Shown piece after piece: positions 1 to 64,000 of a stretch of 64,000 bases of DNA (positions are counted from its first letter, which is position 1; each line of letters begins with the position of its first letter). The notes beneath the pieces are model-generated. The model was not told the DNA's origin, made no database searches, and saw only the letters and a list, made by a program, of their open reading frames with translations. The DNA is from Fischerella sp. JS2. GTDB taxonomy: Bacteria; Cyanobacteriota; Cyanobacteriia; Cyanobacteriales; Nostocaceae. Location: assembly GCF_032393985.1 (NCBI RefSeq), contig NZ_CP135918.1, positions 1,426,001-1,490,000 of the forward strand. Direction: 5' to 3'. The translations under genes and the position numbers were made by a program.

Positions 1-267
1 AATTTCAATTAAATCCGCACCAGCAGCTACAGCTAACAAGAACTTTTCTGGATCTACCGCAGATACACAAATAGGTAAATCAGTCAAGCTTTTAGCTAAT
101 TTTACTAAATTAGGATCAGCAGCGATATCAATAAAAGTAGCACCACCGTAGTGTGCTGCTCTCACAGTCGCCGCCACACGGTCAGCATCAAAATTATTTA
201 AACCACTGATAACTTTGAGGGCGCAACGGTTAGCAAATGCACGTTGGAGAGTTGGATGCATCGTCAT
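1..267 (-). CDS. ycf23: Ycf23 (DUF561) family protein, N-terminal part
   Basis: The first 89 residues of a protein that continues beyond the left edge of the window; only the start is visible. The ATG at 265-267 opens a reading frame beginning MTMHPTLQRAF. It continues with 'VISGLNNFDADRV', 'AAHYGGATFIDIAAD' and 'PICVSAVDPEKF', which is the beta/alpha-barrel-like start of the Ycf23/DUF561 family found in cyanobacteria and red-lineage plastids. The family resembles TIM-barrel flavin or phosphate-binding proteins, but no reaction is established. It is transcribed away from psaI, leaving a 237-bp divergent intergenic region. The family call is by sequence recognition; the function is unknown. 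Confidence 0.85.
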   Translation of the reverse strand, partial: MTMHPTLQRAFANRCALKVISGLNNFDADRVAATVRAAHYGGATFIDIAADPNLVKLAKSLTDLPICVSAVDPEKFLLAVAAGADLIEI

Positions 268-504
268 GGTTTCTCTCGCAAATAATCAAAGTAGGAATAT
301 TTTGACATTCTTTAGTGTCTTTAGGAATCTAGGATTAGCGATCGCCTTCAAGGGCAGGTTTTTAGAAGTTCACCAGTAGGGTAGTCAATATATATTTACA
401 ATTAGCTTTTCTGTGTTAAAAATCTTTAGAATTTACAAGTTTAAGCGAAGAATTGCAGTAAGCTCATTTTGAATTGTAGTGTGCATTTTAGAGGAATCTT
501 TACT

Positions 505-636
505 ATGGCTTCACTTTTGGCTTCATACCCTGCTTCATTCTTGTCTCCTATTCTCGTCTACAGTATTGGTTGGATTGTACCAATTGTCGTATTCTCCTTG
601 ATGCTGATCTACATTGAGCGCGAGGATATTGCGTAA
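505..636 (+). CDS. psaI: Photosystem I reaction centre subunit VIII (PsaI)
   Basis: A 43-residue single-span thylakoid membrane protein. Residues 13-37 form one hydrophobic helix (around 'GWIVPIVVFSLMLIYI') followed by the C-terminal signature 'YIEREDIA', which closely matches the 'YIEREDVA' ending of Nostoc-type PsaI. In the photosystem I complex PsaI helps anchor PsaL and so supports trimer or tetramer formation. An AGAGGAA ribosome-binding site lies about 8 nt before the ATG. A GC-rich hairpin with a T run follows at 704-735. The gene stands alone here and is not next to psaL. It is short enough to be missed by length-filtered gene callers. Confidence 0.9.
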   Translation: MASLLASYPASFLSPILVYSIGWIVPIVVFSLMLIYIEREDIA

Positions 637-640
637 ATTA

Positions 641-663
641 GTTATTGGTTATTGGTTATTGGT
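641..663. repeat. Heptanucleotide tandem repeat, GTTATTG x3
   Basis: Three perfect copies of GTTATTG begin five bases after the psaI stop codon. This is a short tandemly repeated repetitive (STRR) sequence of the kind common between genes in heterocystous cyanobacteria. Confidence 0.8.
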
Positions 664-703
664 TAATAGTAAACAATTAACCACTAACTACTAACAAAAT
701 TAA

Positions 704-735
704 TACCGCCTATCTATTGAAGATGGGCGGTTTTT
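704..735 (+). terminator. Rho-independent terminator of psaI
   Basis: The arms ACCGCCTATCT (705-715) and AGATGGGCGGT (721-731) form a stem with one mismatch and a small loop. The 3' arm runs directly into TTTTT. It lies about 70 bp after psaI and also 65 bp beyond the end of the oppositely transcribed psbJ, so it may shield the two units from each other. Confidence 0.75.
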
Positions 736-799
736 GAATGCTGATTCCTAAACAAATTGCTAGAAAAGTCCGGCTTTTAGTACTAGGCTCATGTCAAAT

Positions 800-919
800 T
801 TAGACAGAAGAACCTAGTCCAGCGTAGGCTCCATAGAAGAAAATACCTACAACAGTAATAACACCTAATCCTGCGATTGTAGCAACAATCCACAGAGGAA
901 TTCTCCCACTTCCAGACAC
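800..919 (-). CDS. psbJ: Photosystem II protein J (PsbJ)
   Basis: A 39-residue one-helix photosystem II subunit and the last gene of the psbEFLJ operon. It reads '[16 protein letters not shown]', a hydrophobic span, then '[13 protein letters not shown]', matching the conserved PsbJ start and end. The start is GTG (917-919), preceded by a strong GGAGG about 6 nt upstream on the minus strand; no in-frame ATG is available. PsbJ supports plastoquinone exchange and PSII assembly. It is separated from psbL by 114 bp containing a heptamer repeat, while the other three genes are packed 9-10 bp apart. Confidence 0.92.
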
Positions 920-960
920 TGTTTTCTCCTCCCTAAACACAAAATCAACACAGATTAATT

Positions 961-982
961 CAGTTATCAGTTATCAGTTATC
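961..982. repeat. Heptanucleotide tandem repeat, CAGTTAT x3, inside the psbEFLJ operon
   Basis: Three copies of CAGTTAT lie between psbL and psbJ and enlarge the only long gap of the operon. Its heptamer differs from the one next to psaI. Confidence 0.8.
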
Positions 983-1033
983 ACTTTTATATCTTTAGAT
1001 AACTATTCACTGATTAAATAGCAGCTGTTCCAG

Positions 1034-1153
1034 TTAGTTAAAGAAATAACTGGAAAACAGAATCCCTAGAACAAAAACCAGTAGGAGTCCCAGGTAAAGT
1101 GAAGTCCGGTTCAGTTCAACCGGTTGATTGTTGGGGTTGGGGCTTCTTTCCAT
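1034..1153 (-). CDS. psbL: Photosystem II protein L (PsbL)
   Basis: A 39-residue single-span PSII subunit. The N-terminus '[20 protein letters not shown]' and the C-terminus 'LFSSYFFN' are diagnostic of PsbL. The protein sits at the PSII monomer interface and is needed for normal electron flow on the acceptor side and for dimer formation. The ATG is at 1151-1153, 9 bp after the psbF stop codon, with a GGAGAAAA element before it. It belongs to the psbEFLJ operon. Confidence 0.95.
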
Positions 1154-1162
1154 GATTTTCTC

Positions 1163-1303
<141 letters not shown>

Positions 1304-1552
1304 CTACTTGCCAGTAAATTCTTCAACTTGTTGTTTTGCTTCATAACGGTTATTCACAATCGGCAATTCTTGCCGTGGTTGTGGATAATACTCGTTGGGG
1401 CGAGGTGTGCCAAACACATCGTATGCCAAACCAGTGCTGACGAATAACCAACCTGCAATAAATAATGCTGGAATGGTAATACTATGAATTACCCAATAGC
1501 GAACGCTGGTAATAATATCCGAAAACGGACGTTCTCCAGTACTTCCTGACAT
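1304..1552 (-). CDS. psbE: Cytochrome b559 alpha subunit (PsbE)
   Basis: The 82-residue first gene of psbEFLJ. '[18 protein letters not shown]' carries the heme-ligand histidine (about residue 23) at the start of the only membrane span. The lumenal part ends in the conserved '[14 protein letters not shown]' and 'EEFTGK'. With PsbF it forms cytochrome b559, an obligatory early assembly centre and photoprotective redox component of PSII. The length equals the usual family length. The 242-bp leader between it and ycf48 probably contains the operon promoter. Confidence 0.98.
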
Positions 1553-1710
1553 TTAGATTCCTACCTGTCTTTTCAAAGATGTTTTAACGCGTAGACTTCT
1601 TAGTCTTACCTAAGTACACTACATCTGATTCTGGATGTTTGCCCCCAGACGGGACTACTACACACTCGCCCGATTGGGTTCGTGTCTATTTAGATTTTTT
1701 ACATGAATTC

Positions 1711-1740
1711 ATTATCCTATAAAGTTAAGAAAGAGTTACA
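1711..1740 (-). promoter_or_regulatory. Possible psbE promoter, -10 element
   Basis: On the minus strand the sequence TTAACTTTATAGGATAAT contains a GATAAT-like -10 hexamer (1711-1716 on the plus strand) about 160 bp before psbE. No convincing -35 box is visible. The call rests on the hexamer and its place in the only long gap before the operon. Confidence 0.3.
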
Positions 1741-1794
1741 TCTTGCAACTTCTTTCTCAGAAATTAAGCAATGAATTCGTAAAGTTTTATTACA

Positions 1795-2817
1795 CTAAGC
1801 AGCATCAGATTTAGTAGCAGTGGCAATATCTGGTTGATACTTTAGTAAATAACCGCGATCGCCTATTACAAATCCCTGCTCAGGTGAAAAGAAAACAATC
1901 TTATAAAAATTAGCAGGAATTCCTTCTACATCGCGGTCTTTTTCCCAGGTTTTACCACCATCAGGACTGCGTAACAAATTACCGCTACCACCACTAACCC
2001 AAATTTCATCTGGTGTGCGATAGGCCAAATCAAGCAAGCCCCAACTAGTAGCTAGTTCTGGATTTTGTGCCTCTAGCCATTTCTCGGCATCAGCAGTTTC
2101 GCTAAACTGTATCTGACCTCCTCGCGCTAGCATCCACAACTGGCCATTTTCACCAAAGCCCATATTCTCTACCCGTCGAGAACTATTGCGGTTATGAGGA
2201 ACCCATGCATTTTGCCCAGGTTGCCAAGTCGAGTAGAAATTTCCTTTGGCGGAAACAGCAACATATTTACCGTCGGCAGAACGTTCCAGATTGCGAACCA
2301 CACCGACTGCTTCTTCTACCTGGGCCTTCCAATTTTGACCACCGTCTGTAGTTTTGTATATTGCCCCGACATCGGTTGCCATTTCTGCGGAATTTCCTCC
2401 TTGGGCAATAATACTAATCGGGTTCCCAGGTAACTTTTCACTCAAAGGAATTCGCAACCACGATTTACCCTCATCAGTACTATGCAGCAACAAAGCAGGT
2501 TCACCAACAATCCAGCCTTCTTGCCCTTTAAAACTGACAGAGTTAAAGCGGTATTTGCCCTCATCTAATTGCAGTTTGATAGGTTGCCAAGTTTGACCAC
2601 CATCTTTAGTTTCCAAAAGAGTAGCGTCACTACCTACCAAGAAACCATGCCGGGGATTCCCAGTAAAAGCAATGTCCAACAATTTGGCATCTGTGTCTAC
2701 AGAAATTACCTCCCAAGGGTTGTAACTTGTAGAAGGAACCTTACTACAACCGACACATATTAGAACAACTGCAAATAGGGCAATTAGTTTGTGCCAAATT
2801 TTCATTCTTGAACGCAT
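1795..2817 (-). CDS. ycf48: Photosystem II assembly/stability factor Ycf48 (HCF136)
   Basis: A 340-residue lumenal lipoprotein-type assembly factor. A signal sequence ends in the lipobox 'LICVGC' (Cys24). The rest consists of repeated BNR/sialidase-like beta motifs such as 'TKDGGQTWQ', 'STDEGKSW', 'TTDGGQNWK' and 'SPDGGKTWE', which make the seven-bladed propeller of this family. Ycf48 binds precursor D1 and promotes formation of the PSII reaction-centre complex. Its place between rubA and psbEFLJ is the conserved cyanobacterial arrangement and links it to cytochrome b559 assembly. An alternative start lies four codons downstream, but the longer form matches usual Nostoc N-termini. Confidence 0.95.
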   Translation of the reverse strand: MRSRMKIWHKLIALFAVVLICVGCSKVPSTSYNPWEVISVDTDAKLLDIAFTGNPRHGFLVGSDATLLETKDGGQTWQPIKLQLDEGKYRFNSVSFKGQEGWIVGEPALLLHSTDEGKSWLRIPLSEKLPGNPISIIAQGGNSAEMATDVGAIYKTTDGGQNWKAQVEEAVGVVRNLERSADGKYVAVSAKGNFYSTWQPGQNAWVPHNRNSSRRVENMGFGENGQLWMLARGGQIQFSETADAEKWLEAQNPELATSWGLLDLAYRTPDEIWVSGGSGNLLRSPDGGKTWEKDRDVEGIPANFYKIVFFSPEQGFVIGDRGYLLKYQPDIATATKSDAA

Positions 2818-2941
2818 TTGTATTTATTAGTTTTTTGTAAATTTAGTTTATGTTTACTGAGTGAGGGGAGACAGCAAGTGTTTCCCCTACAAAAAGGTGA
2901 GGGTCTACCTTTAGGCATTGCCCCCATCTTAAAAACGCGTC

Positions 2942-3277
2942 CTATTTTAAGCCATAAAGACTGAGGAAAAACAAGACAGCAAGAGCTAAACCACCAAAAA
3001 TCAGAATACTTTTTTGAGTGGGGGTCAAGTTATTGACACCGAAACCATAACCGAGATTTTCTTGAAATCCAGAAGCTTTACCCGCAGGGCCGACATTGGT
3101 AAAAGCGTTCTTCTTGGCACTACAAACCGGACAACGCCAAGTTAGCGGCAGTTCTGCAAAAGGTGTGCCTGGGGCAATGTCATGTTTTTCGTCCCCTTTG
3201 GTAGGTTCGTAAACATAACCGCAGGCACGACACTCATAGCGGTCTAAAAGCGGATTTTCAACAGCTTGTTCGCTCAT
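2942..3277 (-). CDS. rubA: Membrane-anchored rubredoxin (RubA)
   Basis: About 111 residues. A rubredoxin domain carries the two iron-binding knuckles 'YECRACGYVYEP' and 'WRCPVCSAKK'. It is followed by a linker and a C-terminal membrane helix ('SILIFGGLALAVLFFLSLYG'). RubA is a one-iron electron carrier required for photosystem II (and in some species photosystem I) assembly. The chosen start is the ATG at 3275-3277 (MSEQAVEN), which matches cyanobacterial RubA; an in-frame start eight codons upstream is less likely. It is the first gene of the rubA-ycf48-psbEFLJ cluster and diverges from ndhC. Confidence 0.94.
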   Translation of the reverse strand: MSEQAVENPLLDRYECRACGYVYEPTKGDEKHDIAPGTPFAELPLTWRCPVCSAKKNAFTNVGPAGKASGFQENLGYGFGVNNLTPTQKSILIFGGLALAVLFFLSLYGLK

Positions 3278-3470
3278 GGCTGTGGCATGGGTGAGGGTCA
3301 AAGCTTAAATATACGTTAAAAATTATGACATAACTGTTAGGTTTTTCTATAACAAGCAAAAACGAATCAAATAAACTCTCAGTCTGTTTTGCAAAACTCA
3401 GAAATACTAAAAATATATAATGTAAAAGAAAGTAACAGGTTATTTCCACGTACAACGGTAGATATTCATT

Positions 3471-3833
3471 GTGTTTGTCCTCAGCGGTTACGAGTACCTT
3501 CTAGGCTTCTTAATTATCTGTAGCTTAGTGCCTGCATTAGCTCTGGCGGCATCTAAGTTACTGCGACCCAGTGGGCGCAATCCAGAACGGCGCACCACTT
3601 ACGAATCCGGCATGGAACCAATTGGTGGAGCCTGGATTCAGTTCAATATTCGCTATTACATGTTTGCGCTAGTGTTTGTAGTATTTGACGTAGAGACGGT
3701 GTTCTTATATCCTTGGGCAGTTGCTTTCCACCGTCTTGGTCTACTGGCATTTATAGAAGCGCTTATCTTCATTGCAATTCTTGTAGTTGCTTTAGTTTAC
3801 GCATGGCGTAAAGGAGCCTTGGAATGGTCTTAG
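3471..3833 (+). CDS. ndhC: NAD(P)H-quinone oxidoreductase subunit 3 (NdhC)
   Basis: A 120-residue membrane subunit of the cyanobacterial NDH-1 complex with three hydrophobic spans. It carries the conserved '[14 protein letters not shown]' loop and '[13 protein letters not shown]', which are diagnostic for the NuoA/NdhC family. NDH-1 feeds electrons from ferredoxin into plastoquinone for respiration and cyclic flow. The start is GTG at 3471; no better in-frame ATG exists. The stop overlaps ndhK by 10 nt, so ndhC-ndhK-ndhJ is one translationally coupled operon. Confidence 0.97.
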
Positions 3834-4570
3834 ATGCTAACTTAACAGCCAAAGATTTGGAACAGCAGCAAAAAGAGCGTATTCTCAACCCCATTGGGCG
3901 TGCGACAGTGACTCAAGAACTGTCGGAAAACGTGATCTTGACTACGGTTGATGACCTCTATAACTGGGCGCGTCTTTCTAGCCTTTGGCCTTTGTTGTTT
4001 GGTACAGCTTGCTGCTTTATTGAATTTGCAGCATTGATTGGTTCTCGCTTTGACTTTGATCGCTTTGGACTTATCCCTCGTTCTAGTCCCCGGCAAGCTG
4101 ATTTGATCATTACAGCCGGAACAATCACGATGAAAATGGCACCCCAACTGGTGCGTCTGTATGAACAAATGCCAGAACCAAAGTACGTGATTGCGATGGG
4201 AGCTTGTACAATTACTGGCGGGATGTTCAGCGTCGATTCTCCCACAGCAGTACGTGGAGTTGATAAACTGATTCCGGTGGATGTGTACTTACCTGGTTGT
4301 CCACCACGCCCAGAAGCGATTATCGATGCAATTATTAAGTTACGGAAGAAAATCGCTAATGATTCCATGCAAGAGCGAGGCGTAATTAAGCAAACCCACC
4401 GCTACTACAGTACGGCTCACAGCATGAAATCAGTCTCACAAATCCACACTGGTGAGTATTTGCTCTCTGATACTCGTGTTGCACCACCGAAGGAATTGAG
4501 CGAAGCGATCGGTATGCCTGTACCACCTGCTTTGTTAACAGAGAAGAAGGAGGAGGTAAACCGTGGCTGA
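3824..4570 (+). CDS. ndhK: NAD(P)H-quinone oxidoreductase subunit K (NdhK)
   Basis: A 248-residue peripheral subunit holding the N2-type [4Fe-4S] cluster. The cluster cysteines are visible in '[10 protein letters not shown]', 'MGACTITGG' and '[10 protein letters not shown]'. The C-terminal extension of about 60 residues after the core is typical of cyanobacterial NdhK. The ATG at 3824 lies inside the end of ndhC, and the end overlaps ndhJ by 8 nt. With NdhH, I and J it forms the hydrophilic arm next to the quinone site. Confidence 0.97.
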
Positions 4571-5090
4571 AGAATCAAAACCAGTACCAGCGCAGGAACA
4601 ATCTCCAGTTGTAGCAGCAGGTAATGTTTCCCAGTGGTTAACAGAAAACGGCTTTGCTAACGAGCCTTTGCAACCTGATGTCAGCGGTGTAGAAATTATC
4701 AAGGTAGAGGCAGATTTCCTGCTGCCAACTTGCACTGCTTTGTATGCCTACGGGTTTAATTATCTCCAGTTTCAAGGCGGGATTGATTTAGGTCCTGGAC
4801 AGGAATTGGTCAGCGCCTATCACTTGATTAAAGTAAGTGATAATGCTGATAAGCCAGAGGAAGTACGTATCAAAGTTTTCTTGCCACGAGAAAATCCGAG
4901 AGTACCTTCAGTTTACTGGATTTGGAAGACAGCTGACTGGCAAGAGCGCGAGTCTTACGATATGTTCGGGATTGTTTATGAAGGACACCCGAATTTGAAG
5001 CGAATTTTAATGCCGGAAGATTGGGTAGGTTGGCCCTTGCGTAAGGATTATGTTTCGCCTGATTTTTACGAGTTGCAAGACGCTTACTAG
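4563..5090 (+). CDS. ndhJ: NAD(P)H-quinone oxidoreductase subunit J (NdhJ)
   Basis: A 175-residue peripheral subunit homologous to NuoC and the 30-kDa mitochondrial subunit. It contains the conserved '[14 protein letters not shown]' and ends with '[17 protein letters not shown]', the 30-kDa signature. The first 25 residues are Ala/Glu/Gln-rich and poorly conserved. It starts with GTG inside the end of ndhK, preceded by AAGGAGGAGG, a strong ribosome-binding site. Last gene of the ndhCKJ operon; a terminator follows. Confidence 0.96.
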
Positions 5091-5114
5091 TAGTGAATAG
5101 CATCTCATGCTGTT

Positions 5115-5153
5115 GACCCCCTTCTCCGTACGTGGAGAGGGGGGTGGTTTTTT
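5115..5153 (+). terminator. Rho-independent terminator of ndhCKJ
   Basis: The arms CCCCCTTCTCC (5117-5127) and GGAGAGGGGG (5134-5143) form a strong GC stem around a short loop. GGTGGTTTTTTG follows. It lies 25 bp after the ndhJ stop. Confidence 0.8.
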
Positions 5154-5348
5154 GTAACGCAAAGGGCGCGGAGGAAAGCGCGGAGGTACGCGGAGTGTAA
5201 GATACGTGATGATGAGAATGTTCAAATATTAGTTAAGGTGTAATGTCGGAAGAATGATTGAGTTTGTTTCAGAATGCATACGGTAATACCAATTTGAAAA
5301 AAGAATGCGACAGATGGTAAAAATAGACAGAAGTAGCATTCAGGGTAT

Positions 5349-5858
5349 GTGATGGTAGGGGTAACACAGATCGAGATAGTTGATAGTGTCGAGGAACTAG
5401 AGAAGTTGCTCAGACATCAAAAACAGTCTCGGAGCAAAGAACGTATACAAGCCCTATATCTGATTAAAGGGCAAGAAATGAGTGTAAGTGAGATTGCTAA
5501 AATCTTGGGAAAACATCGAGCTACAGTACATCGATGGTTGGCAGATTATCGAGAAGGAGGAATTGAGGCGGTTGTTGAATTTGGAACGAGTTCAGGTCGA
5601 AAAAGAGCAATACCAGATTGGGCTGTATCGAGTTTGAAAAAACAACTCGAACAACCAGAAGGTGGGTTTCAACGGTACACACAAATACAACATTGGTTAG
5701 AAAAAACCTTGGGTGTGCAAGCTGAGTACGCAACTGTACATCATCTGGCACGTTACAGGCTCAAAGCCAAGCTGAAAGTCCCACGTCCGCGTAACCGAAA
5801 ACAGGACGAAGAAAAACTAGAGTCTTTTAAAAAAAACTCGGTGATGACTTGCAATTAA
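5349..5858 (+). pseudogene. IS630-family transposase, N-terminal part
   Basis: Residues 1-169 of the transposase. A helix-turn-helix of the winged/homeodomain type spans about residues 35-75 ('VSEIAKILGKHRATVHRWL'). It is followed by 'RYTQIQHWLEKTLGV' and the second HTH region typical of IS630. The frame closes at 5858, just after an A8 run (5829-5836). In the -1 frame the reading continues 'LGDDLQLIAQYSAIILPQ' up to the IS1 insertion point at 5910. A programmed frameshift of the two-ORF IS630 type is therefore likely in the intact ancestor. The catalytic half lies beyond the insertion at 6667-7188. Confidence 0.85.
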
Positions 5859-5934
5859 TTGCTCAATACAGTGCCATTATCTTGCCCCAGTACGAAAATA
5901 TTCGTTATTTGGCGTTGCTGAATAAAGGTATGTT

Positions 5935-6282
5935 TTAGGCAGGTAAGGGAACAGAACGATATTTGAGGTAGTGCAATAACAATCGAACAGAGTATCTCAG
6001 CATTTCCTCGGTTTTGGAATAACATAAAGTTTTACGATGAAGACGAGCCAAATAATGTCTAAGCCTTGTGTTTTCATTTTCGACTCGTGTCATGTAGGTC
6101 TTACTCACAATTTGGTCACCATCAGGAACAAAACAAGGGTAAACAGGGTATCCATCTGTGACGTAAAAATAACTCTGCCAACACTGGACAATGTTCCATA
6201 ACTGTTGGAAAGTAGTCGAACTACGATCACCTAAAACCCAAGCAAGAATACCTTGAGTAAAGTGATTTACCGCCGTCCACAA
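5935..6282 (-). CDS. IS1-family transposase, catalytic part (InsB)
   Basis: A 115-residue frame carrying the IS1 DDE domain: 'AWVLGDRSSTTFQQLW', 'VTDGYPVYP', and the C-terminal 'VENENTRLRHYLARLHRKT', which aligns with the E-containing end of IS1 transposases. It is probably made as an InsAB fusion by a -1 shift at the A8 run (T8 on the plus strand, 6293-6300). After the shift InsA 'FIGSKK' continues as 'NKIWLWTAVNHF' into this frame. The internal ATG is therefore unlikely to be the true start. Confidence 0.88.
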   Translation of the reverse strand: MWTAVNHFTQGILAWVLGDRSSTTFQQLWNIVQCWQSYFYVTDGYPVYPCFVPDGDQIVSKTYMTRVENENTRLRHYLARLHRKTLCYSKTEEMLRYSVRLLLHYLKYRSVPLPA

Positions 6283-6626
6283 CCAGATTTTATTTTTTTT
6301 GAACCAATAAATGTTTCTAATTCATCTAGTTCTCCCACCTGCGGAATTTCCTTTGAATTTGGTGTATCCGCCAATTGTGTACCCACTCGTTTAACCCAAT
6401 GAATAATGGTAGTATGATGAACGTTTTTCACCCTTTCAATTCCACGAAATCCCATACCATTGACGTACATTTTTAGGCATTCTTGTTTGATTTCATCCGA
6501 GTAGCCCCTGGGTGGTTTATAGACATCAATGAATTGACGACCACAATCACAGCAAATGTGATTCTGTTTACCTCTTTTCTTTCCATTCTTACGGTTATGA
6601 CAAGATCCACAGCGTGGACATTCCAT
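6267..6626 (-). CDS. IS1-family InsA protein
   Basis: A 119-residue DNA-binding part of the IS1 transposase. It begins with a zinc-finger pattern (MECPRCGSCHNRKNGKK ... 'CCDCGRQF') and continues with a helix-turn-helix region ('GMGFRGIERVKNVHHTTI'). The last residues 'FIGSKKIKSGCGRR' cover the A8 slippery run and overlap insB by 16 nt. Unshifted InsA acts as a repressor of transposition in IS1; shifted product gives the active transposase. Confidence 0.88.
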   Translation of the reverse strand: MECPRCGSCHNRKNGKKRGKQNHICCDCGRQFIDVYKPPRGYSDEIKQECLKMYVNGMGFRGIERVKNVHHTTIIHWVKRVGTQLADTPNSKEIPQVGELDELETFIGSKKIKSGCGRR

Positions 6627-6666
6627 GATTAATTGACCTCAATTCATACCGCTATTATGCAACGCC

Positions 6667-7188
6667 CGTTATTTTGTACAAGATGAGAGTCGATTTGGAC
6701 TCAAAACCATTGAAGGACGTAAAATTACTCTTCCCGGAGTTAAGCCTATTGGTGATTGGCAGTGGCAATTTAAAGCGTTCTGGCTATATGGAGCAGTTGA
6801 ACCACTTACTGGGGAAAGTTTATTTTGGCAGTTTTCTCATGTTGATACCGAATGCTACCAACAATTTTTGAACGAGTTCGCTGCCTGTTATCCCAAATCA
6901 CTTAACATTCTCCAAGTTGATAACGGCTTATTTCATAAAGCTAAACGTTTACAAATTCCAGAGAATATTGTTCTTTTGTTCCAGCCTGCTCATTCTCCTG
7001 AACTGAATCCCATAGAGCGCGTTTGGGAATATCTCAAGCAAGACTTGAAATGGGAGCTATTTGATCACCTGGAGCATCTGCAAACCAAGGTTGCTCAACT
7101 CCTAGCTCTCCTCACTCCTCAAATTGCTGCTTCTTTGACTGGTTATGACTTCATCCTCAATGCCTTATCTGTCGCAAACATTTTTTGA
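6667..7188 (+). pseudogene. IS630-family transposase, catalytic C-terminal part
   Basis: The right-hand part of the split IS630 transposase, with no start codon of its own. It resumes at the duplicated target site with 'RYFVQDESRFGLKTIEGRK'. The DDE residues are visible: D in 'VQDES', D in 'LQVDNGLFHKAK' and E in 'LNPIERVWEYLKQDL'. Joining 5910 to 6675 restores one continuous frame with the -1 frame of the left part. The frame closes five bases before the element's end. Confidence 0.88.
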
Positions 7189-7195
7189 ATTGGTA

Positions 7196-7745
7196 TAATT
7201 TGGAACTGTTTCCACTGATGGAACAGAAGGAAATGGATAAATAGCAAAGTTGATTATGGTGAGGAGACGCTTGCAGAGTTAGAGCAATTAGTTGATGATT
7301 GTCTTAATACAGGAAAGTTCAAGTTCTCAATCTCAAGGATGAAGTTTTAAACTCGGATGTTCTCGTTTCAAGTGGGAAGTTTTTTGTTTGAGGTGAGAAT
7401 GTTCTTGTTTCAAGTAGGAAGTTTCTCGTTTTAAGTGAAAATATTCTTGTTTTGAGTGAGAATGTTCTTGTTTCAAGTGAGAAATTTCTTGTTTTCAGTC
7501 TCGTTCCTCATCTTTGGACTACGGTGTACACCCATTTCTAAAAATCACCCCACATTTATATTCAAGTGAAATTCTCACACTCAGTATATATGCCGCCAAG
7601 AAATAAATTTCTTGGCTAATAGCGAAAGTCCACTCAAGTTGACTAGCAGCAGGTAATCAATCTAACAAAGAGTGAAGCGATCGCTTGTTTCTCTACAAAT
7701 TAGATTCTCTACAAATTAGATAGCGATCGCTTCACCTCACCAAAC
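7196..7745. other. Gene-free stretch with decayed coding remnants
   Basis: No intact gene was found in 550 bp. At about 7252-7350 one frame reads 'GEETLAELEQLVDDCLNTGK' and then stops, which looks like a fragment of a lost protein. The 21-bp tandem repeat (7353-7499) follows. Around 7678-7735 two GCGATCGC sites and a repeated TCTCTACAAATTAGAT are present. Confidence 0.5.
7353..7499 (+). repeat. Seven-unit 21-bp tandem repeat, degenerate
   Basis: Seven consecutive 21-bp units, each ending in AGT or GGT: 7353, 7374, 7395, 7416, 7437, 7458 and 7479. Units 3 and 6 are identical (GAGAATGTTCTTGTTTCAAG + T). In one frame each unit encodes a seven-residue motif like 'ENVLVSS' or 'EKFLVFS', broken by one TGA in unit 2. 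The exact multiple of three suggests a former protein heptad repeat. Confidence 0.85.
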
Positions 7746-7988
7746 CTACATCTTACCTTTTTGCATTATTTCTTGAAGATGGCGGCGAATCTCCTGTGCT
7801 TGTTCGATGTCAGACTGACGTAGTTTTTGGAACAATTCTACACAAGGCTGAGAACCAGCTTGTTGTGCATCTTGGATATAGGTGTCGTAAGCCTTGATCG
7901 CTTCGCCTTTATTGTGCAAAACGGTCAAAAAATCGTACTCTAGATCGCTAATAGGATTTTGAGATTGTCTTTCTCTAGTTTGAGTCAT
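7746..7988 (-). CDS. Small conserved cyanobacterial protein, helical
   Basis: An 80-residue protein with no recognised domain. It is hydrophilic and predicted helical from composition: 'DLEYDFLTVLHNKGEAIKAY', 'ELFQKLRQSDIEQAQEIRRHL'. This pattern resembles a short two-helix or ferritin-like small protein, but no metal ligands can be assigned. The ATG at 7986-7988 is preceded by AAAGGAGGGTG, a very strong ribosome-binding site, so it is preferred over an in-frame start 11 codons upstream. Similar small proteins occur in many filamentous cyanobacteria; function unknown. Confidence 0.7.
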   Translation of the reverse strand: MTQTRERQSQNPISDLEYDFLTVLHNKGEAIKAYDTYIQDAQQAGSQPCVELFQKLRQSDIEQAQEIRRHLQEIMQKGKM

Positions 7989-8055
7989 TGATTCACCCTC
8001 CTTTAGGCTTTCTATATTCACTTCTACTTGCCCTCAAAGAGGTGTTCATCTGTCC

Positions 8056-8193
8056 AGAAGGGTATAAGGGGAGGTGGGGAGATGGGGAAATGGGGGAAAT
8101 GGGGGAAAGTGGAGAAATGTGAGGAGTGTGTAGACGCGCAAGCGACTTCCCGCAGGGTGGAGTGAGGGGAGTGTGAGGAGTGTAATATTTTCC
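8056..8193. repeat. Left arm of a long inverted repeat around the PsiE-like gene
   Basis: 8121-8193 is a 73-bp block whose reverse complement occurs at 8898-8970 with one mismatch. Outside the core (8056-8120) both arms carry a G-rich 'GGGGAGGTGGGG' tract. The left arm has extra GGGGAAAT units (8085-8108) that the right arm lacks. The core contains the dispersed cyanobacterial motif TAGACGCGCAAGCGACTTCC. Confidence 0.85.
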
Positions 8194-8244
8194 TTGTCTC
8201 CCTTGTCCTTTTTGTCTCCCTTGTCCCCCGTCTCCCCGTTGTCC

Positions 8245-8787
8245 TTATCTCCTTTTTTGCATCGACGCGGGTCGCTCAAATTCACACTCTTTTTGCAGTT
8301 GTTGATTATCCTCAAAGTAGACAATTGGACAAGATTTTGTGTTAGCACTCATGCAATCCATATGTGGTGTTTTGGCACACACTATTAGTAATCCGCCAAG
8401 AATTAACAATAACGCACAAATTGAGGCACCTTGAATCCAAGAAATTTCCAACGCTCCATGTACAACTACTTCTCGGAGTACTGAGACAATTGTGACTTCA
8501 ACTGCCACGCCTACAGCAATACTATGTTCCTGTAAGTAAATCATCAACAATCGAAATAATTCCACCAAAATCAAGATGAATAAAATTTTGGCTGTCACTT
8601 GTCTATATTCGAGTTGTTGTGTAAGAGCAACAAATATCGACCATAGTTGCATCAGCATGACGCCAAACAAGCTTAAACACAAGATAACCACAATCAAATC
8701 TTGGAAAGCTTCCATATTACGGACTATCCAGTGTCGATCAAACCAGCGATCGCAAAACAAAAATTGACTTTTGGGGCGCTTTCTCAT
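8245..8787 (-). CDS. PsiE-like (phosphate-starvation-inducible E family) membrane protein
   Basis: A 180-residue integral membrane protein. After a short basic N-terminus with 'FCDRWFDRHWIVRNMEAFQD', four hydrophobic spans follow: about 'LIVVILCLSLFGVMLMQLW', 'TAKILFILILVELFRLLMIYL', the amphipathic 'VAVEVTIVSVLREVVVHG' and 'GASICALLLILGGLLIV'. The 'ELFRLLMIY' and 'REVVVHG' pattern is typical of the PsiE/DUF2500-like family. The role is unknown outside the phosphate-starvation link in E. coli. The ATG at 8785-8787 is chosen over a GTG 17 codons upstream because the conserved part begins just after it. The hydrophilic C-terminal 25 residues run into repeat-derived sequence. Confidence 0.72.
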   Translation of the reverse strand: MRKRPKSQFLFCDRWFDRHWIVRNMEAFQDLIVVILCLSLFGVMLMQLWSIFVALTQQLEYRQVTAKILFILILVELFRLLMIYLQEHSIAVGVAVEVTIVSVLREVVVHGALEISWIQGASICALLLILGGLLIVCAKTPHMDCMSANTKSCPIVYFEDNQQLQKECEFERPASMQKRR

Positions 8788-8897
8788 GAAATTTCTATTT
8801 TGGTATTGGGACAACTGTTGACACACCAGCCAGTCCACCCAATACTTTTATTTTGGCAGAACTAAAGATTAAGAGGACAAGGAGGTACAAAAGACAC

Positions 8898-8995
8898 GGA
8901 AAATATTACACTCCTCACACTCCCCCCACTCCACCCTGCGGGAAGTCGCTTGCGCGTCTACACACTCCTCATCACCCCACCTCCACCCTTATACC
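8898..8995. repeat. Right arm of a long inverted repeat around the PsiE-like gene
   Basis: 8898-8970 is the reverse complement of 8121-8193 with one difference in 73 positions. It continues with CCCCACCTCC and CTTATACCC, which also match the outer left arm. The arm ends about 75 bp before rpsO. Confidence 0.85.
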
Positions 8996-9070
8996 CTCAA
9001 AGATTAATAAAGCTTTGTGATAATATGGGAGACTGCTGCATAAATTTAGAAATAGAAAATTAACTGAATC

Positions 9071-9340
9071 ATGGCTCTGACGCAACAGCGCAAACAAGAG
9101 ATCATCTCACAATACCAAGTACACGAAACCGACACAGGCTCAGCCGATGTTCAAGTTGCCATGCTGACGGAGCGTATTAATCGTCTCAGTGAACATCTGC
9201 AAGCCAATAAAAAAGACTTTTCTTCCCGTCGAGGGTTGTTAAAGTTGATCGGTCAGCGTAAACGTCTTTTATCCTATATACAGAAAGAAAACCGAGAACA
9301 TTATCAAGCTTTGATTGGCCGTCTCGGTATTCGTGGATAG
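9071..9340 (+). CDS. rpsO: 30S ribosomal protein S15
   Basis: An 89-residue protein of standard length. It shows the S15 signatures '[19 protein letters not shown]' and '[19 protein letters not shown]', including the rRNA-contacting 'GSADVQ' loop. It binds 16S rRNA early in 30S platform assembly. ATG at 9071. The next gene (PAM68) starts 11 bp after its stop, so the two are probably co-transcribed, a common cyanobacterial pairing. Confidence 0.97.
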
Positions 9341-9351
9341 GAACCCTTTTT

Positions 9352-9816
9352 ATGCCTGCTGAATCTGACCGCTTGCCGTTTGAACCGAATAAAAAGCGCC
9401 AAAAACCTAGCAAAACAGAAAGCAAACCCCCGATTGTCAAGCAAGAGTCTGTAAAAAAGGAAACGAAAAAGCCACGTTATAACAAAGAAGAAGTTGCAAT
9501 CCCTCAAGTAGTCAGCCAACGAATGATGCGTCGAGTGGCTGGTTTTGCTGGAGTGCCAACTTCTTTAGGCATCATGACCTTGGTTGTCAGCTATTTGCTT
9601 TTAGTCAACACCGATATCAAACTACCTCCTGTTGCCGTTTTATTGGTGAATATGGGATTTTTTGGTTTAGGTGTATTGGGGATATCTTATGGTGTTCTTT
9701 CTGCTTCTTGGGATGAAGATAGAACCGGAACTCTCTTAGGTTGGAGTGACTTCACTGTCAACGTGGGACGGATGGTATCAGCTTGGCGCCAATCTCGGCA
9801 GAAAAAGAATACATAA
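9352..9816 (+). CDS. PAM68 family protein (DUF3464), photosystem II assembly
   Basis: A 154-residue membrane protein. The N-terminal 55 residues are highly charged and Lys-rich ('NKKRQKPSKTESKPP'). Two membrane spans follow (about residues 70-92 and 100-122), joined by 'NTDIKLPPVAV'. The conserved tail is 'SASWDEDRTGTLLGW', a clear PAM68/DUF3464 hallmark. In plants and Synechocystis, PAM68 assists D1 maturation and CP47 insertion during PSII assembly. Its co-transcription with rpsO is in keeping with a role near nascent chains. The family call is strong; the exact step in this organism is inferred. Confidence 0.9.
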   Translation: MPAESDRLPFEPNKKRQKPSKTESKPPIVKQESVKKETKKPRYNKEEVAIPQVVSQRMMRRVAGFAGVPTSLGIMTLVVSYLLLVNTDIKLPPVAVLLVNMGFFGLGVLGISYGVLSASWDEDRTGTLLGWSDFTVNVGRMVSAWRQSRQKKNT

Positions 9817-10330
9817 TTGTTAGCGCTCAGATATTTAAATGATTGCTGGTATGGAAATAAGTATCTTTCCAGCCTATTGGGTAAATTTGAGAAAAGTGTT
9901 GAAGTTTAACAACTTCAACATTAAAAAATTAATAAAAAATTTATATTTTTTACCCAATACAGCAGTAGCAAAACTACTGAGCGCTCTATTTTTTATTTTT
10001 CTTATGACTAATAACTTCTTTACAGGGTACTCGCTAGCGCGAGTAGCTTACACTAGCGGAGGAAACTTGGCGTCTTGGCGGTTCAATAAACTAAGCTTTT
10101 TGTCAATTCTTAACATAAGTCCTGTTTTCGCAAAATCCAAACTTCGATAACGCTTTCTAAAGTTAATATTTTTTAAATATATGTGATTTATGAAAGTATT
10201 ACTATAAATTTGTAACAATTCAGAGATAACTTGTGCTAAAGCGTAAAGAACAAACTAGCAACTACAAACATTAACTAAATTACTTAGATATTAGATAATA
10301 ATTAATAGCAACTAGCAATTAGCAACTAAC
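9817..10330. other. 514-bp gene-free region upstream of aroF
   Basis: AT-rich. A hairpin-forming TACTCGC/GCGAGTA pair with loop TAGC lies at 10028-10045, part of a dispersed Nostocales palindrome. Just before aroF, short AACTAGCAA/TTAGCAACTA repeats occur at 10250-10330. A 103-codon open frame at 9839-10150 lacks a ribosome-binding site and family resemblance and is not called as a gene. Confidence 0.5.
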
Positions 10331-11389
10331 ATGATTGTAGTCATGAAAATTGGTTCCCCTGAAGCGGAAATCAACCGCGTTAGTGAGGAACTCACCACTT
10401 GGGGGCTGACACCAGAAAAAATTGTTGGTAAACATAAGGTTGTAATTGGTCTAGTTGGCGAAACAGCCGACTTAGATCCCCTGCAAATTCAGGAAGTTAG
10501 TCCTTGGATTGAGCAAGTATTGCGGGTAGAACAGCCTTACAAACGGGCTAGCCGTCAATACCGCCACGGCGAAGCGTCTGAGGTAGTAGCAAACACACCT
10601 GATGGGCATGTTACCTTTGGTGAACATCATCCCTTAATAGTTGTGGCTGGGCCCTGCTCCGTCGAAAATGAAGAAATGATTGTTGAGACGGCGCGGCGCG
10701 TGAAAGCTGCGGGAGCTAGATTTCTGCGTGGAGGTGCATACAAACCCCGAACGTCGCCTTATGCTTTCCAAGGTCATGGTGAAAGTGCTTTAGAATTACT
10801 GGCAGCAGCGCGGGAAGCTAGCGGGCTGGGTATCATTACTGAAGTTATGGACGCCGCCGACCTGGATAAAATCGTAGAAATTGCTGATGTTGTCCAGGTA
10901 GGGGCAAGAAATATGCAAAATTTCTCTCTACTTAAGAAAGTAGGGGCACAACCGAAACCAGTGCTGCTCAAGCGGGGGATGTCGGCAACTATTGAAGAAT
11001 GGTTAATGGCTGCTGAATATATTCTGGCGGCAGGAAATCCAAATGTGATTTTATGCGAGCGAGGAATTCGCACCTTTGATCGCCAATACACTCGCAATGC
11101 TTTAGATATATCAGCAATACCTGTTTTGCGAAACTTAACTCACCTGCCGATCATGATTGATCCAAGTCACGGTACTGGTTGGGCTGCTTATGTACCTTCG
11201 ATGGCAATGGCATCTATTGCTGCTGGCTGTGATTCCTTAATGATTGAAGTTCATCCTAACCCGAAGAAGGCTTTGTCAGATGGGCCTCAATCCCTGACAC
11301 CAGAAGCTTTCGACCAGTTAATGCAAGAACTAGCAGTTATTGGTAAAGCTGTAGGACGTTGGCCACAACCAGCTGTGGCTTTAGCTTAA
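10331..11389 (+). CDS. aroF: 3-deoxy-7-phosphoheptulonate (DAHP) synthase, type I-beta
   Basis: A 352-residue enzyme that condenses phosphoenolpyruvate with erythrose 4-phosphate in the first step of the shikimate pathway. Residues 1-70 are a ferredoxin-like regulatory domain ('KIGSPEAEINRVSEELTTWG') as in the Thermotoga-type enzyme, where it mediates aromatic feedback. The barrel follows with 'VVAGPCSVENEEM', 'FLRGGAYKPRTSPYAFQG', 'QVGARNMQNF' and the metal-binding 'MIDPSHGTG'. Start is ATG at 10331; a second ATG five codons on is also possible. The arogenate/prephenate dehydrogenase tyrA lies 3.4 kb downstream on the same strand but not in the same operon. Confidence 0.95.
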   Translation: MIVVMKIGSPEAEINRVSEELTTWGLTPEKIVGKHKVVIGLVGETADLDPLQIQEVSPWIEQVLRVEQPYKRASRQYRHGEASEVVANTPDGHVTFGEHHPLIVVAGPCSVENEEMIVETARRVKAAGARFLRGGAYKPRTSPYAFQGHGESALELLAAAREASGLGIITEVMDAADLDKIVEIADVVQVGARNMQNFSLLKKVGAQPKPVLLKRGMSATIEEWLMAAEYILAAGNPNVILCERGIRTFDRQYTRNALDISAIPVLRNLTHLPIMIDPSHGTGWAAYVPSMAMASIAAGCDSLMIEVHPNPKKALSDGPQSLTPEAFDQLMQELAVIGKAVGRWPQPAVALA

Positions 11390-11416
11390 AGACAGCAAGA
11401 AAGACGCGGAAAAAAG

Positions 11417-11471
11417 AGACGCGGTGATATTAGGAGTTTCTATATATTCTCCAAGTCACCGCGTCTATTTT
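11417..11471. terminator. Hairpin between convergent aroF and lipoprotein gene
   Basis: The arms AGACGCGGTGA (11417-11427) and TCACCGCGTCT (11456-11466) are perfectly complementary, followed by ATTTTTACC. The inner GGAG/CTCC pair extends the structure. It sits in the gap between two convergent genes and can serve as terminator for aroF, possibly in both directions. Confidence 0.65.
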
Positions 11472-11512
11472 TACCTTATTGACAACGCTGTTACATCTTC
11501 TGTCTTTTCAAA

Positions 11513-12385
11513 CTAGCGTCTTCTGCTACCAAAGCCAGTAGTACGACGAGTTGGAGAACTACGTCCGCTACCAAAACGACTGCCAGTATTACGTCTCGTA
11601 GAACTAGAGTTACCAGATGGTCTGAGGGTACTGCTACCATAACCAGAACCAGTCGGGCGATTACCAGTAGTGGTACGTGGTGTTGTGCGTCGTACAGTAG
11701 AACTATTGGGATTTCTCCGTAGATTCCCTGTAGTACGGAAAGCTGTACGATTTCTAACTACTGCTGGTGGCTGATTGTAACGACGCTGATAGCTTGTCAC
11801 CGCATCATTATAAGTTCTGCCATAACCACCATAGCCAGTTAACACCACTCCTGGCTGATACACAGGTGGTACATAGTATTGGGGTCTGAACAGGAGACTA
11901 CCCAAAGCTTGGCCAGCTAATGCCCCAGCAAAAGGAGACCAGAAGCCGCTTTCTCGACGAACAACTACTGTCTCCTGTTGTCCGGTTTGAGGATTTGTCT
12001 GAGTTTGGGTAACGTTGTGGACGTACTCAATTTTAAAGTCTTCTGTTAAGTACATCACTGGCTGTCCGTTTTCTACTTTGAGGTAAGTTTTCTTACCCTG
12101 TTTAATTTCGTCATCGGTCAGCCGTGCCATTTGCAAATTTTCGGTTCTGACAGTTGGGGGCGTAGCGTTGAGTAAAAACAGAGTATACAGTCCGTCAGCA
12201 TCATCATAAGTAGCTTGTTGTACTGGATACTGACCATCACCCAACTTATTTATGTTTGTTGTTTGGCTAGCATTGTTGGCTTGCGGCTGATTTTGATTTG
12301 CTCCACCGCCGCAGGCAACTGTGGTTAAACACAAACTTAATGTTAAAAAAATTACTGTGAATTGACGCAAAATTTTCATCAGCAT
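11513..12385 (-). CDS. Putative lipoprotein with Arg/Ser/Thr-rich tail
   Basis: 290 residues. The signal peptide ends at the lipobox 'LTTVAC' (Cys25), followed by a Gly/Asn/Gln-rich linker. Residues 45-130 form a conserved folded part ('GQYPVQQATYDDADGLYTLF', 'DDEIKQGKKTYLK'). A short glycine-zipper-like 'FAGALAGQALGSLLF' lies at about 152-166, then a 120-residue basic low-complexity tail ends '...FGSRRR'. The tail could bind polyanions such as peptidoglycan-linked polymers or nucleic acid, but this is inference. No enzyme motif was seen. It is convergent with aroF and lies downstream of the DUF1517 gene with 99 bp between. Confidence 0.75.
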   Translation of the reverse strand: MLMKILRQFTVIFLTLSLCLTTVACGGGANQNQPQANNASQTTNINKLGDGQYPVQQATYDDADGLYTLFLLNATPPTVRTENLQMARLTDDEIKQGKKTYLKVENGQPVMYLTEDFKIEYVHNVTQTQTNPQTGQQETVVVRRESGFWSPFAGALAGQALGSLLFRPQYYVPPVYQPGVVLTGYGGYGRTYNDAVTSYQRRYNQPPAVVRNRTAFRTTGNLRRNPNSSTVRRTTPRTTTGNRPTGSGYGSSTLRPSGNSSSTRRNTGSRFGSGRSSPTRRTTGFGSRRR

Positions 12386-12484
12386 TTGATTATTTTCTCA
12401 TCCTCGAGCTTAACAATTTCTCCATCAAACTGGTAATTGGTAATTACTAATTACGAATGGGTGAAAACTCCCATTCTCTAACAA

Positions 12485-13078
12485 TTACAAAGGTATCAAC
12501 TCTGGGTAGTATTGCAAAAGCTGATCGTTAGTAAGTTCATCACCTAATTGAGCAGGTGAAAAATGTACCTGGATTGCTTGGAGTTTATGGTTATAATGCA
12601 AGTTTATTAAGGCTTTTAAGCCTTCTTTGAGAGCGTAAAGATTGGCCAGATCAGTTTCTAATTCTGGTACTTCTCCTGTATAAGCAACTGTAATCATCAC
12701 CACAACATTGCGGGTTACAGGAATAGAAAAAGAGTCATTATAATCAGACTCAGAACTGAAATCTGGCTCACTTTTATAACGTTGGGCAGAGTCTGTAAAT
12801 AATTCATTGATATAATCCCCTGCTTCGCCTTCATTCCAAAATACTTCGCCTTCATTAGCAGCAGAAAGCCAATATTCATCATATTGCAGTAGAGTTTCGC
12901 AAAGTTCTACTAATCCTTCTCCTAAAACATTGAGATCACCTTCAGAATCCATTGCTTCCCGCGCACCACGATTTAATACTCCTAAAATTGGTGCAACTTC
13001 AGATCCCGCTAAATGTAACATAATACGACAAACTACATAGCGAGTCTTACCCATCATTCTATTAAAGGAATCGCGCAT
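12485..13078 (-). CDS. DUF1517 domain protein
   Basis: 197 residues, soluble. The segment 'IMLHLAGSEVAPILGVLNRG' followed by 'EGDLNVLGEGLVELCETLL' is the core signature of DUF1517 proteins in cyanobacteria and plastids. The C-terminal half ('RNVVVMITVAYTGEVPEL', 'VHFSPAQLGDELT') resembles the beta-strand part of the family. Many members carry N-terminal membrane helices; this one is the short form without them. Function is unknown. Start ATG at 13078 with TTTTCCTCC complement (GGAGGAAAA) upstream. Confidence 0.8.
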   Translation of the reverse strand: MRDSFNRMMGKTRYVVCRIMLHLAGSEVAPILGVLNRGAREAMDSEGDLNVLGEGLVELCETLLQYDEYWLSAANEGEVFWNEGEAGDYINELFTDSAQRYKSEPDFSSESDYNDSFSIPVTRNVVVMITVAYTGEVPELETDLANLYALKEGLKALINLHYNHKLQAIQVHFSPAQLGDELTNDQLLQYYPELIPL

Positions 13079-13183
13079 TTTTCCTCCTCATATTTTAGTT
13101 GTTAGTGGGTGGAGATGCGATTAATCGCGTCTGTACATTAGCAGTTAGTAGTTTATAGTTTTTGATTTACCACTAACTACTAT

Positions 13184-14770
13184 CTATGAGCTTATGTAAT
13201 GAAATCCTTTGATAAAATCAATAACCATACTTGCAGAAGGTGTAATAACTTTGGTAGTGCCTAGAGAGTTGCCATCATTTGTAGATGCATTAATGTCAGA
13301 ATTATCAATAAATCTACCAAAGTGAGGATGGTCATGGATAATCAAACTTTCGGCACTAGAATTAGTTAAAATTGTCTGGGTTGGTGCTTGGAAAAATTTG
13401 ATTTTTGTTGTAATTTTAAGTATATTTATTAGTTTTTTGATTACACCAGTATTTTCTATAACTTGTTCGACCAATGTAGTCAATTGCTGAAAGTGCTGAG
13501 GAGTCAATGAAGTAATATGAGAAACTTTTTCACTCTTGATGATTGCCAATAGTGTACGAATATTGTTTTGGGTAGTTGTAGAATCTTGGAAGGGAAGAAT
13601 TGCCATGTAAGCTATGGGTAATAAATTCAGATCACTATCTACACAAAATGTAAAAACTGTACGCCGACGCCCAATTTCCATGCTGGGAGGTTGTTTGAAT
13701 TCGCGATATTGTTGAGCTATCTGGTGATAAGCACCAGCAATGGCAAAATTCGCTTCATGATCCAAGGGTTTATCGATCACAATCCGAATTGTCGGTGGAG
13801 TTTCGTTAAAAAATTCCCGTGATTCTTCAGTGTTGAATTTTTGAATGATAGAGCGATCGCCACTAGGACTAAGATCAACCCACTCACAAATCATGCCCTC
13901 AGTTTTTAAACCAAATCTGGAGGTCGAATAAAGTTTCGCGCCTGTTAAAGTTGCCCCTGATAAATCTGCACCTACCCATTCGGCTTTTATTAATTTAGCC
14001 TGAGTTAGATCAGCATGAACCAAACTAGCATTGGTTAAGTTGGCATTGCTTAAATCTGCCCCAATCAGATTCGCACCACTCAATTTTGCTTCACTTAAAT
14101 CTGCCCAACTCAGATTTGCCCCATTTAAATCTGCCCAACGCAAATTAGCTCCACTCAAATTAGCCCCACTCAAATTACTATGGCTAAGATTGGCTTGTCT
14201 CATTTCTGCATTTCGGCAATTAGCACCACTGAAATCGGTACGGCTCAAGTCGGTGTTATTTAAGTTAGCGCCCTCTAAATTTGCTTCTGTTAACAAACTA
14301 TCCCTCAAATTCGCCTCGCTCAAATTAGCGTAGCGCAGTATAGCGTGGCGAAGTGCAGCTTCTCTAAGATCCGCACAACTGAGATTGGCTGCAAACAGAT
14401 CAGCACGACTCAGATCAGCACGAATTAACTCTGCACGGATGAGGGAGGCTGACTGGAGTTGGGCGCGACTCAAATCCGCTCTAATCAAATTGGCAACATT
14501 GAGACTAGCGTGGTTGAGGTTGGCTTGGTGAAGATAAGCACCACTTAATCTCGCTACATTGATCTGGGCATGACTGAAATCAGTACCACACAGATGGGAA
14601 CCACTGAGATTAACAATACTCAAATTAGCATGACTAAAATTTGCTTCATTGAGCTTGACACCACTGAGGTTAGCTTCAGAAAGATCAACACCGCTAAAAT
14701 CTCTCTCTCCTGCTTCGTATTTTGCTAGCAATTCCTCTAAAGTCATTGGAGTTACCTCACCGGATGCCAA
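13184..14770 (-). CDS. Pentapeptide-repeat protein with C-terminal alpha/beta-like domain
   Basis: 528 residues. Residues 25-285 are about 50 tandem A(D/N)LXX pentapeptides ('ANLSGVKLNEANFSHANLS'), which fold as a right-handed quadrilateral beta helix. Residues 290-528 form a separate domain with 'TIRIVIDKPLDHEANFAI', 'TVFTFCVDSDLNLLPIAY' and a Ser/Thr-rich end. I do not recognise it by name, though similar tails occur on other cyanobacterial pentapeptide proteins. Pentapeptide helices can mimic DNA or act as scaffolds; no target is evident here. It diverges from tyrA with 60 bp between. ATG at 14770; an alternative lies seven codons in (MTLEELLAKY). Confidence 0.85.
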   Translation of the reverse strand: MASGEVTPMTLEELLAKYEAGERDFSGVDLSEANLSGVKLNEANFSHANLSIVNLSGSHLCGTDFSHAQINVARLSGAYLHQANLNHASLNVANLIRADLSRAQLQSASLIRAELIRADLSRADLFAANLSCADLREAALRHAILRYANLSEANLRDSLLTEANLEGANLNNTDLSRTDFSGANCRNAEMRQANLSHSNLSGANLSGANLRWADLNGANLSWADLSEAKLSGANLIGADLSNANLTNASLVHADLTQAKLIKAEWVGADLSGATLTGAKLYSTSRFGLKTEGMICEWVDLSPSGDRSIIQKFNTEESREFFNETPPTIRIVIDKPLDHEANFAIAGAYHQIAQQYREFKQPPSMEIGRRRTVFTFCVDSDLNLLPIAYMAILPFQDSTTTQNNIRTLLAIIKSEKVSHITSLTPQHFQQLTTLVEQVIENTGVIKKLINILKITTKIKFFQAPTQTILTNSSAESLIIHDHPHFGRFIDNSDINASTNDGNSLGTTKVITPSASMVIDFIKGFHYISS

Positions 14771-14830
14771 CTCAAATAGTGGGTAAAGTTGTGTATCTTA
14801 ACTCGTAATTGAATTTCGATCAAAATCACA

Positions 14831-15676
14831 ATGAAAATTGGTATTTTAGGACTCGGACTAATTGGTGGCTCTTTGGGTTTAGATTTGCGATCGCATGGAC
14901 ATTATGTGTTTGGAGTTAGTCGTAAGGAATTAACTTGTACCAAGGCGATCGCCCTTGGTAGTGTAGATGAAGCATCTGTTAACATGAGCTTGCTCACTGC
15001 CGCAGAGGTTGTATTTATTTGTACACCGATTGGACTTATTATTCCCACAATCGAGCAGTTAATCGCTCATCTACCTGCTAATGTTGTGATTACTGATGTC
15101 GGTTCAGTTAAAACACCGATAGTCACAGCAATTTCTCCCCTGTGGACAAATTTTATCGGGGGACACCCAATGGCGGGTACAGCCGAAAGTGGTATTGAGG
15201 CTGCACAAAAGCATTTATTTATTGGTCGACCTTATGTGTTAACACCAACAGCGACAACACCAACAGATGCATTATCTTGTGTAGAGAAAATAGTCAATCA
15301 ACTGGGGTGTAGAGTTTACCATTGTCCTCCAGAAAATCATGACCGGGCAGTAAGTTGGATTTCTCATTTGCCAGTCATGGTTAGCGCTGCTTTAATTGCT
15401 GCTTGCTTGAGTGAAAGCGATGCCCAGGTATTGCAATTAGCACAAAATCTCGCTAGTTCTGGCTTTCGAGACACTAGTCGCATCGGCGGCGGCAATCCAG
15501 AATTAGGGATGATGATGGCACAATATAACCAACAAGAATTATTGCGATCGCTCCGACAATATCGCCATAATCTCGATGAATTAATTCACCTGATTGAGCA
15601 ACAAAAGTGGACAGAGTTAGAAGAACTTTTCAAATTGGCTCAATCAAATCGTCCTAAATTTATTGAAGATTGTTAA
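14831..15676 (+). CDS. tyrA: Prephenate/arogenate dehydrogenase (TyrA)
   Basis: A 281-residue NAD(P)-dependent dehydrogenase of tyrosine synthesis. The Rossmann motif 'GILGLGLIGGSLGLDL' opens the protein. It is followed by 'ITDVGSVKTPI', 'FIGGHPMAGTAESG' and the catalytic-region 'VSWISHLPVMVSAAL', all typical of TyrA. Cyanobacterial members usually prefer arogenate and NADP; the sequence alone does not settle that. There is no ACT domain. It is followed by a convergent DUF3120 gene 63 bp away. Confidence 0.93.
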   Translation: MKIGILGLGLIGGSLGLDLRSHGHYVFGVSRKELTCTKAIALGSVDEASVNMSLLTAAEVVFICTPIGLIIPTIEQLIAHLPANVVITDVGSVKTPIVTAISPLWTNFIGGHPMAGTAESGIEAAQKHLFIGRPYVLTPTATTPTDALSCVEKIVNQLGCRVYHCPPENHDRAVSWISHLPVMVSAALIAACLSESDAQVLQLAQNLASSGFRDTSRIGGGNPELGMMMAQYNQQELLRSLRQYRHNLDELIHLIEQQKWTELEELFKLAQSNRPKFIEDC

Positions 15677-15739
15677 TGGTGCGTGGATAGTAGATAGTCG
15701 TTCAAAACACAAACAACTAAGTAGAAGGCTTCTATCTTC

Positions 15740-16498
15740 TCATGCTAAAACGGCAGCTAGCAAAAATAAACTATCTACCAAAATTGTACTTAACACGGCT
15801 CCGCCAAAAGCATACCAGTGACACTGTCTTCTACCTAAAGGTAAAATTCCTACCATCGTGAGAACCATAGCCAGAATTAATGCCCAGGCTACTCCCCAAG
15901 GCGTTTGTACTCGTGCGACTGCACTCTGTAAAATTAGTGGCACGAATTCTGGTTCTACTCGCATAATTTGTCGCCAGTGCGGCATTAAATTTACCAAGTA
16001 GAAATACACGTCAGTTAAGACAGTACCAATTAAGGAACCTAAATAAAACCAGTTACCGATTTTTCCCCAGTTTCGACGCAGACACCAGATTGCAAACGGT
16101 AGACCTATAGACTCTACTGGTAAATGCCATAAAGGTTCCCAACGCAACCAACCCCAGTAAATTGAACCAGCTAACCAACTCCAGCTAAACCCAAATAATA
16201 AATCTCCCCAATGGTATGTTACAGAACGTGACATTAATAATAAACTCAGCCACACCCATAAAAATGTGAGACCAATACTCAACCAGGGTAGCGATCGCAC
16301 TAGAGGGGCTTCGATAAATACTGGTACAGATACCAAAAATATAGCTGCTGCGAATATTAACCAAGTTTGCCGAGCCGAGGCAAACATGCCAAGCGGAGTT
16401 GAGGCATTCACCTGAGAATGTACAGAGGCAGAGAATGTCTCAGTCTTTGATTTGATGTCGGTGGAAACAGTGTATGAGGACAATGTATTGTTAACCAA
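15740..16498 (-). CDS. DUF3120 family membrane protein
   Basis: A 252-residue integral membrane protein found in cyanobacteria. A hydrophilic N-terminus of 40 residues is followed by six or so membrane spans. The conserved segment 'WGDLLFGFSWSWLAGSIYWGWLRW' with 'WEPLWHLPVESIGLPFAIW' marks DUF3120. The many tryptophans and the fixed E/H positions suggest a buried polar site, but no function is established. It is convergent with tyrA. Confidence 0.85.
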   Translation of the reverse strand: MVNNTLSSYTVSTDIKSKTETFSASVHSQVNASTPLGMFASARQTWLIFAAAIFLVSVPVFIEAPLVRSLPWLSIGLTFLWVWLSLLLMSRSVTYHWGDLLFGFSWSWLAGSIYWGWLRWEPLWHLPVESIGLPFAIWCLRRNWGKIGNWFYLGSLIGTVLTDVYFYLVNLMPHWRQIMRVEPEFVPLILQSAVARVQTPWGVAWALILAMVLTMVGILPLGRRQCHWYAFGGAVLSTILVDSLFLLAAVLA

Positions 16499-17050
16499 AG
16501 TTTATTAATATTCTTTACTTAACTTTATCTTATTTAAGATATCACAATCAAATATGCCCCCCCCGGGCATATTTATATTGTACTGATGGTAACACAGGGT
16601 TTGCTGCTAAGTTAATTCCCGATTCCCCATCCCCAATTCCTATTTTCAAGACAGCACTCCACCAAATTACTTTTGATAATCTGTGAGATCCCCGACTTTT
16701 TTAACAAGTCGGGGATCTGGTTCTTTGCAGAACTAATGACATAAACTACTAGTTTTCAAGTTTGGCTATCTGTTAATTGCTTGAACTGAGGCGTTACTGT
16801 TAGGTGATTCGCATTTAACAAGCACTAAGTAAATTAACCATTTGACAATCAAGTGGTAGACAAATCTTTTCAAGGGTGTCAAGCCATAGCCTAAACACTT
16901 GGAAAAATCACACCAAAAGTTGAGGTGCTGTAATCAAAGAACACAAGCATAGTTATGAAAATTTTGTAAAATTACGAAGATTTATTATGAGTGGTAAATT
17001 CTTCACAGAAGAAGGCTAATGGGTACTCGGGAACTCTTGGAGGGGATTAA
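16499..17050. other. 552-bp intergenic region with a dispersed hairpin
   Basis: It separates the DUF3120 gene from the uppP unit and contains a C/G run (CCCCCCCCGGG, 16557-16567) and a 33-bp perfect dyad (16686-16718, listed separately). No coding frame with a ribosome-binding site was seen before 17051. Confidence 0.5.
16686..16718. repeat. Dispersed palindromic repeat, AGATCCCCGACTT dyad
   Basis: AGATCCCCGACTT and AAGTCGGGGATCT are perfectly complementary around a 7-nt loop. This is a well-represented hairpin between cyanobacterial genes. It may act as a terminator in either direction. Confidence 0.7.
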
Positions 17051-17173
17051 ATGTATCTATTCCAAAGCCGTCTCCCACAACCTTTACCAATAGCCCTTCT
17101 TCTATTACATCTGCCAGAAGGTATGCCAAACACCTGGAAGTTTCACTCGATTGTAATGACAATGATCGCATAA
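17051..17173 (+). CDS. Possible 40-residue small protein upstream of uppP
   Basis: An ATG at 17051 has an excellent Shine-Dalgarno (GGAGGGG, 5 nt spacing) and opens a 40-codon frame (MYLFQSRLPQPLPIALLLLH...). It ends 7 bp before the uppP ATG. uppP itself has no good ribosome-binding site, so translation of this frame could deliver ribosomes to uppP by coupling. The central 'LPIALLLLHLPEG' is hydrophobic. No family is recognised; it could be a leader peptide, a small membrane protein or chance. Confidence 0.4.
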   Translation: MYLFQSRLPQPLPIALLLLHLPEGMPNTWKFHSIVMTMIA

Positions 17174-17180
17174 AAAACAA

Positions 17181-18140
17181 ATGGTTCTATCAAAACGTCA
17201 ACTATTCGTGCTTTTAACTGCTGCATCGACTTTTATTTCAGTTGCAGCCCAACCGCTAAAAGTTCTTAGCACCCAGCCAATTCCGGGCAATGGAGTGCAA
17301 CAAATGAATATCTTGCAAGCGATTATTTTGGGGTTTGTGCAAGGAGTAACAGAATTTTTGCCTATCAGTAGCACAGCACATTTAAAAGTTGTACCAGTAG
17401 TTCTGGGTTGGGGAGATCCAGGGGTCGCTTTTACAGCCATTATTCAGTTAGGAAGTATTGCAGCTGTATTGTGGTATTTCCGGTCAGATCTGACACGATT
17501 GCTTAAGGGAGGATGGAGTGCTATTGCCCGTAAAGATTACGCTGACTACGACTTGCGTCTTTGTTTAGGAATTGTGTTGGGAACCTTACCCATCGTCTTT
17601 TTTGGATTGTTGATCAAAAAATTTATTCCAGATTTTGATAATTCACCGATACGCAGTTTAGCTGCGATCGCGATCGCTTCTATAATCATGTCACTATTAC
17701 TGGGATTAGCAGAGATACTAGGCAAGCGTCAACGCGACTTTGAACATTTGACCATGAAAGATGGGTTATTGATGGGTTTAGCCCAGTCTTTAGCATTAAT
17801 TCCGGGCGTATCTCGTTCCGGTTCTACTCTCACATCTGGATTATTTATCGGATTGCAACGAGAAACAGCAGCACGTTTTTCGTTTCTGTTGGGAATTCCA
17901 GCCATTACTTTGGCTGGGTTAGTCGAATTAAAAGATGTTTTAGGGCAAGGTGTTGCAGATGTGGGAATAGCTTCTTTAATTGTTGGTGTTATTTCAGCAA
18001 CAATATTTTCCTATTTAGCAATTGCAGGGTTGCTGCGCTTCCTCAAAACCCACAGTAATTGGGTATTTATTTGGTATAGGCTGATATTTGGCATATTAAT
18101 ACTGGCGGCTATTAGGATGGGATTGTTGATAAATAGTTAA
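17181..18140 (+). CDS. uppP: Undecaprenyl-diphosphatase (UppP/BacA)
   Basis: A 319-residue membrane enzyme that recycles undecaprenyl pyrophosphate, the lipid carrier for peptidoglycan and surface polysaccharides. Both family motifs are present: 'QGVTEFLPISSTAHL' (catalytic Glu and Ser) and 'GVSRSGSTLTSGLF' (catalytic Arg), set in about eight membrane spans. The conserved enzyme begins near the ATG at 17304 (MNILQAIILGF). The 41-residue N-terminal extension with 'FVLLTAASTFISVAA' is signal-like and also seen in Nostoc relatives. The start at 17181 is therefore kept, but 17304 is a credible alternative. Confidence 0.93.
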   Translation: MVLSKRQLFVLLTAASTFISVAAQPLKVLSTQPIPGNGVQQMNILQAIILGFVQGVTEFLPISSTAHLKVVPVVLGWGDPGVAFTAIIQLGSIAAVLWYFRSDLTRLLKGGWSAIARKDYADYDLRLCLGIVLGTLPIVFFGLLIKKFIPDFDNSPIRSLAAIAIASIIMSLLLGLAEILGKRQRDFEHLTMKDGLLMGLAQSLALIPGVSRSGSTLTSGLFIGLQRETAARFSFLLGIPAITLAGLVELKDVLGQGVADVGIASLIVGVISATIFSYLAIAGLLRFLKTHSNWVFIWYRLIFGILILAAIRMGLLINS

Positions 18141-18238
18141 AACAAAGGATGAAGTGTCAAGGATGAAGGATGAAAAAATAATACTTCATTCTTTATCCTC
18201 CACACTTGAGCCTTCATACTTCAGCCTTTATATTTAAA

Positions 18239-19564
18239 ATGACTACTATTCGTCCGGCTAGAGTTACCAAAGTATTACCCGATTCGATTGCAGCAGAAAT
18301 TGGTTTTGAAGTTGGGGATGCGATCGTCAGTATTAACGGCACACCTCCCCGTGATTTAATTGATTATCGGTTTTTGTGCGCTGATGAGATTTTAGAACTA
18401 GAAGTCTTAGACGCTACTGGCAAAACTCATCATATTGAAATTGAAAAAGACTACGACGAGGATTTAGGGCTAGAATTTGAAACTGCTTTATTTGATAATT
18501 TAATCCAATGCAATAATCGTTGTCCGTTTTGTTTTATCGACCAACAGCCACCAGGTAAACGCTCAAGTTTATATCTCAAAGATGACGATTATCGCTTAAG
18601 CTTTTTGTATGGTTCTTACCTAACCTTAACTAATTTGAGGGAACGGGAATGGCAACGCATCGAAGCAATGCGGTTGTCTCCGTTATATGTATCAGTTCAC
18701 GCCACAGAACCCGAAGTCAGAATTAGACTCTTAAAAAATCCTCGGGCTGGACAAATTTTGCAGCAACTCAAGTGGTTTCAACAAAGACGGCTGCAAATCC
18801 ATGCTCAGGTAGTCGTATGTCCTGGTATAAATGATGGTCAGCATTTGGAACAAACCCTGAGAGACTTAGCGTCATTTCATACAGGTGAAGTGCCAACTGT
18901 TGCTTCTGTAGCAGTAGTACCAGTGGGATTAACCAAGTTTCGTCCCCAAGCAGACGAACTCACACCAGTTACTAGAGAAAAAGCCCAAGAGGTAATTCAA
19001 CAAGTGCGATCGCTTCAGCAGCAATTTCGGCAAAAGTTTGATTATACATTTGCTTGGTTAGCTGATGAGTGGTTTTTAATTGCCAAAGAGGAATTACCAT
19101 GCGAATCTGAATACGAAGACTATCCCCAAATCGATAATGGTGTTGGCTCGATTCGCTTATTTATCAAGCAGTTTATGCAAGTTGCAGATGAATTACTACC
19201 AGCAAAAATACCAGGACAAAAAAGATTTACCTGGGTAGTGGGTAACGCTGTAGAACAAGCATTTCAACCAATTCTCGAACAGTTGAATTCGGTAGAAGGT
19301 TTACAAGTAAATATGCAGGCTCTCAAGAGCGATTATTGGGGACAAAATATATCCGTGACAGGGTTGCTAACCGGTCATGATTTACTGTTAAATTTACAAG
19401 GGCAAGATTTAGGAGATGGAATTTTGCTGCCAACTGTCATGCTAAAACATGGCGAGTTGGTATTTTTAGATGATATAAATGTAAATGATTTAGCCCGGCA
19501 ATTGGATACCAACATCTTCCCAGTGGCGGGGATAGAAGAACTAATAGAAACTTGTATTAAATAG
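18239..19564 (+). CDS. TIGR03279-type radical SAM/DUF512 protein with PDZ domain
   Basis: 441 residues from the ATG at 18239 (MTTIRPARV). An N-terminal PDZ-like segment ('VLPDSIAAEIGFEVGDAIVS') is followed by a cysteine cluster 'CNNRCPFCFIDQQPPG' of the radical-SAM-like type and a C-terminal DUF512 region. The combination defines a conserved cyanobacterial/clostridial family (TIGR03279, FeS-containing). Its substrate is unknown; in cyanobacteria it is nearly universal. An upstream in-frame TTG (18206) lies inside a repeat-rich region and is less likely. It follows uppP by about 100 bp. Confidence 0.85.
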   Translation: MTTIRPARVTKVLPDSIAAEIGFEVGDAIVSINGTPPRDLIDYRFLCADEILELEVLDATGKTHHIEIEKDYDEDLGLEFETALFDNLIQCNNRCPFCFIDQQPPGKRSSLYLKDDDYRLSFLYGSYLTLTNLREREWQRIEAMRLSPLYVSVHATEPEVRIRLLKNPRAGQILQQLKWFQQRRLQIHAQVVVCPGINDGQHLEQTLRDLASFHTGEVPTVASVAVVPVGLTKFRPQADELTPVTREKAQEVIQQVRSLQQQFRQKFDYTFAWLADEWFLIAKEELPCESEYEDYPQIDNGVGSIRLFIKQFMQVADELLPAKIPGQKRFTWVVGNAVEQAFQPILEQLNSVEGLQVNMQALKSDYWGQNISVTGLLTGHDLLLNLQGQDLGDGILLPTVMLKHGELVFLDDINVNDLARQLDTNIFPVAGIEELIETCIK

Positions 19565-19636
19565 TTGGTTGTTAGTAGTTAGTGGTTATTAGTGAATCAC
19601 AAATGACCATTGACCAATGACTAATTTAAGTGAGGA

Positions 19637-22354
19637 GTGGATAGTGAAGTGCTAAAGAAAAAACTAGCAAAAGATAAATTTAAGAATATCAAAAAAACTG
19701 GATTATTTATTTTTAAAATAAAATTTACACTTTACAATCTACTCGCTATTACACCAGCAATCGCTACGACTGCTGAAGAACCTATAATCAGTGTTGTCTA
19801 TACTCAAGAAAATGCTAGTCAGTGGGCAGGAATAGAAAATCGCTTACAAGCAATAGGTATAAAGTACTGTGTAATTTCTTTAGATAACGTCAAGAGTACA
19901 GCAGATTGGGGCGATCGCCCGGTGTTATTTTTGCCGAATGTAGAGAGTGTATCACCAACACAAGCGATCGCTTTGGAAGAATGGATGAGAAATGGTGGAC
20001 GCTTGATTGCTAGCGGCCCAGTGGGGAGTTCATCAGCACCAGGAGTCCGTCAACTGCTGCAATCCCTCTTAGGTGGATATTGGGGATTCAGCTTAGATTC
20101 TCCGCAAAAACTACAACCTTCATCAGAAATAACACGGAATTTGAACAGTCCAGATGAACTGCTGGGTACAGTTCGTGGTGGTGTGATGATTCCCAATACT
20201 ATAGCATCGCAAACAGCTGCTGTCTGGGATGCCAAAGATACACCGCCCGCAGTATTAACTACAGAACGCTCCACTTTGTTAGGTTGGCGTTGGGGAGTAG
20301 ATGCTGCTTCTGGTGTAAAAACAGATGCAGCTTGGTTAAAAGCTGCACTTAAGCGGCATCTGCGAAAGTTTTCTATTTATAATAATAGAGTGCCAGGCGG
20401 TTCACAAATCTGCTCTACCTCCGTCGTCGCCACCACTCCCCCCACTCCTCAAACTCCCCCCGCTCCCCCCACTCCTCCTCCTCAAATTACAGCCACTGCT
20501 CCCCAACCGCGACCTCTACCTAATATTACGTTTCCACGTTCAGATGAAGCTATCGATCAACTGGAACAGAGGGTGCGTTTAGATGTAGAACCTAAATCCA
20601 ATACACCTATTAGTCGTAGTGAAGCGATCGCTCTCCAGCAACAGTTAGAAAGTCTCATTGGACGAGTTGAAAGCGCCCACTTAGCAGCTACGGTACACAA
20701 TCGTAATTCCCAAGTTGCCAAAGCACAGCAAGCGCAATTCGCCTCAATTAAATCTGGCGCACCAGTCCAGAATATTGAGCAAGTGCTGACACAAGCAAGG
20801 GAAGTGGCTAAAAATTTGCCTCGGCTCATCGCCCAAAAACAGTATGCTCAAGCGCGATCAAATTGGGTAATGGCCAAGAATTCCTTATGGCAGCAGTTTC
20901 CTGTTAATCAGAAATTGGCTCAACCAGAAATCCGCGCAATTTGGCTGGATCGGGGTACAATTGTCCGCGCTGGCAGCGAAAAGGGATTAGCTGCAATTTT
21001 TGATCGCTTGGCTCAAGCAGGATTCAACACAGTATTTTTTGAAACAGTTAACTCTAGTTATACAATTTACCCCAGTCAAGTTGCACCCCAGCAAAATCCT
21101 CTTACTCGTGGTTGGGACCCTCTAGCAAGTGCCGTGAAATTAGCCCACCAACGCGATATAGAATTACACGCTTGGGTCTGGACTTTTGCGGCTGGTAATC
21201 AACGTCACAATCAAATACTCAAACTTGATTCCAATTATCCGGGGCCAGTGCTTGCTGCTCATCCAGATTGGGCAGGCTATGATAACCGTGGTCAAATGAT
21301 TCCCCCAGGTCAAGGCAAACCTTTCTTTGACCCAGCTAATCCCGAGGTACGGCAATACTTACTGCGACTGTATGAGGAAATAGTTACCCGCTATCAAGTA
21401 GATGGTCTCCAGCTGGACTATATTCGCTATCCCTTCCAAGATCCAAGTGCAGGAAGGACTTACGGCTATGGCAAAGCCGCAAGAGCTAAGTTTCAGCAGC
21501 TAACTGGTGTAGATCCGGTCAATATTTCCCCGAATCAAAGGGAATTATGGCAGAAGTGGACACAATTTCGTACCCAGCAAATCAATAGCTTCGTTGCCCA
21601 AGTATCTGAACATCTACGAGCGAAACGACCTAACTTGCTTTTCTCGGTAGCGGTATTTCCCTTACCAGAACAAGAACGTATTCAGAAAATTCAACAGCAT
21701 TGGGAAGTTTGGGCCAGGCAGGGTGATATTGATGTAGTTATTCCCATGACCTATGCTCAAGATACTCTCCGGTTTGAGCGATTGGCACAACCTTGGATTG
21801 CTTCTGCAAAATTAGGCTCTACCTTACTAATACCAGGAATTCGTTTGCTTTCTCTACCAACTATTGGAGCGTTTGACCAAATCCAATTAGTCAGGGATTT
21901 GCCAATTAGTGGATATGCTCTGTTTGCGGCGGAAAATTATAACAACGAATTGCACACTGTTTTCAGTCGCACCCAAGGCAGAGAACAAGGTAGGCAAAAA
22001 GAACCTATTCCTTCACGTCAGCCTTTTGCTGCTGCTGCTAGTCGTTATCATGCTTTGCTACGCGAGTGGAAGTTTGTTTCCCAAAACGATGAACTAAAAT
22101 TATCAGCGATCGCAGTTGCGGACTTTAATACTCAAGCAGAAGTTTTACAAAATGCTTTAAATCAGCTGGCTGCTGAGCCAAATGCTAGTAAATTGGTGGC
22201 TGCGAAAGCCAGTCTGGTTCGCTTTCAGTTCCAATTTCGGGTATGGATGCGATCGCAATCTGTGGCTAATCCCTATCAAGTCAAAGCTTGGGAAAATCGT
22301 TTGGTTGCGATCGAAAGACTGTTACGTTACGGAGAAAGAACTGCGGGAATTTAA
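19637..22354 (+). CDS. Glycoside hydrolase family 10-like (GHL10/DUF187) protein
   Basis: A 905-residue, probably exported protein. Residues 15-40 are basic then hydrophobic (signal-like). Residues 45-255 form an N-terminal domain ('VVYTQENASQWAGIENRLQ', 'GGRLIASGPVGSS'), followed by a Pro-rich linker (about 265-295). The GHL10 barrel occupies about 425-770: 'EIRAIWLDRGTIVRAGSEKG', 'DIELHAWVWTFAAGN', 'VDGLQLDYIRYPF', 'DVVIPMTYAQD'. The Asp-Tyr-Ile-Arg-Tyr-Pro motif is typical. Such enzymes act on cell-wall or surface glycans; substrate not known. Start GTG at 19637 after GAGG; the N-terminus could begin a few codons later. Confidence 0.82.
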   Translation: MDSEVLKKKLAKDKFKNIKKTGLFIFKIKFTLYNLLAITPAIATTAEEPIISVVYTQENASQWAGIENRLQAIGIKYCVISLDNVKSTADWGDRPVLFLPNVESVSPTQAIALEEWMRNGGRLIASGPVGSSSAPGVRQLLQSLLGGYWGFSLDSPQKLQPSSEITRNLNSPDELLGTVRGGVMIPNTIASQTAAVWDAKDTPPAVLTTERSTLLGWRWGVDAASGVKTDAAWLKAALKRHLRKFSIYNNRVPGGSQICSTSVVATTPPTPQTPPAPPTPPPQITATAPQPRPLPNITFPRSDEAIDQLEQRVRLDVEPKSNTPISRSEAIALQQQLESLIGRVESAHLAATVHNRNSQVAKAQQAQFASIKSGAPVQNIEQVLTQAREVAKNLPRLIAQKQYAQARSNWVMAKNSLWQQFPVNQKLAQPEIRAIWLDRGTIVRAGSEKGLAAIFDRLAQAGFNTVFFETVNSSYTIYPSQVAPQQNPLTRGWDPLASAVKLAHQRDIELHAWVWTFAAGNQRHNQILKLDSNYPGPVLAAHPDWAGYDNRGQMIPPGQGKPFFDPANPEVRQYLLRLYEEIVTRYQVDGLQLDYIRYPFQDPSAGRTYGYGKAARAKFQQLTGVDPVNISPNQRELWQKWTQFRTQQINSFVAQVSEHLRAKRPNLLFSVAVFPLPEQERIQKIQQHWEVWARQGDIDVVIPMTYAQDTLRFERLAQPWIASAKLGSTLLIPGIRLLSLPTIGAFDQIQLVRDLPISGYALFAAENYNNELHTVFSRTQGREQGRQKEPIPSRQPFAAAASRYHALLREWKFVSQNDELKLSAIAVADFNTQAEVLQNALNQLAAEPNASKLVAAKASLVRFQFQFRVWMRSQSVANPYQVKAWENRLVAIERLLRYGERTAGI

Positions 22355-22403
22355 GATTTGAGGTTAAACGCAGTCCCGATGAAACAAGTTTCACGAGCCT
22401 TGC

Positions 22404-22468
22404 AACCTCACCCCGTCAACAGAGGACACCCCTCTCCTTGCTAAGGAGAGGGGAAAAGGGTGAGGTTA
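22404..22468. repeat. Dispersed nested hairpin repeat (AACCTCACCC...GGGTGAGGTT)
   Basis: Outer arms AACCTCACCC (22404-22413) and GGGTGAGGTT (22458-22467) enclose inner arms CCCCTCTCCTT and AAGGAGAGGGG (22429-22453). This two-level hairpin is a widespread intergenic repeat in Nostocales. The rest of the 440-bp gap up to 22794 is AT-rich with AACTGATAACT-type repeats and shows no gene. Confidence 0.75.
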
Positions 22469-22794
22469 CTCTGCTTTGTTGCAACTGGTGCAAAGTTTTT
22501 GTTTTTAGTGATTTTACTGTTGCTATTAGTCATTTTATTAACAATAAATAAAATAGTTCTAAATTTAGAATGTAGATTTTTTGCAAGGAAATGTTACGAA
22601 TTTAGCCCAAAAAATACTAGAAACTAGTTAAATTACTGAACAGCATAGACGCGCAATTGATTTGCCGCAGAAGGCTACAGTTATTAAGGGCATAGTGGAG
22701 ATTTATACCCAGTAATGAAACTGATAACTGATAACTATTAACTGTTAAATATGCTACTGCTATTCAATTTTTATTGCTCAAGGCCATTGCAATT

Positions 22795-25700
22795 ATGCAC
22801 GCCTTAACTCAGTTGGTGTCTCTGCCGTCAATAGATACCGTAATTGATTTTTCGCCTCTAACTGTAACACCAGACACATCTTTACTAGAGGCTGTGGCAC
22901 TAATGCATCAGCAGCAAGCGAGTTATGTCTTAGTGGTAGAGAATTTGTTCACAGGTAAAATGCGGGTGTTGGGATCGTTTACAGATCAAGATGTAATGAG
23001 ATTACTCTGTGATAAATTTGACTTCCAAGCTACCACAATTTCGCAAGTAATGACTATTACCGCAATCTCACTTAGGTATAGTCAGATAGAAGTAAATAAT
23101 ATTACTGTTTTATTGACATTGTTACAGCAGTATCAATTGCCTTTACTACCAATAGTTGATAAAGAAAACCAACTAGTTGGAATAGTTACATTCAAAACTA
23201 TTTATCAGGCACTACAAATTCCCCCCAGTTCTCCCTGTCAGCTAATAGACACCATCGAACAATTACGTTTATTCGAGTCAGCCGTTGTAAATGCTAACGA
23301 TGCCATTATCATCACCACAGCTGATGCACTTGATGAACCTCTTGGGCCACGAATAGTGTATGTAAATGAAGCCTTTACCCGGATAAGCGGTTGGTCAAGT
23401 GCTGAAGTTATAGGTAAAACACCACGAATTTTACAAGGGGAATTAAGCGATCGCACCCAATTAAATCATATTCGCATTGCCCTACAAAATGGCTTACCAG
23501 TTAGAGCAGAAATAATTAATTACCACAAAAATGGCTCTACATATTGGGTTGAAATTAACATTGTTCCCATAGCAGATGCACAGGGCAAAATTACTCACTT
23601 TGTTTCTGTACAAAGGGATATAACTGAACAAAAGCAAGAAAATATAGAACTAGAAACAAGAGTAGAGGAACGAACAAAAGCTTTACAAAAAAGTGAAGAA
23701 CGCTTTCGCTTCTTAGCGGAATCTATTCCCCAACAAGTATGGATTGCTCAGCCAGATGGCAATGTAGAGTACATCAATCAACGCATACAAAATTACTTGT
23801 GCTGTACACAAGAAGAAATTTTGGGCTGGAAGTGGCAAAATTGGGTGCATCCTGAAGATTTATCTAAATGTTTGGATGCTTGGCAAAAATCTATAGTTAC
23901 AGGTGAACCATTAGAATTAGAATTTCGCTGGTATAGAGTAACTGACAGAACATATCGCTGGCACTTAGTACGTGCTGTACCACAACGTGATCAGGATGGG
24001 AAAATAGTAAATTGGTTCGGCACAAATACAGATATTCATGACCTCAAAGTGGCAGAGGCTGCATTGCGGCAGACTCAAGCACAGCTACAGGCTATTTTAG
24101 ATAATTCTCCAGCGATTATTTATGTTGTCGACACTCAAAACAGATTTTTACTTATTAATAGCGAGTATGAAAAGGTGTTTAAATTTTCCAAACACCAGGT
24201 TAAAGGCAAAAGTATATACAAATTTTTCCCGCACCACATAGCTGATGAGTTTGCGAGGAATAATCGCAATGTTCTTATTACTGGTAAGCCAACAGAAGCA
24301 GAAGAAATTGTTCCCCAAGATGATGGGTTACATACCTATCTTTGTGTCAAGTTTCCTTTAAAAGATGCCAATGGTTTTCCCCGTGCCATTTGTGGCATTT
24401 CCACAGATATTACTGATCGCAAACGAACAGAAGCAAACCTGCGTTTGCGCGATCGCGCGATCGCTGCTAGTAGTAACGGCATTGTAATTTGTGATGCGAG
24501 GCTGCCAAACTTACCAATAATCTATGCTAATCCTGCCTTTAAGTACATTACTGGTTACTCTCCAGAGGAAGTCATCGGTCGCAGTTGTCGTTTTCTGCAA
24601 GGAAACGATACCAATCAACCAGAAATACAAGAATTAAGAAACGCTATCCAGCAAGCAAAAAATTGCACCGTTGTTTTACGTAATTATCGTCAAGATGGTA
24701 GTTTATTTTGGAATGAATTAAGTATTTCTCCGGTGTTTGATACTGATGGCAATTGCACTCATTATGTTGGCATTCAAAACGATATTACCGAGCGCAAGCA
24801 GTCAGAAATAGCATTAATGGTATCTCAACAGCGCCAGCAATATTTACTGTCCGCAACTCCAGCCATTATTTATACCTGTAAACCTTATGGAGATTATGAC
24901 ATTACCTTCATGAGTGAGAATGTTACCGCCATGCTGGCTTATAAAGCGGAAGAATTTACAGAAAATTCTAAGTTTTGGAGCGATCGCATCCATCCAGAAG
25001 ACAAATCCCATGTTTTTACGGAAATGATAAACCTATTCCAGCAGGGAGAATATATTTGTGAGTACCGTTTTTTACACAACAATGGTAATTACATTTGGGT
25101 ATACGATCAATCCAAGCTTGTACGGGATGATACTGGTAAACCCCTAGAAATTGTCGGTTATTGGACAGATATTAACAAACGCAAGCAATTAGAAGAGGAA
25201 CTAAGAACAGCATTGGAAAAAGAAAAAGAACTTAACGAACTAAAATCTCGTTTTGTCACTGTCATCTCTCATGAATTTCGTACACCGTTGAGTACCATCC
25301 TTTCTTCTTCAGAGTTAGTAGAACACTATCATCACAAATGGACAGAAGAAAAATTACTCTCCCATATACATCGCATTCAAAACAGCGTTAAACATATGAC
25401 TGACATGTTAAATGATGTGTTGGTAATTGGTAAGGCAGAAGTGGGAAGAATAGATTTTAAACCGACATTACTAGATTTGGTTGAGTACTGCCGTGACTTA
25501 CTCCAAGAATTGCAACAGGATGTTAATACAGAACATGCGATCGCCTTTGACTGTGAATACGAATCTATATCCTGCCACATGGATCAAAAATTGTTGGGAC
25601 ACATTCTCAGAAATTTACTCACGAATGCAATTAAATATTCCTCCAACAACAGTATCATCACATTTACTCTCACCTATCAAGCAGGTCAAGTTGTTGTATT

Positions 25701-25920
25701 TGAAATAAAAGACAAAGGAATTGGTATTCCCCAAGAAGATTTACCGCGTTTGTTTGAATCTTTCCATCGTGCTGCAAATGTTGGCAATATCCCTGGTACT
25801 GGTTTAGGACTAACAATTGTCAAAAAATGTATAGATTTACAGCACGGTGAAATATTTGTGAACAGTGAAGTGGGAGTAGGAACAACATTTACTGTCATCT
25901 TGCCATTAAAAAATCTTTAG
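22795..25920 (+). CDS. CBS-multiPAS sensor histidine kinase with a LOV-type PAS
   Basis: 1041 residues from the ATG at 22795. Order: two CBS motifs (about 10-145); PAS1 (160-280, 'GKTPRILQGELSDR'); a short coiled segment; PAS2 (300-425); PAS3 (430-550); PAS4 (555-680); PAS5 (690-810); HisKA with 'VISHEFRTPLSTI' (His826); HATPase with 'LTNAIKYSS', 'DKGIGIPQEDL' and 'GTGLGLTIVKK'. PAS4 has 'GRSCRFLQGND' (Cys598) and 'NYRQDGSLFWNEL', which match the flavin-adduct cysteine and FMN-contacting Asn positions of LOV blue-light domains. It is soluble, without membrane helices. The REC-EAL gene follows after 73 bp and is the probable partner. CBS motifs often sense adenosine nucleotides, so light and energy input may be combined. 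Confidence 0.9.
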   Translation: MHALTQLVSLPSIDTVIDFSPLTVTPDTSLLEAVALMHQQQASYVLVVENLFTGKMRVLGSFTDQDVMRLLCDKFDFQATTISQVMTITAISLRYSQIEVNNITVLLTLLQQYQLPLLPIVDKENQLVGIVTFKTIYQALQIPPSSPCQLIDTIEQLRLFESAVVNANDAIIITTADALDEPLGPRIVYVNEAFTRISGWSSAEVIGKTPRILQGELSDRTQLNHIRIALQNGLPVRAEIINYHKNGSTYWVEINIVPIADAQGKITHFVSVQRDITEQKQENIELETRVEERTKALQKSEERFRFLAESIPQQVWIAQPDGNVEYINQRIQNYLCCTQEEILGWKWQNWVHPEDLSKCLDAWQKSIVTGEPLELEFRWYRVTDRTYRWHLVRAVPQRDQDGKIVNWFGTNTDIHDLKVAEAALRQTQAQLQAILDNSPAIIYVVDTQNRFLLINSEYEKVFKFSKHQVKGKSIYKFFPHHIADEFARNNRNVLITGKPTEAEEIVPQDDGLHTYLCVKFPLKDANGFPRAICGISTDITDRKRTEANLRLRDRAIAASSNGIVICDARLPNLPIIYANPAFKYITGYSPEEVIGRSCRFLQGNDTNQPEIQELRNAIQQAKNCTVVLRNYRQDGSLFWNELSISPVFDTDGNCTHYVGIQNDITERKQSEIALMVSQQRQQYLLSATPAIIYTCKPYGDYDITFMSENVTAMLAYKAEEFTENSKFWSDRIHPEDKSHVFTEMINLFQQGEYICEYRFLHNNGNYIWVYDQSKLVRDDTGKPLEIVGYWTDINKRKQLEEELRTALEKEKELNELKSRFVTVISHEFRTPLSTILSSSELVEHYHHKWTEEKLLSHIHRIQNSVKHMTDMLNDVLVIGKAEVGRIDFKPTLLDLVEYCRDLLQELQQDVNTEHAIAFDCEYESISCHMDQKLLGHILRNLLTNAIKYSSNNSIITFTLTYQAGQVVVFEIKDKGIGIPQEDLPRLFESFHRAANVGNIPGTGLGLTIVKKCIDLQHGEIFVNSEVGVGTTFTVILPLKNL

Positions 25921-25993
25921 TTGTTTATTGATAGTCGTGATCGGAAATAAAAATACTAACTACTAACTACTAACCATCAATAAATAGGAAAAT

Positions 25994-27193
25994 ATGACTA
26001 AAATTTTAGTAATTGAAGATGAAAATGCAGTTCGTGAAAATCTTGTTGAATTACTGGAAGCAGAAGATTTTGAAACTATTGATGCTGCTAACGGTAAATT
26101 AGGGATAAATTTAGCTCTAACTGAAGTTCCTGATCTGATTTTGTGCGATTTGATGATGCCAGAACTTGATGGTTACGGTGTATTAACCACTTTACGGCAA
26201 GAACCGCTAACTGCAACGATTCCGTTTATTTTTCTGACTGCAAAAGCAACTAAAGCTGACTTTCGTCAAGGCATGGAATTGGGTGCGGATGACTATCTCA
26301 CAAAACCATTTACTCGTGCTGAATTATTGAGTGCAATTGATGGGCGTTTACAAAAACAAGCTACTTTAAAACAATATTTTTCTACTAGTCCACAACTCAA
26401 AGCTTTTAATTCAGAAATGTTGGTTGTCAAAAATATTTTACACGGTGCGATCAATCAAGGACACTTTCGACAATTTTTTGTTGAGTATCAACCACAAGTA
26501 GATATTCATTCTGGAAAAATCATTGCCGCAGAAGCTTTACTTAGATGGCAAAGTCCAGAATTAGGAAGAGTCGCTGCTTCTGAATTGATTCCTTTAGCAG
26601 AGTCTACAGGGTTAATAATTCCTATTGGTGAATGGGTTTTAGAAAGTGTTTGCCAACAAAATCAAACTTGGCAAAATACTGGTTATTCTCCCTTGTGTAT
26701 AGCTGTTAATTTTTCAGCACGTCAATTTACTCAACCTGATTTGATTAAAAAAATTATTCAATTTTTAACCGCTAATAATTTGGAACCACATTACTTAGAA
26801 TTAGAACTTACAGAAAGCTTAATTATGCAAGATATTAATACCGCGATCGCTACAATGAATGAATTGCGTTCCTTGGGTGTAAAAATAGCTGTTGATGATT
26901 TTGGTACAGGCTACTCTTCTTTAATGTATCTCAAAAAATTACCTATCAATAAGTTAAAAATTGATCGTTACTTTATTCATAATGTTGTCAACGACCCACA
27001 AAAAGCAGCTATTACAACAGCATTGATTCAAATGGGTCATAATCTCAATCTTCAGGTGATTGCTGAAGGAGTAGAAACTGAATTAGACTTAGAGTTTTTA
27101 CGGCATCATAACTGTGATGCTATGCAAGGTTTTTTGTTTAGTCGTCCTGTTGCAGCATCTGAATTTCAAAAGTTTTTAAGTAGGTCAGCTTAA
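25994..27193 (+). CDS. Response regulator with EAL domain, c-di-GMP phosphodiesterase
   Basis: 399 residues: receiver domain (1-120) with phosphoacceptor Asp52 in 'LILCDLMMPELDGYG' and the conserved Lys in 'DDYLTKPF'. An EAL domain (145-395) follows with 'AEALLRWQSPELG', 'IAVNFSARQF', 'LELELTESLIM', 'AVDDFGTGYSSLMYL', 'LKIDRYFIHN', 'IAEGVET' and 'AMQGFLFSRPV'. All metal-binding and catalytic positions of active EAL enzymes are visible, so it should hydrolyse c-di-GMP to pGpG. No GGDEF domain is present. Location next to the LOV/CBS kinase suggests phosphorylation by it. c-di-GMP typically governs sessile/motile behaviour in cyanobacteria. Confidence 0.93.
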   Translation: MTKILVIEDENAVRENLVELLEAEDFETIDAANGKLGINLALTEVPDLILCDLMMPELDGYGVLTTLRQEPLTATIPFIFLTAKATKADFRQGMELGADDYLTKPFTRAELLSAIDGRLQKQATLKQYFSTSPQLKAFNSEMLVVKNILHGAINQGHFRQFFVEYQPQVDIHSGKIIAAEALLRWQSPELGRVAASELIPLAESTGLIIPIGEWVLESVCQQNQTWQNTGYSPLCIAVNFSARQFTQPDLIKKIIQFLTANNLEPHYLELELTESLIMQDINTAIATMNELRSLGVKIAVDDFGTGYSSLMYLKKLPINKLKIDRYFIHNVVNDPQKAAITTALIQMGHNLNLQVIAEGVETELDLEFLRHHNCDAMQGFLFSRPVAASEFQKFLSRSA

Positions 27194-27698
27194 ATAAAGC
27201 AAACTAGTTAGGGTTGTGACTTGTCCTTTGTCATTTGTCTTTTGTAACAACTAGTAATTATTCATCAATGACTAATGACTAATAACCAATAACTCATGAC
27301 TTAAAAAGTATTGCTTTTACACCTATTTGCCCTTACTCATAAGTAAAAGCTTACAGCATTGCTAATCAGTTTGATTGATTTGACAATGCTATAAGCTTCA
27401 TGGGTATGTTCATTTGGCTGACTTAATTTCATTATGAACAATCAACGTTTGAAATCATGTTGATTTTTGAGTTTAACTTATGTATATATTGCATAAATTT
27501 TATGCAAAAATGTAATTATTTGCAAAATTTATTTGATACACAATAAAAATCAAGTTATTTGATAGCTATTTCCATAAAATCAATATATAAATGAATTATA
27601 GATATTTTCAACACTATTTCTTGTTTAGTACAATCACTTACGTATTTGCATTAATAAATACATAAATATCATGAATAGTAAGTTTATATAGTAAAACA
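27194..27698. other. 505-bp AT-rich region before the NACHT gene
   Basis: Very AT-rich, with a long hairpin at 27347-27398 (separate entry). Several TATAAT-like hexamers precede 27699, including the run around 27530-27680, but none can be singled out. No gene was seen. Confidence 0.5.
27347..27398. promoter_or_regulatory. Long hairpin, 15-bp arms, between EAL and NACHT genes
   Basis: AAGCTTACAGCATTG (27347-27361) pairs with CAATGCTATAAGCTT (27384-27398) with one mismatch and a 22-nt loop. There is no T run, so simple termination is uncertain. It is not a repeat seen elsewhere in the window. It may be part of a small RNA, a processing site or a protein-binding dyad. Confidence 0.5.
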
Positions 27699-30014
27699 AT
27701 GGCAAAGCGATCGCTGCAAGCATCAGCTGAGGGGATGAGAAAAGCCAAACAAGCTTTTCGACGTAAAGGTTGGACTCAGGAATATCTAGCTGGTGAAGTA
27801 GGTTTAGAAACTCGTCAGCCGATTTGGAAATTCTTTACTGGTAAAGCTATTGATCGTCAAGTTTTTCATGAAATTTGCTTAGTCTTGGGATTAAATCCAG
27901 AAGAAATTGCTCAACAGCCCCCTGATGAATCAATTTCTTGGGAAACAATCTCAGAAAATACTTCAGATATTGATGCTTTAGTACAAAAAGCACGCTTTGC
28001 CAATTACGAAAAAATTCAAGCCCAGTGTGGAACTCTACATCTTTTGGATATTGCTCGACCTATTGTTTTAGATAATCTTTATGTAGAAGTCAATATATTT
28101 GAGGAAATCACCAGTAAAAGATGGTTGGAAATTACTGACTTACAAAGGCTAGATTCTAATAATTTTGATCGTTTTAATTTAGATAAGTTTAATCAGCAAC
28201 GAATTCCTGGTTTAGAAGCAGTTGCCAAATACTCTAAATTAATGGTATTTGGCAAAACAGGCTCTGGTAAAACCACATTTTTACAATCGCTTGCAGTTCT
28301 TTGTAATCAGGGAAAGTTTAAATCAGATTGTCTACCCATTTTTGTTAGCCTCAAAAGCTTAGCTGAAAATATTAGCGATAATAAACAAATTAGTTTATTA
28401 CAATATATTTATCAGGAATTTAATGATCAGGGTATTTCCATCTCAGAAATTTCCACCATATTTGCTCACGGAAAAGCATTAATATTACTAGACAGCCTAG
28501 ATGAATTAAATGAAGAAGAAAGCAATATAATTATTAGAGAAATTCATAATCTTTCTGAAAAATTTTATAAAAATATAGTAATTATTACTTGTCGCCTTGC
28601 TGCTCAGCAATATCAGTTTAATGGTTTTACTGAAATTGAAATAGCTGATTTTTGTAAATCGCAAATTGTAACATTTGCAGATAAATGGTTTGTAGCTGTG
28701 GCAAAAAACTCTCTTTGGGAGGGAAAAGCAAAGGCTGCTGAGTTTATAAAAAAATTAGAATTGCCAGAAAATCAGCAAATTTTAGAGTTAGCAACAACAC
28801 CACTTTTACTAAATCTTACTTGCTTAGTATTTCAATTTTTAGGTGACTTCCCAGCTTTACGCTCAGAACTTTATAAGCAAGCATTAGAATTGTTGTTAGT
28901 GCATTGGGATGAAGCCAGAAGAATCAAAAGAGATGAATTTTTTCGCAATTTATCGTTGCTACATAAAATTAAATTACTTTGTCGTTTAGCAGCCACTACA
29001 TTTACTCAAGGAGATTACTTTTTTCCAGCAACTAAAATCCAATCACTCATAACCGAATATCTGCGTCAGCTTCCCCATGCATCTACAGATTCAGAGGCGT
29101 TGCAACTTGATAGCAGTGCTGCATTAAAAGCTATTGAGGCACAACACGGTTTGTTGCTAGAACAAGGACGAGGTATTTATTCTTTTTCGCATTTAACATT
29201 TCAAGAATATCTAACTGCTAGAGAAATTGTTGCTGCTGGAAATTCCCAAACTCTGCAAAATTTTGTTACTCATATTGGAGAAAAACGTTGGCGAGAAGTT
29301 TTTTTGCTAGCTGCGGGAATGATGCAGCCTGGAGATGAATTATTGTTATTAATGAAACAACAAATTGATAATTTAGTGACTTCAAATCAAAAATTGCAGA
29401 AATTTCTGAAATGGTTAGATGAAAAAACTTCCATAATCAATGCATCTTATTATCCAGCTAGTATGCGCGCTTTTTATTTTACTCTTGCTCTTCCCCCAGA
29501 TTATCCTCTTGCTTACAATCAAAATTTGGCTTTGTCTTTAGATAGTAGATTAGCAGGAAATTTAGCTATTGATTTAGCTTTAGATCTGGCATTAATCCAT
29601 GCCCTAGCTGTGAGTTTGAGGATAACTACTAATATTTTCTGTCAACGCTTATCTGCGATCGCACTTGCTCTTAACTTACAACACCTACTACAGAAGCGTC
29701 CTCTTCTCCAACAATCACTACAAAATCTACACGATGAACTGCCGACAACCCAACAAAGTAGACATGCTTTAAAAAGTTGGTGGCAGGAAAAGGGAGAAAC
29801 ATGGACTAGTAAATTACGAAATCTAATTATTAGCGATCGCCAAATAGGACATGATTGGCAGTTTAATGAAAATGAATTACAAATATTACAGCAGTATTGG
29901 AATGCTAACAAAGTTTTAATAGATTGTCTAAATCATGCTGGTAATGTTAGTTTGACAACAGTCAAATCAATAGAAAAAAATTTGTTTTTAATTGATAGAC
30001 ATCATTCATTCTGA
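27699..30014 (+). CDS. NACHT-domain NTPase (bacterial NLR-like), candidate immune protein
   Basis: 771 residues. An N-terminal HTH-like module (10-68: 'RRKGWTQEYLAGEVGLETR') precedes a NACHT STAND NTPase. Walker A is 'VFGKTGSGKTTFLQ' (about 183-196), Walker B 'ALILLDSLDELNEEE' (about 261-275), then 'VIITCRLAAQQYQF' and 'FSHLTFQEYLTAREI'. The C-terminus (about 690-771) has 'LISDRQIGHDWQFNE', 'LQQYWNANKVLIDCLNHAG' and 'VSLTTVKSIEKNL', the helical ending typical of cyanobacterial NACHT proteins and of bNACHT/SNaCT-type defence proteins. No nuclease or TIR effector is visible, so the HTH-like module or the C-terminus may be the effector or sensor. Defence function is inferred, not shown. Confidence 0.85.
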   Translation: MAKRSLQASAEGMRKAKQAFRRKGWTQEYLAGEVGLETRQPIWKFFTGKAIDRQVFHEICLVLGLNPEEIAQQPPDESISWETISENTSDIDALVQKARFANYEKIQAQCGTLHLLDIARPIVLDNLYVEVNIFEEITSKRWLEITDLQRLDSNNFDRFNLDKFNQQRIPGLEAVAKYSKLMVFGKTGSGKTTFLQSLAVLCNQGKFKSDCLPIFVSLKSLAENISDNKQISLLQYIYQEFNDQGISISEISTIFAHGKALILLDSLDELNEEESNIIIREIHNLSEKFYKNIVIITCRLAAQQYQFNGFTEIEIADFCKSQIVTFADKWFVAVAKNSLWEGKAKAAEFIKKLELPENQQILELATTPLLLNLTCLVFQFLGDFPALRSELYKQALELLLVHWDEARRIKRDEFFRNLSLLHKIKLLCRLAATTFTQGDYFFPATKIQSLITEYLRQLPHASTDSEALQLDSSAALKAIEAQHGLLLEQGRGIYSFSHLTFQEYLTAREIVAAGNSQTLQNFVTHIGEKRWREVFLLAAGMMQPGDELLLLMKQQIDNLVTSNQKLQKFLKWLDEKTSIINASYYPASMRAFYFTLALPPDYPLAYNQNLALSLDSRLAGNLAIDLALDLALIHALAVSLRITTNIFCQRLSAIALALNLQHLLQKRPLLQQSLQNLHDELPTTQQSRHALKSWWQEKGETWTSKLRNLIISDRQIGHDWQFNENELQILQQYWNANKVLIDCLNHAGNVSLTTVKSIEKNLFLIDRHHSF

Positions 30015-30221
30015 GGCGTTTGTTTTCAAATCTTGCACCTAACCCTAGCGATTTCTAGTCGCCTGGGGCTTCGTTCGAGGATAGCCTTAGTAGTGAACAA
30101 TAAATCTTCTCAGTATATCTACTAGTATTAGTAACTTTTATAACTTAATTTTAAAAAATTTCCTGTACCAAAGCAATTTTGCTTGTCAAAAGTAATATTG
30201 GTACTAGTAAAGAGTAATACA

Positions 30222-32099
30222 ATGAGTAACATTGGTTTGCTGGTAATAGGAGTGCTAGCAACAGGACAGTCATCTCCAGCAACATTGCCGCAAGATTTGC
30301 AGGAAAAGCCAGATAATTTATTGCTAGAGGTAAATTCAGATCAGACTAACTCATGTGTTCTTGTAGCAGAAATTACACCTCCGGAATTAATTTTGCAGGA
30401 GCAAAATATTAAAAATGTTCCTAGTGAATCTATAAAATGCAAGTATAAAGAAAAACTTTTAAATCAATCTAAAATCAAATCTTACAACTCCTCTATGATT
30501 GCATTACAGCCAGAGGAAGAGAAGCAACAAAAATCTATAAATCAACAAGTTGTCAAAATAGGAGAAGAAAATACTTCCTCAGACTTAAATAATCAAATGT
30601 CTAAAGTGACATCAGTGTCACAACTTGATGATGTGCAACCACAAGACTGGGCTTCTAGTGCTTTACAATCTCTAGTGGAACGGTATGACTGTATTGCCGG
30701 ATACCCCGATAGTAATTTTTTAGGGAACCGTGCCATTAATCGTTACGAATTTGCGGCTGGTGTAGCAGTTTGTCTAGAAAAAATCAACGAATTAATTGCT
30801 AACAATAAAAATAATACTGTTACGGAAGAAGATTTAATCATATTGCAAAGGTTGCAAACAGAATTTCAGGTACAATTACAGGAACTACAGGGACGTGTAG
30901 CAAATTTAGAAGCCCAAACTGAGGAATTACAAACAAATCAATTTTCGCCAACAACTAAACTAGTTGGTCAAGCAATTTTTAGTTTACAGGGAACTAATGA
31001 GACGGATGTAGATTTGTTTCCTAGAGATGGAAAACCGGAACGCCAAGCCGAAACAAATTTAAACTTCGCCAATAGCGCCCAAATAACACTAGCTACTTCT
31101 TTTTTAGGAAATGATTTACTGTTAACTAGCTTAGCTTCTGGCAATTTGAATTCTTCTGCGCCGTATGTGTATACCAATATGGGACGGTTGGGTTTTGAAT
31201 CCGACACAAACAATAATGATTTAGTCATCAATGAGTTATCTTATCGATTTCCCATCTCTGATCAAGTCGGAATTGTTGTAGGGACAGCAGGGGTGAATCC
31301 TGTGAACACCTTTCGCGGTATTAACCCCCTAGAAGGTGCTGGCGAAGGAGCAATTTCTTTATTTGGTCAGCGTAACCCAATTTTGGCAACTGGCAATAGT
31401 ACTGGTGGTGTGGGGTTTGATTGGCAGATTAGTGATCGCATCAGTTTACAAGGTATCTATAGTGCAGAAATTCCTAGTTTTCCTAATGATACAAACTTGG
31501 GGGGCATATTTGGGGGCAGATATACCACAGGCGCGCAATTGACATTAGTACCTACCGATAATATTGATGTCGGTGTACATTATCTTTTCTCTCACAGTCC
31601 CGATGGCTTACTAGGAAATGGTATTGGTGATGCTCAACTCATTTCCCCTTTCGCACCGCCTACAGCCTTTAATACTCATGCTGTTGGTGCTACTGTTACA
31701 TGGCGGATCAATCCCAATTTGCAATTCGGGGCTTGGGGTGGTTGGACTCACTCAGATCCAGTGAAACTTTCTGGAAGTGTGGAAACCACAAATTGGGCTG
31801 TGTTTGCAGCTTTTCCTAACTTGGGGCGTCCTGGCAATTTGGGAGGAATTCTATTTGGACAACCCCCTAAAATCACTTCTAGTACTTTACCAGAAGGCTA
31901 TAACTTTCCTAACTTTTCTGATGGAGGAACAGCTGGTGGACGTGACCATACATCTGTACACGCAGAAATGTTTTATCGTGCCCAGTTGAATAATAATGTA
32001 GCCCTAACTCCAGGTGTATTCTTCATTTTCAATCCTGATCACAACACTGCAAATGACCCCTTAATAGTAGGGTCTTTGAGAGCCACTTTCCGGTTTTAA
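30222..32099 (+). CDS. SLH-domain outer-membrane porin (OprB / iron-uptake porin type)
   Basis: 625 residues from the ATG at 30222. A signal-like start ('MSNIGLLVIGVLATGQSS') is followed by about 120 variable residues. Then comes one SLH domain ('VQPQDWASSALQSLVERYDC' ... 'AINRYEFAAGVAVCLE', about 140-195), which binds peptidoglycan-linked polymer. A coiled coil ('LQTEFQVQLQELQGRVANLEA') spans about 215-245, and an OprB-like beta barrel fills the rest and ends '...LRATFRF' with a terminal Phe. Such proteins are the major outer-membrane channels of cyanobacteria; some take up iron or other small solutes. An in-frame TTG at 30183 is a less likely start. Confidence 0.87.
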   Translation: MSNIGLLVIGVLATGQSSPATLPQDLQEKPDNLLLEVNSDQTNSCVLVAEITPPELILQEQNIKNVPSESIKCKYKEKLLNQSKIKSYNSSMIALQPEEEKQQKSINQQVVKIGEENTSSDLNNQMSKVTSVSQLDDVQPQDWASSALQSLVERYDCIAGYPDSNFLGNRAINRYEFAAGVAVCLEKINELIANNKNNTVTEEDLIILQRLQTEFQVQLQELQGRVANLEAQTEELQTNQFSPTTKLVGQAIFSLQGTNETDVDLFPRDGKPERQAETNLNFANSAQITLATSFLGNDLLLTSLASGNLNSSAPYVYTNMGRLGFESDTNNNDLVINELSYRFPISDQVGIVVGTAGVNPVNTFRGINPLEGAGEGAISLFGQRNPILATGNSTGGVGFDWQISDRISLQGIYSAEIPSFPNDTNLGGIFGGRYTTGAQLTLVPTDNIDVGVHYLFSHSPDGLLGNGIGDAQLISPFAPPTAFNTHAVGATVTWRINPNLQFGAWGGWTHSDPVKLSGSVETTNWAVFAAFPNLGRPGNLGGILFGQPPKITSSTLPEGYNFPNFSDGGTAGGRDHTSVHAEMFYRAQLNNNVALTPGVFFIFNPDHNTANDPLIVGSLRATFRF

Positions 32100-32232
32100 T
32101 TCTCTACTGGTGTAAATATAACTATAAAGTCTAGCTACCTACGTAACATAGCTAGATAAATCAAGCTTTTTGGTAATAGCCATAGTAAAATCACAGTATT
32201 TTTTTTGACTTTTTAATTAAAGGCAATCTCAA

Positions 32233-33357
32233 ATGCAAGTAAAAGTATCAGGCTTTGAAACACAACAAAAACCAATCAAAAATTACTGTAAATTGGGTTG
32301 TGGAATTTTTAGCAGCACTGGCTTAGCCGCAGTTTTAATTGGTTTAGGAACAGTCAGTGCCTCTGCTGAAATTACGCCCTTTCAAATTCAAAGTACTGGG
32401 ACTATTTCAGGTACTATCGAACTTCCTAGCTTTAATCCCAATTTCAATAACAGTGTGACTCGTGTAGATACTGACTCTACGGGAACTTATAACCGAAATA
32501 TAGGTTCAAACACTAATCCCAATTACGTTCTTGTTTACAAGTCAGATTATGTCAAGGTAGAAACACGTGCTGATGGAAGTTTACATTATTTTGTAGACTT
32601 TAAAGGAATTCCAGTTGTTTCATTCGACGGTATCCTCAATTCCCCAGTGTTATCTGATGGTGAACTGACGCCCTATACTTATCAAGGAAAATTACCAGGA
32701 ACTAAATATCAGGGCGTAGTTCAAGACGAATTTGGACTCACAAAAGCTTTTTACACAGGTATTGTTACCGATCCAACAACTGGACAGCAATATGAAGGTA
32801 CTTTTCAAGTCAGTGGACAAGGGCCAAGATATAGCGATCGCAACGGTGGCAAAAGTCCTACAGTCTTTGATTTCAAATCAGATCTTCCAGGAAAACCAAC
32901 CGTAACATCATACAAAATGACCAACAGCCCGTTGGTAAGATTGACGATCAATGTACCCGCGGATGCAAAACTAGTCACCCCACCCACTACAGGCGCTGGT
33001 AGTAGCACACCTCCAACTCCCCTAACCCTACCCCAACTCCTCCCACTCTCCCCACCTCCCCATCACCCCATCTCCCCACTTCCTCCACCTCCCCAACTCC
33101 CCCCACTTCCCCCACTTCCCCCACTCTCCCCATCTCCCCATCTCCCCATCTCCCCATCTTCCCACCTCCTCCACCTCCTCATCTCCCCCACTCCCACATC
33201 TGACATAGAATTTAGTAGCGGTAATTTCATTGCAGTCAATTCACCAGTTTTCAACTCCGCGTCCATGTGTGTGCAAGATTCTAAAAACTGCCGGACAAAA
33301 GTAAAATTGACACCCAAAAAAGCGATCGGTCCCCGCAGCCGAGTACTGCTACGTTAA
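32233..33357 (+). CDS. Secreted protein of unknown function with Pro-rich low-complexity insert
   Basis: 374 residues. A signal peptide (about 1-45, ending 'LGTVSASAEI') leads into a beta-rich domain (50-245: 'GTISGTIELPSFNPN', 'YVKVETRADGSLHYF', 'QYEGTFQVSGQGPRY'). Residues 253-320 are nearly pure Pro/Leu/Ser/His, encoded by CTCCCCATCT-type repeats (33010-33190). A short conserved-looking tail follows ('EFSSGNFIAVNSPVFNS', 'KKAIGPRSRVLLR'). The insert resembles the dispersed G/C-rich repeat at 8056-8120 read on the other strand, so it may be an inserted repeat that kept the frame. Function is not recognised. Confidence 0.7.
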   Translation: MQVKVSGFETQQKPIKNYCKLGCGIFSSTGLAAVLIGLGTVSASAEITPFQIQSTGTISGTIELPSFNPNFNNSVTRVDTDSTGTYNRNIGSNTNPNYVLVYKSDYVKVETRADGSLHYFVDFKGIPVVSFDGILNSPVLSDGELTPYTYQGKLPGTKYQGVVQDEFGLTKAFYTGIVTDPTTGQQYEGTFQVSGQGPRYSDRNGGKSPTVFDFKSDLPGKPTVTSYKMTNSPLVRLTINVPADAKLVTPPTTGAGSSTPPTPLTLPQLLPLSPPPHHPISPLPPPPQLPPLPPLPPLSPSPHLPISPSSHLLHLLISPTPTSDIEFSSGNFIAVNSPVFNSASMCVQDSKNCRTKVKLTPKKAIGPRSRVLLR

Positions 33358-33688
33358 TAATTCCTTTCTGGAAAACAACCCATCCGAAGTGAAATCTATA
33401 ACTATAGTCAGAAATGGAACAAAATCCCATTCTGCAAATTCTGTTCTGGGGTAGTAGCCTATTTTTTTGTTCTGGCTATACTAGAAGATTAATACACCTG
33501 TCTTCCCAGCAATACCAACGCAGAGTCAGTTTCTATGCACATAAACTTATTTTCTAAAGTTCTATGAAACCGATTTGCTAGCGTCAAGCAACAATCACAG
33601 TCAGATTTTCTTTGTTTGACGAATCAAACAACTGAGTTCACATCTAGAAAATACGTAATCACTCACACACACTTCTAAGGAAGCAACG
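33358..33688. other. 331-bp intergenic region, nothing recognised
   Basis: AT-rich spacer between the secreted protein gene and the DUF1361 gene. It contains TAGCCTATTTTTTTG (33456-33470), a possible termination tract without a clear stem. No gene seen. Confidence 0.4.
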
Positions 33689-34360
33689 ATGAAAGCGGAA
33701 CTGATTGAATTGATGGCTAGAGTTGTACAGGTCTTACAAATAAACATGCGTTGGATGACTTGGAATTTATTTTTGGCATTTATACCTTTAGCTTTGAGTG
33801 TTTGGCTGTTTCGCATCAAACGTGGGCGTTCTTGGGTTTGGTGGCTAGGATTTTTGGTCTTCTATGCTTTTTTACCAAATGCACCCTATTTATTAACTGA
33901 TATCATTCACCTCATTGATGATATCCGCACAATTCAATCTGTGTGGATGATTACCTTGGTGCTAATTCCCGTATATTTCCTAGTAATCATGGCTGGTTTT
34001 GAAGCCTATGTCATATCTTTAATAAATGTGGGATATTATCTGCACCGCATTGGCAAGAGTCAATGGATTATTTGGATGGAAATGATTACTCATGCCTTGT
34101 GTGCTGTTGGTATTTACTGGGGTCGATTCTTGCGTTTTAATAGTTGGGATTTTGTAACTCAACCCGATGCCTTATTGACTAGGGGAGTAGAAGAAATTTT
34201 GGGTAAGCAGCCCTTAGTAATCATTGCAATTACTTTTGCTATACTTGTTAGCTTACACTGGCTAATGAAACGAGTAACTTTAGGTTTTGTGAGTCAAAAA
34301 AGTAAAAGTATAGTTATTCAGCCGACAAGCATGAATACTAATAGCCATAATGCTAGTTAA
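33689..34360 (+). CDS. DUF1361 family membrane protein
   Basis: 223 residues with about six membrane spans. The sequence 'NMRWMTWNLFLAFIPLALS' followed by 'FLPNAPYLLTDIIHL' is the DUF1361 hallmark. 'GIYWGRFLRFNSWDFVTQP' matches the second conserved block. The family is widespread in bacteria with no assigned activity; the fixed D/H and R/N/W residues near membrane ends suggest an enzyme or transporter. ATG at 33689 preceded by AAGGAAG. Confidence 0.87.
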   Translation: MKAELIELMARVVQVLQINMRWMTWNLFLAFIPLALSVWLFRIKRGRSWVWWLGFLVFYAFLPNAPYLLTDIIHLIDDIRTIQSVWMITLVLIPVYFLVIMAGFEAYVISLINVGYYLHRIGKSQWIIWMEMITHALCAVGIYWGRFLRFNSWDFVTQPDALLTRGVEEILGKQPLVIIAITFAILVSLHWLMKRVTLGFVSQKSKSIVIQPTSMNTNSHNAS

Positions 34361-34571
34361 CTAACTCAATTTTGGATTCAGATAGTTATTCCAAATCAAA
34401 AACAACAAACAACAAATAACAAAACTTATTTCTGTACCTGCCTTTTTCTCCATCTTAAGAGAGGGTATAAGGTAGGTATTTTTTTATCAAAAGAAAGATG
34501 TAGTAATAATATAAATTAATTTCAATTAATTTAGATAGTTCATTTTCAATTGATAGATAGGAATTGAATAT

Positions 34572-35741
34572 ATGCAACCATTATCCATTGAAGAAATAAA
34601 AACTTTAGTAGAAAATGCTCAAAGTCCTTGTGTTTCTCTGTACATGCCCACACAAAAAGCAGGGCCGGAAACTCGCCAAAACCCAATTCGCTTCAAAAAT
34701 CTAATTCGAGAAGCAGAGGAACGCTTGACTGAAATGGGGATAGACAACACTGAAGCAGTAGAGTTTCTCCAGCCAGCCAAAGAACTTGATACGAATGAGT
34801 TTTGGCAACACCAAGACGTTGGTTTGGCAATCTTCATCTCGCCAAATGTGTTTCGCTACTACCAGCTCCCGATGGATTTTCAAGAATTAGTAGTTGTTAG
34901 CAATCAATTCCACCTTAAGCCATTAGTGCATCTCGTCAATAATGATGGACGGTTTTTCGTCCTAGCTCTCAGTCAAGATAATGTTAGGTTCTTTGAGGGA
35001 ACACACTACAGCATCCAAGAGGTAGAAGTAGAAAATATGCCTAAGAGCCTGGATGAAGCTCTGCTCTATGACGAGACTGCAAAAGAGGGGCAGCGACGAA
35101 TTGGGACATCCAGAGGGGGAACTGCTAATCCTTTTTCCCAGCCAGGTGAATTTCACGGACAGGGGAGTCCCGACAGAGACGAACACCAAAAAGACATTCT
35201 GCAATTCTTTCACGCTATTGATGACGCATTACACGAAAAACTACGGGATGAAAAAGCACCTTTACTGCTGGCTGGAGTAGAGTATCTCTTTGCGATTTAC
35301 AGAGAAGCTAATTCTTACAAACATCTACAGGAGGAAGGTATTCATGCCAATGTAGACATCATCAAGCCGGAAGAATTACACGAACAGGCCTGGCAAATTG
35401 TCGAACCCATATATACTCAATCGCACAAGGCTATTATGGAACTTTATCAGCAAATTGCTGGAGAGGGAACTGGTAGAGCCTCTAGCGACCTCAAAGAAAT
35501 TATTCCTGCTGCTTATTACCAAAGAGTGGATTATTTGTTAGTACCTGTAGATCACCAGGTATGGGGTGACTTTGATCCTGAAACAATGGCTGTAGATTTG
35601 CACTCAGAACCACAACCAGATGACCAAGATATGTTGGATTTTGCTGCTATTCATACGCTACTAAATGGTGGGGCAGTTTACACTGTCGACCCAGGAGAAT
35701 TACCAAATGGCGTACCAGCAGCAGCGATTTTCCGATATTAA
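34572..35741 (+). CDS. Bacterial eRF1-like (baeRF) family protein
   Basis: 389 residues. The opening 'CVSLYMPTQKAGPETRQNPI' followed by 'RFKNLIREAEERL' matches the baeRF N-terminal domain. 'FFVLALSQDNVRFFEGTHY' and 'PLLLAGVEYLFAIYREAN' mark the following domains, and the C-terminus 'AIHTLLNGGAVYTVDPGELP' the last one. These proteins share the fold of archaeal/eukaryotic release factor 1 and are suggested to act in ribosome hibernation or rescue under stress. The exact activity is not known. It is preceded by 210 bp of AT-rich DNA and followed 30 bp later by the next gene. Confidence 0.82.
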   Translation: MQPLSIEEIKTLVENAQSPCVSLYMPTQKAGPETRQNPIRFKNLIREAEERLTEMGIDNTEAVEFLQPAKELDTNEFWQHQDVGLAIFISPNVFRYYQLPMDFQELVVVSNQFHLKPLVHLVNNDGRFFVLALSQDNVRFFEGTHYSIQEVEVENMPKSLDEALLYDETAKEGQRRIGTSRGGTANPFSQPGEFHGQGSPDRDEHQKDILQFFHAIDDALHEKLRDEKAPLLLAGVEYLFAIYREANSYKHLQEEGIHANVDIIKPEELHEQAWQIVEPIYTQSHKAIMELYQQIAGEGTGRASSDLKEIIPAAYYQRVDYLLVPVDHQVWGDFDPETMAVDLHSEPQPDDQDMLDFAAIHTLLNGGAVYTVDPGELPNGVPAAAIFRY

Positions 35742-35771
35742 TGATTCACAGGGTGTTGTATAAAGATAAAC

Positions 35772-36617
35772 ATGTTACATACAACACCTTTTATGAAGAG
35801 CATTCGTTCTTTTATCCACCAGTCTTTAATAGGTTTGGCTATTTTGAGTGGTATGGCGGGATTCGCTACCTCTGTGGAAGCAGAAGTAATTACTGGGCAA
35901 TTAGGCAATATACGAGCAGAAATTTCCTACGAACAACCACAGGAATATCAGTATAAAAACGTGCAAATAAAAATTGTCCGAGCAGGTAAAATTGTTTTAG
36001 AGCAAAATTTGCCGCAAGACAGCGAGTATGATAGACCGATAGGCGCTCTTTTGGATAAAAATGACCAAAATAAGTTACCAGTGTTGGATTTAGACGGGGA
36101 CAAAGAACCAGAGGTAGTAGCTGATTTCTTTACTGGTGGAGCGCACTGTTGTACTTACTCATTGATTTATCGCTATGACAGTAAGGCTAACCAGTATAAA
36201 AAAATTCGCCATGAATGGGGTAATGGTGGTTATCGACTCAAAGATTTAGATCAAGACGGTTTACCAGAGTTTGAAAGTCGAGATGATCGCTTTGCCTATG
36301 CATTTACAGCCTATGCTGCTTCTGGTTATCCGTTGCAAATTTGGCAATATCGTCAAGGGAAGATGATAGATGTTACCCGCCGCTATCCGAAATTAATTTA
36401 CGCTCATGCCTTTAAATTATGGCAGACCTTTTTGTCAGCACGCAATGAAGTAGATAACGGCAAGGGATTTTTATCAGCGTACTTAGCAGATAAGTATATG
36501 CTTGGTCAAGGAGAAGATGGGTGGCAAAAAGTTAAACAAGCTTATAAAGGTAGCGATCGCAATAAGTACTTTGCTGATTTACGTAAGTTTTTGCGGGAAA
36601 CTGGCTATATAAAATAA
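35772..36617 (+). CDS. Secreted protein with Asp-rich calcium-binding-like loops
   Basis: 281 residues; no named family recognised. A signal peptide ('MKSIRSF...AILSGMAGFATSVEA') suggests export. The true start may be the ATG at 35793, seven codons in, which gives the cleaner signal peptide. Two loops, 'LDLDGDKEPEVVADF' (about 104) and 'LKDLDQDGLPEFE' (about 155), resemble the D-x-D-x-D calcium loops of FG-GAP/VCBS repeats. The C-terminal third is helical ('FLSARNEVDNGKGFLSAY', 'YFADLRKFLRETGYIK'). It starts 30 bp after the baeRF gene and may be co-transcribed. Confidence 0.72.
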   Translation: MLHTTPFMKSIRSFIHQSLIGLAILSGMAGFATSVEAEVITGQLGNIRAEISYEQPQEYQYKNVQIKIVRAGKIVLEQNLPQDSEYDRPIGALLDKNDQNKLPVLDLDGDKEPEVVADFFTGGAHCCTYSLIYRYDSKANQYKKIRHEWGNGGYRLKDLDQDGLPEFESRDDRFAYAFTAYAASGYPLQIWQYRQGKMIDVTRRYPKLIYAHAFKLWQTFLSARNEVDNGKGFLSAYLADKYMLGQGEDGWQKVKQAYKGSDRNKYFADLRKFLRETGYIK

Positions 36618-36670
36618 GTTAGTGTTTATTGGATAGTGGTTAGTGAATAGTAGCTATTCATAAAAAATAA

Positions 36671-36709
36671 ACTAACTACTAACTACTAACTACTAACTAC
36701 TAACTACTA
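36671..36709. repeat. Heptanucleotide tandem repeat, ACTAACT x5
   Basis: Five perfect copies of ACTAACT (36671-36705) plus a partial copy lie between two convergent genes. Another STRR type, distinct from those elsewhere in the window. Confidence 0.85.
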
Positions 36710-36755
36710 ATGCACAAACGCGATGTTCCTCGCGTCTCTACCCACCAACTACTAA

Positions 36756-39272
36756 CTATTGCATTTGTCGTCGTGCGGCTTCTAAAATTAGGCGTTGCTC
36801 AGCACGAGCGATCGCTTCGTATGTCCTTGATACTGCTTCCGATTCTACGGAGATAGAGGTAATACCCCATTCAATCAAATGCTCTATAATTTCTGGATAC
36901 AACGCTGGTGCTTGACCACAAATAGAGCAAGGTATTCCTGCTTCTCTGGCTGTGCGGATCAGTTGAGCAACAGCCTTCATAACTGCTGGGTGACGTTCGT
37001 CAAATGCTTTTGCGAACTGTCCCTGCTCTCTATCTACTCCTAATATTAATTGAGTTAGGTCATTGGTTCCGATTGAAATTCCTTGGACACCAGCTTTGAC
37101 GTACTGTGGTAGCAAAAATAACACACTTGGCACTTCTGCCATAATCCATAGTTGAAAATGTGGTATCTGAGTTAACTTTGCTTGTTCTACTTTTTGACGG
37201 CAAAAGTAAAATTCTTCTACTGTACGCACAAAAGGCAAGAGTAAATGGACATTAGTATAACCGGCTTGCTGTACACTTGCCAGAGCAGTTAACTCTAGCT
37301 CAAAAACGGTAGGATTGACTAAATAGCTGAATGTACCACGTTCTCCCAGCATGGAGTGGAGTGAAGATGGGAAATTATGGCTAAAAGATTGTAATTCACG
37401 CGATCGCCAGTCCAATGAGCGATAAAAAATAGGTCTTGGTGCAAATGCCTGGGCAAATTGCATAATTTGTTCGTACCATCGCTCTAGCAATACATTTTGA
37501 TGCCCATTGTCTAACCAATGCAGGGGATGTTGTCCCTCCAGTATATTGAGTACCATCAGTTCTGAACGCAATAATCCTACTCCATCAACGGGCAAAGAAA
37601 GCACTTGCTCAATCAAGCTAGGCTGGCTTAAGTTTACTAGCAGCCGAGTAGCAATCATGGATTCATGTGTTGAGGAGTTAGTTGTGGATGAGATAGAGTT
37701 TTGTTTTCCTGTTGGGGTATGGTGAAAACTACTGCTTAAAGCTGCGGAGGATTCAGTACCATTTTGTAAAAGCGGCGAAACTCCTGTATGTAAGTAATTT
37801 CTCTTCTGTAAATGCTTAGCTGCTTCCTGTAAAGGCGTAGACTGGTTTAAAAGTGGTGTGTGATGGGGAAAGGAGAGAAAAGACAATAATTTATCTGATT
37901 GTCTCGTGCCAATGTCCTCTTCTTGTACCTCTGTACCGAGGCAGTAAATTTCTCCTTGATCACCATCTATTAGTAATCGCTCACCATTAGGAATCACAGT
38001 CGTAGCATTTGCCGCATTTACTACTGCTGGAATACCTAATTCTCTAGCCAGAATCGCTGCATGGCAGGTTAAACCTCCTTGCTCTGTAATAATACCTACT
38101 ACTTGTTGCAATATTGGTAGCCAATGAGGTGTAATGGCTGGTGCAACTAAAATTACTCCTTTGGGTAGTTGTTCTGGTCGTTGTAGAGAATGAATGACAT
38201 GAGCAGGTGCTGTTACACGTCCTGTTGCTGCGCCTAGTCCTTTAATTAAATGAGTATTGGAAACTCCAAATTGGGGTATATTAATTTGGGTTATGTAAAG
38301 TACTCCCGCTGGAGTTTGTTGAGAAATTGTCCACTCTAAGGTAGTGTTTGCACCTAGTTCTCTCACAAGTCGATTTGTCAGTTTGATCAACTGTTGTAAG
38401 TATTCTTCTGACAAAGCATATGCTTGTTGTTGGGTTTCATTAAGCAGATATACTTGCAAACTAGAATCATCTAGTTTTGGCAGTGGTATTGATGTGGATT
38501 GTAAATCAACCTCACAACTTCCATTGTTAAGACAATAAGCTAGTGGTTTGTACCCCAACTGCTGTTCTTGAACAACCCCAGTTTCTGCTTGGATGTAGTA
38601 GACATCTGGCAGAACTTCACCGTGAGCGATCGCAATTCCTAATCCCCAAGAGGCTTGAATTTCCCAATGGGAAGAGGTGGTACTCACTAAGCCACTGGCT
38701 ATTGCATTGCGGATTGGTTGCACCAAAACTGCTAAATTAACTTGTTGAAGATCAATTCCTGTCTGTTGCCAATAAAAAAGACTTCTAGCGCGAAACAATT
38801 GACTCCAAGTCCGCTTGAGTGCTAAAGCGATCGCTTCTGGTTCACAGTGACAGACTTGTGATTCTAACAAACCAGAGATATTCGCAATTCCCTGCTTACC
38901 TGCCGGAAGTGTTAAACTTGGGCGAAAAATCAGACATTGAGTTTCCCATTTTTGAGTTGCGCTTGAGATAGTACTTAATAGCTGAGATGGTACAGTCGCG
39001 CTAATAATTTCTTGGCGCAATCGTTCAGCTACCTGCTGAAGCTGACGCCAATTCCTAACATCCAAGTGCAGTGAAGAATTCGGTAAGTCAGCAATTAATG
39101 CTTCTGAACTGTTGAGATTTTCGAGAAATTCTCGCAAAACTGATGCTGGTATGACAAAACCAGACAGCACCGGATAACCACGCTGCATGATTCTGCTTAA
39201 ATAGAAAGCTTTATCACCAACTTCGGCGCGATCTAGCAGTTTAATTTGCTCAAGCCAGTAGAGTTTATCCAC
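36756..39272 (-). CDS. PEP-synthase-like protein with divergent ATP-binding domain
   Basis: 838 residues with the three-part PpsA/PPDK layout. The N-terminal ATP-grasp-like region (1-330) begins 'LDRAEVGDKAFYLSRIMQRG'. The swivelling phosphohistidine domain (340-445) has 'ITEQGGLTCHAAILARELG' with the catalytic His. A poorly conserved linker (450-545) precedes the PEP-binding barrel (550-830) with 'GVGLLRSELMVL', 'GISIGTNDLTQLILGVDR' and 'SICGQAPALYPEI'. Canonical PEP synthase has VRSSATAED in the ATP site; here the matching stretch reads 'IFRPSLTLPAGKQGIANIS', so ATP binding may be altered. It may be a second, specialised PpsA or a PEP-dependent phosphotransferase. Not assigned a symbol for that reason. 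Confidence 0.8.
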   Translation of the reverse strand: MDKLYWLEQIKLLDRAEVGDKAFYLSRIMQRGYPVLSGFVIPASVLREFLENLNSSEALIADLPNSSLHLDVRNWRQLQQVAERLRQEIISATVPSQLLSTISSATQKWETQCLIFRPSLTLPAGKQGIANISGLLESQVCHCEPEAIALALKRTWSQLFRARSLFYWQQTGIDLQQVNLAVLVQPIRNAIASGLVSTTSSHWEIQASWGLGIAIAHGEVLPDVYYIQAETGVVQEQQLGYKPLAYCLNNGSCEVDLQSTSIPLPKLDDSSLQVYLLNETQQQAYALSEEYLQQLIKLTNRLVRELGANTTLEWTISQQTPAGVLYITQINIPQFGVSNTHLIKGLGAATGRVTAPAHVIHSLQRPEQLPKGVILVAPAITPHWLPILQQVVGIITEQGGLTCHAAILARELGIPAVVNAANATTVIPNGERLLIDGDQGEIYCLGTEVQEEDIGTRQSDKLLSFLSFPHHTPLLNQSTPLQEAAKHLQKRNYLHTGVSPLLQNGTESSAALSSSFHHTPTGKQNSISSTTNSSTHESMIATRLLVNLSQPSLIEQVLSLPVDGVGLLRSELMVLNILEGQHPLHWLDNGHQNVLLERWYEQIMQFAQAFAPRPIFYRSLDWRSRELQSFSHNFPSSLHSMLGERGTFSYLVNPTVFELELTALASVQQAGYTNVHLLLPFVRTVEEFYFCRQKVEQAKLTQIPHFQLWIMAEVPSVLFLLPQYVKAGVQGISIGTNDLTQLILGVDREQGQFAKAFDERHPAVMKAVAQLIRTAREAGIPCSICGQAPALYPEIIEHLIEWGITSISVESEAVSRTYEAIARAEQRLILEAARRQMQ

Positions 39273-39916
39273 TCAATTAGTCAGTTGTCAGTTATTGGTT
39301 GTTGGTTGGTAGGGGCGTAGACGCGCTCATAGGCTTCAAGGCAGAGTAGCATTTGCATGGGTATCTTGAATGAAAAACTATAGATCATTGTACAAATGCT
39401 TCGTCTGTACAGTGGTTAGTTTCATAGGCTTACTAGCGGTTTTCGTTGGAACTACCAACAATCAACAAAGAACAAAATTCCTATTAAACTAAATTTCAGC
39501 GTCTACGTACCACTAAGACTAGCGCTAATCTTTCTAGAAATCTATCTAAGCTGAGTAAATGTACAGCTTGTTAATAGGGTTTCTAGCTTGCGGTGTTGCG
39601 GTTGAGTTTATACTTAAAAATGCTAAAGATTAAATTTATATAACTTGCGTTATTATCTCCTAAATTTGCCCCAGCCTTTACATGTTCCTAGTTAACATAT
39701 ATGTAAACTGAACAACAGGCAAGTAGATAGCTTATCTTTGAGGTTGACTTTTTGGTACTGTTTGATTGCTGGGCATTCTATAAACAATAATCCATACCAA
39801 AAATTCTATCACAACACCATAATCACAAGAGAAGGAACAGTACTAGAAGACAGCACGCAACTGTGGCAGAGTACTGGGGCGATCGCCTTTTTAGATTATG
39901 ATAACGTATGTAGCAC
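39273..39916. other. 644-bp intergenic region between divergent genes
   Basis: It contains GTTATTGG-type short repeats next to the PEP-synthase-like start (39285-39310) and the motif TAGGGGCGTAGACGCGC. A 24-codon hydrophobic frame (39559-39633) has only a weak ribosome-binding site. AT-rich leader DNA follows up to mgtC. Confidence 0.45.
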
Positions 39917-40399
39917 ATGGCACTACAATTATTAGTATTACCAAATACATTCTTCTTGGCACCTGATGATTGGCCTAATATTGCCTTTAGACTGTGCCTA
40001 GCAGTATTTTTTGGGGGGATAATCGGCTTAGAACGTGAGCGCAGACGTAAACCTGCTGGCTTGAGAACTCATATGTTAGTGAGTGTTGCTTCTGCAATTT
40101 TTGTCATCGTTATTCTACAAACAGACATAGAATCAGGAGATTACAATGGACTCAGTCGCGTCATTCAGGGGGTGGCTGCGGGCGTAGGATTTCTAGGTGC
40201 TGGAGAAATCTTGCGAGAAAGCTCAGACAAAGAATCTTCAAGAATAGAAATTCGTGGACTCACTTCAGCAGCTGCTATTTGGACTTCCGCAGGCTTAGGA
40301 ATTACAGCCGGATGTGGTTTGTGGCAACTAGGATTACTAAGTATTCTTGTGTCTTTTTTCATTCTTTATGTAATTAAAGAATATGAAAGACGTATATAG
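39917..40399 (+). CDS. MgtC/SapB family membrane protein
   Basis: 160 residues with four membrane spans. The signature 'LAVFFGGIIGLERERRRKPAGLRTHMLV' region (read in parts: 'GGIIGLERERR', 'KPAGLRTHML') and 'GVGFLGAGEIL' followed by 'GLTSAAAIWTSAGLGI' identify the family. In pathogens MgtC supports growth at low magnesium by restraining ATP synthase; in cyanobacteria the role is unknown. This short form lacks the C-terminal ACT-like domain of MgtC, so it is closer to SapB. ATG at 39917. Confidence 0.88.
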   Translation: MALQLLVLPNTFFLAPDDWPNIAFRLCLAVFFGGIIGLERERRRKPAGLRTHMLVSVASAIFVIVILQTDIESGDYNGLSRVIQGVAAGVGFLGAGEILRESSDKESSRIEIRGLTSAAAIWTSAGLGITAGCGLWQLGLLSILVSFFILYVIKEYERRI

Positions 40400-40433
40400 T
40401 AATTGGTAATTGGTAATTGGTAATTGGTAATTG
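40400..40433. repeat. Heptanucleotide tandem repeat, TAATTGG x4.9
   Basis: Four full copies and a partial copy of TAATTGG begin at the base after the mgtC stop codon. Confidence 0.85.
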
Positions 40434-40536
40434 TACGAGCAATTTTTAATTTAGATATATTTATTCCAAACCATCTATTAATTTTTGCTTATTGCTAGTA
40501 AATATAGACAATGACAAGACAATATAATGATAAAAA

Positions 40537-40953
40537 TTAATAATTGAAAAGTAATAAAACCTTTTCAAAAATCTCTTCCTTATCTCTAGTTTGAATAATA
40601 GACTTAACTAAATTCATAAATTCCCAATCAATTTCTATATCATTTTCAATAGTTTTACTAGCAGCATAAAAGCTGACATCACTGACTTTTAACTCATTAG
40701 TAGTACCTGTTTGCCATCCAGGAATTTTACTGTCCCAAGATAGTGATTTTCCCCTTAAAGTGAATTGAAACCATGTTATTTGATGATCTTGGAGTTCAAA
40801 AAAGACATCAAAATAAGGTTCTTCTCCTTGGAACCAAATTCTTGTTCTACCTCTTTGGGGATCTTGTTTGAGAAGATTAGGCTGAATTTCTCGCAATGAA
40901 GCACCTAAGTGTGTAATTTCATTTTTGTCTAATACAATACTATACTTTGACAT
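40537..40953 (-). CDS. Hypothetical protein, 138 residues
   Basis: A small soluble protein with no recognised family. It looks like an alpha/beta protein: 'RTRIWFQGEEPYFDVFFEL' and 'QITWFQFTLRGKSLSWD' are strand-like with alternating hydrophobics, and the C-terminus 'EFMNLVKSIIQTRDKEEIF' is helical. The pattern is reminiscent of small immunity-type proteins, but nothing near it is a toxin. Start ATG at 40953 after TTTAAG; the gene has AT-rich flanks on both sides. Confidence 0.6.
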   Translation of the reverse strand: MSKYSIVLDKNEITHLGASLREIQPNLLKQDPQRGRTRIWFQGEEPYFDVFFELQDHQITWFQFTLRGKSLSWDSKIPGWQTGTTNELKVSDVSFYAASKTIENDIEIDWEFMNLVKSIIQTRDKEEIFEKVLLLFNY

Positions 40954-41260
40954 CTTAAAATTATTCCTAGGTAATTGGTAGGGAAGATTGTTTTAAATCC
41001 ATTACTGATTATGCATTACCCCTTACCGATATCGACGCAGAAAATAAGTATTGAAAAAGACAAGATATAAACAATTTTCTACGTTTGCTTGTAAGCAACT
41101 TCTAACTACTGATAACTCAATTTTTTATTTTAAAAACTTTCTGCTAGGTAAAAATTTTAAAGTGCTATATTACTTTTTAAGATATAATTTTCAATAGTAC
41201 AACCGGGAAATTACATAATAAACTTCATGGCATTGTTGGAGAAAAGGGAAGTAAACTTCT
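40954..41260. other. 307-bp AT-rich spacer
   Basis: No gene or strong hairpin seen between the hypothetical gene and the 3' end of the Tab2 gene. Confidence 0.4.
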
Positions 41261-42055
41261 TTAATCTTCAGCACGCAATAACCAAAAGCCACTGAAAGTC
41301 ATCCCTGAATCATCAGGCTGTACTAATAAAAAGTGTAATCCACGACTTTCTTGCTTGCGCTGTTCGTAAACTCTACCTGCGGCTGCTACTTCTGAATCTG
41401 TAAACGTCACCAAAATCCATCTATCTACCAAATCGGCTTCCAAAACTAACCCATCCGGCGCACCCACAACATAATTTAACGCCACAGGACGTGCTTGTTG
41501 TAACCACCGTGCCAGACGCATTGATTGTCGTCCCCCATAAATTATCACACCGGGAACCGACACCGTTGATGCCAAACCCAAATTGATAGGTTGAAGAAAC
41601 TCCGGTATCACCAAAATCGGAATAGGCTGTTCTGCAAACGCCTCCACCACCTTACCAGCGGACAAAGTTGCAAACCGCCACTCCTCCCCCCAGAAATTCT
41701 CTGGTAGTGGCGCAGGAGGGGGTTTATCTACCACTGTCGGATATTGCTTTTCCTGCAACCACTGCTTAAGAGCAAAAGTGCGCCGTGTAGGCTCAACATT
41801 GATACCCAAACTACGTCCTGCTTGCTCAATTAAACCCAAACATTGAGGGCGAAACACCTGAATGACATCTGGTAAATTTCCACCAGCAGCCAGTTGCAAC
41901 TGAACAGCCACCCAATGAGAATTTACCTCCGACTGGGGACAGCTTGCTTCATATTGAAAACTACGATCGCGATCGCAAATCAACAACTCCCATAAAACTT
42001 CTTTTGCTGCCTGTTGTTGTCGATGATGATAAAAATCAGCTTGCCAAATCACCAT
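41261..42055 (-). CDS. Tab2/Atab2 family RNA-binding protein (DUF1092)
   Basis: 264 residues. It begins 'VIWQADFYHHRQQQ' and contains 'DVIQVFRPQCLGLIEQA', 'ALKQWLQEKQYPT' and the terminal 'GFWLLRAED', all conserved in Tab2/Atab2. In Chlamydomonas and Arabidopsis these proteins bind psaB or other photosystem mRNAs and activate their translation. The cyanobacterial homologue is presumed to act in photosystem I synthesis. It lies 88 bp downstream of the alpha-glucan phosphorylase gene on the same strand, with a hairpin in between. Confidence 0.87.
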   Translation of the reverse strand: MVIWQADFYHHRQQQAAKEVLWELLICDRDRSFQYEASCPQSEVNSHWVAVQLQLAAGGNLPDVIQVFRPQCLGLIEQAGRSLGINVEPTRRTFALKQWLQEKQYPTVVDKPPPAPLPENFWGEEWRFATLSAGKVVEAFAEQPIPILVIPEFLQPINLGLASTVSVPGVIIYGGRQSMRLARWLQQARPVALNYVVGAPDGLVLEADLVDRWILVTFTDSEVAAAGRVYEQRKQESRGLHFLLVQPDDSGMTFSGFWLLRAED

Positions 42056-42077
42056 AATTTACCAATATTAAAGAAGT

Positions 42078-42135
42078 GAACTACCAAGACACGAAGACAC
42101 CAAGATTTCTTAGTGCCTTAGAGTCTTGGTGGTTC
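42078..42135 (-). terminator. Hairpin between alpha-glucan phosphorylase and Tab2 genes
   Basis: GAACTACCAAGAC (42078-42090) pairs with GTCTTGGTGGTTC (42123-42135) with one mismatch. It fills the gap between the two minus-strand genes and could end the phosphorylase transcript or act as a processing site. No strong U run follows. Confidence 0.5.
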
Positions 42136-42143
42136 ATTAATTC

Positions 42144-44357
42144 TTATACCAATACTTTGGCTAGAATTGGCGGTACTGTGACAGCAATTTCTGGGACGTA
42201 CACTTGGGAAACGTAGTCAGCAATCATGCGATCAGTGTTAAATAGTGGTGCGTTGGTTTTAATGGAAGCTTTCATCATTTGTATCCAACCATGGGGAATG
42301 CCGTTAGCATCTTGGTTGTAGTAGAGGGGAGTGATTTCCTCTTCTAACAATTGATACAGTGATTCGGAATCAATGCGGTCTTGTAGTTCTTGATCGCTGG
42401 TGTGAGCATCTTCACCGATCGCCCAACCGTTGATGCCTTTACCGTTAGCGTCGGCTTGATAGCCTTCGCACCACCAGCCATCAAGGACGCTACAATTTAT
42501 ACCACCGTTGAAGCAGACTTTTTGCCCGCTTGTACCAGATGCTTCTAGAGGACGACGGGGGTTATTTAACCAGACATCGACGCCTTGGACGAGTTTTTGG
42601 GCGGTGTAGATGTCATAGTCTTCAATGAAGGCGACGCGGTTGCTAAGGGCTGGATGTTTGCACCACTCCATTAAGCGTTGAATAATTCGCTTACCTTCTT
42701 CATCGGCGGGGTGTGCTTTGCCAGCAAAGATAATTTGTACGGGGCGGTCTATGTTACCAAAAATTCTTAAGGCACGTTCGGTGTCACGTAGGAGTAAATG
42801 ACCGCGTTTATATGGGGAAAAACGTCTAGCAAAGCCGATGGTGAGTGCTTGGGGATCTAGGAGGATGTCGGTGGCTTGGATTCTTTCATAGTCTTCGCCT
42901 CGTCCTTCTCTAGCTTTCTTGACTTTATGACGGGTGTGAGCAACAAGTCTTTCTTTGAGGATTTGGTGTCGCCACCACAGTTCTTCGTTGGGGATGTCGT
43001 CTACTTTCTCCCACATTTTGGGGTCAACTGCACGAGTTTTCCAATCAGTTCCTAAGTACTGACTGTACAATTCTGCTATTAAGGGAGCAGTCCAAGTTGG
43101 TGCATGGACTCCGTTGGTAATGTAACCGATGGGGACGTTATCTTCAGAGCGATTGGGATACATAACTGTCCACATCTGGCGAGAAATTCGTCCGTGTAAC
43201 TCACTGACGCCGTTGGAGGTGCGACACATCCGCAATGCTAAAACTGTCATACCAAAGGGTTCCCAGGGATCACCTAGTCGGCGTGCGCCCAATGCTAAGA
43301 ATTGTTCGCGGGAAAGACGTAGTTGGGGCCAGTAGTGGGCAAAGAAGGAGTCTATTAAATCTGGGGAGAAAACATCATGTCCGGCGGGAACGGGTGTATG
43401 GGTGGTGAAAACACACCGTTTGCGTATGTCTGCTTCAATATCGTAGAAGGATTTGTTGATGCGTTGAATTTCTTGGCGAGAAATTTCTAGGGTGCAGAAG
43501 GCGGCGTGACCTTCGTTGAGATGGTAAACGGATGGTTGGATTCCTAAAGCAGTTAAGGCACGGACGCCACCAATTCCTAAAACTACTTCTTGGGCAATCC
43601 GAGTTTCTTGATTACCACCATAGAGGTGTCCAGTTAACCAACGGTCGATGGGATCGTTGTCGTCGCGATCGCTATCTAAAAGATAAAGGGTGACTCGCCC
43701 GACTTGCACTTGCCAAATTTGTACTTTTACCCGGCGCTGGCGAATTTCTAATTCAATGGTGAGTGGTTGCCCTTGTTCGTTTTTAATTAATTCTATGGGC
43801 ATACGGTGGAAGGGATTGTCCACGTAATAATCTTCCTGCCAACCACTACGGTTCAAGCGTTGACGGAAGTAACCTTGACGATACAGCAAGCCAACAGCGA
43901 CCATTGGTACGCCTAAGTCTGATGAAGATTTGAGATGATCGCCTGCAAGAATACCCAAACCGCCAGAGTAAATCGGTAAAGATTCATGAATGCCAAATTC
44001 AGCGCAAAAGTAAGCAATGGGATGTTCGATGGAAACTTGTGGCGCGACTCGGCTTACCCAAGTATCTCTTTGGGTCATGTATTCGTCGAATTCTTTTGCA
44101 AGTGCGGAAATTTGTTTGAGGTAAAACGGGTCTTCTGCAAGCTGGGTGAGGCGTTCGTAGGTTGCTGATTCTAATATTGCGACCGGGTTGTGTCCGCAAC
44201 GTTCCCATTCTTGGGGATCGATGGTTTGAAATAAAGCGATGCGATCGCTAGTCCACGACCACCAATAGTTATAAGCCAAATCTGCTAAGCGTCGTAGCGG
44301 CAAAGGCAATTTTTCACTCAAGCGAAGCGCTGCGGTCATTGCAATGCTTTTAATCAT
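42144..44357 (-). CDS. Alpha-glucan phosphorylase, short (GT35) type
   Basis: 737 residues. It splits glycogen or maltodextrin with phosphate to give glucose 1-phosphate. The N-terminal DUF3417 portion ('LPLPLRRLADLAYNYWWSW') is present, followed by 'AYFCAEFGIHESLPIYSGGLG', 'VYHLNEGHAAF', 'HTPVPAGHDVF' and 'GYITNGVHAPTW'. The PLP-lysine region is 'EASGTSGQKVCFNGG'; most relatives have Met or Leu for Gln there. The DUF3417-containing layout matches TIGR02094 rather than the classical GlgP, so no symbol is given. ATG at 44357; another six codons in. Confidence 0.9.
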   Translation of the reverse strand: MIKSIAMTAALRLSEKLPLPLRRLADLAYNYWWSWTSDRIALFQTIDPQEWERCGHNPVAILESATYERLTQLAEDPFYLKQISALAKEFDEYMTQRDTWVSRVAPQVSIEHPIAYFCAEFGIHESLPIYSGGLGILAGDHLKSSSDLGVPMVAVGLLYRQGYFRQRLNRSGWQEDYYVDNPFHRMPIELIKNEQGQPLTIELEIRQRRVKVQIWQVQVGRVTLYLLDSDRDDNDPIDRWLTGHLYGGNQETRIAQEVVLGIGGVRALTALGIQPSVYHLNEGHAAFCTLEISRQEIQRINKSFYDIEADIRKRCVFTTHTPVPAGHDVFSPDLIDSFFAHYWPQLRLSREQFLALGARRLGDPWEPFGMTVLALRMCRTSNGVSELHGRISRQMWTVMYPNRSEDNVPIGYITNGVHAPTWTAPLIAELYSQYLGTDWKTRAVDPKMWEKVDDIPNEELWWRHQILKERLVAHTRHKVKKAREGRGEDYERIQATDILLDPQALTIGFARRFSPYKRGHLLLRDTERALRIFGNIDRPVQIIFAGKAHPADEEGKRIIQRLMEWCKHPALSNRVAFIEDYDIYTAQKLVQGVDVWLNNPRRPLEASGTSGQKVCFNGGINCSVLDGWWCEGYQADANGKGINGWAIGEDAHTSDQELQDRIDSESLYQLLEEEITPLYYNQDANGIPHGWIQMMKASIKTNAPLFNTDRMIADYVSQVYVPEIAVTVPPILAKVLV

Positions 44358-45355
44358 AATTGTTGTTTGTTTAGTTTTGTCAGTTTACTAGTCAATTACG
44401 AAAACTAAGGCGACTATTTCAATGAGTCATCCGGAATCATTTAACAGGAAATCCTGAGCATTGATCACTGTTAACTGATAACTGTGGAACCTTTTTTCCG
44501 TCACCTTTTTTGCTGGTTGCTCTCTTGCGATACAGTGGTTTATCGACAAAAACCCTTATACAAGTCTTTGGTTTTTACTTTTTAACTTAAATTAAATCAT
44601 CCTGCTTTTTTTGTCGATTTGGACGGTGTGATACTTCAATTTTATTGACATTGTTTTAAATTATTTTTGATAATTTTAATTTTTATTTAAACATCCTCTA
44701 TTTTCGAGAAGTCTAAAGTCAAGTTTTCCAAACATTTAGGCATAAAAACTCTCATAAAATTAAAACCTAAAAAATTTAGGTGTAATTACAGCGTTTTGCA
44801 TATAGATGTAGTACACTCCTCCCTAACGCTTAGGATGCATGTAGTGCGGGTGGGCTTCTGTAACTCACCTCAGATGAAATCTGCTGTATTAAATAAAAAT
44901 AAATTTATTTTGATTTATTAATTCAAATTTCAGGCAGAGTGATTTCTGAAAATTTAGTCCTATGGTAACTATAAAAAAATTTAGATTCAGTGATTTTTTA
45001 TCTTTATATTTATAAATTAAGATAAAATTTTAGTTAACAAATTATAGACAAAGATTACTTTTTGTTAAATTACCATAGCTTCTACCATAAAACAGCTACT
45101 CAAATTTACATTTAGGTCAACTAATGACATAAAAATTAGTGAATGTAATTTTACACTCACCAATATTAAATATAGTTTACAAGCACATTACTAAATAGAT
45201 AAAATTACAGTTGACTAAGCAATAATTTAAAGTATTCACATCAAAAGTTTTTCTGATGGACTCATCAATGTCTGAACTTTTAGATTTCAAAAGCTGGTAA
45301 CACTAACATAAATTATCGACAAAAAGCTTAACTGATAAGCCTTTTGCCTGCTGAT
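44358..45355. other. Near 1-kb gene-free, AT-rich region
   Basis: The longest empty gap in the middle of the window. It lies upstream of the phosphorylase gene and downstream of the S-formylglutathione hydrolase gene. Only one part is less AT-rich, 44810-44880 (around GTAGTGCGGGTGGGCTTCTG), which is a possible small-RNA or leader segment. No ORF with a ribosome-binding site was found. Confidence 0.5.
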
Positions 45356-46198
45356 TTATTGTAATAGCGCGATCGCATGATGACGAATGTGATCTTCAAT
45401 AAAAGAGGCAATAAAGTAATAACTGTGGTCGTAGCCTTCTTGATAACGCAAATTCAAAGGTTGATCTACTTCTACACAAGCTTGTTCAAATGCATCTATA
45501 AGTAATTGTTCAGCTAAAAATTTATCAGCAGTGCCTTGATCGATGAGAATCTGACTGTGGTATCCAACTTGCTTAACTAACTCACTAGCATCATACTCAC
45601 ACCAAGTTTTTTGATCCTCACCTAAATAGCCACTGAAAGCTTTTTGTCCCCAAGGACAAAGCATCGGTGCAGCGATCGGTGCAAAAGCGGACACAGATCT
45701 ATATTGTTGAGGATTTCGCATGGCACAAATCAACGCCCCATGTCCGCCCATAGAATGACCAAAAATGCTTTTTCTTTCTGTGAGAACAAGAAAGTTTTCG
45801 GCAATGACAACAGGTAATTCATCAACGATATAACTATACATGCAGTAATGGGAAGCCCAAGGTTCAACTGTAGCATCAACGTAGAAGCCTGCACCCGTGC
45901 CAAAATCCCAGTCGTCATCCTCACCTGGAATTCCAGTGTTGCGGGGACTAGTATCTGGTACTACTAACATTAAGCCGTACTTTGCTGCAAAGCGCTGCGC
46001 CCCTGCCTTCGCCATAAAGTTTTCTTCTGTGCAAGTCAAACCAGAGAGAAAATAGAGAACAGGTACTGGTTCATAACTTGCCTGTGGTGGTTGGTAAACA
46101 GCAAAACGCATTTCACCATTGCAGCTAAAGGAGTGATGGCGATAAAAGCCGAGTTTGCCATTAAAACATTTTGATTCTGAAATAAGCTGAACAGACAT
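45356..46198 (-). CDS. fghA: S-formylglutathione hydrolase
   Basis: 280 residues of the esterase D family. The nucleophile motif '[13 protein letters not shown]' contains Ser149. Asp and His are provided by '[11 protein letters not shown]' and '[13 protein letters not shown]'. '[11 protein letters not shown]' and '[19 protein letters not shown]' are diagnostic for the family. It completes the glutathione-dependent oxidation of formaldehyde. No formaldehyde dehydrogenase gene is adjacent. Confidence 0.94.
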
Positions 46199-46355
46199 AG
46201 TTTATTAGTTAAATTAGCTAAACTTACGGGTGGAGGAAGCTATAAGAAGGCAGCAGGAGGCAGAAGGAAAGAAAACCTATTTCGCTTTTATGCTTTTTCA
46301 AGTGCATATTTATCTTTGCCACGCTGCGCTGTTTAGATTCAGTTAAAAACATACT

Positions 46356-47531
46356 ATGAACCAAGAACAACAGCATATTTTCGATTCCAAATCTGTTCCA
46401 GACTCATCAATAGCAGAAAAAAATACCGAACAAAAGCCCCAGGAAACAAAGGAAAAAGTTGCCTACATCCATAAAACTGATCGCATTCGCGCTTGGAGTG
46501 AATTTATTAAATCTGTGACTCCTTATGTTTGGGTAGCTGTGATCATGATTGTGTTGATTCCATTGCTAGGTAAATTTTTAATTGCAGGTTCATCAGCACA
46601 AGAACATGTAATTTTTCAACCTCCAAAAGACAATATCGTTCTTGTTGAGAAAAAATCTCCGCCTACAGGAATGGAAGGTGCGATCGCAACTGCCATTACA
46701 AACGCTCATTCTCAATCTCAGAGTTTTGCTGCTGCAAAATTAGATGCATGGGTTAAGGAGTTAATGACTCGCGTTGATGATAGTTTTTTGGATTGGTATT
46801 TTAATTACTTCAATCAAAAAAAGCTGGAATTTAGTACTCCATTTGTGTGGTTAACTTCAGCCGTATCCCACTGGACAAATGCCAATAATCCCTCTCCTGC
46901 ACAAGCAGTTGCAGAAAAACTGACTGAGAACTTTCAAACAGAATTTGCTAAACGCGTTCTTAGACCTAAAGTTGCTCAACTGGAATTAGAAAATATCACC
47001 AAGGATACTATAGATTTGTATGTCGCTCAGTTGAGCCAAAATATTGCTGATATCCAAAGTAGTTACAAGATTCCTCAAGCAGATTGGGAGCGTTATCTAG
47101 GCGATATTGCCATTACTATTAATGATACAGAGGGCAATATATCTAATTTATCTTTAAAGATTTTAACTGGAGGTAGTGCTTATTTACTTACGAAAGCAAT
47201 GATCCCCACCGTGACAAAAGTAGGCAGTAAAGTAGTGACATCCTTTGCTGGCAAAGCTGGTGCAAAAATGGCTGCCAAGACTGGTAGTGCAGTAGCTGCA
47301 AAATTAGGCGCAGAATTACTAGATCCAATTGTAGGTGTTGGGATTATTATCTGGGATTTATGGGATTATAACCATACGGTAGCTGTGGAAAAACCAATCT
47401 TGCGAGATGCCATTTATGATTATTTACAGCAAGTAAAATTATCTTTGCTAAATAATCCAGAAAATGGGATCATGTCAGCAATTAATCAAGTAGAAAGTGG
47501 GATAGTTCAAAAAATTCATAATCTTGCTTAA
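46356..47531 (+). CDS. Membrane-anchored protein of unknown function with Gly/Ala/Lys-rich segment
   Basis: 391 residues, not recognised. A hydrophilic N-terminus of 55 residues precedes one membrane span ('VWVAVIMIVLIPLLGKFLIA', about 60-80). A helical extracytoplasmic part follows (120-250: 'LDAWVKELMTRVDDSFLDWYFNY'). A repeated 'GSKVVTSFAGKAGAKMAAK...GSAVAAKLGAEL' segment (about 288-320), of the glycine-zipper kind, is followed by a second hydrophobic stretch ('DPIVGVGIIIWDLWDY'). Such segments can insert in membranes. ATG at 46356. No neighbours point to a role. Confidence 0.7.
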   Translation: MNQEQQHIFDSKSVPDSSIAEKNTEQKPQETKEKVAYIHKTDRIRAWSEFIKSVTPYVWVAVIMIVLIPLLGKFLIAGSSAQEHVIFQPPKDNIVLVEKKSPPTGMEGAIATAITNAHSQSQSFAAAKLDAWVKELMTRVDDSFLDWYFNYFNQKKLEFSTPFVWLTSAVSHWTNANNPSPAQAVAEKLTENFQTEFAKRVLRPKVAQLELENITKDTIDLYVAQLSQNIADIQSSYKIPQADWERYLGDIAITINDTEGNISNLSLKILTGGSAYLLTKAMIPTVTKVGSKVVTSFAGKAGAKMAAKTGSAVAAKLGAELLDPIVGVGIIIWDLWDYNHTVAVEKPILRDAIYDYLQQVKLSLLNNPENGIMSAINQVESGIVQKIHNLA

Positions 47532-47816
47532 AAGCTATAGGATTTCTAAGTAATTTGTAAATTGTCTCTTTCTTTTATTGGCGTCTTTAACATCCTAGTC
47601 TACGAAAAATCAAGGTTTTTTTGGTGTAGCCAGAATTTGAATTACTCTCTGGTAAGATGTAAATTCCAAATGATATATTATATTTACAGAGATTAACTGT
47701 AATTTAATTAACAGTTAAACATAATATAAAACGTAGCGTTTCCACGCTATACCCATGTGCTAGCAGGTTAAACTAGGCCTGACAACAGCGGTTTTACCGT
47801 TCACAATGAGGCTTTT

Positions 47817-48374
47817 ATGGCTGCTGATCTGGTACAGATTGCCAATTATTTAGATAACCTTGGTTGGGATTATCGTGTAGATGAAGAAGAAGAGCGTATT
47901 ATCACAGGTGTAGAAAGTGATAATGTTGAAGACTTTTTAATTGTTGTTCAATTAGATGAGGATGGAAGGTTTTTTCGATTATTTGCACCACAGGTTCTGG
48001 CAGGAGTGCAAGAGCATCCCCACAAAGTAGCCATTCTCCAAACAATGCTAGCGATCTCTTGGGAAACTAAAATGCTGCAATGGGAGTATGACCCATCCGA
48101 TGGTGAAATTCGTGCCATCATAGAGTTTCCCTTAGAAGATTCGATTCTTACAGAAAAACAGTTTAACCGTTGTTTGAGTGGTTTAATTCAGCTTGTTGAT
48201 AATGTTGCCATACCCCGACTGCAAGCAGTGATGGAAACAGGTCAAGATCCAGGTAACGTAGAACTAGGAGAAAGAATTTTATTAAGTATTCAAGAAGAAG
48301 CCCCAGGATTGCTAGACCTGTTAGAGAAAGCAATGGAAGCCCGTAAAAAGCGGGGAAGTTTTCCGAACGAATGA
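47817..48374 (+). CDS. YbjN domain protein
   Basis: 185 residues, soluble, with the YbjN/SCHR fold. 'QIANYLDNLGWDYRVDEEE' at the start and 'LFAPQVLAGVQEHPHKVAIL' followed by 'LAISWETKMLQWEYDPSDGEI' are typical. YbjN in E. coli influences stress responses and toxin-antitoxin phenotypes; in cyanobacteria such proteins may act as secretion-type chaperones, a structural analogy only. A DUF3318 gene follows on the same strand after 76 bp. Confidence 0.82.
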   Translation: MAADLVQIANYLDNLGWDYRVDEEEERIITGVESDNVEDFLIVVQLDEDGRFFRLFAPQVLAGVQEHPHKVAILQTMLAISWETKMLQWEYDPSDGEIRAIIEFPLEDSILTEKQFNRCLSGLIQLVDNVAIPRLQAVMETGQDPGNVELGERILLSIQEEAPGLLDLLEKAMEARKKRGSFPNE

Positions 48375-48450
48375 GTCGAATTAGTAATGAAATAGCTATA
48401 CTCCAAAGTGATACGCTCAATATACTGAAAGTTTTCTAGGGTTGGATATT

Positions 48451-49098
48451 ATGACTTCTTATGCAACCTCCTCTGCTAAAGCAGAAATGAGTGAACTCCG
48501 GCGTCTGAAGGGTTTGCTACCACCAGAATTACAAAGTTGGGTAACTGTTGAAGGTACAACAGAGGTAAATCCACCCCTGATCCGTTGCGAAGAAATTGGC
48601 AAAGACCAAGTAGAAATTCAAATTGACTTGGTGAAATGGGATACGCTGGCAATGGATCAGCGCAATTTACTATTCTGGCACGAAGTGGCCCGCATCCAAA
48701 ATGACACCATTCCCAAAGATGGTTGGGAAATGGCAGCCTTAGCAATTGGTTTAGGTGGCGCTGTTGGCGAGTTGTGGGTACAGGATGCTTTATTGCTGAT
48801 ATTAGCTTTGGCGCTGTGTGGAGTTTCTGGTTGGCGGCTTTATCAAAAAAACAATGGGGAAAAGCAACTTAAAGAATTTATTGAAGCTGATGAAAAAGCG
48901 ATCGCTTTAGCAACTCGTTTTGGTTATAGTCTTCCCAACGCTTATAAAAGTTTAGGTAGCGCTTTAAAAACCCTAATTGATATGACTCCTAGCAAGCGTC
49001 AACGGTCTAAGTACGAAGCACGACTCTCTGCCCTCAAACGCAGTGCTAATAAAGTCAAAGCAAAGTCCAAGACTACTGTGGATGAAGGGATATATTAG
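48451..49098 (+). CDS. DUF3318 family membrane protein
   Basis: 215 residues from the ATG at 48451. 'LRRLKGLLPPELQSWVTVEG' and 'WDTLAMDQRNLLFWHEVARIQ' mark the cyanobacterial DUF3318 family. The HEVARI motif, with H and E adjacent, resembles a metalloprotease HExxH start but is one residue off and unproven. Two membrane spans (about 93-113 and 118-136) follow. An in-frame TTG three codons upstream is less likely. Co-transcription with the YbjN gene is possible. Confidence 0.82.
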   Translation: MTSYATSSAKAEMSELRRLKGLLPPELQSWVTVEGTTEVNPPLIRCEEIGKDQVEIQIDLVKWDTLAMDQRNLLFWHEVARIQNDTIPKDGWEMAALAIGLGGAVGELWVQDALLLILALALCGVSGWRLYQKNNGEKQLKEFIEADEKAIALATRFGYSLPNAYKSLGSALKTLIDMTPSKRQRSKYEARLSALKRSANKVKAKSKTTVDEGIY

Positions 49099-49132
49099 CA
49101 GAAGGCAGAAGGCAGAAGGCAGAAGGCAGAAG
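49098..49132. repeat. Heptanucleotide tandem repeat, GCAGAAG x5
   Basis: Five perfect copies of GCAGAAG start at the last base of the DUF3318 stop codon. It is a GC-richer STRR than the others. A variant (AAGGCAGCAGGAGGCAGAAGG) is at 46246-46266. Confidence 0.85.
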
Positions 49133-49213
49133 GTATGAGAATATTCTATCTTCCCCTGTCTCCCCATCTGCCTATTCACCTTAACGAGTTAATCAGTTGT
49201 AGTTGTGCAAACC

Positions 49214-50743
49214 TTATTCCACGTGTCGCCGCTTCAGCCAGAAACCAGCTAACCCCAACGCCACTAACCCAGCAGTTGGTATTGATGTTGGTGTGGTCTC
49301 AGCTTTCTTGAAATTACCTAGTTCAGTAGCATTCACCCTAAATGAGTAGAGGAAGCCGGGAACTAGCCTTTGACCTCTCGGACAATAACTGTCAATGGGT
49401 ACTTTACTCACGCTAGTACCGTCTTGATTGCTGCAAACATCAAATTGTACGTCGTCGTCATTCTGTGTAACGCTATAGTCATTATCAGTACCAACTAGCA
49501 GTGCATAGGAACCGTTCCTGAGTTTGGGGCCAATTGTTAGTCCCTCTATCTTTTCTGGTATTTTTTTCCAATCACCAGGATTCTCAGGACTCAAAACTTG
49601 TGCGATGTCGAAAAAGAGAGTTTTACTAACTGGGTTGACACTCTCTGGCAGTGTGTTAGTACCTGTTAGACTAATGCCACTAACATCAGTTGCACCGACC
49701 AGGCTAATTTTGTAAATGCGCTTGCTAGCAACAGGATTGGGGATGTCAGTAGGATCATCAGCCAAATCATTCAGCACGTCTACCCCAAAGCCACGATTGT
49801 CTCTTTCCAATACCAAGAATTCTTGATCATTAAGAGCGGTAATGGTACTGATCCCGATATTCCGACCTTGGGCACTTTGTCCAAAATCATCGTCAGTACC
49901 AGGAATGCGATCATTGATATCTGTTAAGCTTTCTAGTTGATAGATGTACTGAGCTGTACTTTCGCCACTAGCTATATCAAATTCTACCAAACGTAAATTG
50001 CGACTGTAGCGTCCGTCGTTCTTGCCGTTATTATCTACGCCTTCATTCACCAGTGGGTCTTGCAGCATGGCAAATAACTTCTTGCCATCTGGGCTGATAG
50101 TTAATCCTTCAAAACCTCGGTTATCTTGGCGTCCACTCGTAATGGTTGGACGACCATCAACGTAGTTAAGAGTGCTTCCAGCTTTGGGAATTATATTATC
50201 TGGAATCACAAATGCTCGTACAAAGGAACCATTGGGAGTAAATTCATATACAGAAGGCCCGTATTCATCGGAAACGTAAAAATTGCCATTGGGAGCAACA
50301 GCAAAACCCTCTGGATCAAAACTCTGCCCAAGAACAGCTTTATCGCCGTTGAGTAATTCTGGGTTTAAACCATTGAAGGTTTGACCATCTTTTTTGAAGA
50401 CAATTGTCTGTAGGATTTTAAATTTTCTGATTTTCCCTGTAATTGGGTTAACATCAAGGGTAAATTTTTGTACGCGTGTCTCGTAGGGGATGACACCGCC
50501 GCCAGGGCCGCGATCGCTCAAAGCGTAATAAACATTATTGACGCGATCATAGTACAAATCTGAGAAAAATCCCAAGCGGTTTTTATTTGCACTGTTACCA
50601 GAAAAGGGGTATAAATCAGTACTTCTACCCGGAATAGTTAAGGTATCGCTAAGTGAGATACCGTAAGCAGATGTTGCATATCCTGTAACACTCACCGCAA
50701 GTGAATAGGTAACTATAGAAAGCCAATGTCTGAATCGAATCAT
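49214..50743 (-). CDS. Secreted esterase-like phytase-family protein with C-terminal sorting helix
   Basis: 509 residues. Signal peptide at 1-28 ('LSIVTYSLAVSVTGYATSAYG'). The body is the beta-propeller 'esterase-like activity of phytase' domain: 'SDLYYDRVNNVYYALSDRG', 'DPEGFAVAPNGNFYVSDEYG', 'NRGFEGLTISPDGKKLFA', 'LVLERDNRG'. The C-terminus 'PTSIPTAGLVALGLAGFWLKRRHVE' (in parts: 'TAGLVALGLAGFWLKRR') has a proline-containing motif, one helix and a basic tail, as in PEP-CTERM-like surface sorting signals. It likely hydrolyses phosphate esters outside the cell. Confidence 0.85.
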   Translation of the reverse strand: MIRFRHWLSIVTYSLAVSVTGYATSAYGISLSDTLTIPGRSTDLYPFSGNSANKNRLGFFSDLYYDRVNNVYYALSDRGPGGGVIPYETRVQKFTLDVNPITGKIRKFKILQTIVFKKDGQTFNGLNPELLNGDKAVLGQSFDPEGFAVAPNGNFYVSDEYGPSVYEFTPNGSFVRAFVIPDNIIPKAGSTLNYVDGRPTITSGRQDNRGFEGLTISPDGKKLFAMLQDPLVNEGVDNNGKNDGRYSRNLRLVEFDIASGESTAQYIYQLESLTDINDRIPGTDDDFGQSAQGRNIGISTITALNDQEFLVLERDNRGFGVDVLNDLADDPTDIPNPVASKRIYKISLVGATDVSGISLTGTNTLPESVNPVSKTLFFDIAQVLSPENPGDWKKIPEKIEGLTIGPKLRNGSYALLVGTDNDYSVTQNDDDVQFDVCSNQDGTSVSKVPIDSYCPRGQRLVPGFLYSFRVNATELGNFKKAETTPTSIPTAGLVALGLAGFWLKRRHVE

Positions 50744-50932
50744 TGCTAATATTCAAAATATTACTGTTTTTCAGCATTAGACTTCCGTATTAAGACTAGG
50801 TTAACTGACAAACTAAGTACACTTTTTTACATCAAAATTTTACAATCTTTACTTATTCTTGCTTTTGTCTTTATAAAATAACGCTGATAGTTAGTAGATA
50901 GTGGTTAGTAACGAACCACTATCTACTAAATT

Positions 50933-51730
50933 CTAAAGCTGATTCAGCATCTTATGCGTCTGAGGTATAACCCGCACTTGTTTAACAAAACGCTTAATCA
51001 AAGCTTGCCACATCAATACCTGTTCTGGAGAAGGGGCAAGCACTGGATTTTCGGTCAATTGTTTAGAAGCGGGTAAAGGTGTGACAGGTTGTAAAAACAC
51101 TGGAATCGATGGACTTACCTGTGCGACTAATGAAGCAGAACGTTCCAACTCAGCAGGATCTGTTTGTTCAGAAATAATGATTTTGACAAAAACTTCTACT
51201 TGTGATTCATAACAGAGTTGGAGAAATTTAGCGTGTTCTTGCCAACGATTTTCGCCACTAGTGCTAGGTAGTTTCAAATCCATACCCACAGAGTCTAAAT
51301 AGGGCAAAATCATTGCCAACTGGTCTGGACGATGACCACCTGTCTCTAAATATATAGGTAAACCAGTAATATTACGTATTTGCGGTAAAAATTCCACTAG
51401 AAATCCAGCATGAAGCAGAGGTTCGCCACCAGTCAAGCTAATGCTATCGTGTAAAGAAGGTATATTTTGCCGCTCGATCCATTCGAGTAATATAGGTAAA
51501 GAGACAGGATTTGAGTGAATTTCAAAATCGCGTCGTCCCGGCGATCGCTCTATCCTACAGGAAGTGGGTGCATTCCAAGTATGAGCGCTATCACAGAAAT
51601 GACAGCGCAAATCACAAAAAGCAAAGCGAATAAAAATCTGACGTGTCCCGACATTCAGTCCTTCCCCTTGAATAGCGGAAAAGACCTCTACCAGGCGTGC
51701 TACGGGTGTAATACCAATTTTAGTAGTCAT
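50933..51730 (-). CDS. queE: 7-carboxy-7-deazaguanine synthase (QueE)
   Basis: 265 residues, radical SAM enzyme of queuosine/preQ0 synthesis. The cluster cysteines are Cys39, Cys43 and Cys46 in 'FAFCDLRCHFCDSAHTW'. 'EVFSAIQGEGLNVGTRQIF' at the start and 'SLTGGEPLLHA' are QueE signatures. It converts 6-carboxytetrahydropterin to 7-carboxy-7-deazaguanine. No queC, queD or queF neighbour is present. A preQ1 riboswitch was looked for upstream and not recognised. Confidence 0.93.
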   Translation of the reverse strand: MTTKIGITPVARLVEVFSAIQGEGLNVGTRQIFIRFAFCDLRCHFCDSAHTWNAPTSCRIERSPGRRDFEIHSNPVSLPILLEWIERQNIPSLHDSISLTGGEPLLHAGFLVEFLPQIRNITGLPIYLETGGHRPDQLAMILPYLDSVGMDLKLPSTSGENRWQEHAKFLQLCYESQVEVFVKIIISEQTDPAELERSASLVAQVSPSIPVFLQPVTPLPASKQLTENPVLAPSPEQVLMWQALIKRFVKQVRVIPQTHKMLNQL

Positions 51731-52035
51731 TTGATGATAAAAAGGCGTATGTGCCCTTTCCGCACAAAAGCAAGGATGTTTCTGAACTTCTTGTTCTATT
51801 GTGAACCTTACTGGCAGTCTCCAATTTCAACTCCAGTAACTAGCTGTCCGGAAAAGAAACTTTCACGCATGGAGCAAAAGTAAAGGGGTTACTATCCTTT
51901 GATCTTTTCTCAATTCGATCCGTTCATAATCTGGGTAGCGGACTACTGGCGATTAGTTATGATTTGAACTAATCGCATCTCAGCTTAAGTGATTCACTAA
52001 AACTAAGTAATGTTTGGCATATTACATTGACTGAC

Positions 52036-53061
52036 ATGGCAATGAAAGTGCAGGGTTTCATGATTAGCCAACCCCAAGAGGTAGATTTTCCAGTGATGTT
52101 CTTACATGACACGGCGATAGTACAAGTATCAGAGCGATTAAGCGTGCTAGAGGCGGTAGCCTTTAAGCAAACTTGCCAAAATATCACCCAAGCGAACCCA
52201 ATTCCCCAGAAAATCATCATTGACTTTCAGCAAACTACTTTTATGGATAGTAGCGGTTTAGGCGCTTTGGTAAGTAATTTTAAAATTGCTCAAGATCGAG
52301 GGATAGAATTTATACTGCGGAATGTGACACCCCAAGTTATGGCTGTACTTAATCTTACAGGGCTAGAAAAGGTTTTTTTCATTGAGTCAAGTGACTCGCT
52401 ACCAGTACCTTCTAAGAACCAACTCGAAGAACAGCTACCGACCACACATCCTTCTGTTCGTTCTTGGATGAAACGGTTAATAGATATTGTTGGGGCATTA
52501 GTAGGTTTAGTTATTGTAGCAATTTTGTTTATTCCTATTACTATTGCGATCACAATAGACGATCCTGGTCCAATTTTCTTCAGTCAAGTTCGCTGTGGTT
52601 GGATGGGTAAACGCTTTCGGATTTGGAAATTCCGTTCCATGTATGTTGATGCTGAAGCCAGAAAAGCCGAATTGGCAAAACATAACCAAGTACAAGGGGC
52701 TTTTTTCAAAATTGATAACGACCCCAGAATTACAAAAATCGGACGCTTTTTGCGGCGTACAAGTTTAGACGAACTACCACAGTTTTGGAATGTTCTAAAA
52801 GGAGAAATGAGTCTAGTTGGTACAAGACCACCCACACCCGACGAAGTCGAACGTTATGAAGTACCAGAATGGCAACGTTTAGATGTAAAACCGGGTATGA
52901 CTGGAGAATGGCAAGTCAATGGACGATCAACTGTACGTAAATTCGAGGATGTAATTCGTCTGGATTTGCAATACCAAAAAAACTGGAGCTTACTATACGA
53001 TTTAAAGCTAATTTTGAAAACAGTAGCTATTTTGTTTCACAAAAACAGTGGCGCTGTCTAG
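52036..53061 (+). CDS. STAS-domain/sugar-phosphate transferase fusion (exopolysaccharide initiation)
   Basis: 341 residues. The N-terminal STAS domain (10-115) has the anti-anti-sigma signature 'FQQTTFMDSSGLGALVSNF', with the Ser that is phosphorylated in such domains. One membrane span (about 150-172) follows. The bacterial sugar transferase domain (170-340) has 'RCGWMGKRFRIWKFRSM', 'RTSLDELPQFWNVLKGEMS', 'GTRPPTPDEVERYE' and 'VKPGMTGEWQVNGRS'. It links a sugar phosphate to undecaprenyl phosphate, initiating a repeat unit. The same fusion is known for HepC of Anabaena (heterocyst envelope polysaccharide), so an equivalent role is possible. The ATG at 52036 is chosen over TTG at 52027. Confidence 0.85.
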   Translation: MAMKVQGFMISQPQEVDFPVMFLHDTAIVQVSERLSVLEAVAFKQTCQNITQANPIPQKIIIDFQQTTFMDSSGLGALVSNFKIAQDRGIEFILRNVTPQVMAVLNLTGLEKVFFIESSDSLPVPSKNQLEEQLPTTHPSVRSWMKRLIDIVGALVGLVIVAILFIPITIAITIDDPGPIFFSQVRCGWMGKRFRIWKFRSMYVDAEARKAELAKHNQVQGAFFKIDNDPRITKIGRFLRRTSLDELPQFWNVLKGEMSLVGTRPPTPDEVERYEVPEWQRLDVKPGMTGEWQVNGRSTVRKFEDVIRLDLQYQKNWSLLYDLKLILKTVAILFHKNSGAV

Positions 53062-53891
53062 CTTTATTGTACAAAGCTATCCTTCTAGAGGCTTAGGGGC
53101 ATTGTTACTCAAAAATATCAAGTGACAAATTAAGGTTTTGATTGCCCCACCTCTATAAAAGTAAAAATGTAAACGATTCACTCCTTGCACTTTATTATTA
53201 TTATCTGCACGTAACGCACTTTTTTATATTTTTAAAATTTATAAGTAGAAAGACTCACATTAAATAAAAGCTCTTAGTAAGGGCTTTAGCCCTTAAAACT
53301 TGAACTGACCTATTTTTGACCTAATCATAAAATCATATAGTGTTTCCCGCTTGAATGTGGTACAGCCAAAGGAACCCCACCTTGGCTTCGCCACCTCGCT
53401 TGCGCTTAGGGGATTAAGGGGTGGGGTGCAATGACTATGGGAAATATAACTAATTATCCGAATTTAATATTAGAGGCTCTCATTCTCGTAACTAGGTTTT
53501 GGAGACTTCGTCTTTCGATGACTGCGACTAGTGTAAGTTATCAGTTTCAAAGGACTTATGGGGAATCTGGAAGGAGTCAATTACCGTAAAATTCCTCAAG
53601 CTTTAATCGGAGGATGAGTTTAATTTCTTTAACTTTTAAATATACTATTAGAGTTTTATTTCAGCAATAATACTTAAAAAATGCTTTATTTTTTACTTAT
53701 ATAAAGTAAAAAAAGCTATTAGTACAATTGAATTTACAGTGTTAAATTTTACTCAAAATTTATCTGCAAACCACTGACATCAAAACAATCCAAGGAGAAA
53801 ATTCAGATAGAAGCGCAATCTCTGCCTGAAATGATTTTCAGGAGAAATTCACTGAATTAAACGAAAACCAGGGTTTTTTTGATAATTTGAC
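53062..53891. other. 830-bp intergenic region with dispersed palindromes
   Basis: TAAGGGCT-TT-AGCCCTTA (53278-53295) and ACCCCAC (53374-53380)/GTGGGGT (53421-53427) are hairpin-forming dispersed repeats. The last 250 bp are AT-rich and form the leader of the GT4 gene. No gene was seen. Confidence 0.5.
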
Positions 53892-55163
53892 ATGCGGATT
53901 TTAATTTACTCCTACAACTACTATCCAGAACCCATAGGCATAGCCCCCCTAATGACTGAATTAGCAGAGGGACTTGTTAAACGAGGACATCAAGTGCGTG
54001 TAGTAACTGCTATGCCAAACTACCCAGAACGCCGGATTTACGATGCGTATAAAAAAAAGTTGTATTTAACTGAGTATAAAAATGGTGTTCAAATTCAACG
54101 CAGTTATGTCTGGATTCGTCCTCAACCGAACCTATTCGACCGAGTGTTACTAGATGCAAGCTTTGTTGTCACAAGTTTTGTACCAGCTGTAATGGGTTGG
54201 CGTCCAGATGTAATTCTTGCCACTTCACCATCTTTACCCGTATGTGTACCAACTACCGTCTTAGGATGGTTACAAAATTGTCCTGTAGTATTAAACCTTC
54301 AAGATATATTGCCAGAAGCAGCTATTCATGTTGGTTTAATCAAAAATCAATTACTTGTTAAAGCCTTTACAGCATTAGAAAAATTTGCTTACCGCACTGC
54401 TACTAAAATTAGCGTTATTGCTGATGGATTTGTAGAAAACTTGCTCAACAAAGATGTAAAAGCTAATAAAATTGTGCAGATACCTAACTGGGTTGACGTT
54501 AATTTTATTCGTCCTTTACCAAAAGAAAATAATTTTTTCCGCACAGCCCATAAACTTAATGATAAATTTGTAGTTCTATATTCTGGTAACATTGCCCTCA
54601 CTCAAGGCTTGGAAACAGTAGTAAAAGCTGCCTCAAAATTGCGACATATTCCAGATATTAGCTTTGTGATCGTAGGAGAAGCACAAGGTCTACAAAGATT
54701 GCAACAAGAATGCCAAAATTGCGGTGCAGATAACGTTTTGTTGCTACCTTTTCAACCCCGTGAAAAATTACCAGAGATGTTAGCAGCCGCTGATGTTGGT
54801 TTGGTAGTACAAAAGAAAAATGTAATATCCTTTAACATGCCATCCAAAATTCAAGTTTTACTTGCCAGTGGTAGAGCATTAATTGCATCTGTACCTGATA
54901 ATGGCACTGCTGCAAGAGCAATTAAACAAAGCGGTGGTGGTGTTGTCGTCCCTCCAGAAGATTCTGATGCCTTAGCCAAAGCAATTTTAGATTTGTACCA
55001 GCACCCTGAAAAAGTTAAGGCTCTTGGCTATAACAGTCGCCAATTTGCTGTTGAGCAATATTCCTTTGACCAAGCTTTAAATAACTATGAGTCTTTGTTT
55101 TATACAATGATTTCCGATAGTCCAGCCATTGGGTCAACTGTTGTGTCTAAGCAAGAAGTGTAA
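53892..55163 (+). CDS. GT4 glycosyltransferase (WcaI/HepE-like)
   Basis: 423 residues with a GT-B fold. 'RILIYSYNYYPEPIGIAPL' at the N-terminus, 'RVVTAMPNYPERRIYDAY' and 'VVLNLQDILPEAAIHVG' are typical of WcaI-type transferases. The C-terminal half carries 'VLYSGNIALTQGLETVV', 'FQPREKLPEMLAAADVGLV' and 'MPSKIQVLLASGRALIA'. It adds a sugar to a lipid-linked exopolysaccharide unit. HepE of Anabaena belongs to this type, but identity cannot be shown here. It lies 830 bp after the STAS-sugar transferase on the same strand, a likely functional pair. Confidence 0.85.
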   Translation: MRILIYSYNYYPEPIGIAPLMTELAEGLVKRGHQVRVVTAMPNYPERRIYDAYKKKLYLTEYKNGVQIQRSYVWIRPQPNLFDRVLLDASFVVTSFVPAVMGWRPDVILATSPSLPVCVPTTVLGWLQNCPVVLNLQDILPEAAIHVGLIKNQLLVKAFTALEKFAYRTATKISVIADGFVENLLNKDVKANKIVQIPNWVDVNFIRPLPKENNFFRTAHKLNDKFVVLYSGNIALTQGLETVVKAASKLRHIPDISFVIVGEAQGLQRLQQECQNCGADNVLLLPFQPREKLPEMLAAADVGLVVQKKNVISFNMPSKIQVLLASGRALIASVPDNGTAARAIKQSGGGVVVPPEDSDALAKAILDLYQHPEKVKALGYNSRQFAVEQYSFDQALNNYESLFYTMISDSPAIGSTVVSKQEV

Positions 55164-55285
55164 ATCAGTTAACAGTGATCAGTTACCAGTTATCAGTGAT
55201 GAGTGTTGACGTTATGCTAGGGATTTATATCCAGGTAAATAAATGATTTACTAGTTAAAAGTTAGGGCATTGTTAAATCAGCAAA

Positions 55286-55981
55286 TTAATTTATTCTAGA
55301 AGTTGCTTTGTTACTAGCATTATATGATGCAGCTATTAACGATGTTCCCAAATTTTTGACGGCTTGTACCAATTCTGCACCTGCTTTTTCTGGTGAACCC
55401 ACTCCAAACGGAGGTGAGGGGTTGTACTCCAACATCAATTCAATCAACTTGGCAGTATCTTCACCACAAAGCATTCCTGCAATGGTTAAAGCAAAATCAA
55501 TCCCTGCTGTCACGCCTCCACCTGTAATTCGGTTACGATCCACAACTACCCTTTCTGTACTGACTTGCGCTCCCATCAGTTCCAGTTGTTCTCGAAATGC
55601 CCAGTGAGAAGCAGCTCTATATCCGTGCAGCAATTTAGCTGCTGCAAGGATGAGCGAACCTGTACAAACAGCAGTTATATACTTGGCCGTTTTGTCATGT
55701 TTCTGCAAAAAAGCCAACATTTCGGTGTCTTCCATCATTTGCACTGTACCAAAAGATCCTCCTGGTACACACAACACATCAAGTTGAGGACACTCATCAA
55801 AGGTAGTGTTGGGTAAAATTGTTAACCCACCATTGCTCACCACAGGTTCGAGTGACTTCCACAATAGTAAAACCGAAGTGTTGGGCATTAAAGAAAAAAC
55901 TTGGTGTGGTCCAGTGATATCTAGCTGAAACATGTCTGGGTAAATGACTAAACCAATAGTGTTTTGAAACTGATTATTCAT
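55286..55981 (-). CDS. DJ-1/PfpI family protein (isonitrile hydratase-like)
   Basis: 231 residues. The nucleophile-elbow cysteine is Cys106 in 'YITAVCTGSLILAAAKLL'. 'MFQLDITGPHQVFSL' contains Asp21, and 'GYRAASHWAF' follows the Cys, both as in isonitrile hydratase (InhA). 'LDVLCVPGGSFGTVQMM' is the DJ-1 glutamine amidotransferase-like loop. It could hydrate isonitriles or be another cysteine enzyme of this group. It diverges from a GAF-LuxR regulator with only 22 bp between start codons. Confidence 0.85.
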   Translation of the reverse strand: MNNQFQNTIGLVIYPDMFQLDITGPHQVFSLMPNTSVLLLWKSLEPVVSNGGLTILPNTTFDECPQLDVLCVPGGSFGTVQMMEDTEMLAFLQKHDKTAKYITAVCTGSLILAAAKLLHGYRAASHWAFREQLELMGAQVSTERVVVDRNRITGGGVTAGIDFALTIAGMLCGEDTAKLIELMLEYNPSPPFGVGSPEKAGAELVQAVKNLGTSLIAASYNASNKATSRIN

Positions 55982-56003
55982 ACTGCAAATTTAAAAGTGT
56001 GCA

Positions 56004-56777
56004 ATGAATACAGCTATCCTAGAGTTAAATATATTGGTTGCCAATTACCCAGTTGAGTACATTCTTGCTATGTCTGGTAGCTTTCAGGCACTGATTCAAA
56101 AAATAGCGATCGCTCCTGATGAATTGCAACTGCGCCTAGATTATATGGATGCAGTAGGGGAATTGTTTGCTTGCCAACACTGGGGTATTTATTTGCATGA
56201 CAGTCTGGAAAAATGTGCCACGGTTGATATCAAAGGACTACCAGACAGCTTTATCGATTACTACGAAGCTGTTGGTATGGCCATTGATCCAGTCATGGAT
56301 TATGTTATCGAACATCATGTTCCCGCCCATGAGCAAGTCATTTTTACAGAAACAGCTTGGAAGCAGAGTCAACTGTATCAAAGTGGTTGTGGTAGGATGT
56401 ACAACCACGAACACATTATGACTGGACCTATTGTTGGGCAAGGAAAACTAATTGGTACAGTTCACTTTGCCCGCACCAATGGGACATCTGCCTTTAATTC
56501 TCAAGATTTAATGTGTTTAAGTGCGCTTTGCGCTCATATTTCTGCAAAACTAGCTTTCTTGCGAGCAAAACAACAGCTAAATCAAATAGCTTGTTTAACT
56601 CATCGAGAATTACAAATTGCTTCTTTGGTTGCCAAAGGTTTAACTAATGCAGAAATTGCTACCGAACTTTGGATTAGTCAAAATACAGTCAAGCAAACTT
56701 TAAAGCGAATATTTCGTAAGCTGAATGTATCCACACGAGCAGAGATGGTAGCACAATGCCAAATGCCTCAAGTTTAA
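56004..56777 (+). CDS. GAF-LuxR family transcriptional regulator
   Basis: 257 residues. A GAF-like sensor part occupies about 25-185 ('GELFACQHWGIYLHDSLEK', 'GPIVGQGKLIGTVHFART'). The LuxR-type HTH spans about 195-257: 'LTHRELQIASLVAKGLTNAE', 'LWISQNTVKQTLKRIFRKLNV'. It most likely controls the divergent DJ-1/PfpI gene and itself. The start may be the ATG at 56070, which leaves an 88-bp promoter gap and removes 22 poorly conserved residues; the far ATG at 56004 leaves only 22 bp. Confidence 0.85.
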   Translation: MNTAILELNILVANYPVEYILAMSGSFQALIQKIAIAPDELQLRLDYMDAVGELFACQHWGIYLHDSLEKCATVDIKGLPDSFIDYYEAVGMAIDPVMDYVIEHHVPAHEQVIFTETAWKQSQLYQSGCGRMYNHEHIMTGPIVGQGKLIGTVHFARTNGTSAFNSQDLMCLSALCAHISAKLAFLRAKQQLNQIACLTHRELQIASLVAKGLTNAEIATELWISQNTVKQTLKRIFRKLNVSTRAEMVAQCQMPQV

Positions 56778-57273
56778 GGAGTAAAAAGAAAAGTACTAGA
56801 GATGGTTTGTCGTTTAAAAGCCAAAAAAACATTATCTAAGTCTTGACCTGACTAGCCAATAAACTTCAAAATGATATTGAGCCGAAATGTTTCCAAGTGT
56901 GAATCTTTCTGGATAAACCTGCTTTTGGGGAAATTCCAGGCTCAGGTTGACTAACCCATCAGGGAAGAAACTTTGTCGGATTTAACAGATTCTACTAAGC
57001 AATGAATGTTCACAAACCGATTTCAGAGCATCCAGATTGTACTAAACTTAGAGCGCGTAGATGCAGTAGTCATTGTTTCCTCATTCAAACAGCAATTTAG
57101 GAAAGAACTGCACTGATAGCTATAGTTAGCTTGAGGAAATAACGCAGGTACTGAAATAAATGTCATTTCATTAGTAAGCAAAATCACCTGTTCATTATAC
57201 AGATTAGTCAATTTAAGGATGGTATTTGACTTTTTCAAAAGTATATAACCAACGTTGAAAGAATCATGAACTT
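56778..57273. other. 496-bp region without a convincing gene
   Basis: Contains scattered open frames, including a minus-strand 71-codon one (57023-57238), without ribosome-binding site or family similarity. It separates the regulator from the accessory region. Confidence 0.4.
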
Positions 57274-57372
57274 ATGAACGCCATCTATAAGGGACAAATT
57301 CAAGAAGCAACAAAGAGATATTTTCAGGCTCAAGTCAACCTCCTTGCCCAAATACTTGAAGTTGCTTCGTAA
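57274..57372 (+). CDS. Possible 32-residue small protein
   Basis: An ATG at 57274 opens 'MNAIYKGQIQEATKRYFQAQ', continuing to 'LLAQILEVAS'. The sequence is helical and amphipathic, but the ribosome-binding site is weak. It precedes the RHH gene by 68 bp on the same strand. May be a small partner of the RHH protein or chance. Confidence 0.25.
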   Translation: MNAIYKGQIQEATKRYFQAQVNLLAQILEVAS

Positions 57373-57440
57373 CCAGATTTAATGAATACAAGTTTTTGTG
57401 TCTTTTACACAAGTTTGTGCTACACAACCAGATTTTAACT

Positions 57441-57599
57441 ATGAACAAAAAATGGGCAGTTAAGCGAATCACAGTAAATTTGGCATCAAACGAAGCCAAT
57501 AAGCTGGAAAAATATTGTGATCAGACAGGTAGAGCAGCGACGGATGTGATTAGGGAACTTATTCGAGCGCTACCAATGACTAGGCCTGATCAGCATTAG
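57441..57599 (+). CDS. Ribbon-helix-helix (CopG-like) small DNA-binding protein
   Basis: 52 residues from the ATG at 57441. A basic strand 'KKWAVKRITVNLASNEANKL' is followed by two helices ('EKYCDQTGRAATDVIRELIR'), the RHH layout of CopG/Arc/MetJ-type repressors. It shares a near-identical core with the protein at 57925-58110. RHH proteins of this size act as antitoxin-like or autoregulatory repressors, but no toxin is adjacent. The earlier in-frame start at 57396 is less likely. Confidence 0.7.
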   Translation: MNKKWAVKRITVNLASNEANKLEKYCDQTGRAATDVIRELIRALPMTRPDQH

Positions 57600-57924
57600 C
57601 ATTTTTTTGGAACTTCAAGATGGTTTTGGCAAATTAGTTTTCAAACTAAATAAAATTCCTAAACTATTTTGAGCATATTCCTCAGTGATGAATACACATG
57701 AGATTCCTTAGCCAAGTTTTTTGACTAAGGATATTTTTATTTTTACTCTACACTGAATTAGCTGTGTGTCTTCCAGTTAACATTTAAGAACATAATTTCG
57801 CTATTCTGCTGACATTACTTATTCCTCAATACCAAAATATCAAGTTTTTAATTACTTTTTCTAGATAAAATAACTGAGCTACAATTTTTACAATGAATAA
57901 TGTCTCACTGTCTGCATAAAAAAG
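57600..57924. other. 325-bp spacer between two convergent RHH genes
   Basis: AT-rich. It includes GAGATTCCTTAGCCAAG ... TTGACTAAGGATA (57700-57730), a weak hairpin (CCTTAGCCAA/TTGACTAAGG) suitable as a shared terminator. No gene seen. Confidence 0.4.
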
Positions 57925-58110
57925 TTAAGTTATGGGTAAACCTTGGATCAGTTCCCGGATTACATCTGTAGCTGCTTTTCCTGTTAACTCACAATATTTT
58001 TCCAGCTTTTTGGCTTCATCTGGCGCCAATTCTAGAATAAGTTGTTGGACTGATAAATTTTCACTGAAAGTTGCAAAAGCTGGAAACATATGTGCGGCGG
58101 TTTCATTCAT
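57925..58110 (-). CDS. Ribbon-helix-helix (CopG-like) protein, paralogue of 57441-57599
   Basis: 61 residues. It has a 17-residue N-terminal extension not shared with its neighbour, then 'LSVQQLILELAPDEAKKLEK', 'YCELTGKAATDVIRELIQGL' and 'PIT'. The core 'LEKYC..TG.AATDVIRELI..LP' is shared with the plus-strand neighbour, so the two arose by inverted duplication. Likely a dimeric DNA-binding protein; target unknown. Confidence 0.7.
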   Translation of the reverse strand: MNETAAHMFPAFATFSENLSVQQLILELAPDEAKKLEKYCELTGKAATDVIRELIQGLPIT

Positions 58111-59476
58111 TGTTCTTATATTTACTATCTAAGTTCAACAATATTGCCAATCCAGAACCATCTTTACCAGTGAAAATCTAGATTTTGATATTTAACTTAA
58201 GCTTTTTAATTATTCTTTTTTCAAGAGCCATAAAGCATAAACGCTAATATACGCTAGATCTCTGAAGTACTGGTAGCAGTTTTAGTCTGTAGTTTTAATA
58301 ATGTACTTATGCAGACGATGAAGCTCGTATTTACGTGTATCCGCCACATCTTTTATTTTATCCATAAATAAATTTAGAGGCTGGAAATCCTATCACCGAA
58401 CGTAGAGGACTAAATTATTTAGTATAAACTTTTTCACCTTCAGCTACGCTACGTACTACAAGGGAGGAAACGCGTAGTGGATTTTGGGTATAGCTGCTTT
58501 TCTTCAATCAATCAGTCAAATCGATATTGCCCTGGTTGCTATCGAGAATAAGGTACTTTTGATTAACGGCTTATGTGCAATATATAGTACATTTTTACTC
58601 CTATGTTTGCTATTTGAATCCCTATCCATACTCTATTTGCACCCTACTAAAGATATTTGATAAATGAAAGCAAAGCTTCATGGATGAAGTAACCACCCAT
58701 CTAAAATTATTTGGATTATAGGAACATAAGTACTGGATTATTAATTTCTTAAGCAAACTTTACAGTATTTTTTAAATTCTTCCTTAACTTCCTGATTTTA
58801 GGCTGTCTGAATCTTAAAAAATGTAATGAATTCTAAAACAAACTTAACTACTTCATCAAATGTTAATAATTAATTTTAAGCTTATTGATATTTTTGTCAA
58901 TAACTAAAATTGTACGCATGCAAGTATTTTTTTACGTATTTTTTGTATCAAGGCTAGTTTGAACCCTTATCTCCAAACTTTTAGTCCTTGTTCTTATTAA
59001 GAAAATTTTTTATTTAAGGATATCTAGTCTCGCAAGAGAGAGTAGATGATAGGCGTTTTAAATGATGTTGTTACTATGATAAAATCCTCTCAGAGTAGAA
59101 AAAGATTGTATTGATTCAATCTGTAAATCTACTTTACCCACTAGGGAGATAACACTGAAGTTGATCGGAGGATAATACCGAATAAATAGTTGAATTCACC
59201 CGAAAAGTGATCTCATCATAAGCTATCTGCACATATTGTTGGCAGTAGTGGTTGTGGTCAAGATGTTGGAAGATATGGGAGTGCAACATGCATTTGGTGT
59301 TTCGGAAGGTGCGATCGCATAGCTCTAACATAACTGCGACACAGTTCAATCATAGAGAACCGAATCGCTTCGTAGCACACTGAAGTATTCCCACATCACT
59401 CAAATAAGTTCTAGTAAGGAATTTTTCCAACAGAGACTTTGTGATTGTGTAGCAACCGTAAGTTAGCAAACGAAGC
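58111..59476. other. 1.37-kb AT-rich, gene-free region
   Basis: The longest gap of the window. Several short frames exist (for example a 56-codon hydrophobic one around 58490-58660 starting at TTG, and a minus-strand one at 59134-59349), but none has a ribosome-binding site or recognisable family. It may contain decayed genes. GCGATCGC occurs once near 59310. Confidence 0.5.
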
Positions 59477-60349
59477 ATGTTTAATGACATTTCTGGTCAT
59501 ATTGAATGGGCACGTGTTGCACCTGACAAAGTGGTAGTAGCAACAGCAGATCGTGTTTGGTTATACCAACCTAGTTCTGGAAATAGTAGCGATTTATTCG
59601 CTCAGCCAATGACGGGTGAAGGCAGTATAGCCACAACCCAAAAGCTTCTTGATACTTCCATTATACTTGCCAAGCGTGCGGTTTCATCAAGCCGTCCTCC
59701 TGCCTTTAGCCTCATGCTTTGGATTTGGCGTTTGGCAGGTCAATATCATCTTACCCATTCTACGCCACGACTGATGCAGGAAGCCGCCCAACGTTTTGCT
59801 GCTGCTGGTCGCGAGACTTTAGCACAGTGGGCAGCCGAGAAAGCAGTTGAAGAACGTGGACATGACCGACTTGCCCTGCTCGATATCCAGTCACTGGGAT
59901 ACGATGCCCAGGCAGTGGTGGAAGCTCTTGTTCCACCATCGGCACAGGTTTTAGTGGATTACTTCACCCGCAGCGTGCAAACCCCAGATCCAATCGGTTG
60001 CGTTGGCTATTCCTACACAATGGAACGCCTCGCGCTCACTACTGGTGAAGAACACATTCAAGCAGTAGAAGCGTTATTGCCACCTGGCATTCACGCCACC
60101 CGTTGTCTCCGTGTACATAGTGGTGTTGGCAGCGATGTGGAGCATGTGCAGGAGACCATTGAGATGGTAGCTGGACTGACTCCAGAGGAGCGGACTCGCG
60201 TCGCTGTTGCTTGTTACGAAACGGCGCTGTTGCGCTTCAGCTCTTCTCAAGAAGGCTATCCAACGGATGAAGAACTACAGCAAGTTTTGAAACTGTTGGC
60301 TTTGCATCCGCAACCCCAGGAGGAATTTGAGAGTTTGCTAGTTAGGTGA
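59477..60349 (+). CDS. Heme-oxygenase-like diiron oxidase (HDO) family protein
   Basis: 290 residues, all-alpha by composition. Residues 90-225 carry the histidine/carboxylate pattern of the HDO family: Glu126/His129 in 'EKAVEERGHDRLALLD', Glu183 in 'SYTMERLAL', and His214, Asp220, His223 in 'RVHSGVGSDVEHVQE'. The spacing H-x5-D-x2-H is that of iron-containing redox enzymes such as UndA and SznF relatives, which oxidise amino acids, fatty acids or peptides in natural-product pathways. The N-terminal 50 residues are unusual. A 99-residue peptide gene begins 82 bp downstream. GC and codon use differ somewhat from neighbours. The substrate is unknown. Confidence 0.78.
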   Translation: MFNDISGHIEWARVAPDKVVVATADRVWLYQPSSGNSSDLFAQPMTGEGSIATTQKLLDTSIILAKRAVSSSRPPAFSLMLWIWRLAGQYHLTHSTPRLMQEAAQRFAAAGRETLAQWAAEKAVEERGHDRLALLDIQSLGYDAQAVVEALVPPSAQVLVDYFTRSVQTPDPIGCVGYSYTMERLALTTGEEHIQAVEALLPPGIHATRCLRVHSGVGSDVEHVQETIEMVAGLTPEERTRVAVACYETALLRFSSSQEGYPTDEELQQVLKLLALHPQPQEEFESLLVR

Positions 60350-60431
60350 TCTGGATATAGAGCAAGGAAAATCTATACCTTTCTCGTAAATGTGTTAAAC
60401 CAATTTTACGCAAAAATTTAACGAGGATCTC

Positions 60432-60731
60432 ATGGAATCTAAGAACACAAACAAAGCCAAGCAAAAGCAGTCTTTCAGTTTCCTAACTGTCCTGAGTCTG
60501 TGTGCAATCATCACATCTACGACAACAGCAGTAATTGAGAAGGAGTCAAATAAACAGAATTTGGCTCCAGCAGGTGAGCAACAGTCTTTGAGCCAGGATT
60601 CCATTAGCAGCCTTAATGAAAGCAACAGTGCAGTCTTAGAGGAAATCAATCTCGATAAAGAGTGGGAAAGTATCTCTAGCGAGAAATCCGAGCAAGGATT
60701 TCTCATCTTAGCTGGCAGTGAGGGTTTCTAA
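60432..60731 (+). CDS. Short protein with N-terminal signal/anchor, downstream of HDO gene
   Basis: 99 residues; no family recognised. A Lys-rich start (MESKNTNKAKQKQSF) is followed by a hydrophobic segment ('FLTVLSLCAIITSTTTAVI', about 17-35), then an acidic/Ser/Glu-rich part ('LEEINLDKEWESISSEK') and a short hydrophobic-glycine end ('GFLILAGSEGF'). ATG at 60432 with a GAGG-like ribosome-binding site. Its position after the diiron oxidase makes it a possible substrate or partner peptide, but this is inference. It could also be an unrelated exported protein. Confidence 0.55.
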   Translation: MESKNTNKAKQKQSFSFLTVLSLCAIITSTTTAVIEKESNKQNLAPAGEQQSLSQDSISSLNESNSAVLEEINLDKEWESISSEKSEQGFLILAGSEGF

Positions 60732-60819
60732 TAGGTTCTAGTTACGCGTTTTAAACTGCTCTTAAAGATCAGGTAATAGTGACTATAACAGCTACACAGA
60801 GCTAGAGTGGGACAGAGGT

Positions 60820-63800
60820 TTAATCAACTGCCCCCAAAGCTTTCAATGTTGCTCTGGTTGCTTCTGTTATACCAGTAACCCCTGTGAGATTTAAACGCTC
60901 ATAGGGTTTTTCGGCTTTCAAAATCTTTAAACATTCGCCAGTTCTAACATTCCAAAGTCTAATAGTCTCATCTTCACTACCACTAACTAAGGTTTGATTG
61001 TCCGGACAAAAGGCGACTGACCAAACCCAAGCCGAGTGTCCAGCCAAAGTTTTAAAACATTCACCAGTGTTAATATTCCACAACTTGATTGTGTGATCTT
61101 GACTGCTAGTTGCTAGCATTCGTTTGTCCGAACTAAAGGCAACTGATAGTAGCCAACCCGTATCCACCTGCAAAACTTTAAAGCATTCACCTGTACAGGC
61201 ACTCCATAATCTTAAGGTTCGATCTGTACTGGTACTCGCCAAAAGTTCACCATCTGGACTAAAAGCAACTGCCCAAGCCCAACTCGTATGTCCCTCCAAG
61301 GTTCTGAGGCATTTACCAGTTTTAGCATCCCACAATCTGACTGTCTGATCCAAAGAGCCACTGGCTAGTACAGTCCCTTGAGGACTGAACGCAACTGACC
61401 AAACCGCAGCATTATGCCCTTGGAGAGTCCTCAAAGCTTCACCTGTGCTGACATTCCATAACTTAACTGTTTGATCTTCACTGCCACTCACCAGTGTCTG
61501 ACCGTCAGGGCTAAAAGAAACTGACCAAACCGCAGCACTATGTCCCTGGCAAGTTCTTAGGCATTGACCAGTGCTAACATCCCACAACTTCACCGTTTTA
61601 TCTCCACTACCACTGCCCAAGATGTTGCCTTGTGAGTTGAAAGCAACTGAGTATACCCAATTGGTGTGTCCGTAGAAAGTCTTTAAGGTTTGACCAGTGT
61701 GGGTATCCCACAATCTCACCTTTTGATCGTGACCACTACTTGCCAGCGTCTTACCATCTGGATTGAAGGTGACTGAGAGTATTTGATTGCTATGTCCTTG
61801 GAAAGTTTTGAAACATTGACTAGTGGGAATATGCCACAACTTCACAGTCTGATCGCGACTACCACTAGCTAAAACATCACCCTCTAGGCTAAAGGCAACT
61901 GAAAATACTATATTGGAGTGTCCTTGAAAAATTCTTTGGCATTCACCACTACTGACATCCCACAATCTCACTGTCTGGTCATGACTGCCACTAGCCAGAA
62001 AATCACCTTGGGGACTGAAGGCAACTGAAAATATTTGATTGGAATGTCCCCAGAAAGTTCTTTGGCATTCACCAGTACTGAGGTTCCATAACCTGATTGT
62101 CTGGTCATCACTACTACTAGCTAGCATTTGACCGTCAGGACTGAGACTGATTGACCGTATCCCATCACTATGTCCCTGGAAAATTTTTAGGCACTCACCG
62201 CTGTTAACATCCCATAACCTGATTGTGTTATCGTCACTGCCACTCACCAGTGTCTGAGCATCCAGACTAAAGGCAACTGAGAGTACCCAATTTGTATGTC
62301 CCTGAAAAATTTTCAGGCATTCACCAGTCCTAACAGACCATAGTCTTATGATTTGGTCATCACAGCCGGTGACTAACTTGCCACCCTCTGGGCTAAAGGC
62401 AACTGACCAAACCTCATTACCATGCTCCCGCAAACTGTGAAAGCATTGACCAGTACCGACATCCCATAGCTTGACAGTACAGTCACTACTCCCACTGGCA
62501 AGAGTCCTACTGTCAGGGCTGAAGGCAAGGGAAACAACCCAGTTGGCATGTCCTCGGAGGATGAGAAGTTGTTGACCATCAGCAACTCGCCATAGGTGAA
62601 TCTCACCATTGCTATCGCCTGCGGCTAGGAGTTTGCCATCAGGGCTAAAGGCAACAGACATAATTCCACCAAAAGTTTCGGAAAAAGCAGATTTTGCTAG
62701 ATCAGCGTTTTGGAAGTTTACATGATGTAAATTTACCTTGCGTAGATCTGCTTGCCAAACACTTAGGTAAGAAAAATCATAGCCAGTGAAATCGATTCCC
62801 AAAGATTTGAGTAGATTAACAATATTTCCAGCTGTATATCCTGGTTCTTGCGGAGATTCCTCCCGCAGCCTTGCTAGGATTTTAGTTAATTGTTTTTCAA
62901 TGCCCTTTTTGCTTCTAAAGACACTCAGTAGCCCATCTATGACTGGTTGGAGGATGAGGCGAATTTGAGCCTCCCTCACATAGTCCTTTGCGGTTGCCTT
63001 CATTAGAGCATGACATCTAAAAAGTTCGATTTTCTCAGTAGCAATCTCTTCACAGACCTGCTCTATCAATACCTGAGTCACATATTCCATGACTACAGGT
63101 TGGAGAGTAAAAGTTGCTGCACTTTGCTCAACTAGCGATCGCCTCAGCAAAGACTCAAGAGCTTCCAATAATTTTTGCGATGGTACTGGCGATACCATAT
63201 CTTCTCGCAATTCCCAGAGCGCGATTGGTTCACGATTTATTGCTAGCCAATACATTATGTCTTTTTCTACATGCGATAAGCGCTCAAATTGCTGGTCTAA
63301 AACACTACGAATATCTCCAAAAACAGCAGTATTTTCTCGCAAAAATTCTGTGACATTACCATCAAAGACATCTTCTATAGTCGTAGCAACTATCTTCAAA
63401 GCTAATGGATTGCCTGCATAGCGTTCAATCATTACTTGCCATTCTGACTCTGTTGCAGATAGGCCCTTAACTTTCAAGATTTCCTGTGCATCGTCAACTT
63501 TCAAACCCCTTAATTGTAAGGAGCGAACGGGTAATTCTTGTCCTTTGAGTAATGCTACCTCTTTAGGATTTTCCCGACTGGTTAAGACCAAACAACTTTG
63601 GTGAGTTGCTTCTCCTAACAATCTCAAAAGCTCACCGTAACTTTCATATCCTTCTCGGTATTGTCCAGCTCGACTACCGCTACGTAAGATAGGCTCTATA
63701 TTGTCAAGTACAACCAGACAGCGATTATTTTGCAAATAATAGAGTAGACGCGATATTCTCTCGCTTAAATTTTCTGGTAAATTGCTTTCTGTTTCCTGCT

Positions 63801-64000
63801 CATCAGAGAGAAATTGGATGAGATTTGCGAGGACGGATTTTATGGGTGGAGCTTCTCTGAGCGATCGCCAAATCACATATTCAAATTCTTCCTGAATCTG
63901 TTGAGCTAGCTTGACAGCCAGAGTCGTTTTACCAATACCACCCATTCCTAATATTGCCACTAATCGACACCGCTCATCGAGTATCCATTGCTCTAAAGTG
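60820..64000 (-). CDS. NB-ARC STAND NTPase with 14 WD40 repeats, 5' end outside window
   Basis: At least 1059 residues; the frame continues through position 64000, so the N-terminus is missing. The visible start has the P-loop 'ILGMGGIGKTTLAVKLA', Walker B 'CLVVLDNIEPI', 'SCLVLTSRENP' and the GxP motif 'GNPLALKIVA' of the AP-ATPase/NB-ARC class. A helical part follows to about 430. From there 14 WD40 repeats run to the C-terminus, each ending in 'xxxRLW' or 'xxxKLW' (for example 'DQTVRLWD'), enough for two seven-bladed propellers. Neighbouring repeats are very alike. Such proteins are thought to be signal-triggered oligomeric switches; effector domain would lie in the missing part. Confidence 0.88.
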   Translation of the reverse strand, partial: TLEQWILDERCRLVAILGMGGIGKTTLAVKLAQQIQEEFEYVIWRSLREAPPIKSVLANLIQFLSDEQETESNLPENLSERISRLLYYLQNNRCLVVLDNIEPILRSGSRAGQYREGYESYGELLRLLGEATHQSCLVLTSRENPKEVALLKGQELPVRSLQLRGLKVDDAQEILKVKGLSATESEWQVMIERYAGNPLALKIVATTIEDVFDGNVTEFLRENTAVFGDIRSVLDQQFERLSHVEKDIMYWLAINREPIALWELREDMVSPVPSQKLLEALESLLRRSLVEQSAATFTLQPVVMEYVTQVLIEQVCEEIATEKIELFRCHALMKATAKDYVREAQIRLILQPVIDGLLSVFRSKKGIEKQLTKILARLREESPQEPGYTAGNIVNLLKSLGIDFTGYDFSYLSVWQADLRKVNLHHVNFQNADLAKSAFSETFGGIMSVAFSPDGKLLAAGDSNGEIHLWRVADGQQLLILRGHANWVVSLAFSPDSRTLASGSSDCTVKLWDVGTGQCFHSLREHGNEVWSVAFSPEGGKLVTGCDDQIIRLWSVRTGECLKIFQGHTNWVLSVAFSLDAQTLVSGSDDNTIRLWDVNSGECLKIFQGHSDGIRSISLSPDGQMLASSSDDQTIRLWNLSTGECQRTFWGHSNQIFSVAFSPQGDFLASGSHDQTVRLWDVSSGECQRIFQGHSNIVFSVAFSLEGDVLASGSRDQTVKLWHIPTSQCFKTFQGHSNQILSVTFNPDGKTLASSGHDQKVRLWDTHTGQTLKTFYGHTNWVYSVAFNSQGNILGSGSGDKTVKLWDVSTGQCLRTCQGHSAAVWSVSFSPDGQTLVSGSEDQTVKLWNVSTGEALRTLQGHNAAVWSVAFSPQGTVLASGSLDQTVRLWDAKTGKCLRTLEGHTSWAWAVAFSPDGELLASTSTDRTLRLWSACTGECFKVLQVDTGWLLSVAFSSDKRMLATSSQDHTIKLWNINTGECFKTLAGHSAWVWSVAFCPDNQTLVSGSEDETIRLWNVRTGECLKILKAEKPYERLNLTGVTGITEATRATLKALGAVD

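Follow-up and report, generated by a model that had tools for sequence, protein, structure and literature searches.

A multi-sensor LOV histidine kinase adjoining a REC-EAL regulator in Fischerella sp. JS2, and repeated changes of its adduct cysteine among orthologues

The window analysed here, a 64,000-nucleotide stretch of the Fischerella sp. JS2 genome, holds two neighbouring genes on the forward strand: a multi-sensor histidine kinase and, 73 bases beyond its stop codon, a response regulator in which a receiver (REC) is joined to an EAL domain. The open reading frame of the kinase (22774-25920) opens with an in-frame TTG and contains an ATG at 22795, from which its residues are numbered. 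A Pfam profile scan finds five PAS stretches, CBS, HisKA and HATPase_c on the chain, in the order CBS-CBS-PAS1-PAS2-PAS3-LOV-PAS5-HisKA-HATPase_c, with no match to REC or Hpt; the two CBS stretches were resolved when residues 1-152 were scanned separately. An earlier note, made from the letters of this DNA, had placed two CBS motifs and four further PAS domains on the chain of a LOV kinase, and this layout is borne out. The features are as follows.

22795..25920, + strand: multi-sensor histidine kinase, 1041 aa from the ATG (Pfam scan, translation)
22795..23244, + strand: CBS pair, residues 1-150 (two CBS stretches, E 3.4e-14)
23269..23643, + strand: PAS1, residues 159-283, a LOV-like sequence in which Pro replaces Cys
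24457..24804, + strand: LOV domain (PAS4), residues 555-670 (sequence search, structure match)
24586..24588, + strand: codon TGT of the adduct cysteine, Cys598 (motif position, codon comparison among Fischerella)
24862..25194, + strand: PAS5, residues 690-800, between LOV and kinase core (Pfam)
25210..25917, + strand: HisKA (His826) and HATPase_c, residues 806-1041 (Pfam, conserved residues)
25994..27193, + strand: REC-EAL response regulator, 399 aa (Pfam, REC Asp52, full EAL set)

The first CBS stretch shows the pattern G-x-x-T-x-x-D as G60, T63 and D66. PAS1, with the motifs GKTPRILQG and NYHKNGSTYWVEI and Pro at the Cys position, is 40% identical to the LOV domain of the same chain. No tRNA was found in the 64-kb window. 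Terminator-like sites number 5, slightly more than the shuffle mean of 2.7 (sd 1.8).

PAS4 is a real LOV domain. The motif GRSCRFLQG begins at residue 595 and puts the Cys at 598, with Ser at 597 where the usual NCRFLQ motif has Asn; NYRQDGSLFWNEL begins at residue 630 and supplies N630 and N640, and the Gln is residue 661. Cys598, Asn630, Asn640, Gln661, Arg599 and Arg615 are all in place, the last five at offsets of +32 (N630), +42 (N640), +63 (Q661), +1 (R599) and +17 (R615) from Cys598, and we take these five to be the counterparts of the AsLOV2 flavin contacts. For YtvA, the named LOV set is C62/R63/N94/N104/Q123 in the portion of the source available (PMC4682037). A phmmer search of the domain against PDB sequences returned LOV proteins (best E 1.9e-36), and the best PDB matches of its AlphaFold2 model (mean pLDDT 89.6) are LOV crystal structures (TMq 0.90, rmsd 1.2-1.6 A). 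Because both the structure and the sequence search return LOV proteins, a chance motif is ruled out. Residues, phmmer and model thus agree with the earlier assignment of PAS4 as a LOV domain with an adduct cysteine and both Asn, and structure prediction, a check proposed at that time, gave a match to solved LOV structures with a TM of about 0.9.

The domain unites a PAS/LOV fold, the adduct Cys, the Asn/Asn/Gln set and the Arg pair, as expected of a LOV photoreceptor, and a single chain joins it to HisKA/HATPase with the His and the N, D and G boxes, as in LOV histidine kinases broadly defined. Against the NCBIfam model for blue-light-activated histidine kinases (NF052306) the chain scores 229.6 bits, below the curated cut-off of 450, and lies outside that equivalog, though its mode of action may be that of a LOV histidine kinase. 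The presence of Cys598 places the protein outside the Cys-less LOV* class as defined by Yee et al. This is the sole canonical LOV domain found in the 7.02-Mb genome, and judged from these features the protein is probably a blue-light LOV kinase in Fischerella sp. JS2.

The next gene gives Pfam matches to REC (97 bits) and EAL (241 bits). Its receiver has D9, E10, D52, T82 and K104, and its EAL domain E180, N239, E271, E274, D301, D302, K322, D324, E358 and Q378, residues to which we assign the usual catalytic roles by assumption. The EAL set is complete, as the earlier note had claimed, and with a receiver Asp as well the protein is a predicted REC-EAL c-di-GMP phosphodiesterase; no other full-length EAL found in the genome lacks an adjoining GGDEF domain. 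Like PvrR and RocR it is matched as REC-EAL over its full length (NCBIfam PvrR, NF052596, residues 2-397; PDB RocR 3sy8, aligned over 4-396), but its PvrR score of 226.3 bits is far below the curated cut-off of 580, and the likeness covers the regulator alone, without partner kinases.

Sampling of 192 genomes of the family yielded 114 matches, of which 112 were analysed; a Cys-less locus (G158, the same as L063) and a fragment (G294) were left out. The REC gene adjoins the kinase on the same strand in 106 of the 112 orthologous loci, with the matched ends a median of 24 nt apart, which bears out the pairing that had been claimed. Kinase H826 is kept in 112/112 orthologues and N944 and D973 each in 111/112; REC D52 is kept in 106/106, EAL E180 and N239 in 103/106, and K322 and Q378 in 102/106, the remaining three or four loci being unfilled at these columns. 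The CBS region, plausibly an energy input, is matched in 97 of the 112 loci, among which G60 is present in 96, T63 or S63 in 92 and D66 in 80. LOV-to-kinase spacing is 387 nt shorter, about one PAS unit, in 10 of the 111 loci with an aligned LOV-position domain. The kinase and REC-EAL are a conserved two-component unit.

Narikawa reportedly described three LOV domains of Anabaena in 2006. The closest known systems are CdgK-CdgS, SL2 and RmcA, each described here from the accessible part of its source. CdgK (All2875) and CdgS (All2874) of Anabaena sp. PCC 7120 form a kinase/c-di-GMP-enzyme operon in which FMN binding is reported for PAS2 of CdgK, with a suggested role in sensing blue light, and phosphorylation of CdgS is proposed to raise its diguanylate cyclase activity (PMC9927289). 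The two pairs share a multi-sensor histidine kinase and a REC-output c-di-GMP enzyme; however, CdgS ends in GGDEF (synthesis) and the partner here in EAL (hydrolysis), and CdgK, a transmembrane hybrid kinase, contains CHASE, GAF, two REC and Hpt domains, no CBS being mentioned in the available description, whereas the present kinase shows no match to REC or Hpt. Membership in CdgK-CdgS was rejected because the output differs. In SL2 of Synechococcus elongatus a canonical FMN-binding LOV domain controls c-di-GMP hydrolysis by EAL in a cyanobacterium, as proposed here, but LOV, GGDEF and EAL share one chain, without kinase or phosphotransfer (PMC8846402). RmcA of Pseudomonas aeruginosa is a multi-PAS protein in which a LOV-like PAS controls an EAL phosphodiesterase, and which takes light and redox inputs; the Cys is missing from that PAS, as from most orthologues here but not from the window protein, and RmcA is a one-component GGDEF-EAL protein (PMC8846402). 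All4897, a phosphodiesterase of Anabaena PCC 7120, was considered as a possible counterpart (PMC13075795, seen in part). Among the literature search matches listed, some from searches broader than the pair, there was no paper on the kinase/REC-EAL pair; the earlier view of the combination as uncharacterised holds to that extent, but an analogous operon, CdgK-CdgS, is published (PMC9927289).

Cys598 is kept in 18 of 111 orthologues, replaced in 91, mostly by Phe, and unfilled in 2, one of the 112 loci having no aligned LOV-position domain. One of the two congeners compared has lost it: F. muscicola PCC 7414 has the codon TGT at 598, whereas F. thermalis PCC 7521, whose LOV domain is 92-94% identical, differs by one base and reads TTT (Phe). 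Of the earlier interpretation, the LOV call, the pairing and the active sites are supported, but Cys-adduct light sensing is therefore not the shared function of the pair and belongs at most to this lineage and some others. Loss of the Cys and Asn positions in close homologues had been named beforehand as evidence against that interpretation, and the Cys is indeed gone in the 91 orthologues; N630 is kept in 71 of 78 Cys-less domains. LOV domains at other loci keep the Cys in 22 of 25 cases, a control that started from 29 loci, four of which were dropped as members of the orthologous family, and that is biased towards Cys, its loci being best-scoring matches to a Cys LOV. Two control loci, L075 and L087, both with Cys, carry a stretch of 36-37 aa with 68-75% identity to the kinase core. 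They may therefore belong to related kinases, and the stricter count without them is 20 of 23.

On the best tree (110 rows, 109 with a LOV state, 17 Cys) there are nine changes of Cys state, six of them forced by well-supported branches; with regain forbidden, 11 losses are required, counted on 92 rows with a LOV identity of at least 50% (15 Cys), where the fewest changes are about eight. One Cys form (G216) is nested among Phe forms, possibly a regain within the family. Compensation by a second Cys-type LOV on the same chain was rejected: a search of the 112 open reading frames, five of which are open at the N end, with the pattern C[RSKL][FMIL][LM]Q found none in the Cys-less orthologues. 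No account of Cys loss in cyanobacterial LOVs appeared among the literature search matches listed.

Purifying selection still acts on LOV domains without the Cys, their median dN/dS being 0.112 over 30 pairs, which argues against decay to a dead domain. Among three Fischerella the LOV dN/dS is 0.081-0.123 against 0.176-0.190 for the whole chain, and only PAS1 is as low; since it is equally low in pairs with F. thermalis, which lacks the Cys, adduct photochemistry may not be the selected feature even in this genus. The ratio of LOV to kinase-core dN is 1.04 in Cys-less pairs (30), 1.07 in mixed pairs (2) and 0.64 in Cys/Cys pairs, so that the domain is faster relative to the core without the Cys, on a comparison of only four Cys/Cys pairs.

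What the Cys-less domain does admits two main alternatives. That it is an ordinary PAS, a relay or a binder of some other ligand without flavin, the Cys forms being the remaining photoreceptors and the Cys surviving mainly where it belongs to the genome's only LOV, has in our estimate nearly an even chance. The GRNCRFLQG loop and R615 have decayed in Cys-less domains, in keeping with such a PAS: R599 and R615 rank 109 and 108 among 112 columns in conservation, and R or K stands at 615 in 11/77 Cys-less against 13/15 Cys-bearing domains. At several loci (e.g. L271-L273, L275, L276) an unrelated PAS occupies the LOV position. The domain is the only LOV-class domain of its genome in 13 of 18 Cys-bearing but 23 of 77 Cys-less genomes (p 0.002 by Fisher's test, which takes no account of phylogeny), in a survey of 95 of the 112 genomes, the other 17 mostly having divergent, replaced or partial LOV-position domains. 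Placed on the tree, however, Cys state can be set against other LOVs, or against flavin-site columns, in only five independent well-supported pairs, too few to reach 0.05 (the test spanned nine such columns, and its outcome leaves aside L601 and N630); the loss in F. thermalis, moreover, occurred in a genome where the search found no other LOV. The strong conservation of N630 and of Q661, kept in 75/77 Cys-less domains (identity at least 50%, on the tree), also sits poorly with an ordinary PAS.

These same residues, together with N640, kept in 47/77 of those Cys-less domains, favour a flavin sensor independent of Cys in all orthologues, with redox sensing or photoreduction as the conserved job and the Cys as an optional light channel in some lineages. 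R599, Q602, N630, N640 and Q661 are jointly kept in 20/77 Cys-less domains (18 Phe, 1 Ile, 1 Arg) against 9/15 Cys-bearing ones, and F. thermalis has this whole set plus R615 and a dN/dS without relaxation. There are precedents in the Cys-less YF1, VVD and BAT-LOV* flavin semiquinone or hydroquinone forms (PMC4682037) and in the PASd of RmcA, which has no Cys, each as given in partial sources. R599 and R615, putatively on the phosphate side, are nonetheless among the least conserved columns, and flavin binding may be weak or absent in many Cys-less members; we consider a flavin sensor throughout the family unlikely. That the kinase and REC-EAL are unrelated and merely adjacent seems very improbable: adjacency is the one link from which the pairing is read, 164 places in the Fischerella genome match the kinase chain and thus represent many other kinases, and promoter-like sites are no commoner than in shuffles (19 against a mean of 19.4), a result that speaks neither for nor against co-transcription, but same-strand adjacency recurs throughout this one family, and four of its six exceptions lie at contig ends.

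Our preferred reading, to which we give somewhat better than even credence, is a blue-light LOV kinase in this strain within a c-di-GMP phosphodiesterase system whose common function needs no adduct. The CBS pair, PAS1-3, LOV and PAS5 would jointly set the state of the HisKA/HATPase core, His826 would exchange phosphate with Asp52 of the adjoining regulator, and the EAL domain would hydrolyse c-di-GMP. Since the flavin and adduct site is complete in this strain, blue light is expected to produce the Cys598-flavin adduct, which would shift the kinase/phosphatase balance through PAS5; with four other PAS domains and the CBS pair on the chain, light may be a minor input, and sequence does not tell whether it would raise or lower c-di-GMP. 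In the wider family the adduct step would be dispensable: most orthologues examined lack the Cys, yet keep the LOV-derived domain under purifying selection and the catalytic residues of both the kinase and REC-EAL. Their domain would have to act in some other way, as a flavin sensor working by redox or photoreduction, as a PAS that binds a ligand, or as a relay module. More tentatively, and with rather more doubt than belief, we suggest that one orthologous LOV domain, tied throughout to a single c-di-GMP phosphodiesterase regulator, has alternated repeatedly between a Cys-adduct photoreceptor and a Cys-less sensor under purifying selection. Light chemistry would then be an exchangeable input to an older function that needs no light, is perhaps redox sensing and still runs.

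Natural Cys-less LOV* domains (BAT-LOV*), which share the LOV residue signature minus the Cys, number about 70 entries, according to the part of the source available (PMC4682037); the F. thermalis orthologue qualifies, with nine of nine named residues, but those are single GenBank entries, whereas the forms with and without Cys described here are orthologous and belong to one conserved gene pair. Natural LOV signalling without Cys, and the descent of photoreceptors from redox flavoproteins, have so far been argued, in the same partial source, from engineered mutants and individual Cys-less proteins (PMC4682037). The kinase/REC-EAL pair is widespread in related cyanobacteria, and most relatives examined have lost the Cys and kept the downstream parts, a natural experiment on Cys-less sensors. 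Near-identical orthologues with the same locus and partner differ as Cys and Phe by one base, and with a defined, predicted output, c-di-GMP hydrolysis, such a pair makes the question of Cys-less signalling directly testable; F. muscicola PCC 7414 and F. thermalis PCC 7521, which form one, are named culture-collection strains.

On sequence comparison, only a minority of orthologues have the adduct cysteine in the kinase's LOV domain, although the c-di-GMP two-component pair is in other respects tightly conserved. The parts themselves are familiar; the surprise is how rare this cysteine is across orthologues, beyond the coordinates first flagged. The genome carrying the window is a single contig of 7,020,691 bases, in which the features concerned are:

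22774/22795-25920, + strand, kinase ORF, 1041 aa counted from the ATG
23269-23643, within the same kinase, PAS1, LOV-like, carrying Pro (GKTPRILQG) where the Cys would be, like BAT-LOV*, the natural LOV domains lacking the adduct Cys
25994-27193, + strand, REC-EAL protein, 399 aa

Pfam bears out the architecture proposed in the earlier note, recognizing CBS (two stretches once residues 1-152 were scanned separately), five PAS stretches, HisKA and HATPase_c in the kinase, and REC and EAL in the next gene. The kinase falls short of the NCBIfam cut-off for the blue-light histidine kinase equivalog, as does the REC-EAL protein of that for PvrR. The chain 22795-25917 passes the NCBIfam YtvA-family cut-off (264.8 versus 250, in two stretches) with a differing architecture, and its best NCBIfam match (25210-25917; residues 661-1039) is to a scytonemin-biosynthesis sensor kinase, at 341 bits versus a cut-off of 865. 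The window genome holds three full EAL places, one fragment and 13 GGDEF places, the REC-EAL protein being the sole full EAL without GGDEF alongside.

Sampling 192 genomes of the window strain's family gave 114 with a strong match, and 112 loci were analysed. A REC(-EAL) gene lies downstream on the same strand in 106 of these, with a median gap of 24 nt between matched ends (at most 40 nt in 71/106); in four of the 106 the match reaches no further than the receiver or a portion of the EAL. The six remaining loci comprise four at contig ends (genomes G168, G159, G211 and G233), a divergent match in G170, and locus L172 of G191, possibly a broken locus, where the kinase match is partial and no adjoining REC-EAL was found, though the contig end is distant. 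Kinase His826 is kept in 112/112 loci and receiver Asp52 in 106/106; Glu180 and Asn239 of the EAL are present in 103/106, and Lys322 and Gln378 in 102/106, the other loci having these columns unfilled. Asp324 is more variable (89/106, with Gly in 12). Position two of the EAL signature (26531-26539) is Ser in 88/106 orthologues and Ala in just nine, the window's own protein among them. The CBS pair is the other input common to most loci (97/112).

In the window strain, PAS4 is by sequence and predicted structure a genuine LOV domain, with flavin binding predicted. The Cys598 and two asparagines (N630 and N640) previously pointed out are indeed there, Cys598 within GRSCRFLQG, together with Q661, R599 and R615. 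A phmmer search of PDB sequences matched LOV proteins, led by 9vf7 (MrLOV of Meiothermus ruber, E 1.9e-36) and including PF5-LOV, PpSB2-LOV chimeras and YF1. The AlphaFold2 model has core block-mean pLDDT of 91-96 and superposes on LOV crystal structures with TMq 0.90 and rmsd 1.2-1.6 A. No second domain more than 40% identical to it was found by protein search of the window genome; the CRFLQG codon pattern occurs once, at the kinase gene; a reversed control pattern likewise occurs once.

Across orthologues, the outcome that the earlier note named as refuting, loss of the Cys/Asn positions in close homologues, is seen for Cys598. Of the 111 orthologues whose LOV-position domain could be aligned, just 18 have Cys at residue 598; Phe stands there in 62, Ser in 8, Asn in 6 and Tyr in 5, and 12 have another residue or an unfilled column. 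The position is Cys in 22 and Ser in three of 25 LOV domains from other loci in cyanobacteria, a set biased towards Cys because it comprises the best matches of a phylum search to a Cys LOV. A named search found Cys in LOV domains of Planktothrix, Microcoleus and Symplocastrum, and eight more non-orthologous loci, of Leptolyngbya-, Myxacorys-, Phormidesmis-type and others (L258-L262, L265, L270 and L274), are PAS1-like, with Pro or Ala at the Cys position. A tree of kinase plus REC-EAL requires nine changes of Cys state, six of them forced by well-supported branches; a loss-only model needs 11 losses. The Cys form GQNCRLLQG at L202 (G216) stands amid Phe forms, making regain there possible. 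Several Nostoc-type loci (among them L271-L273, L275 and L276) have a non-LOV PAS at the LOV position, e.g. LGKTPFDLMSPE, and retain kinase and REC-EAL.

Without the cysteine, the LOV-position domain is still under selection. Among three Fischerella, dN/dS is 0.081-0.123 for LOV and 0.065-0.107 for PAS1, among the lowest of the chain, versus 0.176-0.190 for the whole chain. (At E 1e-40, a CBS-PAS1 query has relatives, matching mainly across PAS1, in 42 of 148 genomes sampled from the order.) Across 30 non-overlapping Cys-less pairs, LOV has a median dN/dS of 0.112 and the LOV/kinase core dN ratio is 1.04, versus 0.64 in four Cys/Cys pairs; the domain is therefore neither dead nor unchanged. 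Where Cys-less domains have 50% identity or more, N630 persists in 71/78 and Q661 in 75/78, and four other residues are rarer than in Cys-bearing domains: R599 33/77 versus 10/15, R615 11/77 versus 13/15, Q602 47/77 versus 14/15, and N640 47/77 versus 15/15. R599, Q602, N630, N640 and Q661 are jointly kept in 20/77 versus 9/15. We read this as two fates of Cys-less members, some apparently fit to hold flavin and many apparently not.

Among 95 genomes searched for LOV-class domains at E 1e-25, the domain is the genome's sole one in 13/18 Cys-bearing versus 23/77 Cys-less genomes (Fisher p 0.002, uncorrected for relatedness); with phylogeny considered, five supported independent pairs are too few for any significance. 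F. thermalis is a counter-example to loss alongside other LOVs: codon 598 is TGT in the window strain and F. muscicola PCC 7414 and TTT in F. thermalis PCC 7521, where no other LOV-class domain was found, the next matches being its own Pro-type PAS1 (41%) and a PAS (29%).

The kinase inputs probably tune phosphate exchange between His826 and Asp52 of the REC-EAL protein, which would alter c-di-GMP hydrolysis; in the window strain, the Cys598 adduct would be the route for blue light. The closest published logic is CdgK-CdgS of Anabaena (PMC9927289): FMN binding is reported for PAS2 of CdgK, which is co-transcribed with a c-di-GMP enzyme whose activity phosphorylation is proposed to increase. 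Its output is opposite to that of the pair. Within one chain, according to PMC8846402, a LOV domain controls an EAL phosphodiesterase in SL2, and a Cys-less LOV-like domain does so in RmcA. PMC4682037 describes signalling by Cys-less LOV* through flavin reduction and a single substitution inverting the light response of LOV kinase YF1, so blue light might raise or lower the pair's activity. Neither the pair nor its Cys loss was reported among the literature matches listed. The next long ORF 3' of the pair, 27699-30014, encodes a NACHT NTPase whose C-terminal domain is NCH2, possibly a STAND protein of defence type.
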